This document shows positions 1 to 37,098 of a stretch of 37,098 bases of DNA, piece by piece (position 1 is the stretch's first letter; every line of letters begins with the position of its first letter). Source of the DNA: an uncultured Oscillibacter sp. (GTDB taxonomy: Bacteria; Bacillota; Clostridia; Oscillospirales; Oscillospiraceae); the NCBI RefSeq assembly GCF_947654275.1, contig NZ_CANTJS010000028.1, positions 1 through 37,098 on the forward strand. The letters are read 5' to 3'. A model generated the notes under the pieces. It was not told the origin of the DNA, did not search any database, and saw nothing but the letters and a program-made list of their open reading frames with translations. The position numbers and the translations under genes were made by a program.

Positions 1-1
1 C

Positions 2-55
2 TTCCCGCGCCCCTTCCCGCGCCCCTTCCCGCGCCCCTTCCCGCGCCCCTTCCCG
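2..55. repeat. 12-bp GC-rich tandem repeat
   Basis: About four and a half copies of the 12-mer TTCCCGCGCCCC start at positions 2, 14, 26, 38 and 50 with no mismatches in the complete copies. The array is cut by the window edge, so its true copy number is unknown. It lies beyond the ygfK terminator, in non-coding DNA. Confidence 0.9.
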
Positions 56-66
56 GCAAGCGCGCC

Positions 67-103
67 AAAAAACCGGGAGAGGAACAGGTCCCCTCCCGGT
101 TTT
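67..103 (-). terminator. Intrinsic terminator of the ssnA-ygfK operon
   Basis: An 11-bp stem (AAAACCGGGAG pairing with CTCCCGGTTTT) encloses a 13-nt loop. Read on the minus strand it is followed by a run of six T. It lies about 30 bp after the ygfK stop codon, as expected for the operon end. Confidence 0.8.
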
Positions 104-133
104 CCCTCTTGATTTCAGACGCTCCGCCGGCTC

Positions 134-3085
134 TCAGCCCAGCAGCCAGGCGTACCGGGTCAGCACCGTGAGGATGAACACCTCAATCCCGGCGGGCAGG
201 TCGTTCCCGGCGTTCAGATCGGCCTCGAAGACCTTCCCCTCCAGCCGGACCAGAACCCTGCTCCCGCCCAGGGGCAGGAAGCCCTGATTCTGTTCGCTCT
301 CGTCGAAGCCCTCCCGGGTCCTGAACAGGGTGAACTTATCCCGGTAGGGGGCGGAATCATAGGGGCAGAAAATGGCGCAGTTGCCGCACTCGTTGCACAT
401 CCGGTCCACATGGAGAATCTCGTGCCGTCCGTCGGGCAGCTGAATCACCACATTGGCCCGGTTGGGGCACACGTCGGCGCAGACCTGGCACACCACATTG
501 CAGCTCAGGCACCGGTCTCCCTCGCACCTGGCGGACTCGCAGAGAATGCCCTTCCTGGCAATGGCCTCTCCCCGAGAGGTTTTGGCCTTTTCGGGGATGG
601 CGAACCTGTGGGCCTCTCCAATCACGGCATTGGCGAACCACTGGGCGTCCGCGATGCCCTCCACCACCGTGGCGGGGCCCCGCATGGCGTCGCCGCCTGC
701 ATAGACGCCTTCCACATTGGTCCTGAAGTCCGGCAGGCCCCTGGCGTCCACGTCGATTCCATTGGCGGTGAATATCTCGCTGTCCACCTTCTCACCCACG
801 GCGGAGACGACGGTGTCGCAGTCAATCTCCACAAACTCGCCGGTGGCCTCCGGCTTCCGGCGGCCCTTCTCGTCGGGCTCGCCCAGCCTCATTTTCTCAC
901 AGCGGAGCTTCCCGTCCCTCTGCTCCACCGGGGCCACCAGCTCCAGGAAGCCCACGCCGTCGGCAATGGCCAGCTCCAATTCCTCCGCGTCGGCGGGCAT
1001 ATACTTCCTGGTGCGGCGGTACACCAGCGTGGAGGACCTGGCCCCGGCCCGAAGGGCGGCCCGGGCGGCGTCCATGGCGGTGTTGCCTCCGCCCACCACG
1101 GCCACATTGCCCAGAGGCACGTCCTTTCCGGCCTTCATATCCTTCAGCCAGCCGATGACGGGAACCACATTGCCGGGGATGTCCAGCCTTCCGGCCTTCC
1201 ACGCGCCCACGGCAAAGAAAATGTGGGTGTATCCCTGGGCCTTCAGCTCGGCCACAGAGGGGGCGGGGGTGTTCAGACGGATGTCCGCCCCCATTTTGGC
1301 GATGAGGGCCGCGTCCTTGTCGATGGCTTCGTCAGAGATACGGAAGTCGGGGATGACCTGCCGGACTACGCCGCCCAGCCGGTCCGCCTTTTCAAACAGG
1401 GTGACGGGAATGCCCGCCCGGCCCACGAAGTAAGCCGCGGCCATACCGGCGGGGCCTCCGCCGATGACAGCCACCTTCCGTCCGTCGGTGACAGGTACAG
1501 GGGCGTTCAGCTTGGAGAAATATTCATCATAGCCCCGCTCTGCCGCCACCAGCTTCGTGGCCCGAATCTGAACGGAATCCTCATAGAAATTCCGCGTGCA
1601 CTTGGTCTGGCAGTTGTGGGCGCAGATAGTGCCGGTGATGAAGGGCAGGGGGTTCTTCTCGCAGATCAGCCGCAGGGCGGAGGCATACTCCCCCTTCCGG
1701 CAGAGCTCGATATACTCAGGAATGTCCTGGCCGATGGGGCAGCCGCCCTTGCAGGGGGCTGTGAAGCAGTCCAGCAGGGGCACCTTCTCATAGAGCTTCC
1801 GCCGGGGCAGGGGCTTCACGGCCTTGACGTGGTATTTGTCGCTCCTGGCCGCCTGGGCCAGGGCCTCGATGCCCTCCACATCCACGCCGGTGAAGGGCCG
1901 GAAGGCCAGCCGGTCCAGCTTGCCGCCAATCTGGACGAAGCGCTGATAGCCGCCGGGCTTCAGCTCCGTCGTCGCCATGGTGATGGGCCAGATGCCCAGG
2001 GAAAACAGCCTGTCGATGTTCAGCGCGTCGGCGCCGCCGGCGTAGCTGATGCGCATTTTCCCGCCGAATTCCCGGGAAATGCGGGCGGCCATGGCGGTGG
2101 TCAGGGGGAAGAGGGACTTGCCCGCCATGTACATCTCCCCGCTGGGCAGCTCCCCGGCCTTCACGTCCACGGGGAAGGTGTTGGACAGCTTCAGTCCGAA
2201 CTCCACGCCGTTCCTGTCCGCCAGGGCCTGGAGGCGGCGGAACATGGGCACGGCGTCCTCATACTGAAGGTCCTCCTTGAAATGGTGGTCGTCAAAGGCG
2301 ATGTAGTCATAGCCCATGCCGTCCAGAATGGACCGGGCGGTCTCGTAGCCCAGAAGCGTGGGATTGCACTTGACGAAGGTGTGGAGGCGCTTCGTCTCAA
2401 TGAGATAGCCGGCAATCCGCTCGATCTCGTCCGGCGGGCAGCCGTGGAGGGTGGAGAGGGTGACGCTGCCGGAGATATGGGGGGTTATGCCGTCGATGAA
2501 GGCCGTTTCGGCGGGGAAGAGCTCCTTCAGCACCCGGATGCACTCCTGGAAAATGGGGGTCCGGGAGGCGTCCGTCATGCCGTTCAGGAAGCCGTCGATT
2601 TTCTCCCCCTGGATGCCCGCCAGGTCATAGCCCACGGACATGTTGAAGACAAAGGCGTCGGGGTCTCCCAGACCGTAGACCCTGGCCATGATTTTGCAGG
2701 CGCACCAGGCCTTTACATACTCCTCGAAGGCCTGCTGTACGTAAAGCTCCGTGGACCACTCGCAGTTATAGCATTCGTCCTCCGCCAGAATGCAGGGACG
2801 GCTGATGCAGGCCGCCAGCTCCGCACCGTCCATCTTCTGGACGGTTTTCAGCTCGAAGAACCGGGCCCCGGCGAAATAGCCGGCGATGATGTTCTGGGCC
2901 AGCTGGGTATTGGGTCCGGCGGCGGGCCCGAAGGGCGTTTCAATCTTTTCACCGAAAATCGGCAGGGTTTTCACTCCGGCACGGTAGGGCTTGTGCACGC
3001 CAAAGACCGTGCCCTCCGTCTGATATTCGGCGGTCACCCAGGTCATCAATTCCCGGAAGGGAATGGGGGTCATCAGTTCAGACAT
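134..3085 (-). CDS. ygfK: YgfK-type putative selenate reductase / electron-transfer flavoprotein subunit
   Basis: This 983-residue protein has the YgfK layout. Residues 1 to about 420 form a dihydroorotate-dehydrogenase-like barrel. Near residue 438 a Cys-rich GltD-type domain begins (CxxxxCxxxC, then CAHNCQTKC). An FAD motif (GGGPAG) lies near 540, a pyridine-nucleotide motif (GGGNTAMD) near 665, and two Cys clusters at 848-875 and 897-909 suit [4Fe-4S] centres (CNECGNCAIFCP). Such a protein would pass electrons between NAD(P)H and a partner oxidoreductase in the cytoplasm. The E. coli homologue is named a selenate reductase subunit, but the family travels with ssnA and xdhD in purine-degradation clusters, and that role is more likely here. 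It is slightly shorter than the roughly 1030-residue E. coli protein. AGGAGG lies 9 bases before the ATG. It is last in an operon after ssnA. Confidence 0.92.
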   Translation of the reverse strand: MSELMTPIPFRELMTWVTAEYQTEGTVFGVHKPYRAGVKTLPIFGEKIETPFGPAAGPNTQLAQNIIAGYFAGARFFELKTVQKMDGAELAACISRPCILAEDECYNCEWSTELYVQQAFEEYVKAWCACKIMARVYGLGDPDAFVFNMSVGYDLAGIQGEKIDGFLNGMTDASRTPIFQECIRVLKELFPAETAFIDGITPHISGSVTLSTLHGCPPDEIERIAGYLIETKRLHTFVKCNPTLLGYETARSILDGMGYDYIAFDDHHFKEDLQYEDAVPMFRRLQALADRNGVEFGLKLSNTFPVDVKAGELPSGEMYMAGKSLFPLTTAMAARISREFGGKMRISYAGGADALNIDRLFSLGIWPITMATTELKPGGYQRFVQIGGKLDRLAFRPFTGVDVEGIEALAQAARSDKYHVKAVKPLPRRKLYEKVPLLDCFTAPCKGGCPIGQDIPEYIELCRKGEYASALRLICEKNPLPFITGTICAHNCQTKCTRNFYEDSVQIRATKLVAAERGYDEYFSKLNAPVPVTDGRKVAVIGGGPAGMAAAYFVGRAGIPVTLFEKADRLGGVVRQVIPDFRISDEAIDKDAALIAKMGADIRLNTPAPSVAELKAQGYTHIFFAVGAWKAGRLDIPGNVVPVIGWLKDMKAGKDVPLGNVAVVGGGNTAMDAARAALRAGARSSTLVYRRTRKYMPADAEELELAIADGVGFLELVAPVEQRDGKLRCEKMRLGEPDEKGRRKPEATGEFVEIDCDTVVSAVGEKVDSEIFTANGIDVDARGLPDFRTNVEGVYAGGDAMRGPATVVEGIADAQWFANAVIGEAHRFAIPEKAKTSRGEAIARKGILCESARCEGDRCLSCNVVCQVCADVCPNRANVVIQLPDGRHEILHVDRMCNECGNCAIFCPYDSAPYRDKFTLFRTREGFDESEQNQGFLPLGGSRVLVRLEGKVFEADLNAGNDLPAGIEVFILTVLTRYAWLLG

Positions 3086-3107
3086 TATTTGTATCCTCCT
3101 GTTTGTA

Positions 3108-3132
3108 AATTAGGAATGAGGAATGAGGAATT
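3108..3132. repeat. AATTAGGAATGAGG-type short repeat
   Basis: AATTAGGAATGAGGAATGAGG and the following AATT lie between the 106-residue gene and ygfK. The same wording recurs at 7259-7291 and, inverted, at 7375-7413. All three sit in spacers of the purine island, which suggests a dispersed repeat family and not coding or promoter sequence. Confidence 0.6.
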
Positions 3133-3180
3133 GACCAAGGTATTCGGTCAGACTGCCTCCTGAAAATTTTTGTGAGCACA

Positions 3181-3501
3181 TCATTCCTTATGAGAAGATT
3201 CTTCCAGCTGGGAAAGGCGGTCCGTGGCCTCTAAAAATTCCCGGAATTTCACCCAGCAGCCGTGATGGACGGCGGCGTGGCCGCCAGGGTCCTTTCTGCC
3301 CACCTTCTCAAAGTGGACCGCCAGCAGCTCCCGGGCCCGCTCCATAGAGGACTCGTCCCGGAAAATCGCCTCGAAGGGCATCCCGATGTCGTGATAATAG
3401 GCGAAGAGCACATTGCTGGCCATGACGCCGGGACGGGCGTACTCGTAATTCGCCTCCAGATACCGGATAAACTCCGTCCGCAGGCCCTTGATCTCCAGCA
3501 T
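3181..3501 (-). CDS. Unknown 106-residue protein between ssnA and ygfK
   Basis: I do not recognise this family. The protein has 106 residues, is probably mostly helical, and has no signal peptide or membrane segment. It is rich in aromatic and charged residues and carries a central HHGCWVKF stretch with one Cys and two adjacent His, the only obvious candidates for metal or cofactor contact. The ATG lies 1 bp after the ssnA stop codon, preceded by AGGGAA, so it is almost certainly co-transcribed and translationally linked with ssnA and followed 95 bp later by ygfK. That placement suggests an accessory role in the SsnA/YgfK pathway, but no function can be assigned from sequence. It is unlikely to be spurious because spacing, ribosome site and composition fit the operon. 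Confidence 0.8.
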   Translation of the reverse strand: MLEIKGLRTEFIRYLEANYEYARPGVMASNVLFAYYHDIGMPFEAIFRDESSMERARELLAVHFEKVGRKDPGGHAAVHHGCWVKFREFLEATDRLSQLEESSHKE

Positions 3502-3502
3502 C

Positions 3503-4846
3503 TCAGTATTCCCTGCGGTTCAGCCGGCCCCAGAGCTTTCTGGAGACCTCCAGAATCTCCGCGTTGACGGCCTCCTCGTCGATTTCCGTCAGCTGGCGGT
3601 CCTTCATCAGGACCTTTCCGTTAATCATGGTGGTCTGGCACTGGCGGCCCGTCATGCCGAAGAGCATGTGTCCGTCAATATTGGCGTCGGAGAAGGGGGT
3701 GAAGGGCTTATAGTCCATGACGATGACGTCCGCCGCCGCCCCGGCCCTCAGGACTCCCAGCTCCGGGAAGCCGCACCGGGCGGCCATTTTGGCGTTGTTT
3801 TTGAACAGCATGTCCGTCACCTCACACCAGCCCACGCCGGGGAGGCAGACGTTGTGCCGCTGGGAGCACAGGGCCACCTTGATGCTCTCCAGCATGTCGT
3901 TGGTATAGGCGTCGGTGCCCAGTCCGATGAGAATGCCCTGTTTGTAAAGCTGGAGCACCGGGGAAATGCCCACGGCGTTGCCCATATTGCTCTCCGGATT
4001 GTTCACGCACATGGTGTCCGTGGCTTTGATAAGTTCCATTTCGGCGGTGCTGACATGGATGCAGTGGCCCAGTATGGTTTTGGGGCCCAGAATGCCGTGG
4101 TCCTGGAGCCGCTGAACGGGACGGCGTCCGTAATTCTGGAGAGAGTCGTACACATCGTTCATGCCCTCGGAGACATGGATGTGGTATCCCGCCCGGCCGG
4201 CGTTGGCGGCGGCCATCCGGTCAAAGGTCTTGTCGGAGATGGTAAACAGGGCGTGTCCGCCGAACATGGCTTTCAGCATTTCGGAGGGGTTGGCCTCGCA
4301 ATAGTCGATGAAATCCTTGTTTTCCCGGACGGACTGGAGGGCCTTCTCCTCGCCGTCCCGGTCGCTGACCTCGTAGCACAGACAGGCCCGCATCCCCATG
4401 TCCCGGGTGACATTGGCAATCTCCATCAGAGAGCCGGGAATCTGGCAGAAGGAGGCGTGATGGTCAAAAATGGTGGTGACGCCCTGCTTGATGGAGTCAA
4501 TCACCAGGGCCCGGGCGCTGGCCCGGGTGGCCGCCAGGTCCAGATTCCGGTCGATGTACCACCACTGACCGTCCAGCACCTCATAGAAATTGGTGGGATT
4601 GTACCCGTCAATGGACAGGCCCCGGGCCAAGGCGGAATAGATGTGGGTGTGGGCGTTGATGAGGCCGGGCATAATGACGCCGCCTCTGGCGTCCACAAAT
4701 TCCGCCTCCGGGTACCGCTCCGCCAGCTCCGCCGTGGTCCCCACGGCCACGATTTTCCCGCCGTCGGTGACGACGCCGCCGTCCGGCAGGTAGCCCGTGC
4801 CGTCAGGGTCTCTGGTAATCAGTTTTCCGTTTGCCAGTCGAATCAT
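3503..4846 (-). CDS. ssnA: SsnA-type amidohydrolase/deaminase
   Basis: The 447-residue protein matches the SsnA branch of the amidohydrolase superfamily. Near the N-terminus the metal-binding HTH motif occurs in the context PGLINAHTHIYSAL. Further His and Asp residues of the barrel follow (DHHASF, GHCIHVS, GLGTDAYTND). In E. coli and gut Firmicutes SsnA is encoded with xdhD and ygfK; its substrate is unproven, and purine-derived heterocycles are the likely class. The start chosen is the ATG at 4846, preceded by AAGGGAG. A longer open frame runs upstream to 4996, but it covers a structured leader with no protein-like composition. It is the first gene of an operon with its own promoter and a probable regulatory leader. 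Confidence 0.92.
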   Translation of the reverse strand: MIRLANGKLITRDPDGTGYLPDGGVVTDGGKIVAVGTTAELAERYPEAEFVDARGGVIMPGLINAHTHIYSALARGLSIDGYNPTNFYEVLDGQWWYIDRNLDLAATRASARALVIDSIKQGVTTIFDHHASFCQIPGSLMEIANVTRDMGMRACLCYEVSDRDGEEKALQSVRENKDFIDYCEANPSEMLKAMFGGHALFTISDKTFDRMAAANAGRAGYHIHVSEGMNDVYDSLQNYGRRPVQRLQDHGILGPKTILGHCIHVSTAEMELIKATDTMCVNNPESNMGNAVGISPVLQLYKQGILIGLGTDAYTNDMLESIKVALCSQRHNVCLPGVGWCEVTDMLFKNNAKMAARCGFPELGVLRAGAAADVIVMDYKPFTPFSDANIDGHMLFGMTGRQCQTTMINGKVLMKDRQLTEIDEEAVNAEILEVSRKLWGRLNRREY

Positions 4847-5016
4847 AAAAAAATCTCCCTTCTCCGTCCTCGCGCCGGACCTCGGCGTCCCGCGCATAAA
4901 AGAAAGGCGCCTCAAACCCGCCCTTGGGTTTGAAACACCTATCCCAGGGAAAGACAGGTGCCCCGGCCCGTGCGCGAAGCACTTCGTTGCAGCCATCTTC
5001 TCCGTATAGCAGTTAT
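4847..5016 (-). promoter_or_regulatory. Candidate riboswitch/attenuator leader of the ssnA operon
   Basis: The leader of about 170 nt holds three hairpins. An early one (4971-4991) has UGC/GCA and CGAA/UUCG pairing. Hairpin A (4936-4960) pairs CACCUGUC with GAUAGGUG. Hairpin B (4912-4933) pairs UCAAACCC with GGGUUUGA. Hairpin B can be lengthened by pairing AGGUG (4940-4936) with CGCCU (4909-4905), giving a long stem followed directly by UUCUUUU, which looks like an intrinsic terminator. Those AGGUG bases are also the 3' arm of hairpin A, so the two states exclude each other. I could not match the 5' part to a known purine, guanidine or molybdenum-cofactor aptamer by eye. Ligand control is therefore an inference. 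Confidence 0.55.
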
Positions 5017-5022
5017 GGACTT

Positions 5023-5051
5023 ATTATACCGGACGGGCCCTCGAAAAACAA
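5023..5051 (-). promoter_or_regulatory. Promoter of the ssnA operon
   Basis: On the minus strand TTGTTT (-35, 5051-5046) is separated by exactly 17 bp from a consensus TATAAT (-10, 5028-5023). The predicted start of transcription is near 5016, giving the long leader described separately. Confidence 0.8.
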
Positions 5052-5153
5052 GGCCGGCGGCGGAAAACTTTCCTGTCATTTTTTGTGAAAATCTCCGAAA
5101 ACCACTGGGGTAATACCTCGCCTTTTCGTCGGACCCGTGAGAGGTCAACCCTT

Positions 5154-5537
5154 TCAAGAGGTCTGCTGGCCGCCCCGTTCCCGGACAAAGGCGCAGATGC
5201 GGCCGAAGGTCTCCTCGCTGAGGTCATGTTCCACCTTGCACGCGTCCGCCGCCGCCTGGTCGCAGCCCACCCCCAGCAGCTCAAAAAACCGGGTGATGGT
5301 CTTGTGCCGGTCATAGATGCGGCTGGCAATTTCCATGCCGCTGTCATTCAGGGTAATCCGTCCATCGGAGGCCATATTGATATAACCGCTTTCCCGCAGT
5401 TTTTTCATGGCGATACTGACGCTGGGCTTGGAAAAACCCAGCTTGTTCACAATGTCAATGGACCGGACCTGACCGCTCTCCTCCTGTAATATCAAAATGG
5501 ACTCCAGATAGTCCTCTGCAGATTCATGAATGACCAT
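5154..5537 (-). CDS. DtxR/MntR-family metal-dependent transcriptional regulator
   Basis: This is a 127-residue winged-helix regulator of the DtxR/MntR family, without the C-terminal SH3/FeoA domain, so close in size to MntR (about 142). The N-terminal metal motif E-D-Y-L-E-S-I keeps Asp9 and Glu12. The recognition helix region reads GFSKPSVSIAMKKL. His occurs in YDRHKTI, and the last ligand block is ACKVEHDLS. In B. subtilis MntR the first ligand of that block is Glu99; here it is Cys, as in the iron regulator DtxR (ACRWEH). This hints at Fe(II)-type sensing, which is an inference. The start at 5537 is preceded by AAGGAGG. It lies between the ssnA and xdh operons, whose enzymes need Fe-S clusters, so local control is possible. 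Confidence 0.88.
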   Translation of the reverse strand: MVIHESAEDYLESILILQEESGQVRSIDIVNKLGFSKPSVSIAMKKLRESGYINMASDGRITLNDSGMEIASRIYDRHKTITRFFELLGVGCDQAAADACKVEHDLSEETFGRICAFVRERGGQQTS

Positions 5538-5571
5538 ACCGGGGGCCTCCTTCCGCAGGCATCCACTGTTT

Positions 5572-5612
5572 ATAAATTGATTTATTATAGCAGAACCCGC
5601 CGGAAAGCGCAA
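5572..5612 (-). promoter_or_regulatory. Promoter of the DtxR-like gene with an overlapping inverted repeat
   Basis: TTGCGC (5612-5607) and TATAAT (5589-5584) are spaced by 17 bp on the minus strand. A perfect inverted repeat, ATAAAT-TG-ATTTAT (5572-5585), overlaps the -10 and the start region. That is where an autorepressor would bind, so it is a candidate operator for the gene's own product. Confidence 0.65.
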
Positions 5613-5632
5613 GGTTTTTTGTAAAATCTGTA

Positions 5633-5795
5633 AGAACCTGTATTCATAGCCGTGGGATGCCGGATGGGCGAGGATTTTTCCTGTCAGACAAGGAGCTTTT
5701 CCACAGCAATCCTGACGGATTGCAAGGGAAATCGACGCAGTATGATGGGAAAAAGACCGGCCAGACGGCGTGCAGCGGTTGTGAATACAGGTTCT
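5633..5795. mobile_element. MITE-like element, copy 1
   Basis: A 163-bp non-coding segment is bounded by perfect 14-bp terminal inverted repeats, AGAACCTGTATTCA and TGAATACAGGTTCT. Read on the minus strand, its interior resembles the element at 33190-33403. Shared blocks are ACGCCGTCT, TCTTTTTCC, CTGCGT, and an AATCCG-CAGGATT stretch. No clear target duplication is seen and no transposase gene is present, so it would be a non-autonomous element. It sits just upstream of the DtxR-like gene's promoter. Confidence 0.7.
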
Positions 5796-5822
5796 CAATT
5801 CCCCAGCGGCGGGCCGGGAGGA

Positions 5823-5860
5823 CGCCGCCCGGTCCATCCGGTCGGACGGGCCGGGCGGCG
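5823..5860 (-). terminator. Hairpin after xdhC
   Basis: CGCCGCCCGG and CCGGGCGGCG form a 10-bp GC-only stem that can extend inward. It lies 6 bp after the xdhC stop. There is no T-run, so it may stall polymerase or protect the 3' end and not terminate strongly. Confidence 0.5.
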
Positions 5861-5865
5861 CGGGT

Positions 5866-6363
5866 TCAGCTCTCCTTCCCCAGGCGGCGGAGCATGGTCT
5901 TTTTCACCGCCCGGAGGATGTTCTCATAGCCGGTGCAGCGGCACAGGTGGCCGGAGAGGAGCTTTCGGAGCTCCTCGTCTGTATACTCCCTGCCGCTCTC
6001 CAGAATCTCCACAGCCGTCAGGATAAAGCCCGGCGTGCAGAAGCCGCACTGAATGGCTGCCTCATCCACAAAGGCCTGCTGAATGTCGCTGAGCTCGCCA
6101 TTGGGCCCCAGGAGGCCCTCCAGGGTGCGGACCTGCTTGCCCTCGGCCCAGACCGCCAGGTAGATGCAGGAGTTGAAGGCCTCCCCGTCAATGAGAACGT
6201 TGCAGGCGCCGCACTCCCCCACCTCGCAGCCCTTTTTCACCGAGGTCATCCGGAACTCGTTCCGCAGCATGTCCGTCAGGCTGGCCCGGACGTCCACCGT
6301 CCGCTCCACGTCCTTTCCGTTGAGACTGAAACGGACCGTCTGATATTGGATGGTATGCATCAC
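5866..6363 (-). CDS. xdhC: Xanthine dehydrogenase iron-sulfur subunit
   Basis: The 165-residue protein is a two-domain [2Fe-2S] subunit of the xanthine oxidase family. The plant-type ferredoxin domain has the Cys ligands in CEVGECGACNV and the following NSC. The helical domain carries QCGFCTPG and CRCTGY, which hold the second cluster next to the molybdopterin. It should relay electrons from the molybdenum centre to the FAD subunit. The length equals that of E. coli XdhC. Its ATG overlaps the stop of xdhB by four bases (ATGA), so the two are translationally coupled. It is the last gene of the xdhA-xdhB-xdhC operon. Confidence 0.94.
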   Translation of the reverse strand: MMHTIQYQTVRFSLNGKDVERTVDVRASLTDMLRNEFRMTSVKKGCEVGECGACNVLIDGEAFNSCIYLAVWAEGKQVRTLEGLLGPNGELSDIQQAFVDEAAIQCGFCTPGFILTAVEILESGREYTDEELRKLLSGHLCRCTGYENILRAVKKTMLRRLGKES

Positions 6364-7241
6364 AGGTCACCTCCCGCCAGTTTCACAGACTCGATGAAGG
6401 CCCTCTTGGCGCTCTCCACGGCGATGTGGAGGCGGAAATCCTTTGCCGCCCGCCAGGAATCGCGGGGATGGATGTCCTCCCTGACGGCCTGAGCGAATTC
6501 CTCCGCCAGCTCCAGGCTTACAGGCCGGCCCGCGGCCAGCGCCTCGGCATGGGCCGCCCGCAGGGGCACCGGCCCCGCCACGCCGAAGGCCGCCCGGGCC
6601 CGCTCCACGGTTTTCCGGTCGGCGGAGAGGCGGACGTTGACGGAGGTCCCCAGCGTTGCGATGTCCATGGCGTTTCGCATGGCGTACTTGATATAGTGTC
6701 CAAAGCAGTTTTCCCAGCTCTCTCTGGGGATGAGAAGGGCGGTCTGAAGCTCCCCTTCCCGGATATCCACCTTGCCGGCCCGGATATAGAACTCCTGAAT
6801 GGGCTGGCGGCGGACGCCGTTGGGGCCGGTGAGCTCCACAATGGCGTCCCAGGCGAAGAGGGTGGAGGCGGAGTCGGCGGAGGTGACGCCGTTGCAGGTG
6901 TTTCCCCCGATGGTGCCGATGTTCCGAATCTGGGGCCCGCCCACCTGGTCCACGGCCTCCCCCAGGACGTTGATATACTTCTGAATCAGGGGGTCCCGGG
7001 TGATATGGGAAAAGCTGGTCAGGGAGCCGATCCGAAGCGTTCCGTCCTCATCCTGAGAGACGCCCCGGATTTCATCCAGCGTCTGGATGGAGATGAGCTC
7101 CGCCCCGGCCCGTTTGCCCTCCCGCATCTGCACCAGCACGTCGGAGCCCCCTGCGATGATCTGGGCCTCGGGATGGGCAAGGCGCAGGGCCACGGCGTCT
7201 TTGACGCTCTTCGCCTGATACAGGGCTTTTATATCGTACAT
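6360..7241 (-). CDS. xdhB: Xanthine dehydrogenase FAD-binding subunit
   Basis: The protein has 293 residues, as in E. coli XdhB (292). FAD contacts are visible in the pyrophosphate-binding IIAGGSDVLVQM near residue 30-40 and in the family signature GTIGGNTCNG near residue 110. The C-terminal CO-dehydrogenase flavoprotein domain follows. It would take electrons from the XdhC iron-sulfur centres and pass them to NAD+ or another acceptor. It stands 166 bp after xdhA, a gap filled by a short repeat, and overlaps xdhC by four bases. The fused hydroxylase at 10,910 has no FAD partner of its own in this window, so this subunit is one candidate for sharing. Confidence 0.94.
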   Translation of the reverse strand: MYDIKALYQAKSVKDAVALRLAHPEAQIIAGGSDVLVQMREGKRAGAELISIQTLDEIRGVSQDEDGTLRIGSLTSFSHITRDPLIQKYINVLGEAVDQVGGPQIRNIGTIGGNTCNGVTSADSASTLFAWDAIVELTGPNGVRRQPIQEFYIRAGKVDIREGELQTALLIPRESWENCFGHYIKYAMRNAMDIATLGTSVNVRLSADRKTVERARAAFGVAGPVPLRAAHAEALAAGRPVSLELAEEFAQAVREDIHPRDSWRAAKDFRLHIAVESAKRAFIESVKLAGGDL

Positions 7242-7258
7242 AACATACTCCTTTTTCT

Positions 7259-7413
7259 AATTAGGAATGAGGGATGAGGAATTAGGAATGATCCGGCTGG
7301 AACCGCTGGAAAACAGAAATCTTCTGCGGGAAAGCGTGTGGAAGCCGGAATTGGAACGCAGCGGTAAGACTGTCAATTCCTAACTCCTAACTCCTAATTC
7401 CTAACTCCTAATT
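7259..7413. repeat. Inverted AATTAGGAAT-type repeat pair between xdhA and xdhB
   Basis: The left arm (7259-7291) is built from AATTAGGAATGAGG-like units. The right arm (7375-7413) is the inverted counterpart with CCTAACTCCTAATT-like units. About 83 bp lie between. The xdhA stop codon (TAG at 7410-7408) is made by the first bases of the right arm. The XdhA C-terminus still looks complete, so the element abuts but does not truncate it. The pattern suggests a small inserted repeat element in the operon spacer. Confidence 0.6.
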
Positions 7414-9702
7414 TTCAATCAGTCCCGCTTCCTTGAACTTCCGATACAGCACATGCGGCGTGATGGGGCAGCAGTCGACGGCCACGCCGGTGGCGTTCAG
7501 AATGGCGTTGCGGATGGCCGGCGCGCCGGAGCAGGCCGGAGGCTCGCCCAGGGCCTTGGTGCCGTAAGGCGACGTGGGCTCCGGATTCTCCACGAACTCC
7601 GCCTGAAGGGCGGGATGGTCCATGAAGGTGGACAGCTTATAGTCCAGCAGATTGTTGTTCAGAGGCCTGCCGGTTTTCTCGTCAAACTTCAGTTCCTCGG
7701 ACAGGCCGTAGCCGATGGCCATGGACATGCCGCCGTGAACCTGAGCCTCCGCCAGAGCGGGGTTGATGAGGGTGCCGCAGTCGTGGACGTTCACCATGTT
7801 CAGCAGCTTCACCTTGCACATGGGAATATCCACCTCCACCTCCGCAAAGGAGCATCCGAAGGAATAGGCGTTGCTCTTGATCTGGGCGGTGGTCTCAGCG
7901 GTGATGTGCTGGCTGTGCTCCAGGGAATAGAGACTTTCCGTGGCCAGGTCTCCCAGGGATTTCAGCACCCGGCCGTCGCTCTTCCGGATGATCTGGCCGT
8001 CTGCCAGGTCCAGATTGCTCACAGGCATCCGGGTCTGTTCGTGGGCGACGGTCAGAATGCGCTCCCGAAGGGCCTGAGCCGTCTGCATGATGGAAAAGCC
8101 GCCGATGTAGGTCTGCCGGGAAGCATAGGCACCGGTGCCGAAGGGGGTCACGTCGGTGTCCTGGGTGGAAACCACATGGACGTCTTTCAGAGGAATGCCC
8201 ACGGCGTCCGCCACCATTTGGGAATAGGCGGTGTCGCAGCCCTGGCCGATCTCCGTCTCGCCGGTCTGGAACTGGAGAGAGCCGTCCTGATTCAGCACCA
8301 TCCGGCAGGAGGAGGACTCCAGAGAGATGGGCCACACGGCGGTATTGTACCAGAACACCGCCACCCCCACGCCCCGGCGGACGGGGCCGGTCTGCTGCTG
8401 GTATTCCTGATACTTCCGGCGGTAGTCAATGGCCGCCATGCCCTTCTCCATGCACTGGCTGAAGGTGTCGCTGTACAGCTCGTTTTTGGAAAAGCCGTCC
8501 ACATAGCCCACGGGCATCAGATTCTTCCGGCGGAACTCCAGAGGTGTGATGCCGACGGCCTTGCAGATATCGTCAATGTGGCTCTCCCCGGCAAACATGG
8601 CCTGGGGGATGCCGTAGCCCCGCATCGCGCCGGCAGCGGGCCGGTTGGTGTACACCGTCCAGCAGTCGCACTCCAGATTTTCACAGGGATAGAGCTGAGG
8701 GAAGGCGTTCATGCCCTTGGCATTGACGCCGTGGCCGTGGGAGGCGTAGGCCCCCTGATTGGAAAAGGATTCGAATTTCCGGGCGGCAAGGGTGCCGTCT
8801 GGGCGGACGTAAGAAATGATATGGGTGCGAATGGCGTGGCGGACCCGGTTGGAGACAAAGGTCTCCTCCCGCGTACACTCCAGCTTTACCAGCCGCCCTC
8901 CCACCTGCGCGGAGCACCAGGCGCACAGAGGTTCATACAGGGCGTCCTGCTTGTTGCCGAACCCGCCGCCGATGTAGGGCTTGATGATGCGGACCTTGCC
9001 CCAGGGGATGCCCAGCGCCTGCCCCACCACCCGGCGCACAATGTGGGGAATCTGGGTGGAGCTGACCACCACCATCCGGCCCGCCTCCTCATAGGCGAAG
9101 CAGCCGTGATTTTCAATGTGGCAGTGCTGGACCGTGGGGGTGTCATACCAGCCTTCGACCCTGATCAGGCCGGGCTCCTGCCGGGCGGTCTCGTAGTCCC
9201 CCCGGCGGATGTCGGAGTGGGCCAGAATGTTATGGGGATACTTCTCATGAAGCTGGGGAGCGCCCTCCTCCATGGCCTTCTGGACGTCCAGCTCAAAAGG
9301 CAGTTCCTCATACTCCACCTTCAGGGCCCGGACCGCCTGGGCCGCCGCCACCTCGTCCTCGGCAATCACCGCGGCTACTTCGTCGCCGTAGTAGCGGACA
9401 TGCCGGTTCAGCAGCAGCCGGTCCGCCACATCCTGATGGTGGGGGTCCGTCGACCAGGGGTGGCCTGCCGTGGGAAAGGGGATGTCCGGCACGTCGAAGC
9501 AGGTCAGGACCTTCACCACGCCGGGGATCTGTTCCGCCGCCGTCTTGTCGATGGACGTCACGAAGCCATGGGCGATGGTGGAGTGGCAGATTTTCGCCAC
9601 CAGCGCCTCCCGACCACAGAGATCGTCCGTATATTTGGCCCGGCCGGTGGCCTTTTCATAGGCGTCCACCCGGGTCACGCTTTTGCCGACGCTTTTGCTC
9701 AT
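7408..9702 (-). CDS. xdhA: Xanthine dehydrogenase molybdenum-binding subunit
   Basis: The 764-residue protein is the molybdopterin-binding large subunit and resembles E. coli XdhA throughout. Motifs in order: VDAYEKATGRAKYTDD at the N-terminus, GGGFGNKQD near 246, AMRGYG (substrate-positioning Arg) near 358, EIGQGCDT (cofactor Gln) near 485, and LGEPP with the catalytic Glu near 720. It hydroxylates purines such as hypoxanthine or xanthine at the molybdenum centre. The C-terminal AGLIEN corresponds to the E. coli end, so it is full length. The start is preceded by AGGAGGG five bases before ATG. It is first in the xdhA-xdhB-xdhC operon and divergent from the mocA-like gene. A TTGACA box (9776-9771) lies upstream on its strand, but the -10 is unclear. 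Confidence 0.95.
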   Translation of the reverse strand: MSKSVGKSVTRVDAYEKATGRAKYTDDLCGREALVAKICHSTIAHGFVTSIDKTAAEQIPGVVKVLTCFDVPDIPFPTAGHPWSTDPHHQDVADRLLLNRHVRYYGDEVAAVIAEDEVAAAQAVRALKVEYEELPFELDVQKAMEEGAPQLHEKYPHNILAHSDIRRGDYETARQEPGLIRVEGWYDTPTVQHCHIENHGCFAYEEAGRMVVVSSTQIPHIVRRVVGQALGIPWGKVRIIKPYIGGGFGNKQDALYEPLCAWCSAQVGGRLVKLECTREETFVSNRVRHAIRTHIISYVRPDGTLAARKFESFSNQGAYASHGHGVNAKGMNAFPQLYPCENLECDCWTVYTNRPAAGAMRGYGIPQAMFAGESHIDDICKAVGITPLEFRRKNLMPVGYVDGFSKNELYSDTFSQCMEKGMAAIDYRRKYQEYQQQTGPVRRGVGVAVFWYNTAVWPISLESSSCRMVLNQDGSLQFQTGETEIGQGCDTAYSQMVADAVGIPLKDVHVVSTQDTDVTPFGTGAYASRQTYIGGFSIMQTAQALRERILTVAHEQTRMPVSNLDLADGQIIRKSDGRVLKSLGDLATESLYSLEHSQHITAETTAQIKSNAYSFGCSFAEVEVDIPMCKVKLLNMVNVHDCGTLINPALAEAQVHGGMSMAIGYGLSEELKFDEKTGRPLNNNLLDYKLSTFMDHPALQAEFVENPEPTSPYGTKALGEPPACSGAPAIRNAILNATGVAVDCCPITPHVLYRKFKEAGLIEN

Positions 9703-9761
9703 GGGAACCCTCCTTTTTCAGACACAACACAGGGGATAGAAGATCAATATGGGAAGAAAAT

Positions 9762-9790
9762 TTGCGTTTTTGTCAAAAGCAGGATATACT
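9762..9790 (+). promoter_or_regulatory. Promoter of the mocA-like gene
   Basis: TTGCGT (9762-9767) and TATACT (9785-9790) are spaced by 17 bp on the plus strand. Transcription would start near 9797, leaving a leader of about 93 nt. That leader can fold: AAGCGG pairs with CCGCTT, and inner stems form from CGGA-TAT-TCCG or TTCCG-CCG-CGGAA. The promoter lies in the 187-bp divergent spacer shared with xdhA. Confidence 0.65.
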
Positions 9791-9889
9791 AAGCGGGAGA
9801 TACGGATATTCCGCCGCGGAACCGCTTGATGACGGAATCTCTTCTGTCTCCTCGTTTCTGTCTTAACAAAATAACAATTGGGGGATGCA

Positions 9890-10498
9890 ATGGATACATT
9901 GAAATTGGGCTGTGTGGTTATGGCGGCGGGGAATGCCGCCCGTTTTGGGGACAACAAGCTGGCGGCGGAGCTCCAGGGCCGGAGTCTGATTCATCGCGCC
10001 TTGGAGGCAGTGCCCTCCAAGATGTTCAACACCGTGGCCGTGGTGACTCAATACCCGGAAATCATGGAGCTGGCCGCAGAATTCCAGTTCACCGCCGTCT
10101 GTAATGAGCACCCGGACTGGGGCATCAGCCACACCATTAAACTGGGCCTTGACGCCCTGGGGGACTGCAGCGGGGCCCTCTTCCTGGTCAGCGACCAACC
10201 CCTTTTGAAGCGGGAGACCGTGGCGGCGCTGGTGCGGCTGTGGGAGTCTCAGCCGGAGAAAATCGCCGCATTGGCGCACGACGGCGTCCGGGGCAATCCC
10301 TGCGTCTTTCCCGCCCGGCTCTTTCCGGAGCTGAGGGAGTTGGAGGAGGACCGGGGCGGAAATACCGTCATCCGACGGCACGAGGCGAATTTAATCCTTC
10401 TGGAAGCGGCGGAAGAGGAGCTGACCGACGTGGATACGCCGAGGGCTATGGAAGAGCTGAGCGCAGAACGTGAACAGAGAAGATTCAGGGGGCGGTAA
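9890..10498 (+). CDS. mocA: Molybdenum cofactor cytidylyltransferase (MocA/YgfJ-like)
   Basis: The 202-residue protein belongs to the MobA-like NTP transferase family. The nucleotide-binding loop VVMAAGNAARFGDNKL is at the N-terminus, and the metal-binding FLVSDQPLLK lies at mid-length. The GNPCVFP and GGNTVIRRH segments are typical of MocA and YgfJ. It should add CMP to molybdopterin to give the cytosine dinucleotide form used by the xanthine-oxidase-family enzymes encoded next to it. E. coli ygfJ occupies the same kind of cluster. The ATG at 9890 is chosen because GGGGG lies five bases upstream; an in-frame TTG at 9878 is less likely. It is divergent from xdhA, and its 3' end overlaps the convergent unknown gene by 14 bp. 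Confidence 0.9.
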   Translation: MDTLKLGCVVMAAGNAARFGDNKLAAELQGRSLIHRALEAVPSKMFNTVAVVTQYPEIMELAAEFQFTAVCNEHPDWGISHTIKLGLDALGDCSGALFLVSDQPLLKRETVAALVRLWESQPEKIAALAHDGVRGNPCVFPARLFPELRELEEDRGGNTVIRRHEANLILLEAAEEELTDVDTPRAMEELSAEREQRRFRGR

Positions 10499-10913
10499 CG
10501 TCCTCTGTTTCTTTTTTGTCCCCAAAGTCCGCGATTGCTTCGTCCACCTCCGGATTGTTCAGGGTTTTTGCGTAGTTTATCAGCCACGCAAGCGCCGCCG
10601 GAAAAGCCGCCCGCAGCAGTTCTGCCGCCCTCCGAAACTCCCACTCCTGCCATTCCGGTTCCTGAAACAGACACGACGGGACCACCTTGGGGAGATGTGC
10701 GGCCACCCAGTCCGGCGGCAAACGCAGCATCTCCCGCCGGGCCGCCTCGATGTTGGCGGCGTTCTGGCTGAGGCAGCCGGTTTCCAGAATCTCCCGCAAA
10801 ACCGCCTCCGCCGCATCTTCCGGAAAGGTCTCGATTTCGGAAAGCCGTTTAGACGCCCCCAGACAGAAACGGTCCATGCGCTCCCACAGCCGCCGTTCGT
10901 AATCGCTGGTCAT
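10485..10913 (-). CDS. Unknown 142-residue protein coupled to the XdhD-like hydroxylase
   Basis: I do not recognise this family. The 142-residue protein is soluble, probably all helical, and rich in Trp, Glu, Arg and Ala. It has three Cys residues (FCLGA, TGCLSQN, PSCLF), no spacing typical of Fe-S or zinc sites, and no signal peptide. Its ATG overlaps the stop of the 849-residue hydroxylase by four bases (ATGA) and it has only a weak ribosome site, so translation probably depends on re-initiation after that gene. This tight coupling argues for a role with the hydroxylase, such as assembly chaperone or cofactor insertion. Gene neighbourhood is the only basis for that. Its 3' end runs 14 bp into the convergent mocA gene. 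Confidence 0.78.
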   Translation of the reverse strand: MTSDYERRLWERMDRFCLGASKRLSEIETFPEDAAEAVLREILETGCLSQNAANIEAARREMLRLPPDWVAAHLPKVVPSCLFQEPEWQEWEFRRAAELLRAAFPAALAWLINYAKTLNNPEVDEAIADFGDKKETEDVTAP

Positions 10914-13459
10914 TTCCGGGTGTAGGGCGTATTGTCCAAAGGCAGGGCCGTGCGGAACCGTCCGTCGTAGCGGAAATAGGCGTCGGCAATAGCGGGGGCA
11001 GTGGGAATGGAAGTGATCTCCCCAATACCGATGGCTCCGCAGGCCACATCCAGCCCCTCCTTTTCCACGATAATGGGCACGATCTCCGGGATCTGATTGG
11101 CCCGAAACAGGCCCAGGGTGCCGAATTTTGCCGTGGGCTTGCAGTCTGTCAGAGGATAGCGTTCTGTCAGGGCGTAGCCCATGGACATGACCACGCCGCC
11201 CTCGATCTGTCCCTCCACGGACAGGGGATTCACCGCCCTGCCTACGTCATGGGCGGCTATGATCTGTTTCAGCCTGCCCTCGTCGTCCAGAACGCACACC
11301 TGCGTGGCGTAGCCATAGGCGATGTGGCTGACGGGGTTGGGCACGTCCGCCCCCAGGGGGTCCGTTTTGCCCAGGTACTCGCCATAGAATTCCTTCCCGT
11401 TCAGGCTCTCCAGCCCCGCGGTCTCCAGGGCGGAGCGCAGGTCCTGACAGGCCCGGCGGCAGGCCTCGCCGGTAAACAGGGTCTGACGGGAGCCGGAGGT
11501 GGTGCCGGAATCCGGGGCGGAATAGGTATTGGACCGCTCGTAGACAATCTGTTCCGGTCCCAGACCCGTCTGGGTGCAGACCATCTGGGTCAGCACGGTG
11601 CCCAGACCCTGGCCGATGCAAGAGGCCCCGGCGAAAATGTGGACCTTTCCGTCCTCCACTGCCAGACGCACCCGGCCCGTGTCCGGAATGCCCACGCCTA
11701 CGCCGGCGTTCTTCATGGCACAGGCGATGCCGGCATAGGGCGCGGCGTCATAATAGGGCTTCACCGCCTCCAGTGTTTCCGCCAGACCGGTGGACGCATC
11801 CACGATCTGGCCGTTGGGCAGCTCCTGCCCGGGGCGGATGGCGTTGCGCCAGCGAATTTCCCAGGGGCTGATGCCCACAATGTCCGCCATCTGGTTCAAA
11901 AGACTCTCGATGCAGAAACAGGTTTGGGTGACGCCAAAGCCCCGGAAGGCCCCGGCGGGGGGATTGTTGGTGTAGTAGGCCCAGCCGTCAATCTCAAAGT
12001 TCTGGTAATTATAGGGCCCGGCGGCGTGGGTGCAGGCCCGCTCCAACACCGGCCCGCCCAGGGAGGCATAGGCCCCGGTGTCGGCAATGACCTCGGCGGC
12101 CACCCCCTGGATGATGCCGTTTTCGTCGCAGCCCAGAGAGAATTCCATCTCCATGGGGTGACGCTTGGGATGGATCAGGAGGCTCTCGGCCCGGGTCAGC
12201 TTCACCTTCACCGGTCGCTTGGTCAGGTAGGCGATAAGGGCGGCGTGATGCTGGACCGTCACGTCCTCCTTGCCGCCGAAGCCGCCGCCCACCAGACAGT
12301 TGCGGACTTTCACCAGTTCCGGCGGCAGACCCAGCATCTTCATGGTCTCGTGCTGGGTGTCATAAGCGCCCTGGTCGGTGGAGAGGATCATGACCCCCTC
12401 CCCGTCAGGGTAGGCCACGGCGCACTCCGGTTCCAGAAAGGCGTGTTCCGTCCAGGGGGTGGAAAACCGCTGGGTCAGAACGTGCTTGCTCTTGGCAATG
12501 GCCTCCGCCGGGTTGCCCCGCTGGATGTGCTTGTGGGCCAGCAGATTTCCCTCCTGGTGTACCAGGGGTGCGTCGGGCAGCATGGCTTCCCGGGGGCTGC
12601 GGACCATGGGCAGCTCCTCATAGTCCACCCGTACCAGAGACTTGGCCTGAGCCAGGATTTCCGGCGTTTCAGCAGCCACCAGACAGATGGCGTCCCCCAG
12701 ATAGTGGGTGATGTCCCCCACGGCGATCATGGTGTCCCAGTCCTGTTTCAGATGGCCCACCTTGTTGCTGCCGGGCACGTCGGCGGCGGTGAACACCCCC
12801 ACCACGCCGGGCAGGGCCTCGGCCTCTTCCGTGTGAATGGCCAGCACCCGGGCCCTGGGATATTGGGAACGGACGGCGCTGCCGTAGATCATGCCGTCCA
12901 GATAGATGTCGTCGGGATAGACGCCAGTCCCCGTCACCTTTTCCTCCACGTCCACCCGGGGGACCCGTGCACCAAGAGACCAGTCTCTGGGGCTCTCCGG
13001 CACGGTCCCGGTCCGGAAGCACTCCGCCGCCAGCAAAATGGCGTCAATGATCTTGACGTATCCGGTGCAGCGGCAGATGTTGTTCCGAATGGCAAAGGCC
13101 GCCTCCTCCCGGCTGGGATTCGGATTCATGTCCAGAAGGCCCTTGGCGCACATCACCATGCCGGGAATGCAGAATCCGCACTGGACCGCCCCGGCATGGC
13201 CGAAGGCATATGTATAGACCTGTTTCTCGAACTCCGTCAGGCCCTCCACCGTGACGACGCTCTTTCCCTCCAGCTTGTCCGTCTGAGGGATACAGGCCCG
13301 GGCGGCCTTTCCATCAATCAGCACCGTACAGGTGCCGCAGGCCCCCTCGCTGCATCCGTCCTTTACGGAGGTCAGGCCCAGGACGTCCCGCAGGAAGCGG
13401 ATGAGCTTCTGGTTTTTCTCCACGGTCACAGGTTTGCCGTTTACGGTAAATGCTGCCAT
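10910..13459 (-). CDS. xdhD: Fused [2Fe-2S]/molybdopterin hydroxylase (XdhD / selenium-dependent molybdenum hydroxylase type)
   Basis: At 849 residues this protein fuses two functions. Residues 1-150 form the [2Fe-2S] unit, with Cys ligands in CSEGACGTC, QCGFCIPG and CRCTGY. Residues from about 165 form the molybdopterin unit (VPRVDVEEKVTGTGVYPDD, GGGFGGKED near 390, AFRGFG near 500, GQGLGT near 615, and GIGEI with the presumed catalytic Glu near 810). This architecture and length fit the XdhD/Se-dependent xanthine dehydrogenase group, which normally co-occurs with ssnA and ygfK as here. The selenium in that group is a labile cofactor and cannot be read from sequence; selD, yqeB and yqeC are not in this window. 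No FAD subunit of the YgfM type is adjacent. Substrate is probably a purine. A good promoter and a palindromic operator precede it. Confidence 0.88.
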   Translation of the reverse strand: MAAFTVNGKPVTVEKNQKLIRFLRDVLGLTSVKDGCSEGACGTCTVLIDGKAARACIPQTDKLEGKSVVTVEGLTEFEKQVYTYAFGHAGAVQCGFCIPGMVMCAKGLLDMNPNPSREEAAFAIRNNICRCTGYVKIIDAILLAAECFRTGTVPESPRDWSLGARVPRVDVEEKVTGTGVYPDDIYLDGMIYGSAVRSQYPRARVLAIHTEEAEALPGVVGVFTAADVPGSNKVGHLKQDWDTMIAVGDITHYLGDAICLVAAETPEILAQAKSLVRVDYEELPMVRSPREAMLPDAPLVHQEGNLLAHKHIQRGNPAEAIAKSKHVLTQRFSTPWTEHAFLEPECAVAYPDGEGVMILSTDQGAYDTQHETMKMLGLPPELVKVRNCLVGGGFGGKEDVTVQHHAALIAYLTKRPVKVKLTRAESLLIHPKRHPMEMEFSLGCDENGIIQGVAAEVIADTGAYASLGGPVLERACTHAAGPYNYQNFEIDGWAYYTNNPPAGAFRGFGVTQTCFCIESLLNQMADIVGISPWEIRWRNAIRPGQELPNGQIVDASTGLAETLEAVKPYYDAAPYAGIACAMKNAGVGVGIPDTGRVRLAVEDGKVHIFAGASCIGQGLGTVLTQMVCTQTGLGPEQIVYERSNTYSAPDSGTTSGSRQTLFTGEACRRACQDLRSALETAGLESLNGKEFYGEYLGKTDPLGADVPNPVSHIAYGYATQVCVLDDEGRLKQIIAAHDVGRAVNPLSVEGQIEGGVVMSMGYALTERYPLTDCKPTAKFGTLGLFRANQIPEIVPIIVEKEGLDVACGAIGIGEITSIPTAPAIADAYFRYDGRFRTALPLDNTPYTRK

Positions 13460-13512
13460 AAATACTCCTTGCCCCGTGCCCGCTCCGGTCCCACGGTATT
13501 TGTTGATTTCCG

Positions 13513-13528
13513 GAAAGGTCGACCTTTC
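13513..13528. promoter_or_regulatory. Perfect 16-bp palindrome, candidate operator
   Basis: GAAAGGTCGACCTTTC is fully self-complementary. It lies at about +5 to +20 relative to the start predicted from the xdhD-like promoter, a position where a bound dimeric repressor would block transcription. A looser relative, GAGAGGTCAACCCTTTC, occurs at 5139-5155 upstream of the ssnA promoter. Confidence 0.6.
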
Positions 13529-13539
13529 TGATATTGTTC

Positions 13540-13568
13540 ATTATACATGAACTTTCTGCAATACACAA
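13540..13568 (-). promoter_or_regulatory. Promoter of the xdhD-like operon
   Basis: On the minus strand TTGTGT (13568-13563) and a consensus TATAAT (13545-13540) are separated by 17 bp. The leader to the ATG is about 75 nt and includes the 16-bp palindrome. Confidence 0.72.
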
Positions 13569-13702
13569 CAACACTTTTGTCATATCGTTATTCTATCTTT
13601 AGTCTAACGGTGTACCCCTGCCGGGCAAACAGCCGGCCGCCTGCCCCATACGGAGCGGCGGCCAGCCTCCTTCTTTATGCAGTTCCCCGCCGGGAAGCGT
13701 CC

Positions 13703-14335
13703 TCATGCCAGAGGCGGCAGCTCCCAGCCCACCGCCAGAGCGCCTCTCCTGACGGAGACCCGGGCCGAGGGCTCCACGATGTGGTTGCTGACTCCCAGGG
13801 GAAACTCCGGCGTCAGCACGGCATTGCTCAGGGGATACTGGACGCCGGACTCGTCCACGCCCTCCGCCCGGTCCCCCAGGCAGAACACCGAGAGCAGGCC
13901 CCATTCCACCGTCCTCGCCACACGGACCTCCCCGTTTTCAATGACCGTCCAAAGGAAATCGTTGTCGAACAGGAAGCCCAGGGCCCCCCGGCGGCGGAGG
14001 AAGAGGAGGGACTGGAGGTTGGCCAGGGTGTGGTCCAGCCGCCTGCCGCCGGTGCCGCCGTAAATGAGAAAATCCGTGCAGCCCCGCTCCAGCCCCGCCC
14101 GGAGAGCGGCCAGGGTATCGGTGTCGTCCTTCTCCACCGGCAGGCGGCGGACCCGGGCGAAGTCCGCCGGGGGCTCCATAGAGTCGAAATCCCCCACCAG
14201 CAGGTCCGGACGGATGCACTCCTCCAGACAGACCCGGTAGCCCGCGTCTGCGGCGACGATGAAATCGCCGGAATCGCCGGGGCGCTCCCGCAGACCGTAA
14301 TAGCTTCCGGCGGCAAACACAAAGCAGCGTTTCAT
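13703..14335 (-). CDS. thiN: Thiamine pyrophosphokinase
   Basis: The 210-residue protein makes thiamine diphosphate from thiamine and ATP in the cytoplasm. Recognisable parts are VAADAGY near residue 30, the catalytic acidic motif LVGDFDS near 50, and EKDDTDT followed by YGGTGGRRLDHTLAN, which form the ATP and thiamine pocket. The C-terminal beta domain ends in SVRRGALAVG. The length equals that of Firmicute ThiN. The start at 14335 follows AGGAGG by about ten bases; an upstream extension of the open frame has no good ribosome site. It follows engB by 103 bp. Downstream (13,635-13,663) a GGCCGCC/GGCGGCC hairpin may end its transcript. Confidence 0.93.
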   Translation of the reverse strand: MKRCFVFAAGSYYGLRERPGDSGDFIVAADAGYRVCLEECIRPDLLVGDFDSMEPPADFARVRRLPVEKDDTDTLAALRAGLERGCTDFLIYGGTGGRRLDHTLANLQSLLFLRRRGALGFLFDNDFLWTVIENGEVRVARTVEWGLLSVFCLGDRAEGVDESGVQYPLSNAVLTPEFPLGVSNHIVEPSARVSVRRGALAVGWELPPLA

Positions 14336-14438
14336 AGGGTCCCACCTCCTGTTTCTCTGTGCGGCAGGCGGCGCATCTCCCAAGGTCCCCGAAACGCTCC
14401 GGGGCCCCGAGGCATGTTCCGCAGGCCGCTCATCCGCG

Positions 14439-15029
14439 TCAGCTCTCGCAGGCGGCGTTCAGCAGCCCTATCAGCTCCTCTTTTCCCGTGCCCTTTTCCG
14501 CGGAGAAGGGGAGCAGCACGTCCCCCTCCCCCAGCTCCAGGGTCCCGCGAATCAGAGCCAGAGCGGGCTCCACCTGGCTGCGCTTCAGCTTGTCCAGCTT
14601 GTTGGCCACGATGAGCTCTGGGCAGCCCGTCTCCCGGAACCAGCTGTGCATCGTCACGTCGTCCGCCGTGGGCTTGTGGCGGATGTCCACAATCAGCACC
14701 CCGGCGGTCATACGGGCCTCCTGGAAATAACACTCCATCAGCCGGCCCCAGCGCTCCTTTTCCGCCCGGGAGACCTTGGCGTAGCCGTAGCCCGGCAGGT
14801 CCACCAGGTAGGCCCGCCTGTCCACGGAAAAATAGTTGATCTGGGTGGTCTTTCCCGGAGAGGACCCCACATAGGCCAGGTTCTTCCGGCCCACCAGCCG
14901 GTTGATGACAGAGGATTTTCCCACGTTGGACCGCCCCGCGAAGGCAAACTGAGGCAGTCCGTCCCAGAAAAACTGCTCCGCTCCGGCGGCGGACCGGACA
15001 AATTCCGCTTTTCCAAAGTTCAGAGGCAT
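14439..15029 (-). CDS. engB: Ribosome biogenesis GTPase EngB (YsxC/YihA)
   Basis: This 196-residue P-loop GTPase is needed for maturation of the large ribosomal subunit. The G motifs are in canonical order: FAGRSNVGKSS (G1), GKTTQ (G2), DLPGYGYAK (G3), NKLDK (G4) and FSAEKG (G5). AAGGAG lies before the ATG. In Bacillus and many Clostridia ysxC follows lon, and the same order is kept here except for an intervening AT-rich orphan gene. Confidence 0.97.
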   Translation of the reverse strand: MPLNFGKAEFVRSAAGAEQFFWDGLPQFAFAGRSNVGKSSVINRLVGRKNLAYVGSSPGKTTQINYFSVDRRAYLVDLPGYGYAKVSRAEKERWGRLMECYFQEARMTAGVLIVDIRHKPTADDVTMHSWFRETGCPELIVANKLDKLKRSQVEPALALIRGTLELGEGDVLLPFSAEKGTGKEELIGLLNAACES

Positions 15030-15108
15030 ACAGACTCCTTTTCTTCTTTCGTTTCGACAAATCCCAATTCGTCTTCATGTTCCTGATGTTTCTATGCTCA
15101 GAGCAGGT

Positions 15109-15179
15109 GAATATTTATAAATCCTGGTCTCCGGAATAATCTGCGGGTTCGTTTTGAAACCCGGAATTTATAAATATCC
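15109..15179. repeat. Nested inverted repeat at the 3' end of the 77-residue gene
   Basis: GAATATTTATAAATCC (15109-15124) and GGAATTTATAAATATCC (15163-15179) are near-perfect inverted copies. Between them a second hairpin forms from CGGGTT and AACCCG (15144-15163). The stop codon of the 77-residue gene lies inside the right arm. It may act as a transcript end, or mark the edge of a foreign insertion. Confidence 0.6.
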
Positions 15180-15401
15180 GGGCTTTTTAATTCCACACTT
15201 ATCCCGAATATTTTTAAGCGATTTAGAAAACAGCTCTACATTTGCTTCATCTTTATTTCCACATAATTCTCCATACAATGGACAATTTGCACAGTAAATA
15301 TTTTCTTCCACATAATCGCACAATGACAGAAAGGCATGATACAGCCGCCTAACATCATCCTTTTTCAATACTACACCATCTTCCATACAGGCTTTTTCCA
15401 T
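15168..15401 (-). CDS. Unknown 77-residue Cys-containing protein
   Basis: This small protein has no family that I recognise. It is charged and probably helical, with four Cys in the second half (CDYVEENIYCANCPLYGELC), a spacing that could bind a metal or an Fe-S cluster. An AGGAGG ribosome site lies eight bases before the ATG. Its base composition is clearly AT-rich, unlike the strongly GC-rich genes on both sides, and it interrupts the usual lon-engB neighbourhood. An inverted repeat at its 3' end and a 10-bp direct repeat upstream support recent acquisition. A role cannot be inferred. Confidence 0.72.
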   Translation of the reverse strand: MEKACMEDGVVLKKDDVRRLYHAFLSLCDYVEENIYCANCPLYGELCGNKDEANVELFSKSLKNIRDKCGIKKPGYL

Positions 15402-15445
15402 TGAGGCTGCCTCCTAAACCGCCGGTTTACATATAACTATGCCAC

Positions 15446-15465
15446 ACAGGTCAGAACAGGTCAGA
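15446..15465. repeat. 10-bp tandem direct repeat upstream of the 77-residue gene
   Basis: ACAGGTCAGA occurs twice head to tail with no mismatch, about 45 bp before the start codon of the 77-residue gene. It could be a pair of binding sites for a regulator of that gene. Confidence 0.6.
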
Positions 15466-15536
15466 ATTTCGAAAACAAGATATTTATTCAACATATTTTA
15501 ATAGGAATGGGCACACAATGCCAAATTGGGTCTTCG

Positions 15537-15565
15537 ACAAAAGGCCGGAATTCCCGGCCTTTTGT
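15537..15565 (-). terminator. Intrinsic terminator of lon
   Basis: ACAAAAGGCCGG and CCGGCCTTTTGT form a perfect 12-bp stem around a 5-nt loop. It lies 8 bp after the lon stop codon, with the T-rich half at its 3' side on the minus strand. Confidence 0.88.
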
Positions 15566-15572
15566 TCGTTCT

Positions 15573-17981
15573 TCACTGGCGCAGCGCCGGTTCGCTCTCC
15601 CGGCCCAGAGGCGCAAATGCGCTCACATGCTCCGACACCTCTTCCCGCACCGGGTCCGGCTCCGGAACCAGCGCCTCGGCAAAGACCTGGTCCACCGTCT
15701 CCACCGGCACAAACCGCAGCGCCGCCCGCACCGTCTGATCGATCTCCTCCAGGTCCCGGACGTTGTCCTTGGGAATCAGCACCGTGCCGATGCCGCAGCG
15801 GAGCGCGGCCATGGTCTTCTCCTTCAGCCCGCCGATGGCCAGCACCCGGCCCCGGAGGGTCACCTCTCCCGTCATGGCAATGCCCGCCTTGATCTTCCGC
15901 TCCGTCAGAGCGGAGAGCATGGCGGTAGTGACGGCGATGCCCGCCGAGGGCCCGTCCTTGGGCACGGCCCCCTCCGGGAAATGCACGTGGATGTCCTTGG
16001 TCTTGTAGAATTCCGCCTCGATGCCCAGCACCGCGGCCCGGCTTCTGAGGCAGCTCAGCGCCGCTTGGGCGGATTCCTTCATGACGTCTCCCAGGTTGCC
16101 GGTCAGCTCCAGCTTGCCGGTTCCCTCCATCACATTGACCTCCACCTCCAGAATCTCGCCGCCGCTCTCCGTCCAGGCCAGACCGTTCACCACGCCGGTC
16201 TCCTCCTTCTCTGTGTGAACGGCAGGGGGATAGGGCTGGCAGTCCAGCAGCTTGGGAAGCGCTTCTTCCGTCACGGTCAGGCGTTTGACGCCGCCCCTCA
16301 GCAGCGCCATGTCCGCCTTGCGGCACAGGGCCGCCAGCCGCCGTTCCAGAAGGCGCACGCCGGATTCCCGGGTATAGTCCCGGATGATGGCCCGCAGCAC
16401 GTCGTCGCTGACCCGCAGGGCGGTCTTCTTCAGTCCGTGCTCCGCCATCTGCTTGGGCAGCAGGTTCCGCCGGGCAATCTGCACCTTTTCCTCGTCCGTG
16501 TAGCTGGAGAGACGAATCACCTCCATCCGGTCCAGCAGAGGCCGGGGGATGGTGTCGGTGGTGTTGGCGGTGGTGATAAACATGACCCGGCTCAGGTCCA
16601 CGGGGACCTCCATGTAGTGATCCCGGAACGCGTGGTTCTGCTCGCTGTCCAGCACCTCCAGCAGGGCGGCGGCGGGGTCTCCCCGGTAGTCGCTGCCCAG
16701 CTTGTCAATCTCATCCAGCAGCAGCAGGGGATTCATGGAGCCGCCCCGGATGATGGCCTCAATGACCCGTCCGGGCATGGACCCTATGTAGGTCCTGCGG
16801 TGGCCCCGGATGTCCGCCTCATCCCGGACGCCCCCCAGGCTCAGCCGGGCCAGCTTCCTGTTCAGCGCCTTGGCCACGGAAATGGCAATGGAGGTCTTGC
16901 CCACCCCCGGCGGGCCCACCAGGCAGAGAATCTGCCCCTTGCCCTCGGGGTTCATCTGGCGCACCGCGATGGTCTCCAGAATCCGTTCCTTCACCTTTTC
17001 CAGGCCAAAGTGGTCCTTTTCCAGCGCCTTTCGGGCGGCGTCCACGCTGACCCGTTCCCGCGTCTCCTGATTCCAGGGCATTTCCAGGCACACGTCCAGA
17101 TAATTCCGAATCACCGAGGCCTCGGCGCTGCCGTAGGGCTGGCGGGACAGCTTATCCACCTCTTTCAGCAGGCGGCGCTCCGTTTCCTCCTCCAGACCCA
17201 GGGCCTGAATCTTCTGGCGGTAGGCGTCCAACTCGTCGTCCTCATCCTCCCCCAGCTCGTTCTGAAGCACCCGAATCTGCGTCCGGAGAATCTGGTCCCG
17301 CTGGGTCCGGACCAGCTGGTCCCGGATTTTTCCCTCCATCTCGTGCTCGAAACCCAGGATGTTGCACTCCCGGGCCAGCAGGCCGTTGAGCTTCCGCAGA
17401 CGGACGAAGGGGGAGGGCTCCTCCAGAATTTCCTGCTTGTCCGTGTGGCGCAGGGCGATGTTCTGGGCGATGAAATCCGCCAGATACCCCGGGTCCCGGC
17501 AGTCCATCACCGTGGCGGCCACCTCGTCCGCCACGCTGCCCGCCATCTGGGCATACTCGCTGAACAGATTCCAGGTCTGCCGCAGCAGCGCTTCCGTCCG
17601 GGGGCTCCGGGCCTCCTTCTCGCCCCCCTCATTCAACAGCTCCACATTGGCCTGGAGATAGGGCGTGGCCTGCCACAGCCGGCGCAGCCGGGCCCGCTGG
17701 CGGCCCTCCACCACGCAGCGGACAGACCCGGCGGACAGCCGCAGAATCTGCCGGATGCGGGATACCGTGCCGATGGCGTAGAGATCCTTCTCCTCCGGCG
17801 CTTCCACGCTGACCTCCCGCTGGGTGACCAGAAAGATCTCCTGCTCCGCCTCCATGGCCCGCTCCAGCGCCAGAATCGAGGCCCGGCGCTCCACATCCAG
17901 CGTCAGGTTCATGTGGGGAAATACTGTGAGACCCCGAAGGGCCAGAACGGGGACATTGATGGTAATTGCTTCCATTTCCAT
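15573..17981 (-). CDS. lon: ATP-dependent protease Lon
   Basis: The 802-residue protein degrades misfolded and regulatory proteins in the cytoplasm. The N-terminal substrate domain covers roughly residues 10-200, followed by a coiled linker. The AAA+ module has Walker A GPPGVGKTS near 360 and Walker B LLLLDEIDKL near 420. The protease dyad is Ser679 in KDGPSAG and Lys722 in GGLKEK, the same numbers as in E. coli Lon. The start at 17981 is chosen because AAGGAG lies eight bases upstream; the open frame continues to 18167 without a ribosome site. It has its own terminator. It follows clpX after a 422-bp non-coding gap and has no CIRCE or CtsR box that I could see. Confidence 0.97.
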   Translation of the reverse strand: MEMEAITINVPVLALRGLTVFPHMNLTLDVERRASILALERAMEAEQEIFLVTQREVSVEAPEEKDLYAIGTVSRIRQILRLSAGSVRCVVEGRQRARLRRLWQATPYLQANVELLNEGGEKEARSPRTEALLRQTWNLFSEYAQMAGSVADEVAATVMDCRDPGYLADFIAQNIALRHTDKQEILEEPSPFVRLRKLNGLLARECNILGFEHEMEGKIRDQLVRTQRDQILRTQIRVLQNELGEDEDDELDAYRQKIQALGLEEETERRLLKEVDKLSRQPYGSAEASVIRNYLDVCLEMPWNQETRERVSVDAARKALEKDHFGLEKVKERILETIAVRQMNPEGKGQILCLVGPPGVGKTSIAISVAKALNRKLARLSLGGVRDEADIRGHRRTYIGSMPGRVIEAIIRGGSMNPLLLLDEIDKLGSDYRGDPAAALLEVLDSEQNHAFRDHYMEVPVDLSRVMFITTANTTDTIPRPLLDRMEVIRLSSYTDEEKVQIARRNLLPKQMAEHGLKKTALRVSDDVLRAIIRDYTRESGVRLLERRLAALCRKADMALLRGGVKRLTVTEEALPKLLDCQPYPPAVHTEKEETGVVNGLAWTESGGEILEVEVNVMEGTGKLELTGNLGDVMKESAQAALSCLRSRAAVLGIEAEFYKTKDIHVHFPEGAVPKDGPSAGIAVTTAMLSALTERKIKAGIAMTGEVTLRGRVLAIGGLKEKTMAALRCGIGTVLIPKDNVRDLEEIDQTVRAALRFVPVETVDQVFAEALVPEPDPVREEVSEHVSAFAPLGRESEPALRQ

Positions 17982-18364
17982 AGGATTGCTCCTTTCCAGG
18001 GGCCTCTTTCTCTCTTTATGTTCCCTGCGTCTTTCTGATAATATCCAATGTGCCTGAGCAGCCGGCCGCCATGTACCTTCCCCGCCGGCTGAGCCCGGAG
18101 GCTCTCCGCTTATAACCGCTAAACAGGACGGACCATGCTTCCGGCTGTATATACAAAAAGGAATCACCCGGCAGGAAAATTACTCTTTGCATAAGAATTT
18201 CCTTTTCCCCGGGGCAGAAGGGGGCCGCAGACGCCGGATGCTCCCCCGGCGGGTCCGCCGGACGGCATGGGGCTGCGTATCCCCGTCCGGCCCTTCGGCC
18301 TGGTTCACCGCACACTCCTCCGTCTCCGGCAGAACCGGAGTGAACCGCCATACACGATGGACCA
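17982..18364 (-). other. Long structured spacer between clpX and lon
   Basis: This non-coding stretch presumably contains the lon promoter and leader, but I found no convincing -35/-10 pair. On the minus strand there are several stems: ACTCCGG-TTCTG-CCGGAGA, and CCGGAC...GTCCGG enclosing GGGG/CCCC (about 18261-18293). Short open frames here lack ribosome sites and protein-like composition. No heat-shock operator was seen. Confidence 0.5.
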
Positions 18365-18393
18365 AAAAGAGGAAGGGGGCCCCTTCCTCTTTT
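18365..18393 (-). terminator. Intrinsic terminator of clpX
   Basis: AAAAGAGGAAGGGG and CCCCTTCCTCTTTT form a nearly continuous palindrome with a minimal loop. It lies 10 bp after the clpX stop and ends in a T-run on the minus strand. It could also act in the other direction. Confidence 0.88.
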
Positions 18394-18403
18394 CGCTCAC
18401 TGT

Positions 18404-19717
18404 TCAAGACGCCGACTTCGGGGATGACTTGCGGGACTTTCCGCCCTTGCCGGTGTTCAGTTTTACGGAATAGTTGATTTTGTCCGGGTTCCGGGTCAGT
18501 GTGGGCTGGCCTTTGCCCTCCACGCAGTCCCGGGTTACCACAGCCTTGACGATAGTGGGGTCCGAGGGGATGTCGTACATAATCTGAGTCAGCATCCCTT
18601 CCATCACCGCCCGGAGGCCCCGGGCGCCGATGTTGCGCTCAATGGCCTTGTCTGCGATGGCGTCCAGCGCCTCTGGCTCAAAGACCAGCTCCACGTCATC
18701 GTATTCCAGAAGCTTTTTGTACTGCTTCACCAAAGCGTTCTTCGGCTCCTGGAGAATACGCACCAGATCCTCCCGCTTCAGGGCGTTCAGTGGCGCAATG
18801 ACCGGCAGACGGCCCACCAGCTCCGGAATAATGCCGTATTTCAGCACGTCCCGGGGCTGCACATCGTGGAGAATCCTGCCCAGGTCCTTGTCCTTCTTCC
18901 CCTGGACATTGGCTCCAAACCCGATGCTCTTCTGATCCAGCCGCTTTTCAATGATCTTCTCCAGCCCGTCGAAGGCCCCGCCGCAGATGAACAGGATGTT
19001 CTTGGTGTTCATCTGGATAAACTCCTGGTGGGGGTGCTTCCGGCCGCCCTGGGGCGGCACGTTGGCAATGGTGCCTTCCACGATTTTCAGCAGCGCCTGC
19101 TGTACACCCTCGCCGGAGACGTCCCGTGTGATGGAGGTGTTCTCGCTCTTCCGGGCAATCTTGTCGATTTCATCCACATAGATGATGCCGTGCTCCGCCC
19201 GCTCCACGTCGAAGTCCGCCGCCTGGAGCAGACGCAGGAGGATATTCTCCACATCGTCGCCCACATAGCCGGCCTCTGTCAAGGTGGTGGCGTCGGCAAT
19301 GGCGAAGGGGACCTTCAGGATGCGGGCCAGCGTCTGGGCAAACAGGGTCTTGCCGGAGCCGGTGGGGCCCAGCATCAGGATGTTGCTCTTCTGGAGCTCC
19401 ACATCCTCGTCTCCGCCGAAGAAAATGCGCTTGTAGTGGTTGTAAACCGCCACGGACAGGGAGATTTTGGCCTCCTCCTGCCCAATGACATACTGGTCCA
19501 GAATGTCCCGGATCTCCCGGGGCGTGGGGAGCTGATCCGGAAGATCCTCCAGGGGATCGGGGCCCAGGGGCTCATAGCCGTCGCTTAAAATACTCATGCA
19601 CAGCTGGACGCACTCGTCGCAGATGCGCACGCCGGGGCCCTGAATCATGCGGTGTACCTGCTGCTCATGCTTGCCGCAGAAGGAACATCGCAGGGTCTTC
19701 TTGCCGTCGTCGCTCAT
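18404..19717 (-). CDS. clpX: ATP-dependent Clp protease ATP-binding subunit ClpX
   Basis: The 437-residue AAA+ unfoldase feeds substrates to ClpP. The N-terminal zinc domain has C-x2-C and C-x2-C pairs ([16 protein letters not shown]). Walker A is GPTGSGKT and Walker B is IYVDEIDKI. The sensor and pore region includes [10 protein letters not shown] and the arginine finger segment PELVGRLP. A basic, Ser-rich tail ([15 protein letters not shown]) extends slightly past the usual end. It starts 69 bp after clpP and is probably co-transcribed with it. Confidence 0.97.
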
Positions 19718-19786
19718 ACTTATTACTCCTCAGCTCTTGCTATCTCTATGCCTGACATGGTGCGGGGTCCGCGCCGTCCGGGGGAC

Positions 19787-20401
19787 TCAGCCCTCGGACT
19801 CCGGCTTTTTCTCCGACTTGTTCACCAGAATCTTGTCAATCAGACCGAATTCCCTGGCCTCCTCGGCGCTCATGAAGTTATCCCGCTCGCAGGCGGCGGT
19901 AACCTCCTCAACGGAGCGGCCGGTGTTCTCCGACAGAATGCGGTTCATCCGCTTCTTGATGGTCTCCAGGCGCTTCAGGTGAATGGCCATATCGGTAATC
20001 TGTCCCTGCGTGCCGGCGGAAGGCTGGTGGATCATGATTTCCGCGTTGGGCAGGGCGATGCGCTTGCCCTTGGCGCCGGCGGAGAGGAGGAAGGCGCCCA
20101 TGCTGGCGGCCATGCCCACGCAGATGGTGGAGACGTCGCACTTGACATACTGCATGGTATCATAGATGGCCATGCCGTCGGTGACAGAGCCTCCGGGGCT
20201 GTTGATATACAGCTGGATATCCTTGTCGGGGTCCTGGGCCTCCAGATACAGCAGCTGCGCCACAATCAGGCTGGCGGTGGTGGCGTTGACCTCCTCCCCC
20301 AGAAACACGATGCGGTCGTTCAGCAGGCGGGAAAAAATGTCATAAGAGCGCTCTCCGCGGTTGGTCTGCTCCACAACATAAGGGACTAAACTCACTTTCA
20401 T
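19787..20401 (-). CDS. clpP: ATP-dependent Clp protease proteolytic subunit ClpP
   Basis: This 204-residue serine peptidase forms the barrel that degrades proteins unfolded by ClpX. The catalytic triad is visible as Ser100 (GMAASMGAF), His125 (IMIHQPS) and Asp174 (ERDNFMS). The N-terminal axial loop region starts [18 protein letters not shown], so little or no propeptide is removed. ACTGGAGG stands before the ATG. It lies between tig and clpX in the classic order. Confidence 0.97.
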
Positions 20402-20460
20402 AACCTCCAGTCTTTTCCGGGCAGGCCGCCGTTTTCAGCCCGCGGACATGCCCAATAAAC

Positions 20461-20497
20461 CATTTTCCCATGATACCACAGGCGTCATGGGAAAATG
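20461..20497. repeat. 12-bp inverted repeat between tig and clpP
   Basis: CATTTTCCCATG and CATGGGAAAATG are perfect inverse copies around a 13-nt loop. The structure follows the tig stop by about 40 bp and precedes clpP by 60 bp. It may attenuate tig transcription, or be an operator for clpP, since TATCAT inside the loop resembles a -10 on the minus strand. Confidence 0.65.
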
Positions 20498-20536
20498 TGT
20501 CGAATCTGTTAAATGTATCCCGGAAAAGATTCGGGC

Positions 20537-21997
20537 TTATTCGCCGTGATTCTCGCCGCCCTCGGGCTTTTCGGCGTCCTCAGTCTTTTTCTTCCGGGTC
20601 CGCTTGGGCTTTTCGGCCGCCTCGTCGGCAGGGGCCTCCTCGGTTTTCTTCTTCCGGGTCCGCTTGGGCTTTTCAGCGGAGGCCTCCTCGGCGGGAGCCT
20701 CCTCAGCGGGCTTTTCCTCCGGCTTGACGGCGATAGCGTTCTCCACCACGATATCCACGGCCTTGCGGCTGCACAGCTGATCCCGGATGGTATCGGTCTG
20801 GAGATACTTCTTCACCATCTCCACGTCCATGCCGAACTGGTCGGCCATCCGCTTGAACTCGGCCTCCACGTCCTCATCGCTGACGGTGATGTTTTCCGCC
20901 TTGATGATGGCGGCCACGGCCAGATCCATCCGAACCTGCCGCAGGGCGGGCTCCCTGGCGTCCTCCAGAATCTTGGCCTCGCTCATGCCGGTCAGCTGGA
21001 GATACTGGTCATAGGGGATGCCCTGCTGGGCCACCTGGGACTTGAAGTTCTCCAGGAACTGCCGGGCCTGTCCCTCCACCATGGCATCGGGAACCTCGGC
21101 GGTAACGCCCTCGGCCACCTGGGTCATCAGCTCGTCTTCAAACTCCCGGTCGATCTCCTTCTGCCGCTCCTCACTGATTTTCTTCTCCAGGTCGGCCTTC
21201 AGCTCCTCCAGGGTGTCGAACTCGCTGACGTCCTTGGCAAAGTCGTCGTCCATGGCCGGGACTTCCTTCTCCTTCACGCTGCTGCACTTCACCTTGAAGA
21301 CCACCGCCTTGCCGGCCAGGTCCGCATGGTAATCCTCGGGGAAGGTGATGTCGATATCTTTTTCGTCGCCGGCCTTCATGCCCACGACCTGCTCCTCAAA
21401 GCCGGGGACAAAGCTGCCGGATCCCAGCTCCAGACTGTGGTTGGTCCCCTTGCCGCCGTCAAAGGGCTTGCCGTCCAGGAAGCCCTCGAAGTCAATCACC
21501 GCGGTATCGCCCTCTCTGGCCTCCCGCTCCACGGTCTCCAACCGGGTATTCCGGTCGGCCAGGGCCTTCAGGCGGCGCTCCACATCCTCGGCAGCCACCG
21601 ACAGCTCCGCCCTGGGGGCGGACAGGCCCTTGTACTGGCCCAGTGTCACCTCGGGATACACGGGTGCGACAGCCTTGAAGGTGAAGCCCTGCCGGGTGCA
21701 CTCACCCACCAGCTCCACGGCAGGGTATCCCACTACCGGAAGCTCCTTTTCCTTCACAGCCGCCTCATAGGCGTCGGGGAAGGCAATGTTGATGGCCTCG
21801 TCAAAGAAGACCGACGGGCCGTACATGCCCTCGATGACCTTCCGGGGGGCCTTGCCGGGACGGAAGCCAGGCACGTTGATCTTGCCCCTCATCTTCCGAT
21901 ACGCCTTTTCCATGGCGGCTTCAAAGGCCTCCGCCTCCACCTCAATGGTCAGCGCAACCTGACTTTTCTCAACTTTTTCACAGCTTTTCACACTCAT
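20537..21997 (-). CDS. tig: Trigger factor, with an extended Lys/Glu-rich tail
   Basis: This ribosome-bound chaperone and peptidyl-prolyl isomerase has 486 residues, about 50 more than usual. The N-terminal ribosome-docking motif reads NVPGFRPGKAPRKVI. The FKBP-type domain begins near GDTAVIDFEGFLDGKPFDGG, and the helical C-domain follows. The extra tail after the normal end is low complexity, with the block KPKRTRKKKTE occurring twice, alternating with EEAPAEEA-type acidic runs. The start at 21997 is chosen because GGAGG lies ten bases upstream; an earlier ATG at 22018 precedes that ribosome site. A hairpin (CCGGCT-GAC-AGCCGG) sits in the short leader. Confidence 0.95.
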   Translation of the reverse strand: MSVKSCEKVEKSQVALTIEVEAEAFEAAMEKAYRKMRGKINVPGFRPGKAPRKVIEGMYGPSVFFDEAINIAFPDAYEAAVKEKELPVVGYPAVELVGECTRQGFTFKAVAPVYPEVTLGQYKGLSAPRAELSVAAEDVERRLKALADRNTRLETVEREAREGDTAVIDFEGFLDGKPFDGGKGTNHSLELGSGSFVPGFEEQVVGMKAGDEKDIDITFPEDYHADLAGKAVVFKVKCSSVKEKEVPAMDDDFAKDVSEFDTLEELKADLEKKISEERQKEIDREFEDELMTQVAEGVTAEVPDAMVEGQARQFLENFKSQVAQQGIPYDQYLQLTGMSEAKILEDAREPALRQVRMDLAVAAIIKAENITVSDEDVEAEFKRMADQFGMDVEMVKKYLQTDTIRDQLCSRKAVDIVVENAIAVKPEEKPAEEAPAEEASAEKPKRTRKKKTEEAPADEAAEKPKRTRKKKTEDAEKPEGGENHGE

Positions 21998-22046
21998 GAT
22001 GTCTTTTCCTCCGTTCATCGCCGGCTGACAGCCGGTGCAAGATGGT

Positions 22047-22076
22047 ATTTTAACAGAAAAATTTCAAAAATGCCAG
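22047..22076 (-). promoter_or_regulatory. Probable tig promoter
   Basis: CTGGCA (22076-22071) and TAAAAT (22052-22047) are separated by 18 bp in an AT-rich stretch just upstream of tig. The match to the consensus is moderate. Confidence 0.4.
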
Positions 22077-22087
22077 TCTTTTTTCCA

Positions 22088-22768
22088 TCAATCGCAAATT
22101 TTTTTCGGGACAAAACCCAAATGGTCGGCGGAGATCAGGGAAAAGTCCGTCCCGTCCCGTTTTCCCTCCCATCTCCGGCGGATGGCGTGGCCGTGGAGAT
22201 GCCCGTAGCAGCAGAGGCGGACGTGGTATTTTTCCAGTGTTTCCAGAATCTCCGGGCACTCATAGCCCTGGTAGAGAGGCGGATAGTGCAGGAAGCAGAG
22301 GGCGGGGCGGTCCCCCGCCGCCTTCAAAGAGGTCTCCAGACGCCCCACCTCACGGTTCAGCACCTTTACATTATGGGCGTCCTCCTCCAGAAACCAGCCA
22401 CGGGTTCCGCAGACGGCAAACTCACCATAGAACACGCAGCCGTTGTGGAGCATCTCCAGGGTGCGGATGCCCTTCTCGTCAAAAAAGCGGTGGAGCTTGG
22501 CGGCGGTGGTCCACCAGTAGTCGTGATTGCCCTTGACCAGGTACTTTTGGCAGGGGAACCGGTCCAGAAACCTGAAATCGGCCTCCGCCTCTTCCAGCGT
22601 CATCCCCCAGGAGGTATCCCCCGCCAGCACCAGAACATCCCCGGCGTCCAGCCGGCCCAGGGACTCCGCGATGCGCTCCGTATAGCGCTCCCAGGCAGGG
22701 CCGAACACCTCCATGGACTTGTCCGCCGTCAGGGAGAGATGCAGGTCTCCCATGGCGTAGAGGGCCAT
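22088..22768 (-). CDS. Calcineurin-like metallophosphoesterase
   Basis: The 226-residue protein carries the full two-metal phosphoesterase signature in order: GDLHL (DxH), LVLAGDTSWG (GDx), VKGNHDYWW (GNHD), LHYPPLY and GHLHGHAI (GHxH). It is cytoplasmic, with no signal peptide. The GDTSWGM variant and overall length fit the stand-alone bacterial phosphatases of unknown substrate that are often listed as YkuE-like or serine/threonine-phosphatase-like. AAGGAGG precedes the ATG. It ends 90 bp before tig and follows two small zinc-ribbon genes. No substrate can be given. Confidence 0.85.
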   Translation of the reverse strand: MALYAMGDLHLSLTADKSMEVFGPAWERYTERIAESLGRLDAGDVLVLAGDTSWGMTLEEAEADFRFLDRFPCQKYLVKGNHDYWWTTAAKLHRFFDEKGIRTLEMLHNGCVFYGEFAVCGTRGWFLEEDAHNVKVLNREVGRLETSLKAAGDRPALCFLHYPPLYQGYECPEILETLEKYHVRLCCYGHLHGHAIRRRWEGKRDGTDFSLISADHLGFVPKKICD

Positions 22769-22806
22769 AGGCGCCCCTCCTTTTCCGCGTTTTGCCGGGT
22801 CCGGCC

Positions 22807-23106
22807 TCAGCCGCCGGTTCCCGGGTTCTCTTCATCGTCGTAGACAATGGTGTGGCCGCAGTAGCGGCAGACGCCGCCGGTTCCCCTCCGGACTCTGGGG
22901 ATGCTGGACAGGCTCTGTCCGCAGCAGGGACAGCGCAGCTTTTCCTGACACACCACCGCCCCGGCCAGAAACGCCCCGGGCAGCAGCCACGCCGGAAGCC
23001 CCGCCCCCAGCAGCAGAATCAGCGCGATGGACAGCGGCAGTCCCGCCGCGCAGACCCAATAGGCCCGGGCCCAGCTCCGTTTCAGCGGCTTGACATTTCG
23101 GTTCAT
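22807..23106 (-). CDS. Small zinc-ribbon membrane protein (paralogue 1)
   Basis: The 99-residue protein starts with a basic segment (KPLKRSWARAYWV). Two hydrophobic stretches form a probable helical hairpin across the membrane (about residues 17-52). The C-terminal half is a zinc ribbon with CPCCG and CRYCG, then an acidic IVYDDEE end. The neighbouring gene has the same plan and a similar opening (LKREWAKLYW) and ending (FIYDDE), so the two arose by tandem duplication. Function is unknown; the ribbon faces the cytoplasm if the positive-inside rule holds for the N-terminus. Confidence 0.8.
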   Translation of the reverse strand: MNRNVKPLKRSWARAYWVCAAGLPLSIALILLLGAGLPAWLLPGAFLAGAVVCQEKLRCPCCGQSLSSIPRVRRGTGGVCRYCGHTIVYDDEENPGTGG

Positions 23107-23122
23107 CCCTCCCCCTTTCTCC

Positions 23123-23431
23123 TCAGTGCCGTTTCTTCTTTTTCTCCTTCCCCACCTCGTCGTCGTAGATGAAGGGCATTCCGCAGCGGGGGCAGTACAC
23201 CGTTTTCTCGGAGGGCCGGGCCTGGGGCCAGCGGGGTTCCCCCTTGCCGCAGTACGGGCATTTCAGATGCTCGCTGCTGACAATGATGCCCACGATGCTG
23301 GCCGCGATCAAAATCAGGCAGACGCCCCGGAGGGTGTCGTTGGGAATCAGCAGGCCCAGCAGCACCAGCGCCGCGATGGCTCCGATGCTGAACCAGTAGA
23401 GCTTTGCCCATTCCCGTTTCAACGTTTTCAA
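23123..23431 (-). CDS. Small zinc-ribbon membrane protein (paralogue 2)
   Basis: The protein has 102 residues. The opening KTLKREWAKLYWFS is basic and amphipathic. Two membrane segments follow (about residues 14-52). CPYCGKG and CPRCGMP pairs then form a zinc ribbon, and the tail is strongly basic (GKEKKKKRH). It is separated from paralogue 1 by 16 bp and is probably co-transcribed with it. The Lys-rich tail, absent from paralogue 1, could touch nucleic acid or acidic phospholipid. No known function is recognised. Confidence 0.8.
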   Translation of the reverse strand: MKTLKREWAKLYWFSIGAIAALVLLGLLIPNDTLRGVCLILIAASIVGIIVSSEHLKCPYCGKGEPRWPQARPSEKTVYCPRCGMPFIYDDEVGKEKKKKRH

Positions 23432-23792
23432 GACAGCTTCTCCCTTTCTTCCTCCGCTTCATCGTCACAGGTGAAGGGCCTTCGGTTTGATCCCGCAAAT
23501 TCTCAATATCCAGGCATCCGGCCCGCGACGCCAAAGCGCCAGGTGAGCGGCCGCGAAAAGAGAAGGGCGGGCCTTTCAGTGAGCGCCCCCGCCTGCGCCA
23601 TGCTGCGGGCTGGAGTCCTGCGGAATCGAGGCCTTGCAGCTCTTGCGCGAAGCGGTTTTTCTCTTTTGGACCGTCCACGGCCCGTTTTCTCTTTTTGGCC
23701 GCGCCAAAAAGAGAAAACGGGGGTGGAATGGACAAGCCGGCATACTGGCATGAGACTCCCTCGCCCGTCAGGGCGGGAATAAACTTCTCGGA
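23432..23792. repeat. Non-coding spacer with a 19-bp perfect palindrome, probable dispersed repeat
   Basis: This gap holds no credible gene. At 23681-23721 a 19-bp arm beginning CCCGTTTTCTCTTTTTGGC pairs perfectly with its inverse around the loop CGC. A degenerate copy of one arm (CGGTTTTTCTCTTTTGGA) lies just before it. Open frames across the region have biased, low-quality composition. The strong hairpin lies about 110 bp upstream of the zinc-ribbon gene pair's neighbour side and 70 bp beyond the thrC stop, so it can end thrC transcription. The composition suggests a repeat family spread in the genome, which I cannot verify here. Confidence 0.55.
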
Positions 23793-25280
23793 TTATTTCA
23801 GGAAGTCCAACACCACGCCGTCCATCTCCGCCTTTTCCGCCGTGAGATCGAAGCGGGGGGCCTTGCCCTTCAGGGCCGCCAGGCGTTTCGGGATTGCAAC
23901 GCCGGTCTTCCCGTGCAGCTGGTCCAGCAGCTCCACGCCGCTGCCCCGGGGCGTCTCCCCGATGGCCTCCAGCACGTGGTCGCAGAACTTATAGGGGGAG
24001 GCGGTGGAGACGAAGACCGCCGGCGTCCCGTCCCCGGTGGCAGCCCGGTACTGCTCCATCACCTGGGCGGCCACGGCGGTGTGGGTGTCGATGAGGTAGC
24101 CGTATTCCTTATAATACCGGGCGATGGTTTCGGAGGTGCCCGCCTCATCGCAGAACCCGGCCCAGAACTGTTCCCTCAGCGCCGCCTTGATGGTCCCGGA
24201 CACCTCATAGGTCCCGCTGGTGTTCAGAGCCTCCATATACCCCCGGACCTCGGCGTCGTTCTCGCCGGAGAGGTCGAAGAGCAGCCGTTCCAGATTGCTG
24301 GACACCAGAATGTCCATGGAGGGGCTCATGGTGGTGTGGAAGGGCCGGTTCCTGTCATAGACGCCGGTGCGGAGGAAATCCGTCAGCACGTCGTTGCAGT
24401 TGGAGGCACAGATCAGCCTGCCAACCGGCAGCCCCATGCGCTTTGCGTAGTAGGCCGCCAGAATGTCGCCAAAGTTGCCGGTGGGCACGCAGAAGTTCAC
24501 TTTGTCCCCCATTTTGATTTCTCCGTCCCGGAGCAGGTCGCAGTAGGCGGAGATGTAATAGACCACCTGGGGCAGAATGCGGCCCCAGTTGATGGAGTTG
24601 GCGGAGGACAGGAAATAGCCCCGGTCCGCCAGGGTCTTCCGGATGGCTTCGTCGGAGAAGATGCGCTTCACCCCGGCCTGGGCGTCGTCAAAATTCCCCG
24701 CCACGGCGCACACGCCTACATTCTGACCCTCCTGGGTGACCATCTGGGCCTTCTGCACGTCGGATACCCCGTCCCTGGGATAAAAGACCATGATTCTGGT
24801 CTGGGGCACGTCGGCAAAGCCCTCCATGGCGGCCTTGCCGGTGTCGCCGGAGGTGGCCACCAGAATGCAGACCGTCTTGTCCTCCCCGGTCTTCCTCAGG
24901 GCGGCGGAAAGCAGCTGGGGCAGCATCTGGAGCGCCATATCCTTGAAGGCGGAGGTGGGCCCGTGCCACAGCTCCAGGCAGTGGGTGCTGCCGTCCACCT
25001 TCCGCAGAGGCGCGGCGGCAGGATGGTCGAACTTATCGGGACCATAGGCGTTTTCCGCGAAGCCCAGCAGTTCTTCCTCGCTGTAATCGGTGAGATACAG
25101 GGCCATGACCTTAGCCGCCCGCCGCTGGTAGGAGGCGTGAACCAGGCTGTTGAGGAAGTCCGCCCCAATCTGGGGAATGGTCTCCGGCGTCAGCAGGCCG
25201 CCGTCCCGGGAGAGGCCCATTTTCACGGCCTCCGCCCCGCCGATGCGCAGGGCGCTGTCCCGCGTGCTGTAGTATTTCAT
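23793..25280 (-). CDS. thrC: Threonine synthase
   Basis: The 495-residue pyridoxal-phosphate enzyme converts O-phosphohomoserine to threonine. The cofactor lysine is in GPTSAFKDMALQ near residue 113. The phosphate-binding loop is ATSGDTGKAAMEG, and the NSINWGRILPQ and VPTGNFGDILAAYYAK motifs are typical of the fungal/proteobacterial-type threonine synthase with an N-terminal YYSTRD start. AAGGAG precedes the ATG. It lies 41 bp after yraN, so it may share the rnhB-yraN transcript. The downstream palindrome may terminate it. Confidence 0.96.
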   Translation of the reverse strand: MKYYSTRDSALRIGGAEAVKMGLSRDGGLLTPETIPQIGADFLNSLVHASYQRRAAKVMALYLTDYSEEELLGFAENAYGPDKFDHPAAAPLRKVDGSTHCLELWHGPTSAFKDMALQMLPQLLSAALRKTGEDKTVCILVATSGDTGKAAMEGFADVPQTRIMVFYPRDGVSDVQKAQMVTQEGQNVGVCAVAGNFDDAQAGVKRIFSDEAIRKTLADRGYFLSSANSINWGRILPQVVYYISAYCDLLRDGEIKMGDKVNFCVPTGNFGDILAAYYAKRMGLPVGRLICASNCNDVLTDFLRTGVYDRNRPFHTTMSPSMDILVSSNLERLLFDLSGENDAEVRGYMEALNTSGTYEVSGTIKAALREQFWAGFCDEAGTSETIARYYKEYGYLIDTHTAVAAQVMEQYRAATGDGTPAVFVSTASPYKFCDHVLEAIGETPRGSGVELLDQLHGKTGVAIPKRLAALKGKAPRFDLTAEKAEMDGVVLDFLK

Positions 25281-25321
25281 CTGAATCTACTCCTTTTTCA
25301 GGTTTTTGATACTCTGTCCGT

Positions 25322-25681
25322 CTATTCAAAGGCGTTTTCCAGATACTCCACCCGGAGTCCGCCCCGGCTGTCCTCGTACACCTCCGCCACATCGAACCGG
25401 ACGGGCGGCTCCCCGCCGCCCCAGGCGGCCAGGTACAGCGCCGCCGTCCTCCGCAGCCGGGCCCGCTTCCGTTCATCCACGAATTCCCTGGGCAGGCCGA
25501 TGGAGCCCGCGCCCCGGCGCTTTACTTCCACGAAGCACAGAATTCCCTCCGGCGAACGGGCGGCCAGGTCCAGCTCCCCGTACCGGCACCGCCACTGGCG
25601 GTCCAGAATCTCATAGCCCCGCTCTTCCAGATACCGGGCAGCCAGGGCCTCCCCCTGGTCGCCGGATTCCTTTTTTCTCAT
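25322..25681 (-). CDS. yraN: YraN family protein (UPF0102, nuclease-like fold)
   Basis: This 119-residue protein has the UPF0102 signature: GDQGEALAARYLEERGYEIL at the N-terminus, then RYGELDLAA and the nuclease-like EVKRR motif (Asp, Glu-x-Lys). The fold resembles Holliday-junction resolvases, but its cellular role is unsettled. The start at 25681 gives a four-base ATGA overlap with the rnhB stop, which decides it over an ATG six codons upstream. The rnhB-yraN pair is a frequent bacterial neighbourhood. Confidence 0.92.
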   Translation of the reverse strand: MRKKESGDQGEALAARYLEERGYEILDRQWRCRYGELDLAARSPEGILCFVEVKRRGAGSIGLPREFVDERKRARLRRTAALYLAAWGGGEPPVRFDVAEVYEDSRGGLRVEYLENAFE

Positions 25682-26301
25682 TGCCGCCGGGCCTCCCACT
25701 TTTTCAGAAAGGTCCTCCGGTGCTCCGGGCAGGGGCCATACCGGTCCAGGGCGGCGTAATGGGCTTTGGTGCCGTAGCCCTTGTGTCCGGCGAAGCCGTA
25801 CTGTGGATATTGCCGGTCCAGCTCGCCGGAAACAAAGCGGTCCCGGCTGACCTTGGCCAGAATGGACGCCGCCGCGATGGAGGCGCTTTTCCCGTCGCCG
25901 CCCACCAGAGTCACATGGGGGGCGGTGATGGACACCCGGCTTCCGTGGTCCCGGTTGCCGTCGACGAGGCAGAGGTCCGGTCTTGTATCAAGCCCGTCGA
26001 TGGCCCTCTGCATGGCCAGCATCCGGGCGTTGAGGATATCTATTTCGTCAATCTCAGCCGCCGTGACAAAGGCCGCCGACCAGGAGACCGCCTGAGCGGT
26101 AATCAGGCCGTACAGGGCTTCCCGCCGGCTCTCGGTCAGCTTCTTGGAGTCGTTGAGGCCGGGAATGTCCAGCTCCCGGGGCAGGATGACGGCGGCGGCA
26201 TACACCGGACCCGCCAGGGGACCCGCCCCCGCCTCGTCCACGCCGCAGAGGCAGTCAAATCCCTGATTCCACTGTTCCCGTTCCGGGGCCCACAGGTCCA
26301 T
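25678..26301 (-). CDS. rnhB: Ribonuclease HII with altered GRG motif
   Basis: The 207-residue enzyme cleaves RNA in RNA-DNA hybrids and single ribonucleotides in DNA. The catalytic Asp22-Glu23 pair lies in CGVDEAGAGPLAGPV. The substrate segment LNDSKKLTE and the later LVDGNRD and VSRDR parts are normal. In the family the motif is DEAGRGPLAGP, whose Gly-Arg-Gly reads the 2'-OH at the junction; here Arg is Ala (GGG-GCG-GGT at codons 25-27). Length is normal and AAGGAGG precedes the ATG. It lies in the rbgA-rnhB-yraN series. Activity is probably kept, but junction preference may differ. Confidence 0.94.
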   Translation of the reverse strand: MDLWAPEREQWNQGFDCLCGVDEAGAGPLAGPVYAAAVILPRELDIPGLNDSKKLTESRREALYGLITAQAVSWSAAFVTAAEIDEIDILNARMLAMQRAIDGLDTRPDLCLVDGNRDHGSRVSITAPHVTLVGGDGKSASIAAASILAKVSRDRFVSGELDRQYPQYGFAGHKGYGTKAHYAALDRYGPCPEHRRTFLKKWEARRQ

Positions 26302-26445
26302 GGCCCGTTCCTCCTTTTCCGCACTGTTTCCAAATTCAGCAGCGCAGCCCGTTCACCGGGCCGCACGCACGGACGCCTGAGCCCCCGGGGAGCCCGCCCC
26401 AGGAGAGACAGCATGGCCCCGCTTTCCGCTCCGTCACACGCCTCT

Positions 26446-26961
26446 CTATCTCCGGACCGCAAGCAGGCCCTTCCGCTCCAGCAGAGCCCCCAGGTCCCCA
26501 TATCCCTGGTACATCCGCCGCACGGGGAAGCGCTTCCCGTCGGGGAACTGGAAGAAAAAGCCCCACAGAAGGGGAATCACCGGCGGCTCGATCTCCCCCA
26601 GGTCCCGCACCGTCACACCATAGAACGCCAGGTCCCGCCAGCGGAGGGACCGGCGCTCCCGGCGGCTGAATACGAACACCACCATCTCCTCATCATAGAG
26701 CAGATGCCCCGTGCCCAGATAGAAGGTCCGCCAGGCAAAATACACCGTGAAGGCGGCGCAGACCGCCACCCCCAGCCAGCAGGAAATCTCGGCCACCCGC
26801 TCCCGGCCCGGCGCGAAGCCCACCACGGCCATCACCGACGGGTCCGCCGTCATCCGTCCCGTGAGAATCATCCACACGCCGCCAAGGGTGCTCACCAGGA
26901 AGAGCACCCACACAAGACAGGCCGCGGCAAGGGTCAGCCGGCCCGGCCCAACGCGTCTCAT
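26446..26961 (-). CDS. Small membrane protein of unknown function
   Basis: The 171-residue protein has two clear membrane helices, about residues 8-32 (AAACLVWVLFLVSTLGGVWMIL) and 58-80. Between them is a short external loop. The C-terminal half is a soluble domain resembling membrane-anchored beta domains (LYDEEMVVFVFSRRERRSLRW, then FFFQFPDGKRFPVRRM). I do not recognise a named family. The start at 26961 lies 1 bp after the rbgA stop with GGAGGA upstream, so it is coupled to rbgA. The longer open frame to 27120 only overlaps rbgA and is rejected. Confidence 0.82.
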   Translation of the reverse strand: MRRVGPGRLTLAAACLVWVLFLVSTLGGVWMILTGRMTADPSVMAVVGFAPGRERVAEISCWLGVAVCAAFTVYFAWRTFYLGTGHLLYDEEMVVFVFSRRERRSLRWRDLAFYGVTVRDLGEIEPPVIPLLWGFFFQFPDGKRFPVRRMYQGYGDLGALLERKGLLAVRR

Positions 26962-26962
26962 C

Positions 26963-27847
26963 TCATTCCTCCTCCGGCGGAGCCTCCAGAGTAAACCGCC
27001 CCAGCTTGCCGGAACGGAACTCATCCAGGAGAATCTTCGCCATGCGCTCCGTGTCGATCTCTCCGCCGGACACCAGAAAGCCCCGCCGCCGTCCGGCGGT
27101 CTCCAAGAGGCGATAGCCAAAGGCCACGTCGTTCTCCCCCTCTTCCCGCTCCGGGAGGGCGGGGAGCTTATAGCCGGCTTTCAGAGCCTCCGGGTAATGC
27201 TCCGCCAGAAAGGCCATCAAATGGCAGCCCAGGGTCTCCGTGTCCAGAATCTCGTCCTTCACTGCCCCGGTAAAGGCCAGATTCAGCCCGGCCTGCCGGT
27301 CTCCCAGCTTTGGCCAGAGGATGCCGGGGGTGTCCAGCAGGTCCAGGGAGGCGTCCGCGTGGACCCACTGCTTACCCCGGGTGACGCCGGGGCGGTCCGC
27401 CGCCCGGGCGGACTTCCGCCCGGCCACCTTGTTGATGAAGGTGGACTTGCCCACGTTGGGCACCCCCACCACCATGGCCCGGATGGGACGGCCCACCAGA
27501 CCCTTTTCCTTCCACCGGACAATCTGCTCCCCCAGCACCTGCCGGGCGGCGGGAACCATCCGGCTCACGCCGCTGCCGGAACGGGCGTCCGCCGTCACCG
27601 CCATGACGCCCTGCCGCCTTGTGAAGCAGTCCGCCCAGACCTGATTCATCCGGGGGTCCGCCTGGTCCGCCCGGTTCAGGATAATCAGGCGGGGCTTCGC
27701 GCCGCAGATGGCGTCGATGTCCGGGTTGCGGCTGGACAGAGGGATGCGGGCGTCCACGATCTCCACCACGATGTCCACATGCTTCAGGTCCGCCTCAATC
27801 TGCCGGCGGGTTTTGGTCATATGTCCGGGATACCACTGGATGTCCAT
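26963..27847 (-). CDS. rbgA: Ribosome biogenesis GTPase RbgA (YlqF)
   Basis: This 294-residue circularly permuted GTPase matures the 50S subunit. G4 (NRAD, residues 58-61) comes before G1 (GVPNVGKSTFI, near 130) and G3 (DTPG), the permuted order of the YlqF family. The N-terminal WYPGHMTKTRR and the C-terminal ANTAR-like RNA-binding helices are typical. GGAGG lies about eleven bases before the chosen ATG at 27847; the open frame further upstream merely overlaps lepB in another phase. It begins 1 bp after the lepB stop. The rplS-lepB-rbgA-rnhB order is well conserved in Firmicutes. Confidence 0.96.
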   Translation of the reverse strand: MDIQWYPGHMTKTRRQIEADLKHVDIVVEIVDARIPLSSRNPDIDAICGAKPRLIILNRADQADPRMNQVWADCFTRRQGVMAVTADARSGSGVSRMVPAARQVLGEQIVRWKEKGLVGRPIRAMVVGVPNVGKSTFINKVAGRKSARAADRPGVTRGKQWVHADASLDLLDTPGILWPKLGDRQAGLNLAFTGAVKDEILDTETLGCHLMAFLAEHYPEALKAGYKLPALPEREEGENDVAFGYRLLETAGRRRGFLVSGGEIDTERMAKILLDEFRSGKLGRFTLEAPPEEE

Positions 27848-27848
27848 A

Positions 27849-28460
27849 TCAGGCGATTCCTCCGATCCGCCGGTAATTCCGTTCTCCTGTCGCAGCGTCC
27901 GGCCCCGGAAAGGCCACAAGCACCGCCCGCCCGATGAGATAGCGGGTGTCCACGGTGCCCAGCCGGGCATCCCGGCTGTCGTTGCTGTGGTTGCGGTTGT
28001 CCCCCATGACAAAGACGCTGCCCTCCGGCACGGTGAGGGGGAACTCCGTGCCCTCCGCCGTATAGGTGGGCTCGTTGATATAGTCCTCGTGGAGGGGCGT
28101 TCCGTCCACGAAGACGGTGCCGGAGAGAAAGTCAATGTCCACCACCTGACCCTCTGTGGCGATGACCCGCTTGACAATCAGGCTGTCCATGAAGGACTCC
28201 TTCCGCAGCACCACGATGTCCCCCTGCCGGTAATCCCCGCAGAGTCCGGCGTTCAGCACCAGCAGCCGGTCCCCGTCCTGAAGTGTGGGGACCATGGAAT
28301 GGCCGTCCACGCCGATCAGGCGCATGACGAAGGTGAACAGCAGCACCACCGCCAGTACGGAACACACCAGGGCCTGAACCCACTCGTAAATCTCCCGGCC
28401 TCCGCCTGTATTCTTTTCCGCCGTCTCCCCGCTCCAAACCGCTTGTCTGTCTCTTTTCAT
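27849..28460 (-). CDS. lepB: Signal peptidase I (copy 1)
   Basis: The 203-residue protein is anchored by one N-terminal helix (about residues 29-49) and cuts signal peptides outside the membrane. The catalytic Ser55 lies in the box DGHSMVPTL and the base Lys97 in VKRVIATEG. The last box GDNRNHSNDSRD is intact. It keeps all family boxes, so it is probably the main enzyme. The start at 28460 has GGAG upstream. It forms a tandem with the second copy 37 bp upstream. Confidence 0.95.
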   Translation of the reverse strand: MKRDRQAVWSGETAEKNTGGGREIYEWVQALVCSVLAVVLLFTFVMRLIGVDGHSMVPTLQDGDRLLVLNAGLCGDYRQGDIVVLRKESFMDSLIVKRVIATEGQVVDIDFLSGTVFVDGTPLHEDYINEPTYTAEGTEFPLTVPEGSVFVMGDNRNHSNDSRDARLGTVDTRYLIGRAVLVAFPGPDAATGERNYRRIGGIA

Positions 28461-28497
28461 GGTTCTCTTTCTCCGTGCTGTCCTGATATGATGTGTG

Positions 28498-29103
28498 TTA
28501 TGAAAACGCCTCGGACCCGGCCAGGGTTCCAATCCGCCGCCAGTCCCGTCGGTCCGTGTCCGCCGTCTTCCCCGGGAGCAGCAGGCACACCGCCCGGCCT
28601 ATGATATTCCGGGTATCCACCATGCCCAGGCTGGGCTCCCGGCTGTCCCGGCTGTCGTTCCGGTTGTCCCCCATGAGGAACACGCAGCCCTCCGGCACAG
28701 TGGCGGGAAACACCGTCCCCTCCGCCAGGTGGGTGGCCTCCCGGATATAGGGCTCTTCCAGGTCCGCGCCGTCCACCGTAACCACGCCGGTCTCAAAATC
28801 AATGTCCACCGTCTGGCCCTCCGTGGCGATGACCCGCTTGACGATGGGCTCGCCGTTTTCAAAGCTGGCCTTGGCCGCGATGACGATATCCCCCCGGCGG
28901 AAATCGCCGCAGAGCAGGCTGTTCACCACCAGCAGCATGTCCCCGTCCTGAAGCGTGCTGCGCATGGAGCCGCCGGAGACGCCCACCACACGGGCGGCAA
29001 AGGTAAACACCAGCACCGCCGCCAGCACAGAGCACACCAGGGCCTGCATCCACTCATAAGCGCCCCGGTCCGTCTGCTGTTCGTTCTTTTCTTCTGGCTC
29101 CAT
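28498..29103 (-). CDS. lepB: Signal peptidase I (copy 2, SMRST variant)
   Basis: The 201-residue protein parallels copy 1: one membrane helix (about 20-40), Ser46 in SGGSMRSTL, Lys89 in VKRVIATEG and the box GDNRNDSRDSRE. The usual SMxPT box has Pro replaced by Ser (Ser49), whereas copy 1 has Pro. Both catalytic residues remain, so it is likely active but with changed substrate fit. Extra Asp and Glu residues in the middle also differ. The pair clearly arose by tandem duplication (both share YEWxQALVCSVLA). It is the first gene after the rplS terminator. Confidence 0.93.
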   Translation of the reverse strand: MEPEEKNEQQTDRGAYEWMQALVCSVLAAVLVFTFAARVVGVSGGSMRSTLQDGDMLLVVNSLLCGDFRRGDIVIAAKASFENGEPIVKRVIATEGQTVDIDFETGVVTVDGADLEEPYIREATHLAEGTVFPATVPEGCVFLMGDNRNDSRDSREPSLGMVDTRNIIGRAVCLLLPGKTADTDRRDWRRIGTLAGSEAFS

Positions 29104-29253
29104 TCCGCTCCCTCCAAATTCCGGCCTCTCCCGGCTCCCGCCGGGAAACGCAATGCAATCTTAATCAGTATACCAAATCTGTCCCCGAATCTCAATAGAT
29201 TCCGTGAATTTTTTGCGCTTTTTTGGCTTCTCCGGCTTCTCCGGGCCGCCAAT

Positions 29254-29284
29254 AAAAAAAGAGAGGCCCTGCCTCTCTTTTTTT
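29254..29284 (-). terminator. Intrinsic terminator of rplS
   Basis: AAAAAAAGAGAGGC and GCCTCTCTTTTTTT form a perfect 14-bp stem around a 3-nt loop, with a T7 tract. It lies 7 bp after the rplS stop codon. Its symmetry allows function in both directions. Confidence 0.93.
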
Positions 29285-29291
29285 ATCTCGA

Positions 29292-29633
29292 TCAAAGCTT
29301 CTCCTTGACCTTGGCGCTCTTGCCCACGCGGCCCCGCAGGTAATACAGCTTGGCACGGCGGACAGCGCCGTTCCGGACCACCTGAATGGTGTCGATGGAG
29401 GGGGAGTGGATGGGGAACACCTTCTCCACGCCCACGCCGTAGGAGATACGGCGGACGGTGATGGTCTCCTCGATGCCGCCGTGCTTCTTGGCAATCACGA
29501 TGCCCTCGAAGACCTGGATACGCTCGCGGGAGCCTTCCTTGACCTTCACGTGAACACGCACGGTGTCACCGATCTGAACCTTGGAAGTTTCCTTGGCCAG
29601 GGCCTCTTTGTTCAGTTCCTTGATAAGATCCAT
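29292..29633 (-). CDS. rplS: 50S ribosomal protein L19
   Basis: The 113-residue protein has the L19 core: [45 protein letters not shown] and the basic end [22 protein letters not shown]. The start at 29633 follows AGGAGG; the open frame upstream is leader. trmD, its usual upstream neighbour, is absent and it has its own promoter. Confidence 0.98.
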
Positions 29634-29731
29634 GGATTTTATTCCTCCTGTTTTATAGGCGTTCTTGCCGCTTTTCTCAGGCGCCGCGGCGCTTTCTGGC
29701 CCGCGCACGGCAGAGGACCGCCCTTTGTAGC
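29634..29731 (-). ncRNA. rplS leader, possible L19 autoregulatory leader
   Basis: The leader of about 100 nt is GC-rich. It contains stems such as CGG-TCCTCTG-CCG and GCGC-CGCG-GCGC. Firmicute rplS genes often have an L19 leader bound by the protein. The structure here is compatible, but I cannot confirm the consensus by eye. Confidence 0.35.
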
Positions 29732-29737
29732 CTGAAC

Positions 29738-29766
29738 AGAATACCACACTCTTTCCAAAAATGCAA
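29738..29766 (-). promoter_or_regulatory. Promoter of rplS
   Basis: TTGCAT (29766-29761) and TATTCT (29743-29738) are spaced by 17 bp on the minus strand, within an AT-rich stretch. The start site would be near 29731. Confidence 0.75.
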
Positions 29767-29834
29767 GAATTTTTTACAAATTTACAAAAAGACGAAAAGT
29801 TACGAAGACTCGTGAAAATACCCGGGGAAATCCA

Positions 29835-30911
29835 TCAGCCCAGGTCCCGCCGGTCCAGCGCCGCCAGACCGAACCGGGCCGCCAGGGTCACCGTCTCCCG
29901 CTCCGCCTCGCTGCCGGCCCGCTCCCACCTGGCCCGCAGCTCCCGGAGGAACAGGCCCCGCAGGGAGTCCTCCCCCGCCCGCGCCCAGACGTCCTCCGCC
30001 AGGCGGGTGCGGTCCTGGACCTCCAGGACATAAAACCGGTCCGCCAGCGCCGTTTCCAGGGCCCGGCCTCCGGCATCGCCGGTCTCGCCGGTCAGAATAA
30101 TCCGGTACAGGTCCCTCTCCGTGTCCGGCGGCAGCACCGCTTCCACCGCCGCCCGGGGCGCAATCCCCGTCACGTCCACCTCCAGCGCCTCATAGCGCCG
30201 GCGGGCGAAGGGGACAAAGGTCACGCCGCCGCCGACCGTTCCCTCGTAAAAGCCCTTCTCCCCGGTCTCGTCAAAGCCCCGGCCCTCCAGACAGCCAGGC
30301 CAGGCACAGAGGGTCTTCCCCTCTCTCCAGGGCTCCCTCCGCTTGTGGATGTGGCCCAGGGCCAGATAATCCAGGCCGCTGGCGGCGATCTCCTCCCGGC
30401 GGATGGAGTTGTAGCGGGCCTCGGAGGAGTCCGTCTCCCCGTGGAGAAGTCCGATGTGGACCCTTCCGTCCCGGGGCGCGGAAAAGCCCGCCAGCAGGCT
30501 TTCGGACTGCTCCGGGCCGGTGAAGGCCGCGCCGTGGACGACAACGCCCCACTCCGGCAGCTCCACGGCAGTCATGGTCCTGTCCCGGAAAATATGGACG
30601 TTTTCCGGCCACGTCTCCGCCGCCCAGGGACTGCCCGGCCCATAAAAATCATGGTTCCCCGGCGCGATGAACACCTGCGCCTCCATGCGGCCCAGGGCCT
30701 CCGACAGGGCCTCCTGGGTCTCCCGGTAGCCGCCGCCGTCAAACACGTCCCCGGCCAGCAGCACCAGCCCCACGCCATGTCCGTTCACATAGTCCGCCAG
30801 ACGGAACAGGGTTTCCCGCCGCTCCTGCCGGAGCCGGGCCGCCTTTCCGGGCCCCAGCGCGCGGAAGGCGCTGTCCAAATGCAGGTCCGCGGCATGAATG
30901 AATCTGAGCAT
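29835..30911 (-). CDS. SbcD/YhaO-type DNA repair exonuclease (metallophosphoesterase)
   Basis: The 358-residue protein carries the Mre11/SbcD motifs: FIHAADLHLD at the N-terminus, LLAGDVFDGG, IAPGNHDFYG, LLHGE and LALGHIHKR. A C-terminal domain of about 150 residues follows. The length and the single catalytic domain fit YhaO, which in Bacillus pairs with an SbcC-like ATPase encoded next to it; no such partner is visible in this window. The ATG at 30911 follows GGGAGG. A 7-codon longer start is less likely. It is separated from the YbaK-like gene by 231 bp containing a strong hairpin. Confidence 0.88.
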   Translation of the reverse strand: MLRFIHAADLHLDSAFRALGPGKAARLRQERRETLFRLADYVNGHGVGLVLLAGDVFDGGGYRETQEALSEALGRMEAQVFIAPGNHDFYGPGSPWAAETWPENVHIFRDRTMTAVELPEWGVVVHGAAFTGPEQSESLLAGFSAPRDGRVHIGLLHGETDSSEARYNSIRREEIAASGLDYLALGHIHKRREPWREGKTLCAWPGCLEGRGFDETGEKGFYEGTVGGGVTFVPFARRRYEALEVDVTGIAPRAAVEAVLPPDTERDLYRIILTGETGDAGGRALETALADRFYVLEVQDRTRLAEDVWARAGEDSLRGLFLRELRARWERAGSEAERETVTLAARFGLAALDRRDLG

Positions 30912-30953
30912 ATCAGCGCCTCCCGTGTTCAAGATGGTCCGCTCCTCCCGCCG

Positions 30954-30999
30954 GGCCTCCGCCTGTCGAAACAGCGCGCCTTCCGCGAGGGCGGAGGCC
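30954..30999. repeat. Inverted repeat upstream of the exonuclease gene
   Basis: GGCCTCCGCC and GGCGGAGGCC are perfect inverse copies 26 bp apart. A weaker GAAAAGC/GCTTTTC pair near 31,100-31,135 may end the YbaK-like transcript. Nothing else is seen in this spacer. Confidence 0.55.
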
Positions 31000-31142
31000 G
31001 CCGCCCGGACCGGCGCCGCCGGGCGGGCTCTGACCCGTCTGTCAAAATTTCCGATCGTTCCCCTGGCATTCTTTCCCTCTGTCTCCGAGGAATCAGGCCT
31101 TGGGAAAAGCGGAGACAGCCCTTTATTTTACCTGCTTTTCGT

Positions 31143-31628
31143 TCAGGAAAGAGCGGGCTGCCAGGCCTTGCACACGTCCACCCACTGCTGAAAGTTGGAG
31201 GAACAGCGCTCCAGCTCCTGGCAGGTCAGCTCAATGGCGCTGTTGTCGCTGCCGGCGGCGGGGAATACCGTCTCAAAGCGCTTCAGGGACACATCCAGAT
31301 AGACCTTCACATTCTCCGGCAGGGCGAAGGAACAGACGCCCCCCACATCGTGTCCGATGAGGGTATGGGCCTCCTCATGGGTGAGCATTTTGGCCTTGGC
31401 GTGAAACTGCGCCTTGTATTTGCTGTTATCAATTTTAGCGTCCCCCGCCACCACAATGATGATGGGCTCCTCCCCCACCTTGAAGCTAAGGCTTTTGGCG
31501 ATGCGGGCGCCTTCCACGCCCACCGCCACCGCCGCCAGCTCCACTGTGGCGGAGGAGACCTCAAATTCCCGGATGCGGCCGGACATGCCGAACTGCTCCA
31601 TGTACGCTCTTACCTTCTGGATAGACAT
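31143..31628 (-). CDS. YbaK/EbsC-family aminoacyl-tRNA deacylase-like protein
   Basis: The 161-residue protein has the YbaK/prolyl-tRNA editing fold. It shows VELAAVAVGVEGARIAKSL with the conserved Lys, the IIIVVAGD strand, KAKMLTHEEA, and the GHDVGGVCSFAL loop that lines the active site. Family members hydrolyse misacylated tRNA such as Cys-tRNA(Pro) or Ala-tRNA(Pro). Its 161-residue length and KAW ending are typical of the Firmicute stand-alone form. The ATG at 31628 follows AGAGG. Which aminoacyl-tRNA is used cannot be told. Confidence 0.88.
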   Translation of the reverse strand: MSIQKVRAYMEQFGMSGRIREFEVSSATVELAAVAVGVEGARIAKSLSFKVGEEPIIIVVAGDAKIDNSKYKAQFHAKAKMLTHEEAHTLIGHDVGGVCSFALPENVKVYLDVSLKRFETVFPAAGSDNSAIELTCQELERCSSNFQQWVDVCKAWQPALS

Positions 31629-31665
31629 GACTTGTTTCCTCTTTCTTTTTTCTTGTTTTTCTTGT

Positions 31666-31878
31666 TTATGGCTTTTGATGCTCCTCCGGCACATCCGGCA
31701 GGGCCCGCAGGAACGCGCCGTCAAAAATACTGATTTTATGCGGCGTTCTCTCAGAATCATCTGGGAACACATATACGAAACAGTCGCCCTCATAACAGGA
31801 AAAACAGCTGATAATTTCAATCTCCCGGCCCTGCCAGGCCATCCTGCTTCCTATATACTGCTCCGGGCCGCCGCTCAT
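31666..31878 (-). CDS. Unknown 70-residue protein
   Basis: No family is recognised. The protein is soluble with a probable beta core (REIEIISCFSCYEGDCFVYVFPDD) containing three Cys. Its ATG overlaps the stop of the upstream membrane protein gene by four bases (ATGA), and GAAGGGG stands eight bases ahead, so it is a coupled downstream gene and not noise. The next gene, YbaK-like, follows 37 bp later. Confidence 0.7.
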   Translation of the reverse strand: MSGGPEQYIGSRMAWQGREIEIISCFSCYEGDCFVYVFPDDSERTPHKISIFDGAFLRALPDVPEEHQKP

Positions 31879-32375
31879 GGCCGCATCCCCTTCCGGGAGA
31901 AGTCCGCCCGCCACCGGACCAGCAGCGCCATACCGGAGATCAGGCAGACCAACAGGCTCAGAAGAGGCTCGGCCCCCACATAGGCGCTGTGTCCGCCCAT
32001 GGCCCGGGCAAAGAGAATCAGGCCCTCGTTCAGGGTAAACAAGCCGCCGCCGCAAAAGCCCGCAGCCCACAGCGCATTCGCAGCCCGACTCCGGAACCAG
32101 GGGGCCAGGGCCGCCGCCAGCGCCGCGGCGAAAGGTCCCAGAAACAGCGCCGCCTTAATCAGGCCCCACACAGGCCCTGTTCCGCCGGAATACCATTCCA
32201 TCACGCTTTCCGGGCTTCCGCAGATGCGGACGGCCCGCACCAGCACCGTGCCCAGCATCACCGCCGTCAGCACCGCCCGGAGGAGCCGGTTCCGGAGCGG
32301 CTTTCCCCCGCCGGGGCCGTGGGGGCCTTCTGCGCCGCCCCTTCCCGGCCCTTTGTCGATGTCCCATCTCTTCAT
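31875..32375 (-). CDS. Integral membrane protein of unknown function
   Basis: The 166-residue protein has a charged, Gly-rich N-terminus and about four membrane helices (near residues 30-50, 70-92, 98-118 and 133-153). It has no motif that I recognise. GGGAG precedes the ATG at five bases. It follows the YmdB gene by 21 bp and overlaps the 70-residue gene, forming a probable operon YmdB-membrane protein-70-residue protein-YbaK-like. Confidence 0.75.
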   Translation of the reverse strand: MKRWDIDKGPGRGGAEGPHGPGGGKPLRNRLLRAVLTAVMLGTVLVRAVRICGSPESVMEWYSGGTGPVWGLIKAALFLGPFAAALAAALAPWFRSRAANALWAAGFCGGGLFTLNEGLILFARAMGGHSAYVGAEPLLSLLVCLISGMALLVRWRADFSRKGMRP

Positions 32376-32396
32376 ACGCGCTCCCGCTTTCCCCGC

Positions 32397-33170
32397 TTAC
32401 CGGATATCCACCCGCTCCACCGCCGTGCAGAGGCCTGCGGCGCTGTCCAGCGTGAAGATGGCCCCCTGCATCTTGCAGGGGCCCTCCGGCTGCTTATACC
32501 GCCCCGGCAGTCCCCCCAGAAACGTCTCCACCGACTGCCAGGGCTCAATGCCCAGCACCGATTCAATGGGGCCCGTCATGCCCAGGTCCGTGATATAGCC
32601 GGTGCCCTTGGGATACACCCGTTCGTCGGCGGTGGGAACATGGGTGTGGGTGCCCCAGAGGGCGGAAACCCGGCCGTCCAGATAGTAGCCCATGGCCAGT
32701 TTTTCGCTGGTGGCCTCGGCGTGGAAGTCCACCAGGGTGAACTCCGCCGTCCCCTGCGCCAGAAGCCTGTCCGCCGCCGTGAAGGGGTTGTCCGCCCCCC
32801 AGGCCAGGTCACAGCGGCCAATCAGGTTCATCACCCGGACCCGGATTCCGCCCAGGTCAAAGATTTCGCAGCCGTGGCCGGGGGCCCTGCCGGTGTAGTT
32901 GGCGGGCCGCAGCAGCCAGGAGGCGTCGTCCAGAAAGTCCTTGATCTGCATTTTGCCGAAGCTGTGATTCCCCAGGGTCACGGCGTCGGCCCCGGCGTCC
33001 CGGATGCGCTCCGCCTGGTCCCGCGTGAGGCCCACGCCGGAGGCGTTTTCCCCGTTGACCACGGTAAAGGCAATGTTCTTGAGCTTTTGCAGAGGCCGCA
33101 GAACCCTCTCCAGGTGGCGAAGACCCGGCTCCCCCACCACGTCGCCTACGGCCAGAATGTGATACAGCAT
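32397..33170 (-). CDS. ymdB: YmdB-family metallophosphoesterase (2',3'-cyclic nucleotide phosphodiesterase type)
   Basis: The 257-residue protein matches YmdB of Bacillus in length (264) and motifs: LAVGDVVGEPG with metal Asp, VVNGENASGVG, TLGNHSFGK, VDFHAEATSEK and GTHTHVPTADE. Members hydrolyse 2',3'-cAMP and affect biofilm and motility decisions. The start at 33170 has GGGAGGG five bases upstream. Its promoter lies at 33415-33442, on the far side of a MITE-like element, so the transcript would carry a leader of about 240 nt made of that element. Confidence 0.93.
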   Translation of the reverse strand: MLYHILAVGDVVGEPGLRHLERVLRPLQKLKNIAFTVVNGENASGVGLTRDQAERIRDAGADAVTLGNHSFGKMQIKDFLDDASWLLRPANYTGRAPGHGCEIFDLGGIRVRVMNLIGRCDLAWGADNPFTAADRLLAQGTAEFTLVDFHAEATSEKLAMGYYLDGRVSALWGTHTHVPTADERVYPKGTGYITDLGMTGPIESVLGIEPWQSVETFLGGLPGRYKQPEGPCKMQGAIFTLDSAAGLCTAVERVDIR

Positions 33171-33189
33171 ATGCGCCCTCCCATCTAAG

Positions 33190-33403
33190 AGCCTGTTTAT
33201 AATCCATCGAAACGCCGTCTCAGGGCATCTTTTTCCGCCGATGCTGCGTTGGTTTGACTTGAAATCCGCCAGGATTCCTGCGTCAAACCGCCTTGCCCGA
33301 CAATTGGATAGCCGTTGGCGGCTCTGCCGCCTTACGGATATCACATGCCTATTGGGTAAAAAATCTGCCCCACTCCGGCACTCCGCCGGATTTTAAACAG
33401 GTT
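33190..33403. mobile_element. MITE-like element, copy 2, with target duplication
   Basis: The 214-bp element is bounded by imperfect 16-bp inverted repeats (AGCCTGTTTATAATCC and GGATTTTAAACAGGTT). A 5-bp direct repeat CTAAG flanks it at 33185-33189 and 33404-33408. Its first 120 bp align with copy 1 at 5633-5795 in reverse. No gene is inside. It sits between the ymdB promoter and ymdB. Confidence 0.82.
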
Positions 33404-33414
33404 CTAAGGACTAC

Positions 33415-33442
33415 AGTATAGCAAAAATCCGGTGCTTTGCAA
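33415..33442 (-). promoter_or_regulatory. Promoter of the ymdB operon
   Basis: TTGCAA (33442-33437) and TATACT (33420-33415) are spaced by 16 bp on the minus strand. The start site would fall at the edge of the MITE's target duplication. Confidence 0.68.
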
Positions 33443-33614
33443 AGGGAAAATTGCGGGGGAGTGTATCATCGGGAGATTTTATGCAGGGGCCGGGCTCTGT
33501 CCCATCCCGGCTTCCGAAGACCAGGCGCTTCCGAAAAACAGGGCAGAGCCTGCCCCCGCGCCGCTTCCCCCTGATAAAATATGGGAACGGACGCCCCCAA
33601 TTGTGGGAACAGCC

Positions 33615-33643
33615 TTGCCGGAGGGCCGCCGGTATGGTACGAT
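33615..33643 (+). promoter_or_regulatory. Promoter of the 152-residue plus-strand gene
   Basis: TTGCCG (33615-33620) and TACGAT (33638-33643) are spaced by 17 bp on the plus strand, 44 bp before the start codon of the downstream gene. The stretch 33443-33614 shows nothing else that I can name. Confidence 0.55.
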
Positions 33644-33686
33644 GATTCCGGCAGAGACAATTTTGCATTCGGGAGGCGCCGCGGAC

Positions 33687-34145
33687 ATGGACGAGCTCAA
33701 AACCATATATGAACGCCTGCTGCGCCCGGTTTTCGGCGGGGAATTTCACATTGATGACAGCGGGGAACCTCAAAACTGGGTAGCGGTCACCCTGGACGGA
33801 GGGCGCGGAGATTTTTACGTTTCGCTGTACGGAACAGGCTGCGCCCATCTGTACTGGTGCAATCAGTGCTTCCTGTTCGATCAGCACCGGAATGATCTGG
33901 TATCCTCCGATACTTATGATGAAATCGTATATGAGGCCGGTTTCGGCCCGGAGGAGCTGCCCCGCCTGATTGCCGGTCTGATTGTGCAGCTGAAGGACTG
34001 CGTGTATCTCTCGAAAAAGGAGACGGTCACAGGAACAATCCCCTCGGGCTACGATGATATAAAAGACTATGCCATCCGCCTGAAGGCATGGGACGCAGGC
34101 CGGCCCGTGTACCGGCTCACCAATATTACGCTGGAATTCGTGTAA
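33687..34145 (+). CDS. Unknown 152-residue protein
   Basis: No family is recognised. The protein is soluble, acidic and aromatic-rich, with a possible mixed alpha/beta fold (WVAVTLDGGRGDFYVSLYG, then AHLYWCNQCFLFDQH). It has a CNQC pair. It is one of only two plus-strand genes. The ATG at 33687 follows GGGAGG by ten bases and a matched promoter lies upstream, so it forms a single-gene unit. A strong hairpin follows the stop. Its composition is less GC-rich than its neighbours. A longer minus-strand open frame covers the same bases but has shadow-like composition. Confidence 0.75.
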   Translation: MDELKTIYERLLRPVFGGEFHIDDSGEPQNWVAVTLDGGRGDFYVSLYGTGCAHLYWCNQCFLFDQHRNDLVSSDTYDEIVYEAGFGPEELPRLIAGLIVQLKDCVYLSKKETVTGTIPSGYDDIKDYAIRLKAWDAGRPVYRLTNITLEFV

Positions 34146-34208
34146 AGATGCCTTTTGCCCCGCCGGTCTCCGGCGGAACAGGGCCCGCATACCGCCCCAG
34201 GCCCCAGG

Positions 34209-34247
34209 GAACCCGGCCCGCCGGAACAATTCCGGCGGGCCGGGTTC
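34209..34247. terminator. Hairpin between convergent genes
   Basis: An 18-bp perfect stem beginning GAACCCGGCCCG closes on a CAA loop. It lies between the ends of the plus-strand 152-residue gene and nrdR and can serve both, though the T-runs are weak. Confidence 0.75.
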
Positions 34248-34251
34248 TCGC

Positions 34252-34716
34252 TCAGTGCTGGTCCTTCTCCGCCAGCAGCTTGCTCAGCTCCTCCATAAAG
34301 GTGTCGATATCCTTGAACTCCCGGTACACCGAAGCGAAGCGTACATAGGCCACCTGGTCGATGGAACGCAGGCGCTCCATCACCCGTTCGCCGATGCTCT
34401 GGGTGCTGACCTCCCGCTCAATGGAGCTTTGCAGGTCCCGCTCGATCTCGGCGGCGATTTTCTCCAGGGAGGCCAGAGGAGCCGGGCGCTTCTCGCAGGC
34501 CCGGATCATGCCGCCCAATATCTTGCCCCGGTCAAAGGTCTGGCGGCTGCCGTCCTTTTTGATTACCATCACCGGCAGGCTCTCCACCGTCTCATAGGTG
34601 GTGAAGCGCCGGGCGCAGGAGAGGCACTCTCTCCGGCGGCGGATGCTGTTGTTCTCCTCAGCGGGGCGGGAATCGATGACTTTGCTCTCATTATAGCCGC
34701 AGTATGGACATTTCAT
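34252..34716 (-). CDS. nrdR: Transcriptional repressor NrdR
   Basis: The 154-residue repressor controls ribonucleotide reductase genes. A zinc ribbon has Cys3, Cys6, Cys31 and Cys34 ([18 protein letters not shown]). The ATP-cone follows from about residue 46 ([18 protein letters not shown]) to 136. The C-terminus ends in [16 protein letters not shown] stands six bases before the ATG. No nrd gene is in the window. Confidence 0.97.
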
Positions 34717-34797
34717 AAGAGACCTCCTGATTCTCCGCCGCAGCGAACGACGGCGGGCTTCTTTTGGGGCGGTCCTCCCAGCCGCCTTATACCGCAG

Positions 34798-34806
34798 ATT
34801 ATAACA
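34798..34806 (-). promoter_or_regulatory. Extended -10 promoter of nrdR
   Basis: TGTTATAAT on the minus strand is an extended -10 element. A -35 is not obvious. The leader would be about 75 nt. No clear NrdR box was identified. Confidence 0.45.
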
Positions 34807-34932
34807 CGTCTTTGCCAAAGCTGTACAGCAATAATTTCAAAATTAGAAAAATTTCCCTTTTCAGTCTCTTTTGAAAGCCCGCCGGACCGGCGGACGGGCA
34901 AATTGCAGGGGGCCCTTGTTTGAAGGGACAAA

Positions 34933-34966
34933 CAGAAACGGACGGACTTCTGTCCGTCCGTTTCTG
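34933..34966 (-). terminator. Terminator of the 179-residue gene
   Basis: CAGAAACGGACGGAC and GTCCGTCCGTTTCTG form a perfect 15-bp stem around a 4-nt loop. On the minus strand it is followed by TTTG and further T-rich bases, about 70 bp beyond the stop. Confidence 0.7.
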
Positions 34967-35033
34967 CCCCGCCGGTCATTGCGGGGCGGACGGCGGAATC
35001 CGCCGGAACGGCCCCAGGGGATATGACGAAACC

Positions 35034-35573
35034 CTAGAAAACAGGATGCTCCTCGCTGTCAAAGCGGAACACCGCCCAGCGGCCCTCACCGATGGAGCGG
35101 ACGCGGGCAAAGCAGAAGAGGGCCGTCAGGGGAAACGGCTTCTTCGCGTCATAGGGCAGGGCCAGCTCCCGGACGCCGTCCCCGGCCTTCCGGGTCAGGC
35201 CCGGCTGGACGCCCCGCAGCCGCTGCCGCAGCCAGGCCGCCCGAAACAGCCGTTCCGGTGACGCCGCGTTCTCCCAGCGCTCCGGCTCCCTCTGGCCCGC
35301 CGGACGGGCCTCGCCCCGGAGAACGCGGCCCAGCGGGGCCGTCATCTGGCGGGAGAAGCGGCGGCGAATCATCCCCGGGCCGCCGCCCTCCCCCTGGGGC
35401 TCCAGGACGCCCAGGCGCAGTTCCCCCCGGTCCCCCACGGCCCAGGCGCACCAAAGCGCCCCTTCCTCCTCCGGCAGAGGACAGCGGGCGGTGAACCAGG
35501 TGTACAGGGCCTCTCTCTCCGCCGTCAGCTCACCGGAGGGAACGCCGTCCAGCAGCAGCGGAAACTTGTCCAT
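35034..35573 (-). CDS. Unknown 179-residue protein
   Basis: No family is recognised. The protein is soluble, rich in Arg, Glu and Gly. Its N-terminal part (FPLLLDGVPSGELTAEREALYTWF) and beta-rich C-terminal end (GRWAVFRFDSEEH) look like a folded domain. AAGGAGG precedes the ATG. It has its own terminator, and a terminator separates it from the upstream gene, so it may be an independent unit. Confidence 0.7.
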   Translation of the reverse strand: MDKFPLLLDGVPSGELTAEREALYTWFTARCPLPEEEGALWCAWAVGDRGELRLGVLEPQGEGGGPGMIRRRFSRQMTAPLGRVLRGEARPAGQREPERWENAASPERLFRAAWLRQRLRGVQPGLTRKAGDGVRELALPYDAKKPFPLTALFCFARVRSIGEGRWAVFRFDSEEHPVF

Positions 35574-35598
35574 ACGGCCCGCCTCCTTCTCAAACTCA

Positions 35599-35637
35599 AA
35601 AAACCGCCTGCGCTATCCTTATGCGCAGACGGCTTTT
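35599..35637 (-). terminator. Intrinsic terminator after the 139-residue gene
   Basis: GCCGTCTGCGC and GCGCAGGCGGT pair with one mismatch around an 8-9-nt loop, followed by TTTTTT on the minus strand. It starts 2 bp after the stop codon. Confidence 0.85.
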
Positions 35638-35638
35638 A

Positions 35639-36058
35639 TTATGTCCTCTTCCGGTGGTTCCGGCGGAAAATTTCCTCCTCGATGAAATAGTTGGGCATGA
35701 ACTCGCGGAACAGCCAGTTTTCCAGGGCGTCCACGATTTCCTGCTGGCTCCGGGAGGTAAAGGACAGCAGCGGGTTGACCCAATCATCGTCCAGAATCGC
35801 CTCCAGACGGAACGCCCCCTCCGGGTCGCCGTCGGGATACCAGCCCAGGTCGATGGCAAGGCGCTGTGTCTCCACCCGCTTGTTTCGCTTGCGGGTGTGG
35901 TCCGTATAGATGTGCAGGATGTCCTCGATGAAGAAGACCAGCCACTTCCGGTCCTCCGGCGGCAGGGTCTCCGGGTCCAGGGTGGAAAATTGATTGAACA
36001 TGACGCTCCAGCCGCCGGGAATGCGGAGGGGCTGCAAATAGCTCCACGATTTCTCCAT
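35639..36058 (-). CDS. Unknown 139-residue protein
   Basis: No family is recognised. The protein is acidic and aromatic-rich, with segments DRKWLVFFIEDILHIYTDH and ENWLFREFMPNYFIEEEIFRR that look like amphipathic helices. No signal peptide is present. It starts 5 bp after the stop of the exported protein gene and has no clear ribosome site of its own, so translation is probably coupled to that gene. A terminator follows. Confidence 0.7.
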   Translation of the reverse strand: MEKSWSYLQPLRIPGGWSVMFNQFSTLDPETLPPEDRKWLVFFIEDILHIYTDHTRKRNKRVETQRLAIDLGWYPDGDPEGAFRLEAILDDDWVNPLLSFTSRSQQEIVDALENWLFREFMPNYFIEEEIFRRNHRKRT

Positions 36059-36063
36059 CGCCG

Positions 36064-36564
36064 TCAGGCGACGGTGTACCCGCCCCGGACCAGCAGCTTG
36101 GTGGTGGCCGCCGAGGCCCGGACGCCCCGCCCCTCAATGGTCATCATGTACAAATGGTTCTGAACCAGAGCCCCGCCGTTTGCCAGGGTGCCGGCGGTGG
36201 TCTCGTCGATGAGGCCAGGGTCCGAGGGAGAGACGCAGACGGCGGAGCCCACCCGCAGCATGACTTCGCAGCCGATGTCCCCCGTCAGGGTCTGTCCGCT
36301 GGACAGGGTCACCACGGTGAAGGACGCGGACGCGCTCCCTCCTCCCACGGAGACGCCCTGCTGGGCCAGGTTCCCGTTCCGCTCCGCAATCTTCTGGTCC
36401 ACCCGCTGGAGAATGGTGTTCATAAAGGTTTCATTCAGGTAGCTCAGGGTTACCAGGGGGTCCTGTCCGCTGCCCGCCTCCGCCGCCAGGGTGGCCGTGG
36501 TCATCAGCAGGCCGCTGAGAGCCAGCAGGACGATTGTCCGCAAAAACCATCTGTTTTTTTTCAT
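36064..36564 (-). CDS. Exported protein of unknown function
   Basis: The 166-residue protein opens with a signal peptide (MKKNRWFLRTIVLLALSGLL, cleavage likely after TLA or LAA near residue 27). The mature part has SYLNETFMNTILQRVDQKI and then a beta-rich, Gly/Ser/Thr-rich domain with EVMLRVGSAVC, DETTAGTLANGGAL, and LVRGGYTV at the end. Similar small exported proteins occur in Clostridia without assigned function. The start at 36564 is set by GGAGG five bases upstream. It is followed at once by the 139-residue gene. Confidence 0.78.
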   Translation of the reverse strand: MKKNRWFLRTIVLLALSGLLMTTATLAAEAGSGQDPLVTLSYLNETFMNTILQRVDQKIAERNGNLAQQGVSVGGGSASASFTVVTLSSGQTLTGDIGCEVMLRVGSAVCVSPSDPGLIDETTAGTLANGGALVQNHLYMMTIEGRGVRASAATTKLLVRGGYTVA

Positions 36565-36639
36565 ATGTACCTCCATCTGTCTGTCTCTCGGGACCCACAC
36601 GCGCCCGGGCCGTTCCGGCGGCAGGGGCGCAAAGCTCCC

Positions 36640-36669
36640 TCCGGCGGGGCGCGGAAACACCCCGCCGGA
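36640..36669 (-). terminator. Hairpin after the MazF-type gene
   Basis: TCCGGCGGGG and CCCCGCCGGA form a perfect 10-bp stem. It lies about 20 bp after the toxin gene stop. The T-run is poor. Confidence 0.55.
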
Positions 36670-36687
36670 AGGCCCGGTTTTGCCCAG

Positions 36688-37056
36688 TCACACCAGCTGG
36701 TCGTGGGGCAGGCCGAAGCTGACCGCAATCGCCAGATCCACCTTCATCATCACATTTTCCTCCACATGGCCCATCCGCTCCCGCAGCCGCTTTTTGTCCA
36801 GGGTCCGCACCTGCTCCAGCAGGACCACGGAATCCCGGCTCAGGCCGCAGCTCTGGTCCACGGGAAGGTCAATATGTGTCGGCAGCCGGGTCTTGCCCGT
36901 CTGGGAAGTGATGGCCGCCGCGATCACGGTGGGACTATAGCGGTTTCCGGTATCGTTCTGAATAATCAGAACCGGCCGGACGCCGCCCTGCTCGCTGCCC
37001 ACCACCGGGGAGAGATCGGCATAGTAAATATCGCCGCGCTTGACACTCGTATCCAC
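36688..37056 (-). CDS. mazF: MazF/PemK-family endoribonuclease toxin
   Basis: The protein of about 122 residues is a NdoA/MazF-type mRNA interferase. The [30 protein letters not shown] core with the catalytic Arg is at the N-terminus, followed by the AAAITSQ strand, LPTHIDLP and [13 protein letters not shown]. The start is uncertain: a GTG at 37056 has GGAG ten bases upstream, while a GTG at 37065 is too close to that site. The antitoxin would lie upstream of the gene, beyond the window edge, so its presence cannot be judged. Confidence 0.9.
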
Positions 37057-37098
37057 AAAGTTCACACTCCGCCGAAAGAAGTACCCATCACCGAAGGC

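Follow-up and report, generated by a model that had tools for sequence, protein, structure and literature searches.

What controls the transcription of ssnA and ygfK in this uncultured Oscillibacter, and which signal is sensed? The window analysed here (the whole stretch of DNA, 37,098 nt) carries both genes on its minus strand, behind a leader of about 170 nt that runs from a probable transcription start near 5016 to the ssnA ATG at 4846. An earlier note on this DNA had proposed a ligand-controlled transcription attenuator before ssnA-ygfK, and the comparison of leaders described below favors that proposal through covarying hairpins and mutually exclusive helices. Our reading, to which we assign a probability of about 0.6, is that the leader contains a small aptamer, the ssnA RNA, which would be coupled to a terminator as an ON switch for a metabolite of purine breakdown, with yanthine or urate as the first choice. 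The genes and the promoter are the following.

4846-3503, minus strand: ssnA, aminohydrolase SsnA (NF005540 at 607 bits and TIGR03314 at 542 bits, both over cut-off).
3085-134, minus strand: ygfK, adjoining ssnA (TIGR03315 at 1278 bits, over cut-off).
5051-5023, minus strand: promoter read from the sequence, with TTGTTT at 5051-5046, a 17-nt spacer and TATAAT at 5028-5023.

The -10 hexamer is perfect. An automatic consensus scan of positions 4840-5160, requiring at least 4/6 per hexamer, returned no promoter because the -35 hexamer matches TTGACA at only three of six positions. The leader (5020-4847) folds more stably than shuffled sequences (z -3.3, 0/200 as good).

The only Rfam match in the window at gathering cut-offs is RF03031, "ssnA RNA", which covers all 48 model positions and is present as a single copy in the source genome (E up to 0.001). 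In a cmscan of 4700-5200 with E up to 10, in which seven families were listed, the models of the purine, xanthine (NMT1) and Moco riboswitches had no match. The family was reportedly described in 2017 by Weinberg et al. in Nucleic Acids Research, and we know of no ligand for it. A search of the open-licence literature, a scope outside which most subscription papers fall, found no paper on ssnA RNA, and a term search for "ssnA" had no hit in the available extracts of two reviews of orphan riboswitches (PMC7266159, PMC10043782). Papers that name ssnA, as judged from extracts, concern an unrelated streptococcal nuclease, contain a similar string only, or use ssNA for single-stranded nucleic acids; none of these extracts is about the RNA. 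The class itself is already known from Rfam. As far as these sources show, what is new here is the logic of the switch, the further partner genes and the short list of ligands; some of this may stand in the original description of the family. The elements of the leader are listed below.

5002-4955, minus strand: conserved core of the ssnA RNA (RF03031) and putative aptamer (45.6 bits, gathering cut-off 37.3, E 1.7e-9).
4995-4991 with 4968-4964, minus strand: aptamer helix P1, 5 bp (pairing across 146 leaders, and covariation).
4982-4979 with 4973-4970, minus strand: aptamer helix P2, 4 bp (paired in 100% of cells in 61 aligned sequences).
5000-4993 with 4957-4950, minus strand: competing helix P0, 8 bp (shared bases; outer pairs covary in relatives).
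4960-4953 with 4943-4936, minus strand: antiterminator, the earlier note's hairpin A, 8 bp (own versus swapped partners in relatives).
4940-4926 with 4919-4905, then TTCTTTT at 4904-4898, minus strand: terminator, the earlier note's hairpin B, 15 bp (terminator scan).

The internal loop of the aptamer reads GCAACGAA, and the antiterminator pairs CACCTGTC (4960-4953) with GATAGGTG (4943-4936). Much of what the earlier note had read by eye agrees with these coordinates, namely the TTGTTT-17-TATAAT promoter with a leader of about 170 nt, hairpin B as a terminator, and the exclusion of hairpin A by hairpin B through AGGTG. It had found no known class for the leader, which the Rfam search corrects, and it had overlooked both the RF03031 match (4955-5002) and P0, a helix in competition with both hairpin A and the aptamer stem. 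Hairpin B is one of two sites listed by a terminator scan of both strands of 4840-5160, where 0.5 would be expected from shuffles; the second, weaker site lies upstream of the ssnA promoter on the plus strand (5106-5120).

Three bases of P0 in the window (4995-4993) also belong to P1 and five (4957-4953) to the antiterminator, which in turn has five (4940-4936, AGGTG) in common with the terminator, so that only one of hairpins A and B can form in full. In the absence of ligand, the foot of the aptamer and the antiterminator strand would be joined in P0; with the antiterminator thereby lost, the terminator would form and RNA polymerase would stop before ssnA. With ligand bound, P1 and P2 would be held and P0 blocked; the antiterminator would then keep AGGTG, and ssnA, probably together with ygfK, would be transcribed. 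The lowest-energy folds of a growing window transcript pass through P0 (3' ends at 4950 and 4944), the antiterminator (4936 to 4915) and finally P0 with the terminator (4905 and 4898). For the full-length leader we calculated -34.0 kcal/mol with P0, P2 and the terminator, -31.7 with P1, P2 and the terminator, and -17.8 with P1, P2 and the antiterminator. Whether or not the aptamer is formed, the terminator state thus has much the lowest energy, and it follows that a switch of this kind must act during transcription and that its ON state must either be kinetic or draw its stability from the ligand.

Related leaders were compared in order to judge these helices. From 149 core matches, 146 leaders were retained, including that of the window: L119 and L180 lie too close to the end of their stretch, and the pattern match L138 (record title Nealsonbacteria) sits within a long ORF and was dropped as a chance match. 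The four inner pairs of P1 are standard pairs in 146/146 leaders and the fifth pair in 114/146. One inner P1 pair varies, being A-U in 102 leaders, G-U in 33, G-C in 10 and U-A in one. In 61 distinct aligned sequences, 96.7% of 548 P1/P2 cells are paired (94.2% when shuffled). Cells in which both sides have changed number 17, compared with 5.3 in shuffles (0/500 as high), and they fall on four pairs, compared with 2.3 (13/500 as high); these shuffle tests, like the swap tests below, ignore kinship. The closing pair of P2 is C-G in 52, U-G in five and U-A in four of the 61 sequences. The earlier note had suggested aligning ssnA leaders and took a lack of conserved hairpins as evidence against a switch; the alignment contains the opposite, hairpins that are conserved and that covary. 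An alternative fold of the core, pairing CGAA with TTCG, was discarded, as its covariation was no greater than in shuffles.

The layout of the window, in which P0, antiterminator and terminator each exclude the next, was found in 82 of the 146 leaders. P0 here joins the flank 5' of the aptamer hairpin to the strand that follows P1. Because the inner P0 pairs are fixed by the motif used for anchoring, only the outer pairs constitute a test. Among 83 P0 leaders, one of them a chance motif match that was later dropped, pair 5-48 forms in 81 (UA 72, AU 5, GU 3, UG 1) and pair 4-49 in only 31, and positions 3 and 2 are paired in 75 and 68, respectively. Across 41 distinct strand pairs, the outer pairs beat 5000/5000 swaps; for the inner pairs, 507/5000 swaps were as good. 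P0 gave no signal in the 63 other distinct leaders (176/200 swaps as good). The antiterminator is more stable with its own partner than with swapped partners (-8.8 versus -6.9 kcal/mol, 0/500 as good, 70 distinct pairs), and in 80/82 leaders it has 2 nt or more in common with the terminator. Its overlap with P0, present in 82/82, is largely built into the measurement, since the P0 motif served to locate its 5' strand.

Downstream of the aptamer we distinguish three layouts, and in the two others the terminator itself takes up the 3' or the 5' half of the aptamer. Evidence for the 3'-half layout comes from 38 short-spacer leaders, defined as those outside the P0 group with a T-run nearby. In 17 of these, at most 1/100 shuffles gave as good a stem from the aptamer 3' half to the T-run, a few such stems starting only at the last bases of the aptamer; in six of the 38, at least half of the shuffles were as good in the hairpin-energy test. 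A cruder count, in which terminators reaching into the aptamer were tallied, gave 26/38, against a shuffled mean of 18.8 and a maximum of 24 in 40 runs, and discriminates poorly. A duplex version of the test was passed by 8/65 leaders without P0, and in ten selected 3'-half leaders the lowest-energy fold lacks P1. In the 5'-half layout, a terminator arm pairs with the aptamer 5' half in six leaders (0/200 shuffles each): both copies in L054, both in L078 (a Gemmiger record), and the copy before a dihydroorotate-dehydrogenase-like (DHOD-like) gene in two Intestinimonas genomes. L054 (1341 and 1510) and L078 (687 and 854; reverse strand offsets) each have two ssnA RNAs in tandem upstream of a single ssnA, at a spacing of 167 to 169 nt, every copy with its own terminator arm pairing with the aptamer 5' half. 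By the cruder count, 38 of the 146 leaders could be assigned to neither of the P0 and 3'-half layouts and were labelled B; in many of them (Flavonifractor and others) an antiterminator seems, by eye, to abut P1.

Coupling of the aptamer to an expression platform through mutually exclusive helices was accordingly found in the window and, among relatives, by the antiterminator, 3'-half and 5'-half tests. Wherever the connection can be read, the folded aptamer opposes the terminator, which argues for an ON switch; the three layouts are most simply understood as alike in this respect, transcription continuing when the aptamer is folded. In a quick tree of 120 SsnA proteins, 70 of 71 leaders with the layout of the window fall into one clade of 77. 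The 3'-half layout is scattered inside and outside that clade, and well-supported branches force at least 10 changes, as counted with imperfect layout labels taken from the cruder terminator count. L112 and L150, for example, were labelled A by the nearer T-run yet resemble the Flavonifractor layout, and the second copy of L054 was labelled A, where the test of the 5' half places it in the 5'-half layout. It thus seems that the platform was exchanged repeatedly and the hairpin retained. The ssnA and RNA of L072, a record titled Candidatus Cacconaster and given as Bacteroidota, come with an SsnA that groups among Oscillospiraceae; this record is perhaps mislabelled or a mixed bin.

In the family of the source genome, 49/200 genomes have an RF03031 match (45 over cut-off). 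Matches were found in 18/394 genomes of the order (16 over cut-off), 16 of these 18 being from the same family; in 6/391 genomes of the class, only the window's own being over cut-off; in 4/398 genomes of the phylum, with two over cut-off, one of them the window's own; and in 0/14 control genomes. The filters used in these wide searches lose weak matches. Weak matches of 23 to 29 bits in L049 (same family) and in L057, L059-L063, L065 and L066 (outside it) were judged false, the core being absent by eye, and L046, L047, L048 and L056, also below cut-off, were kept, the core being present. A pattern scan of named genomes gave at least 119 stretches, and among the 80 titles listed many are Oscillospiraceae or genera of this family. 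Full SsnA proteins over cut-off are encoded by 59 of the 200 family genomes, among them 46 of the 49 with the RNA; of the other three, two (G185 and G187) carry an ssnA truncated at the edge of a contig, and the RNA match in G186 is false. Thirteen of the 59 have no RF03031 match. When their upstream regions (14 stretches) were inspected by eye and with a loose pattern, one divergent copy was found and none was evident in the other 13 stretches. This divergent ssnA RNA (L228, ~561-603, minus strand), missed by the Rfam search, keeps P1 with several two-sided changes and has a T-run directly after the hairpin. Among 50 genomes searched whole, three have more than one copy (three in an Intestinimonas, two in another Intestinimonas, and two in tandem in a Gemmiger).

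After removal of duplicates, the gene downstream of the core is ssnA in 139 of 149 matches, at a distance of 56 to 306 nt counted from where the core starts. Of the remaining ten, five reach the end of the retrieved sequence within 280 nt (in three of them the start of ssnA is still seen), one is the chance match L138, and four have other partners. In L084/L217 the RNA precedes a HyuA-type D-hydantoinase (TIGR02033, over cut-off), an enzyme of the urate pathway. In L108 it precedes a DHOD-like FAD/NAD subunit adjoining a gltA-type subunit, families that were scanned on the matching pair in L216, where the RNA, the third copy of the L084 genome, scores 36.8 bits, just below cut-off. In L174 and L154 it precedes an ORF that points away from ssnA, ygfK and a gene resembling NCS2 xanthine permeases; this permease and the selenium-dependent xanthine dehydrogenase nearby were scanned in the L154 genome (L218) only. 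The ORF in L174 is a DUF6198 protein by family scan; the one in L154 (L218, ~1490-1780, minus strand) starts with nearly the same residues and then differs. One Intestinimonas genome has, besides the RNA of ssnA, a separate ssnA RNA for hyuA (L217, 12668-14047) and for the DHOD-like/gltA-type pair (L216, 6256-8489), and the L216 contig also carries ygeY and ygeW. Class membership, the helices with bases in common and these partner genes are established by comparing sequences.

In the window itself, ygfK is probably transcribed along with ssnA, across a gap of 417 nt (3086-3502) that contains a 106-aa ORF (3181-3501) without an NCBIfam or Pfam match; ssnA and ygfK are much closer in several relatives, as judged from match positions. 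Directly upstream of the ssnA promoter lies a gene for a DtxR/MntR-like regulator with about 100 residues before its DNA-binding domain (5154-5837, minus strand). Beyond it, xdhCBA and a separate selenium-dependent xanthine dehydrogenase (5866-13459, minus strand) adjoin the ssnA operon and have no copy of RF03031.

Yanthine (2,8-dioxopurine) we take to be the first intermediate of reductive urate breakdown. According to extracts of a recent study, yanthine derives from urate, and YgfK and SsnA with NAD(P)H convert it to ureidomethylhydantoin, the compound that HyuA opens (PMC12507026). Extracts of another report that urate induces a set of genes in distant gut bacteria, ssnA and ygfK among them (PMC12990295). 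Together, this action on yanthine and the induction by urate make yanthine or urate the leading candidate ligand, so far as these extracts go. We infer small-molecule binding, the ON direction and the ligand. A narrower version, that the ssnA RNA is specifically a yanthine ON riboswitch that gathers ssnA-ygfK, hyuA, the electron-transfer pair and a membrane protein into one urate regulon in some gut bacteria, is offered as a tentative suggestion. The regulation of urate genes across gut bacteria was described as poorly understood in 2025 (extracts of PMC12507026). With the pathway published in that year, a few compounds now suffice to put the question of the ligand to the test. Urate matters in gout, and an RNA that senses urate or yanthine, if our reading is true, would be usable as a reporter.

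Other explanations differ in what holds the hairpin and in what the signal is. An RNA-binding antiterminator protein of the LicT/SacY or ANTAR kind could stabilize the hairpin and block the terminator, and in its size (about 30 nt) and its overlap with a terminator the hairpin is reminiscent of the RAT sites to which LicT-type proteins bind. We examined 35 of the 49 RNA-bearing family genomes for the respective domains. PF03123, the RNA-binding domain of LicT-type proteins, is absent from 28/35, including the source genome (G000, 93% complete), which makes a LicT-type protein unlikely. ANTAR proteins are encoded in 24/35, with one in the source genome; their absence from the other 11 argues against a general role, and the RNA feature of ANTAR antitermination is a pair of hexaloop hairpins. 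A protein of another family might take the place of the ligand, though overall we regard control by a protein as rather unlikely. Peptide-based attenuation, in which the position of a ribosome would select the hairpin, is suggested by an ATG at 4996 that lies inside the aptamer after GGAGA, with a frame open into ssnA (ORF 3503-4996, minus strand). However, an ATG in the interval from 20 nt upstream of the core to its GGG is present in only 64/146 leaders, changes in P1 and P2 preserve base pairs, and the core measures 26 nt in 126 leaders and 27 nt in 20, so that no frame is kept; we consider a leader peptide very nearly out of the question.

The sign of the switch could also be the reverse. 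A ligand might stabilize P0 together with a shortened P1, which could stack on each other, and since P0 excludes the antiterminator in the window, the operon would be turned OFF. Yet P0, without signal outside the layout of the window, is not part of the shared aptamer, and its formation would disrupt P1 pairs found intact in 146/146 leaders. Moreover, where the terminator takes up the aptamer directly, a stabilized aptamer must hinder termination, and the induction of ssnA and ygfK by urate in other gut bacteria (extracts of PMC12990295) may point the same way. An OFF switch thus appears improbable to us. As for the signal, the earlier note had hinted at molybdopterin and selenium, and the neighboring purine enzymes do belong to molybdenum- and selenium-dependent families, with a MocA-like ORF (by eye) also located downstream of hyuA in L084. 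But xdhABC and the selenium-dependent xanthine dehydrogenase beside ssnA are without a copy of RF03031, which speaks against such a signal, and the extra copies precede hyuA, the DHOD-like/gltA-type pair and DUF6198, not molybdenum or selenium enzymes. The hint was therefore not borne out, and sensing of molybdenum cofactor or selenium status in place of a purine seems highly improbable.

An ON switch for a purine-breakdown metabolite, as we propose from sequence comparison, can be set beside known systems. It would work like the RAT sites of LicT and SacY, which also are short hairpins overlapping a terminator and allow readthrough when folded; RAT-type systems, however, need a PF03123 protein, and none was found in the source genome and 27 others of the 35 RNA-bearing genomes. 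With the xanthine riboswitch (NMT1, xanthine-I), the ssnA RNA shares a small hairpin aptamer, a conserved internal bulge and an association with purine-breakdown genes. According to extracts of PMC7373994, NMT1 binds xanthine and urate and is an OFF switch that likely acts on translation, whereas the ssnA RNA is read here as a transcriptional ON switch. The closest likeness is to RF03031 itself, with which the leader has in common the core, the P1/P2 hairpin, the place before ssnA and a score over the gathering cut-off. The Rfam model comprises 48 positions and the pairs of P1 and P2 only; to these, the present analysis adds P0, the antiterminator and the terminator and, as further partners, hyuA, the DHOD-like/gltA-type pair and DUF6198.
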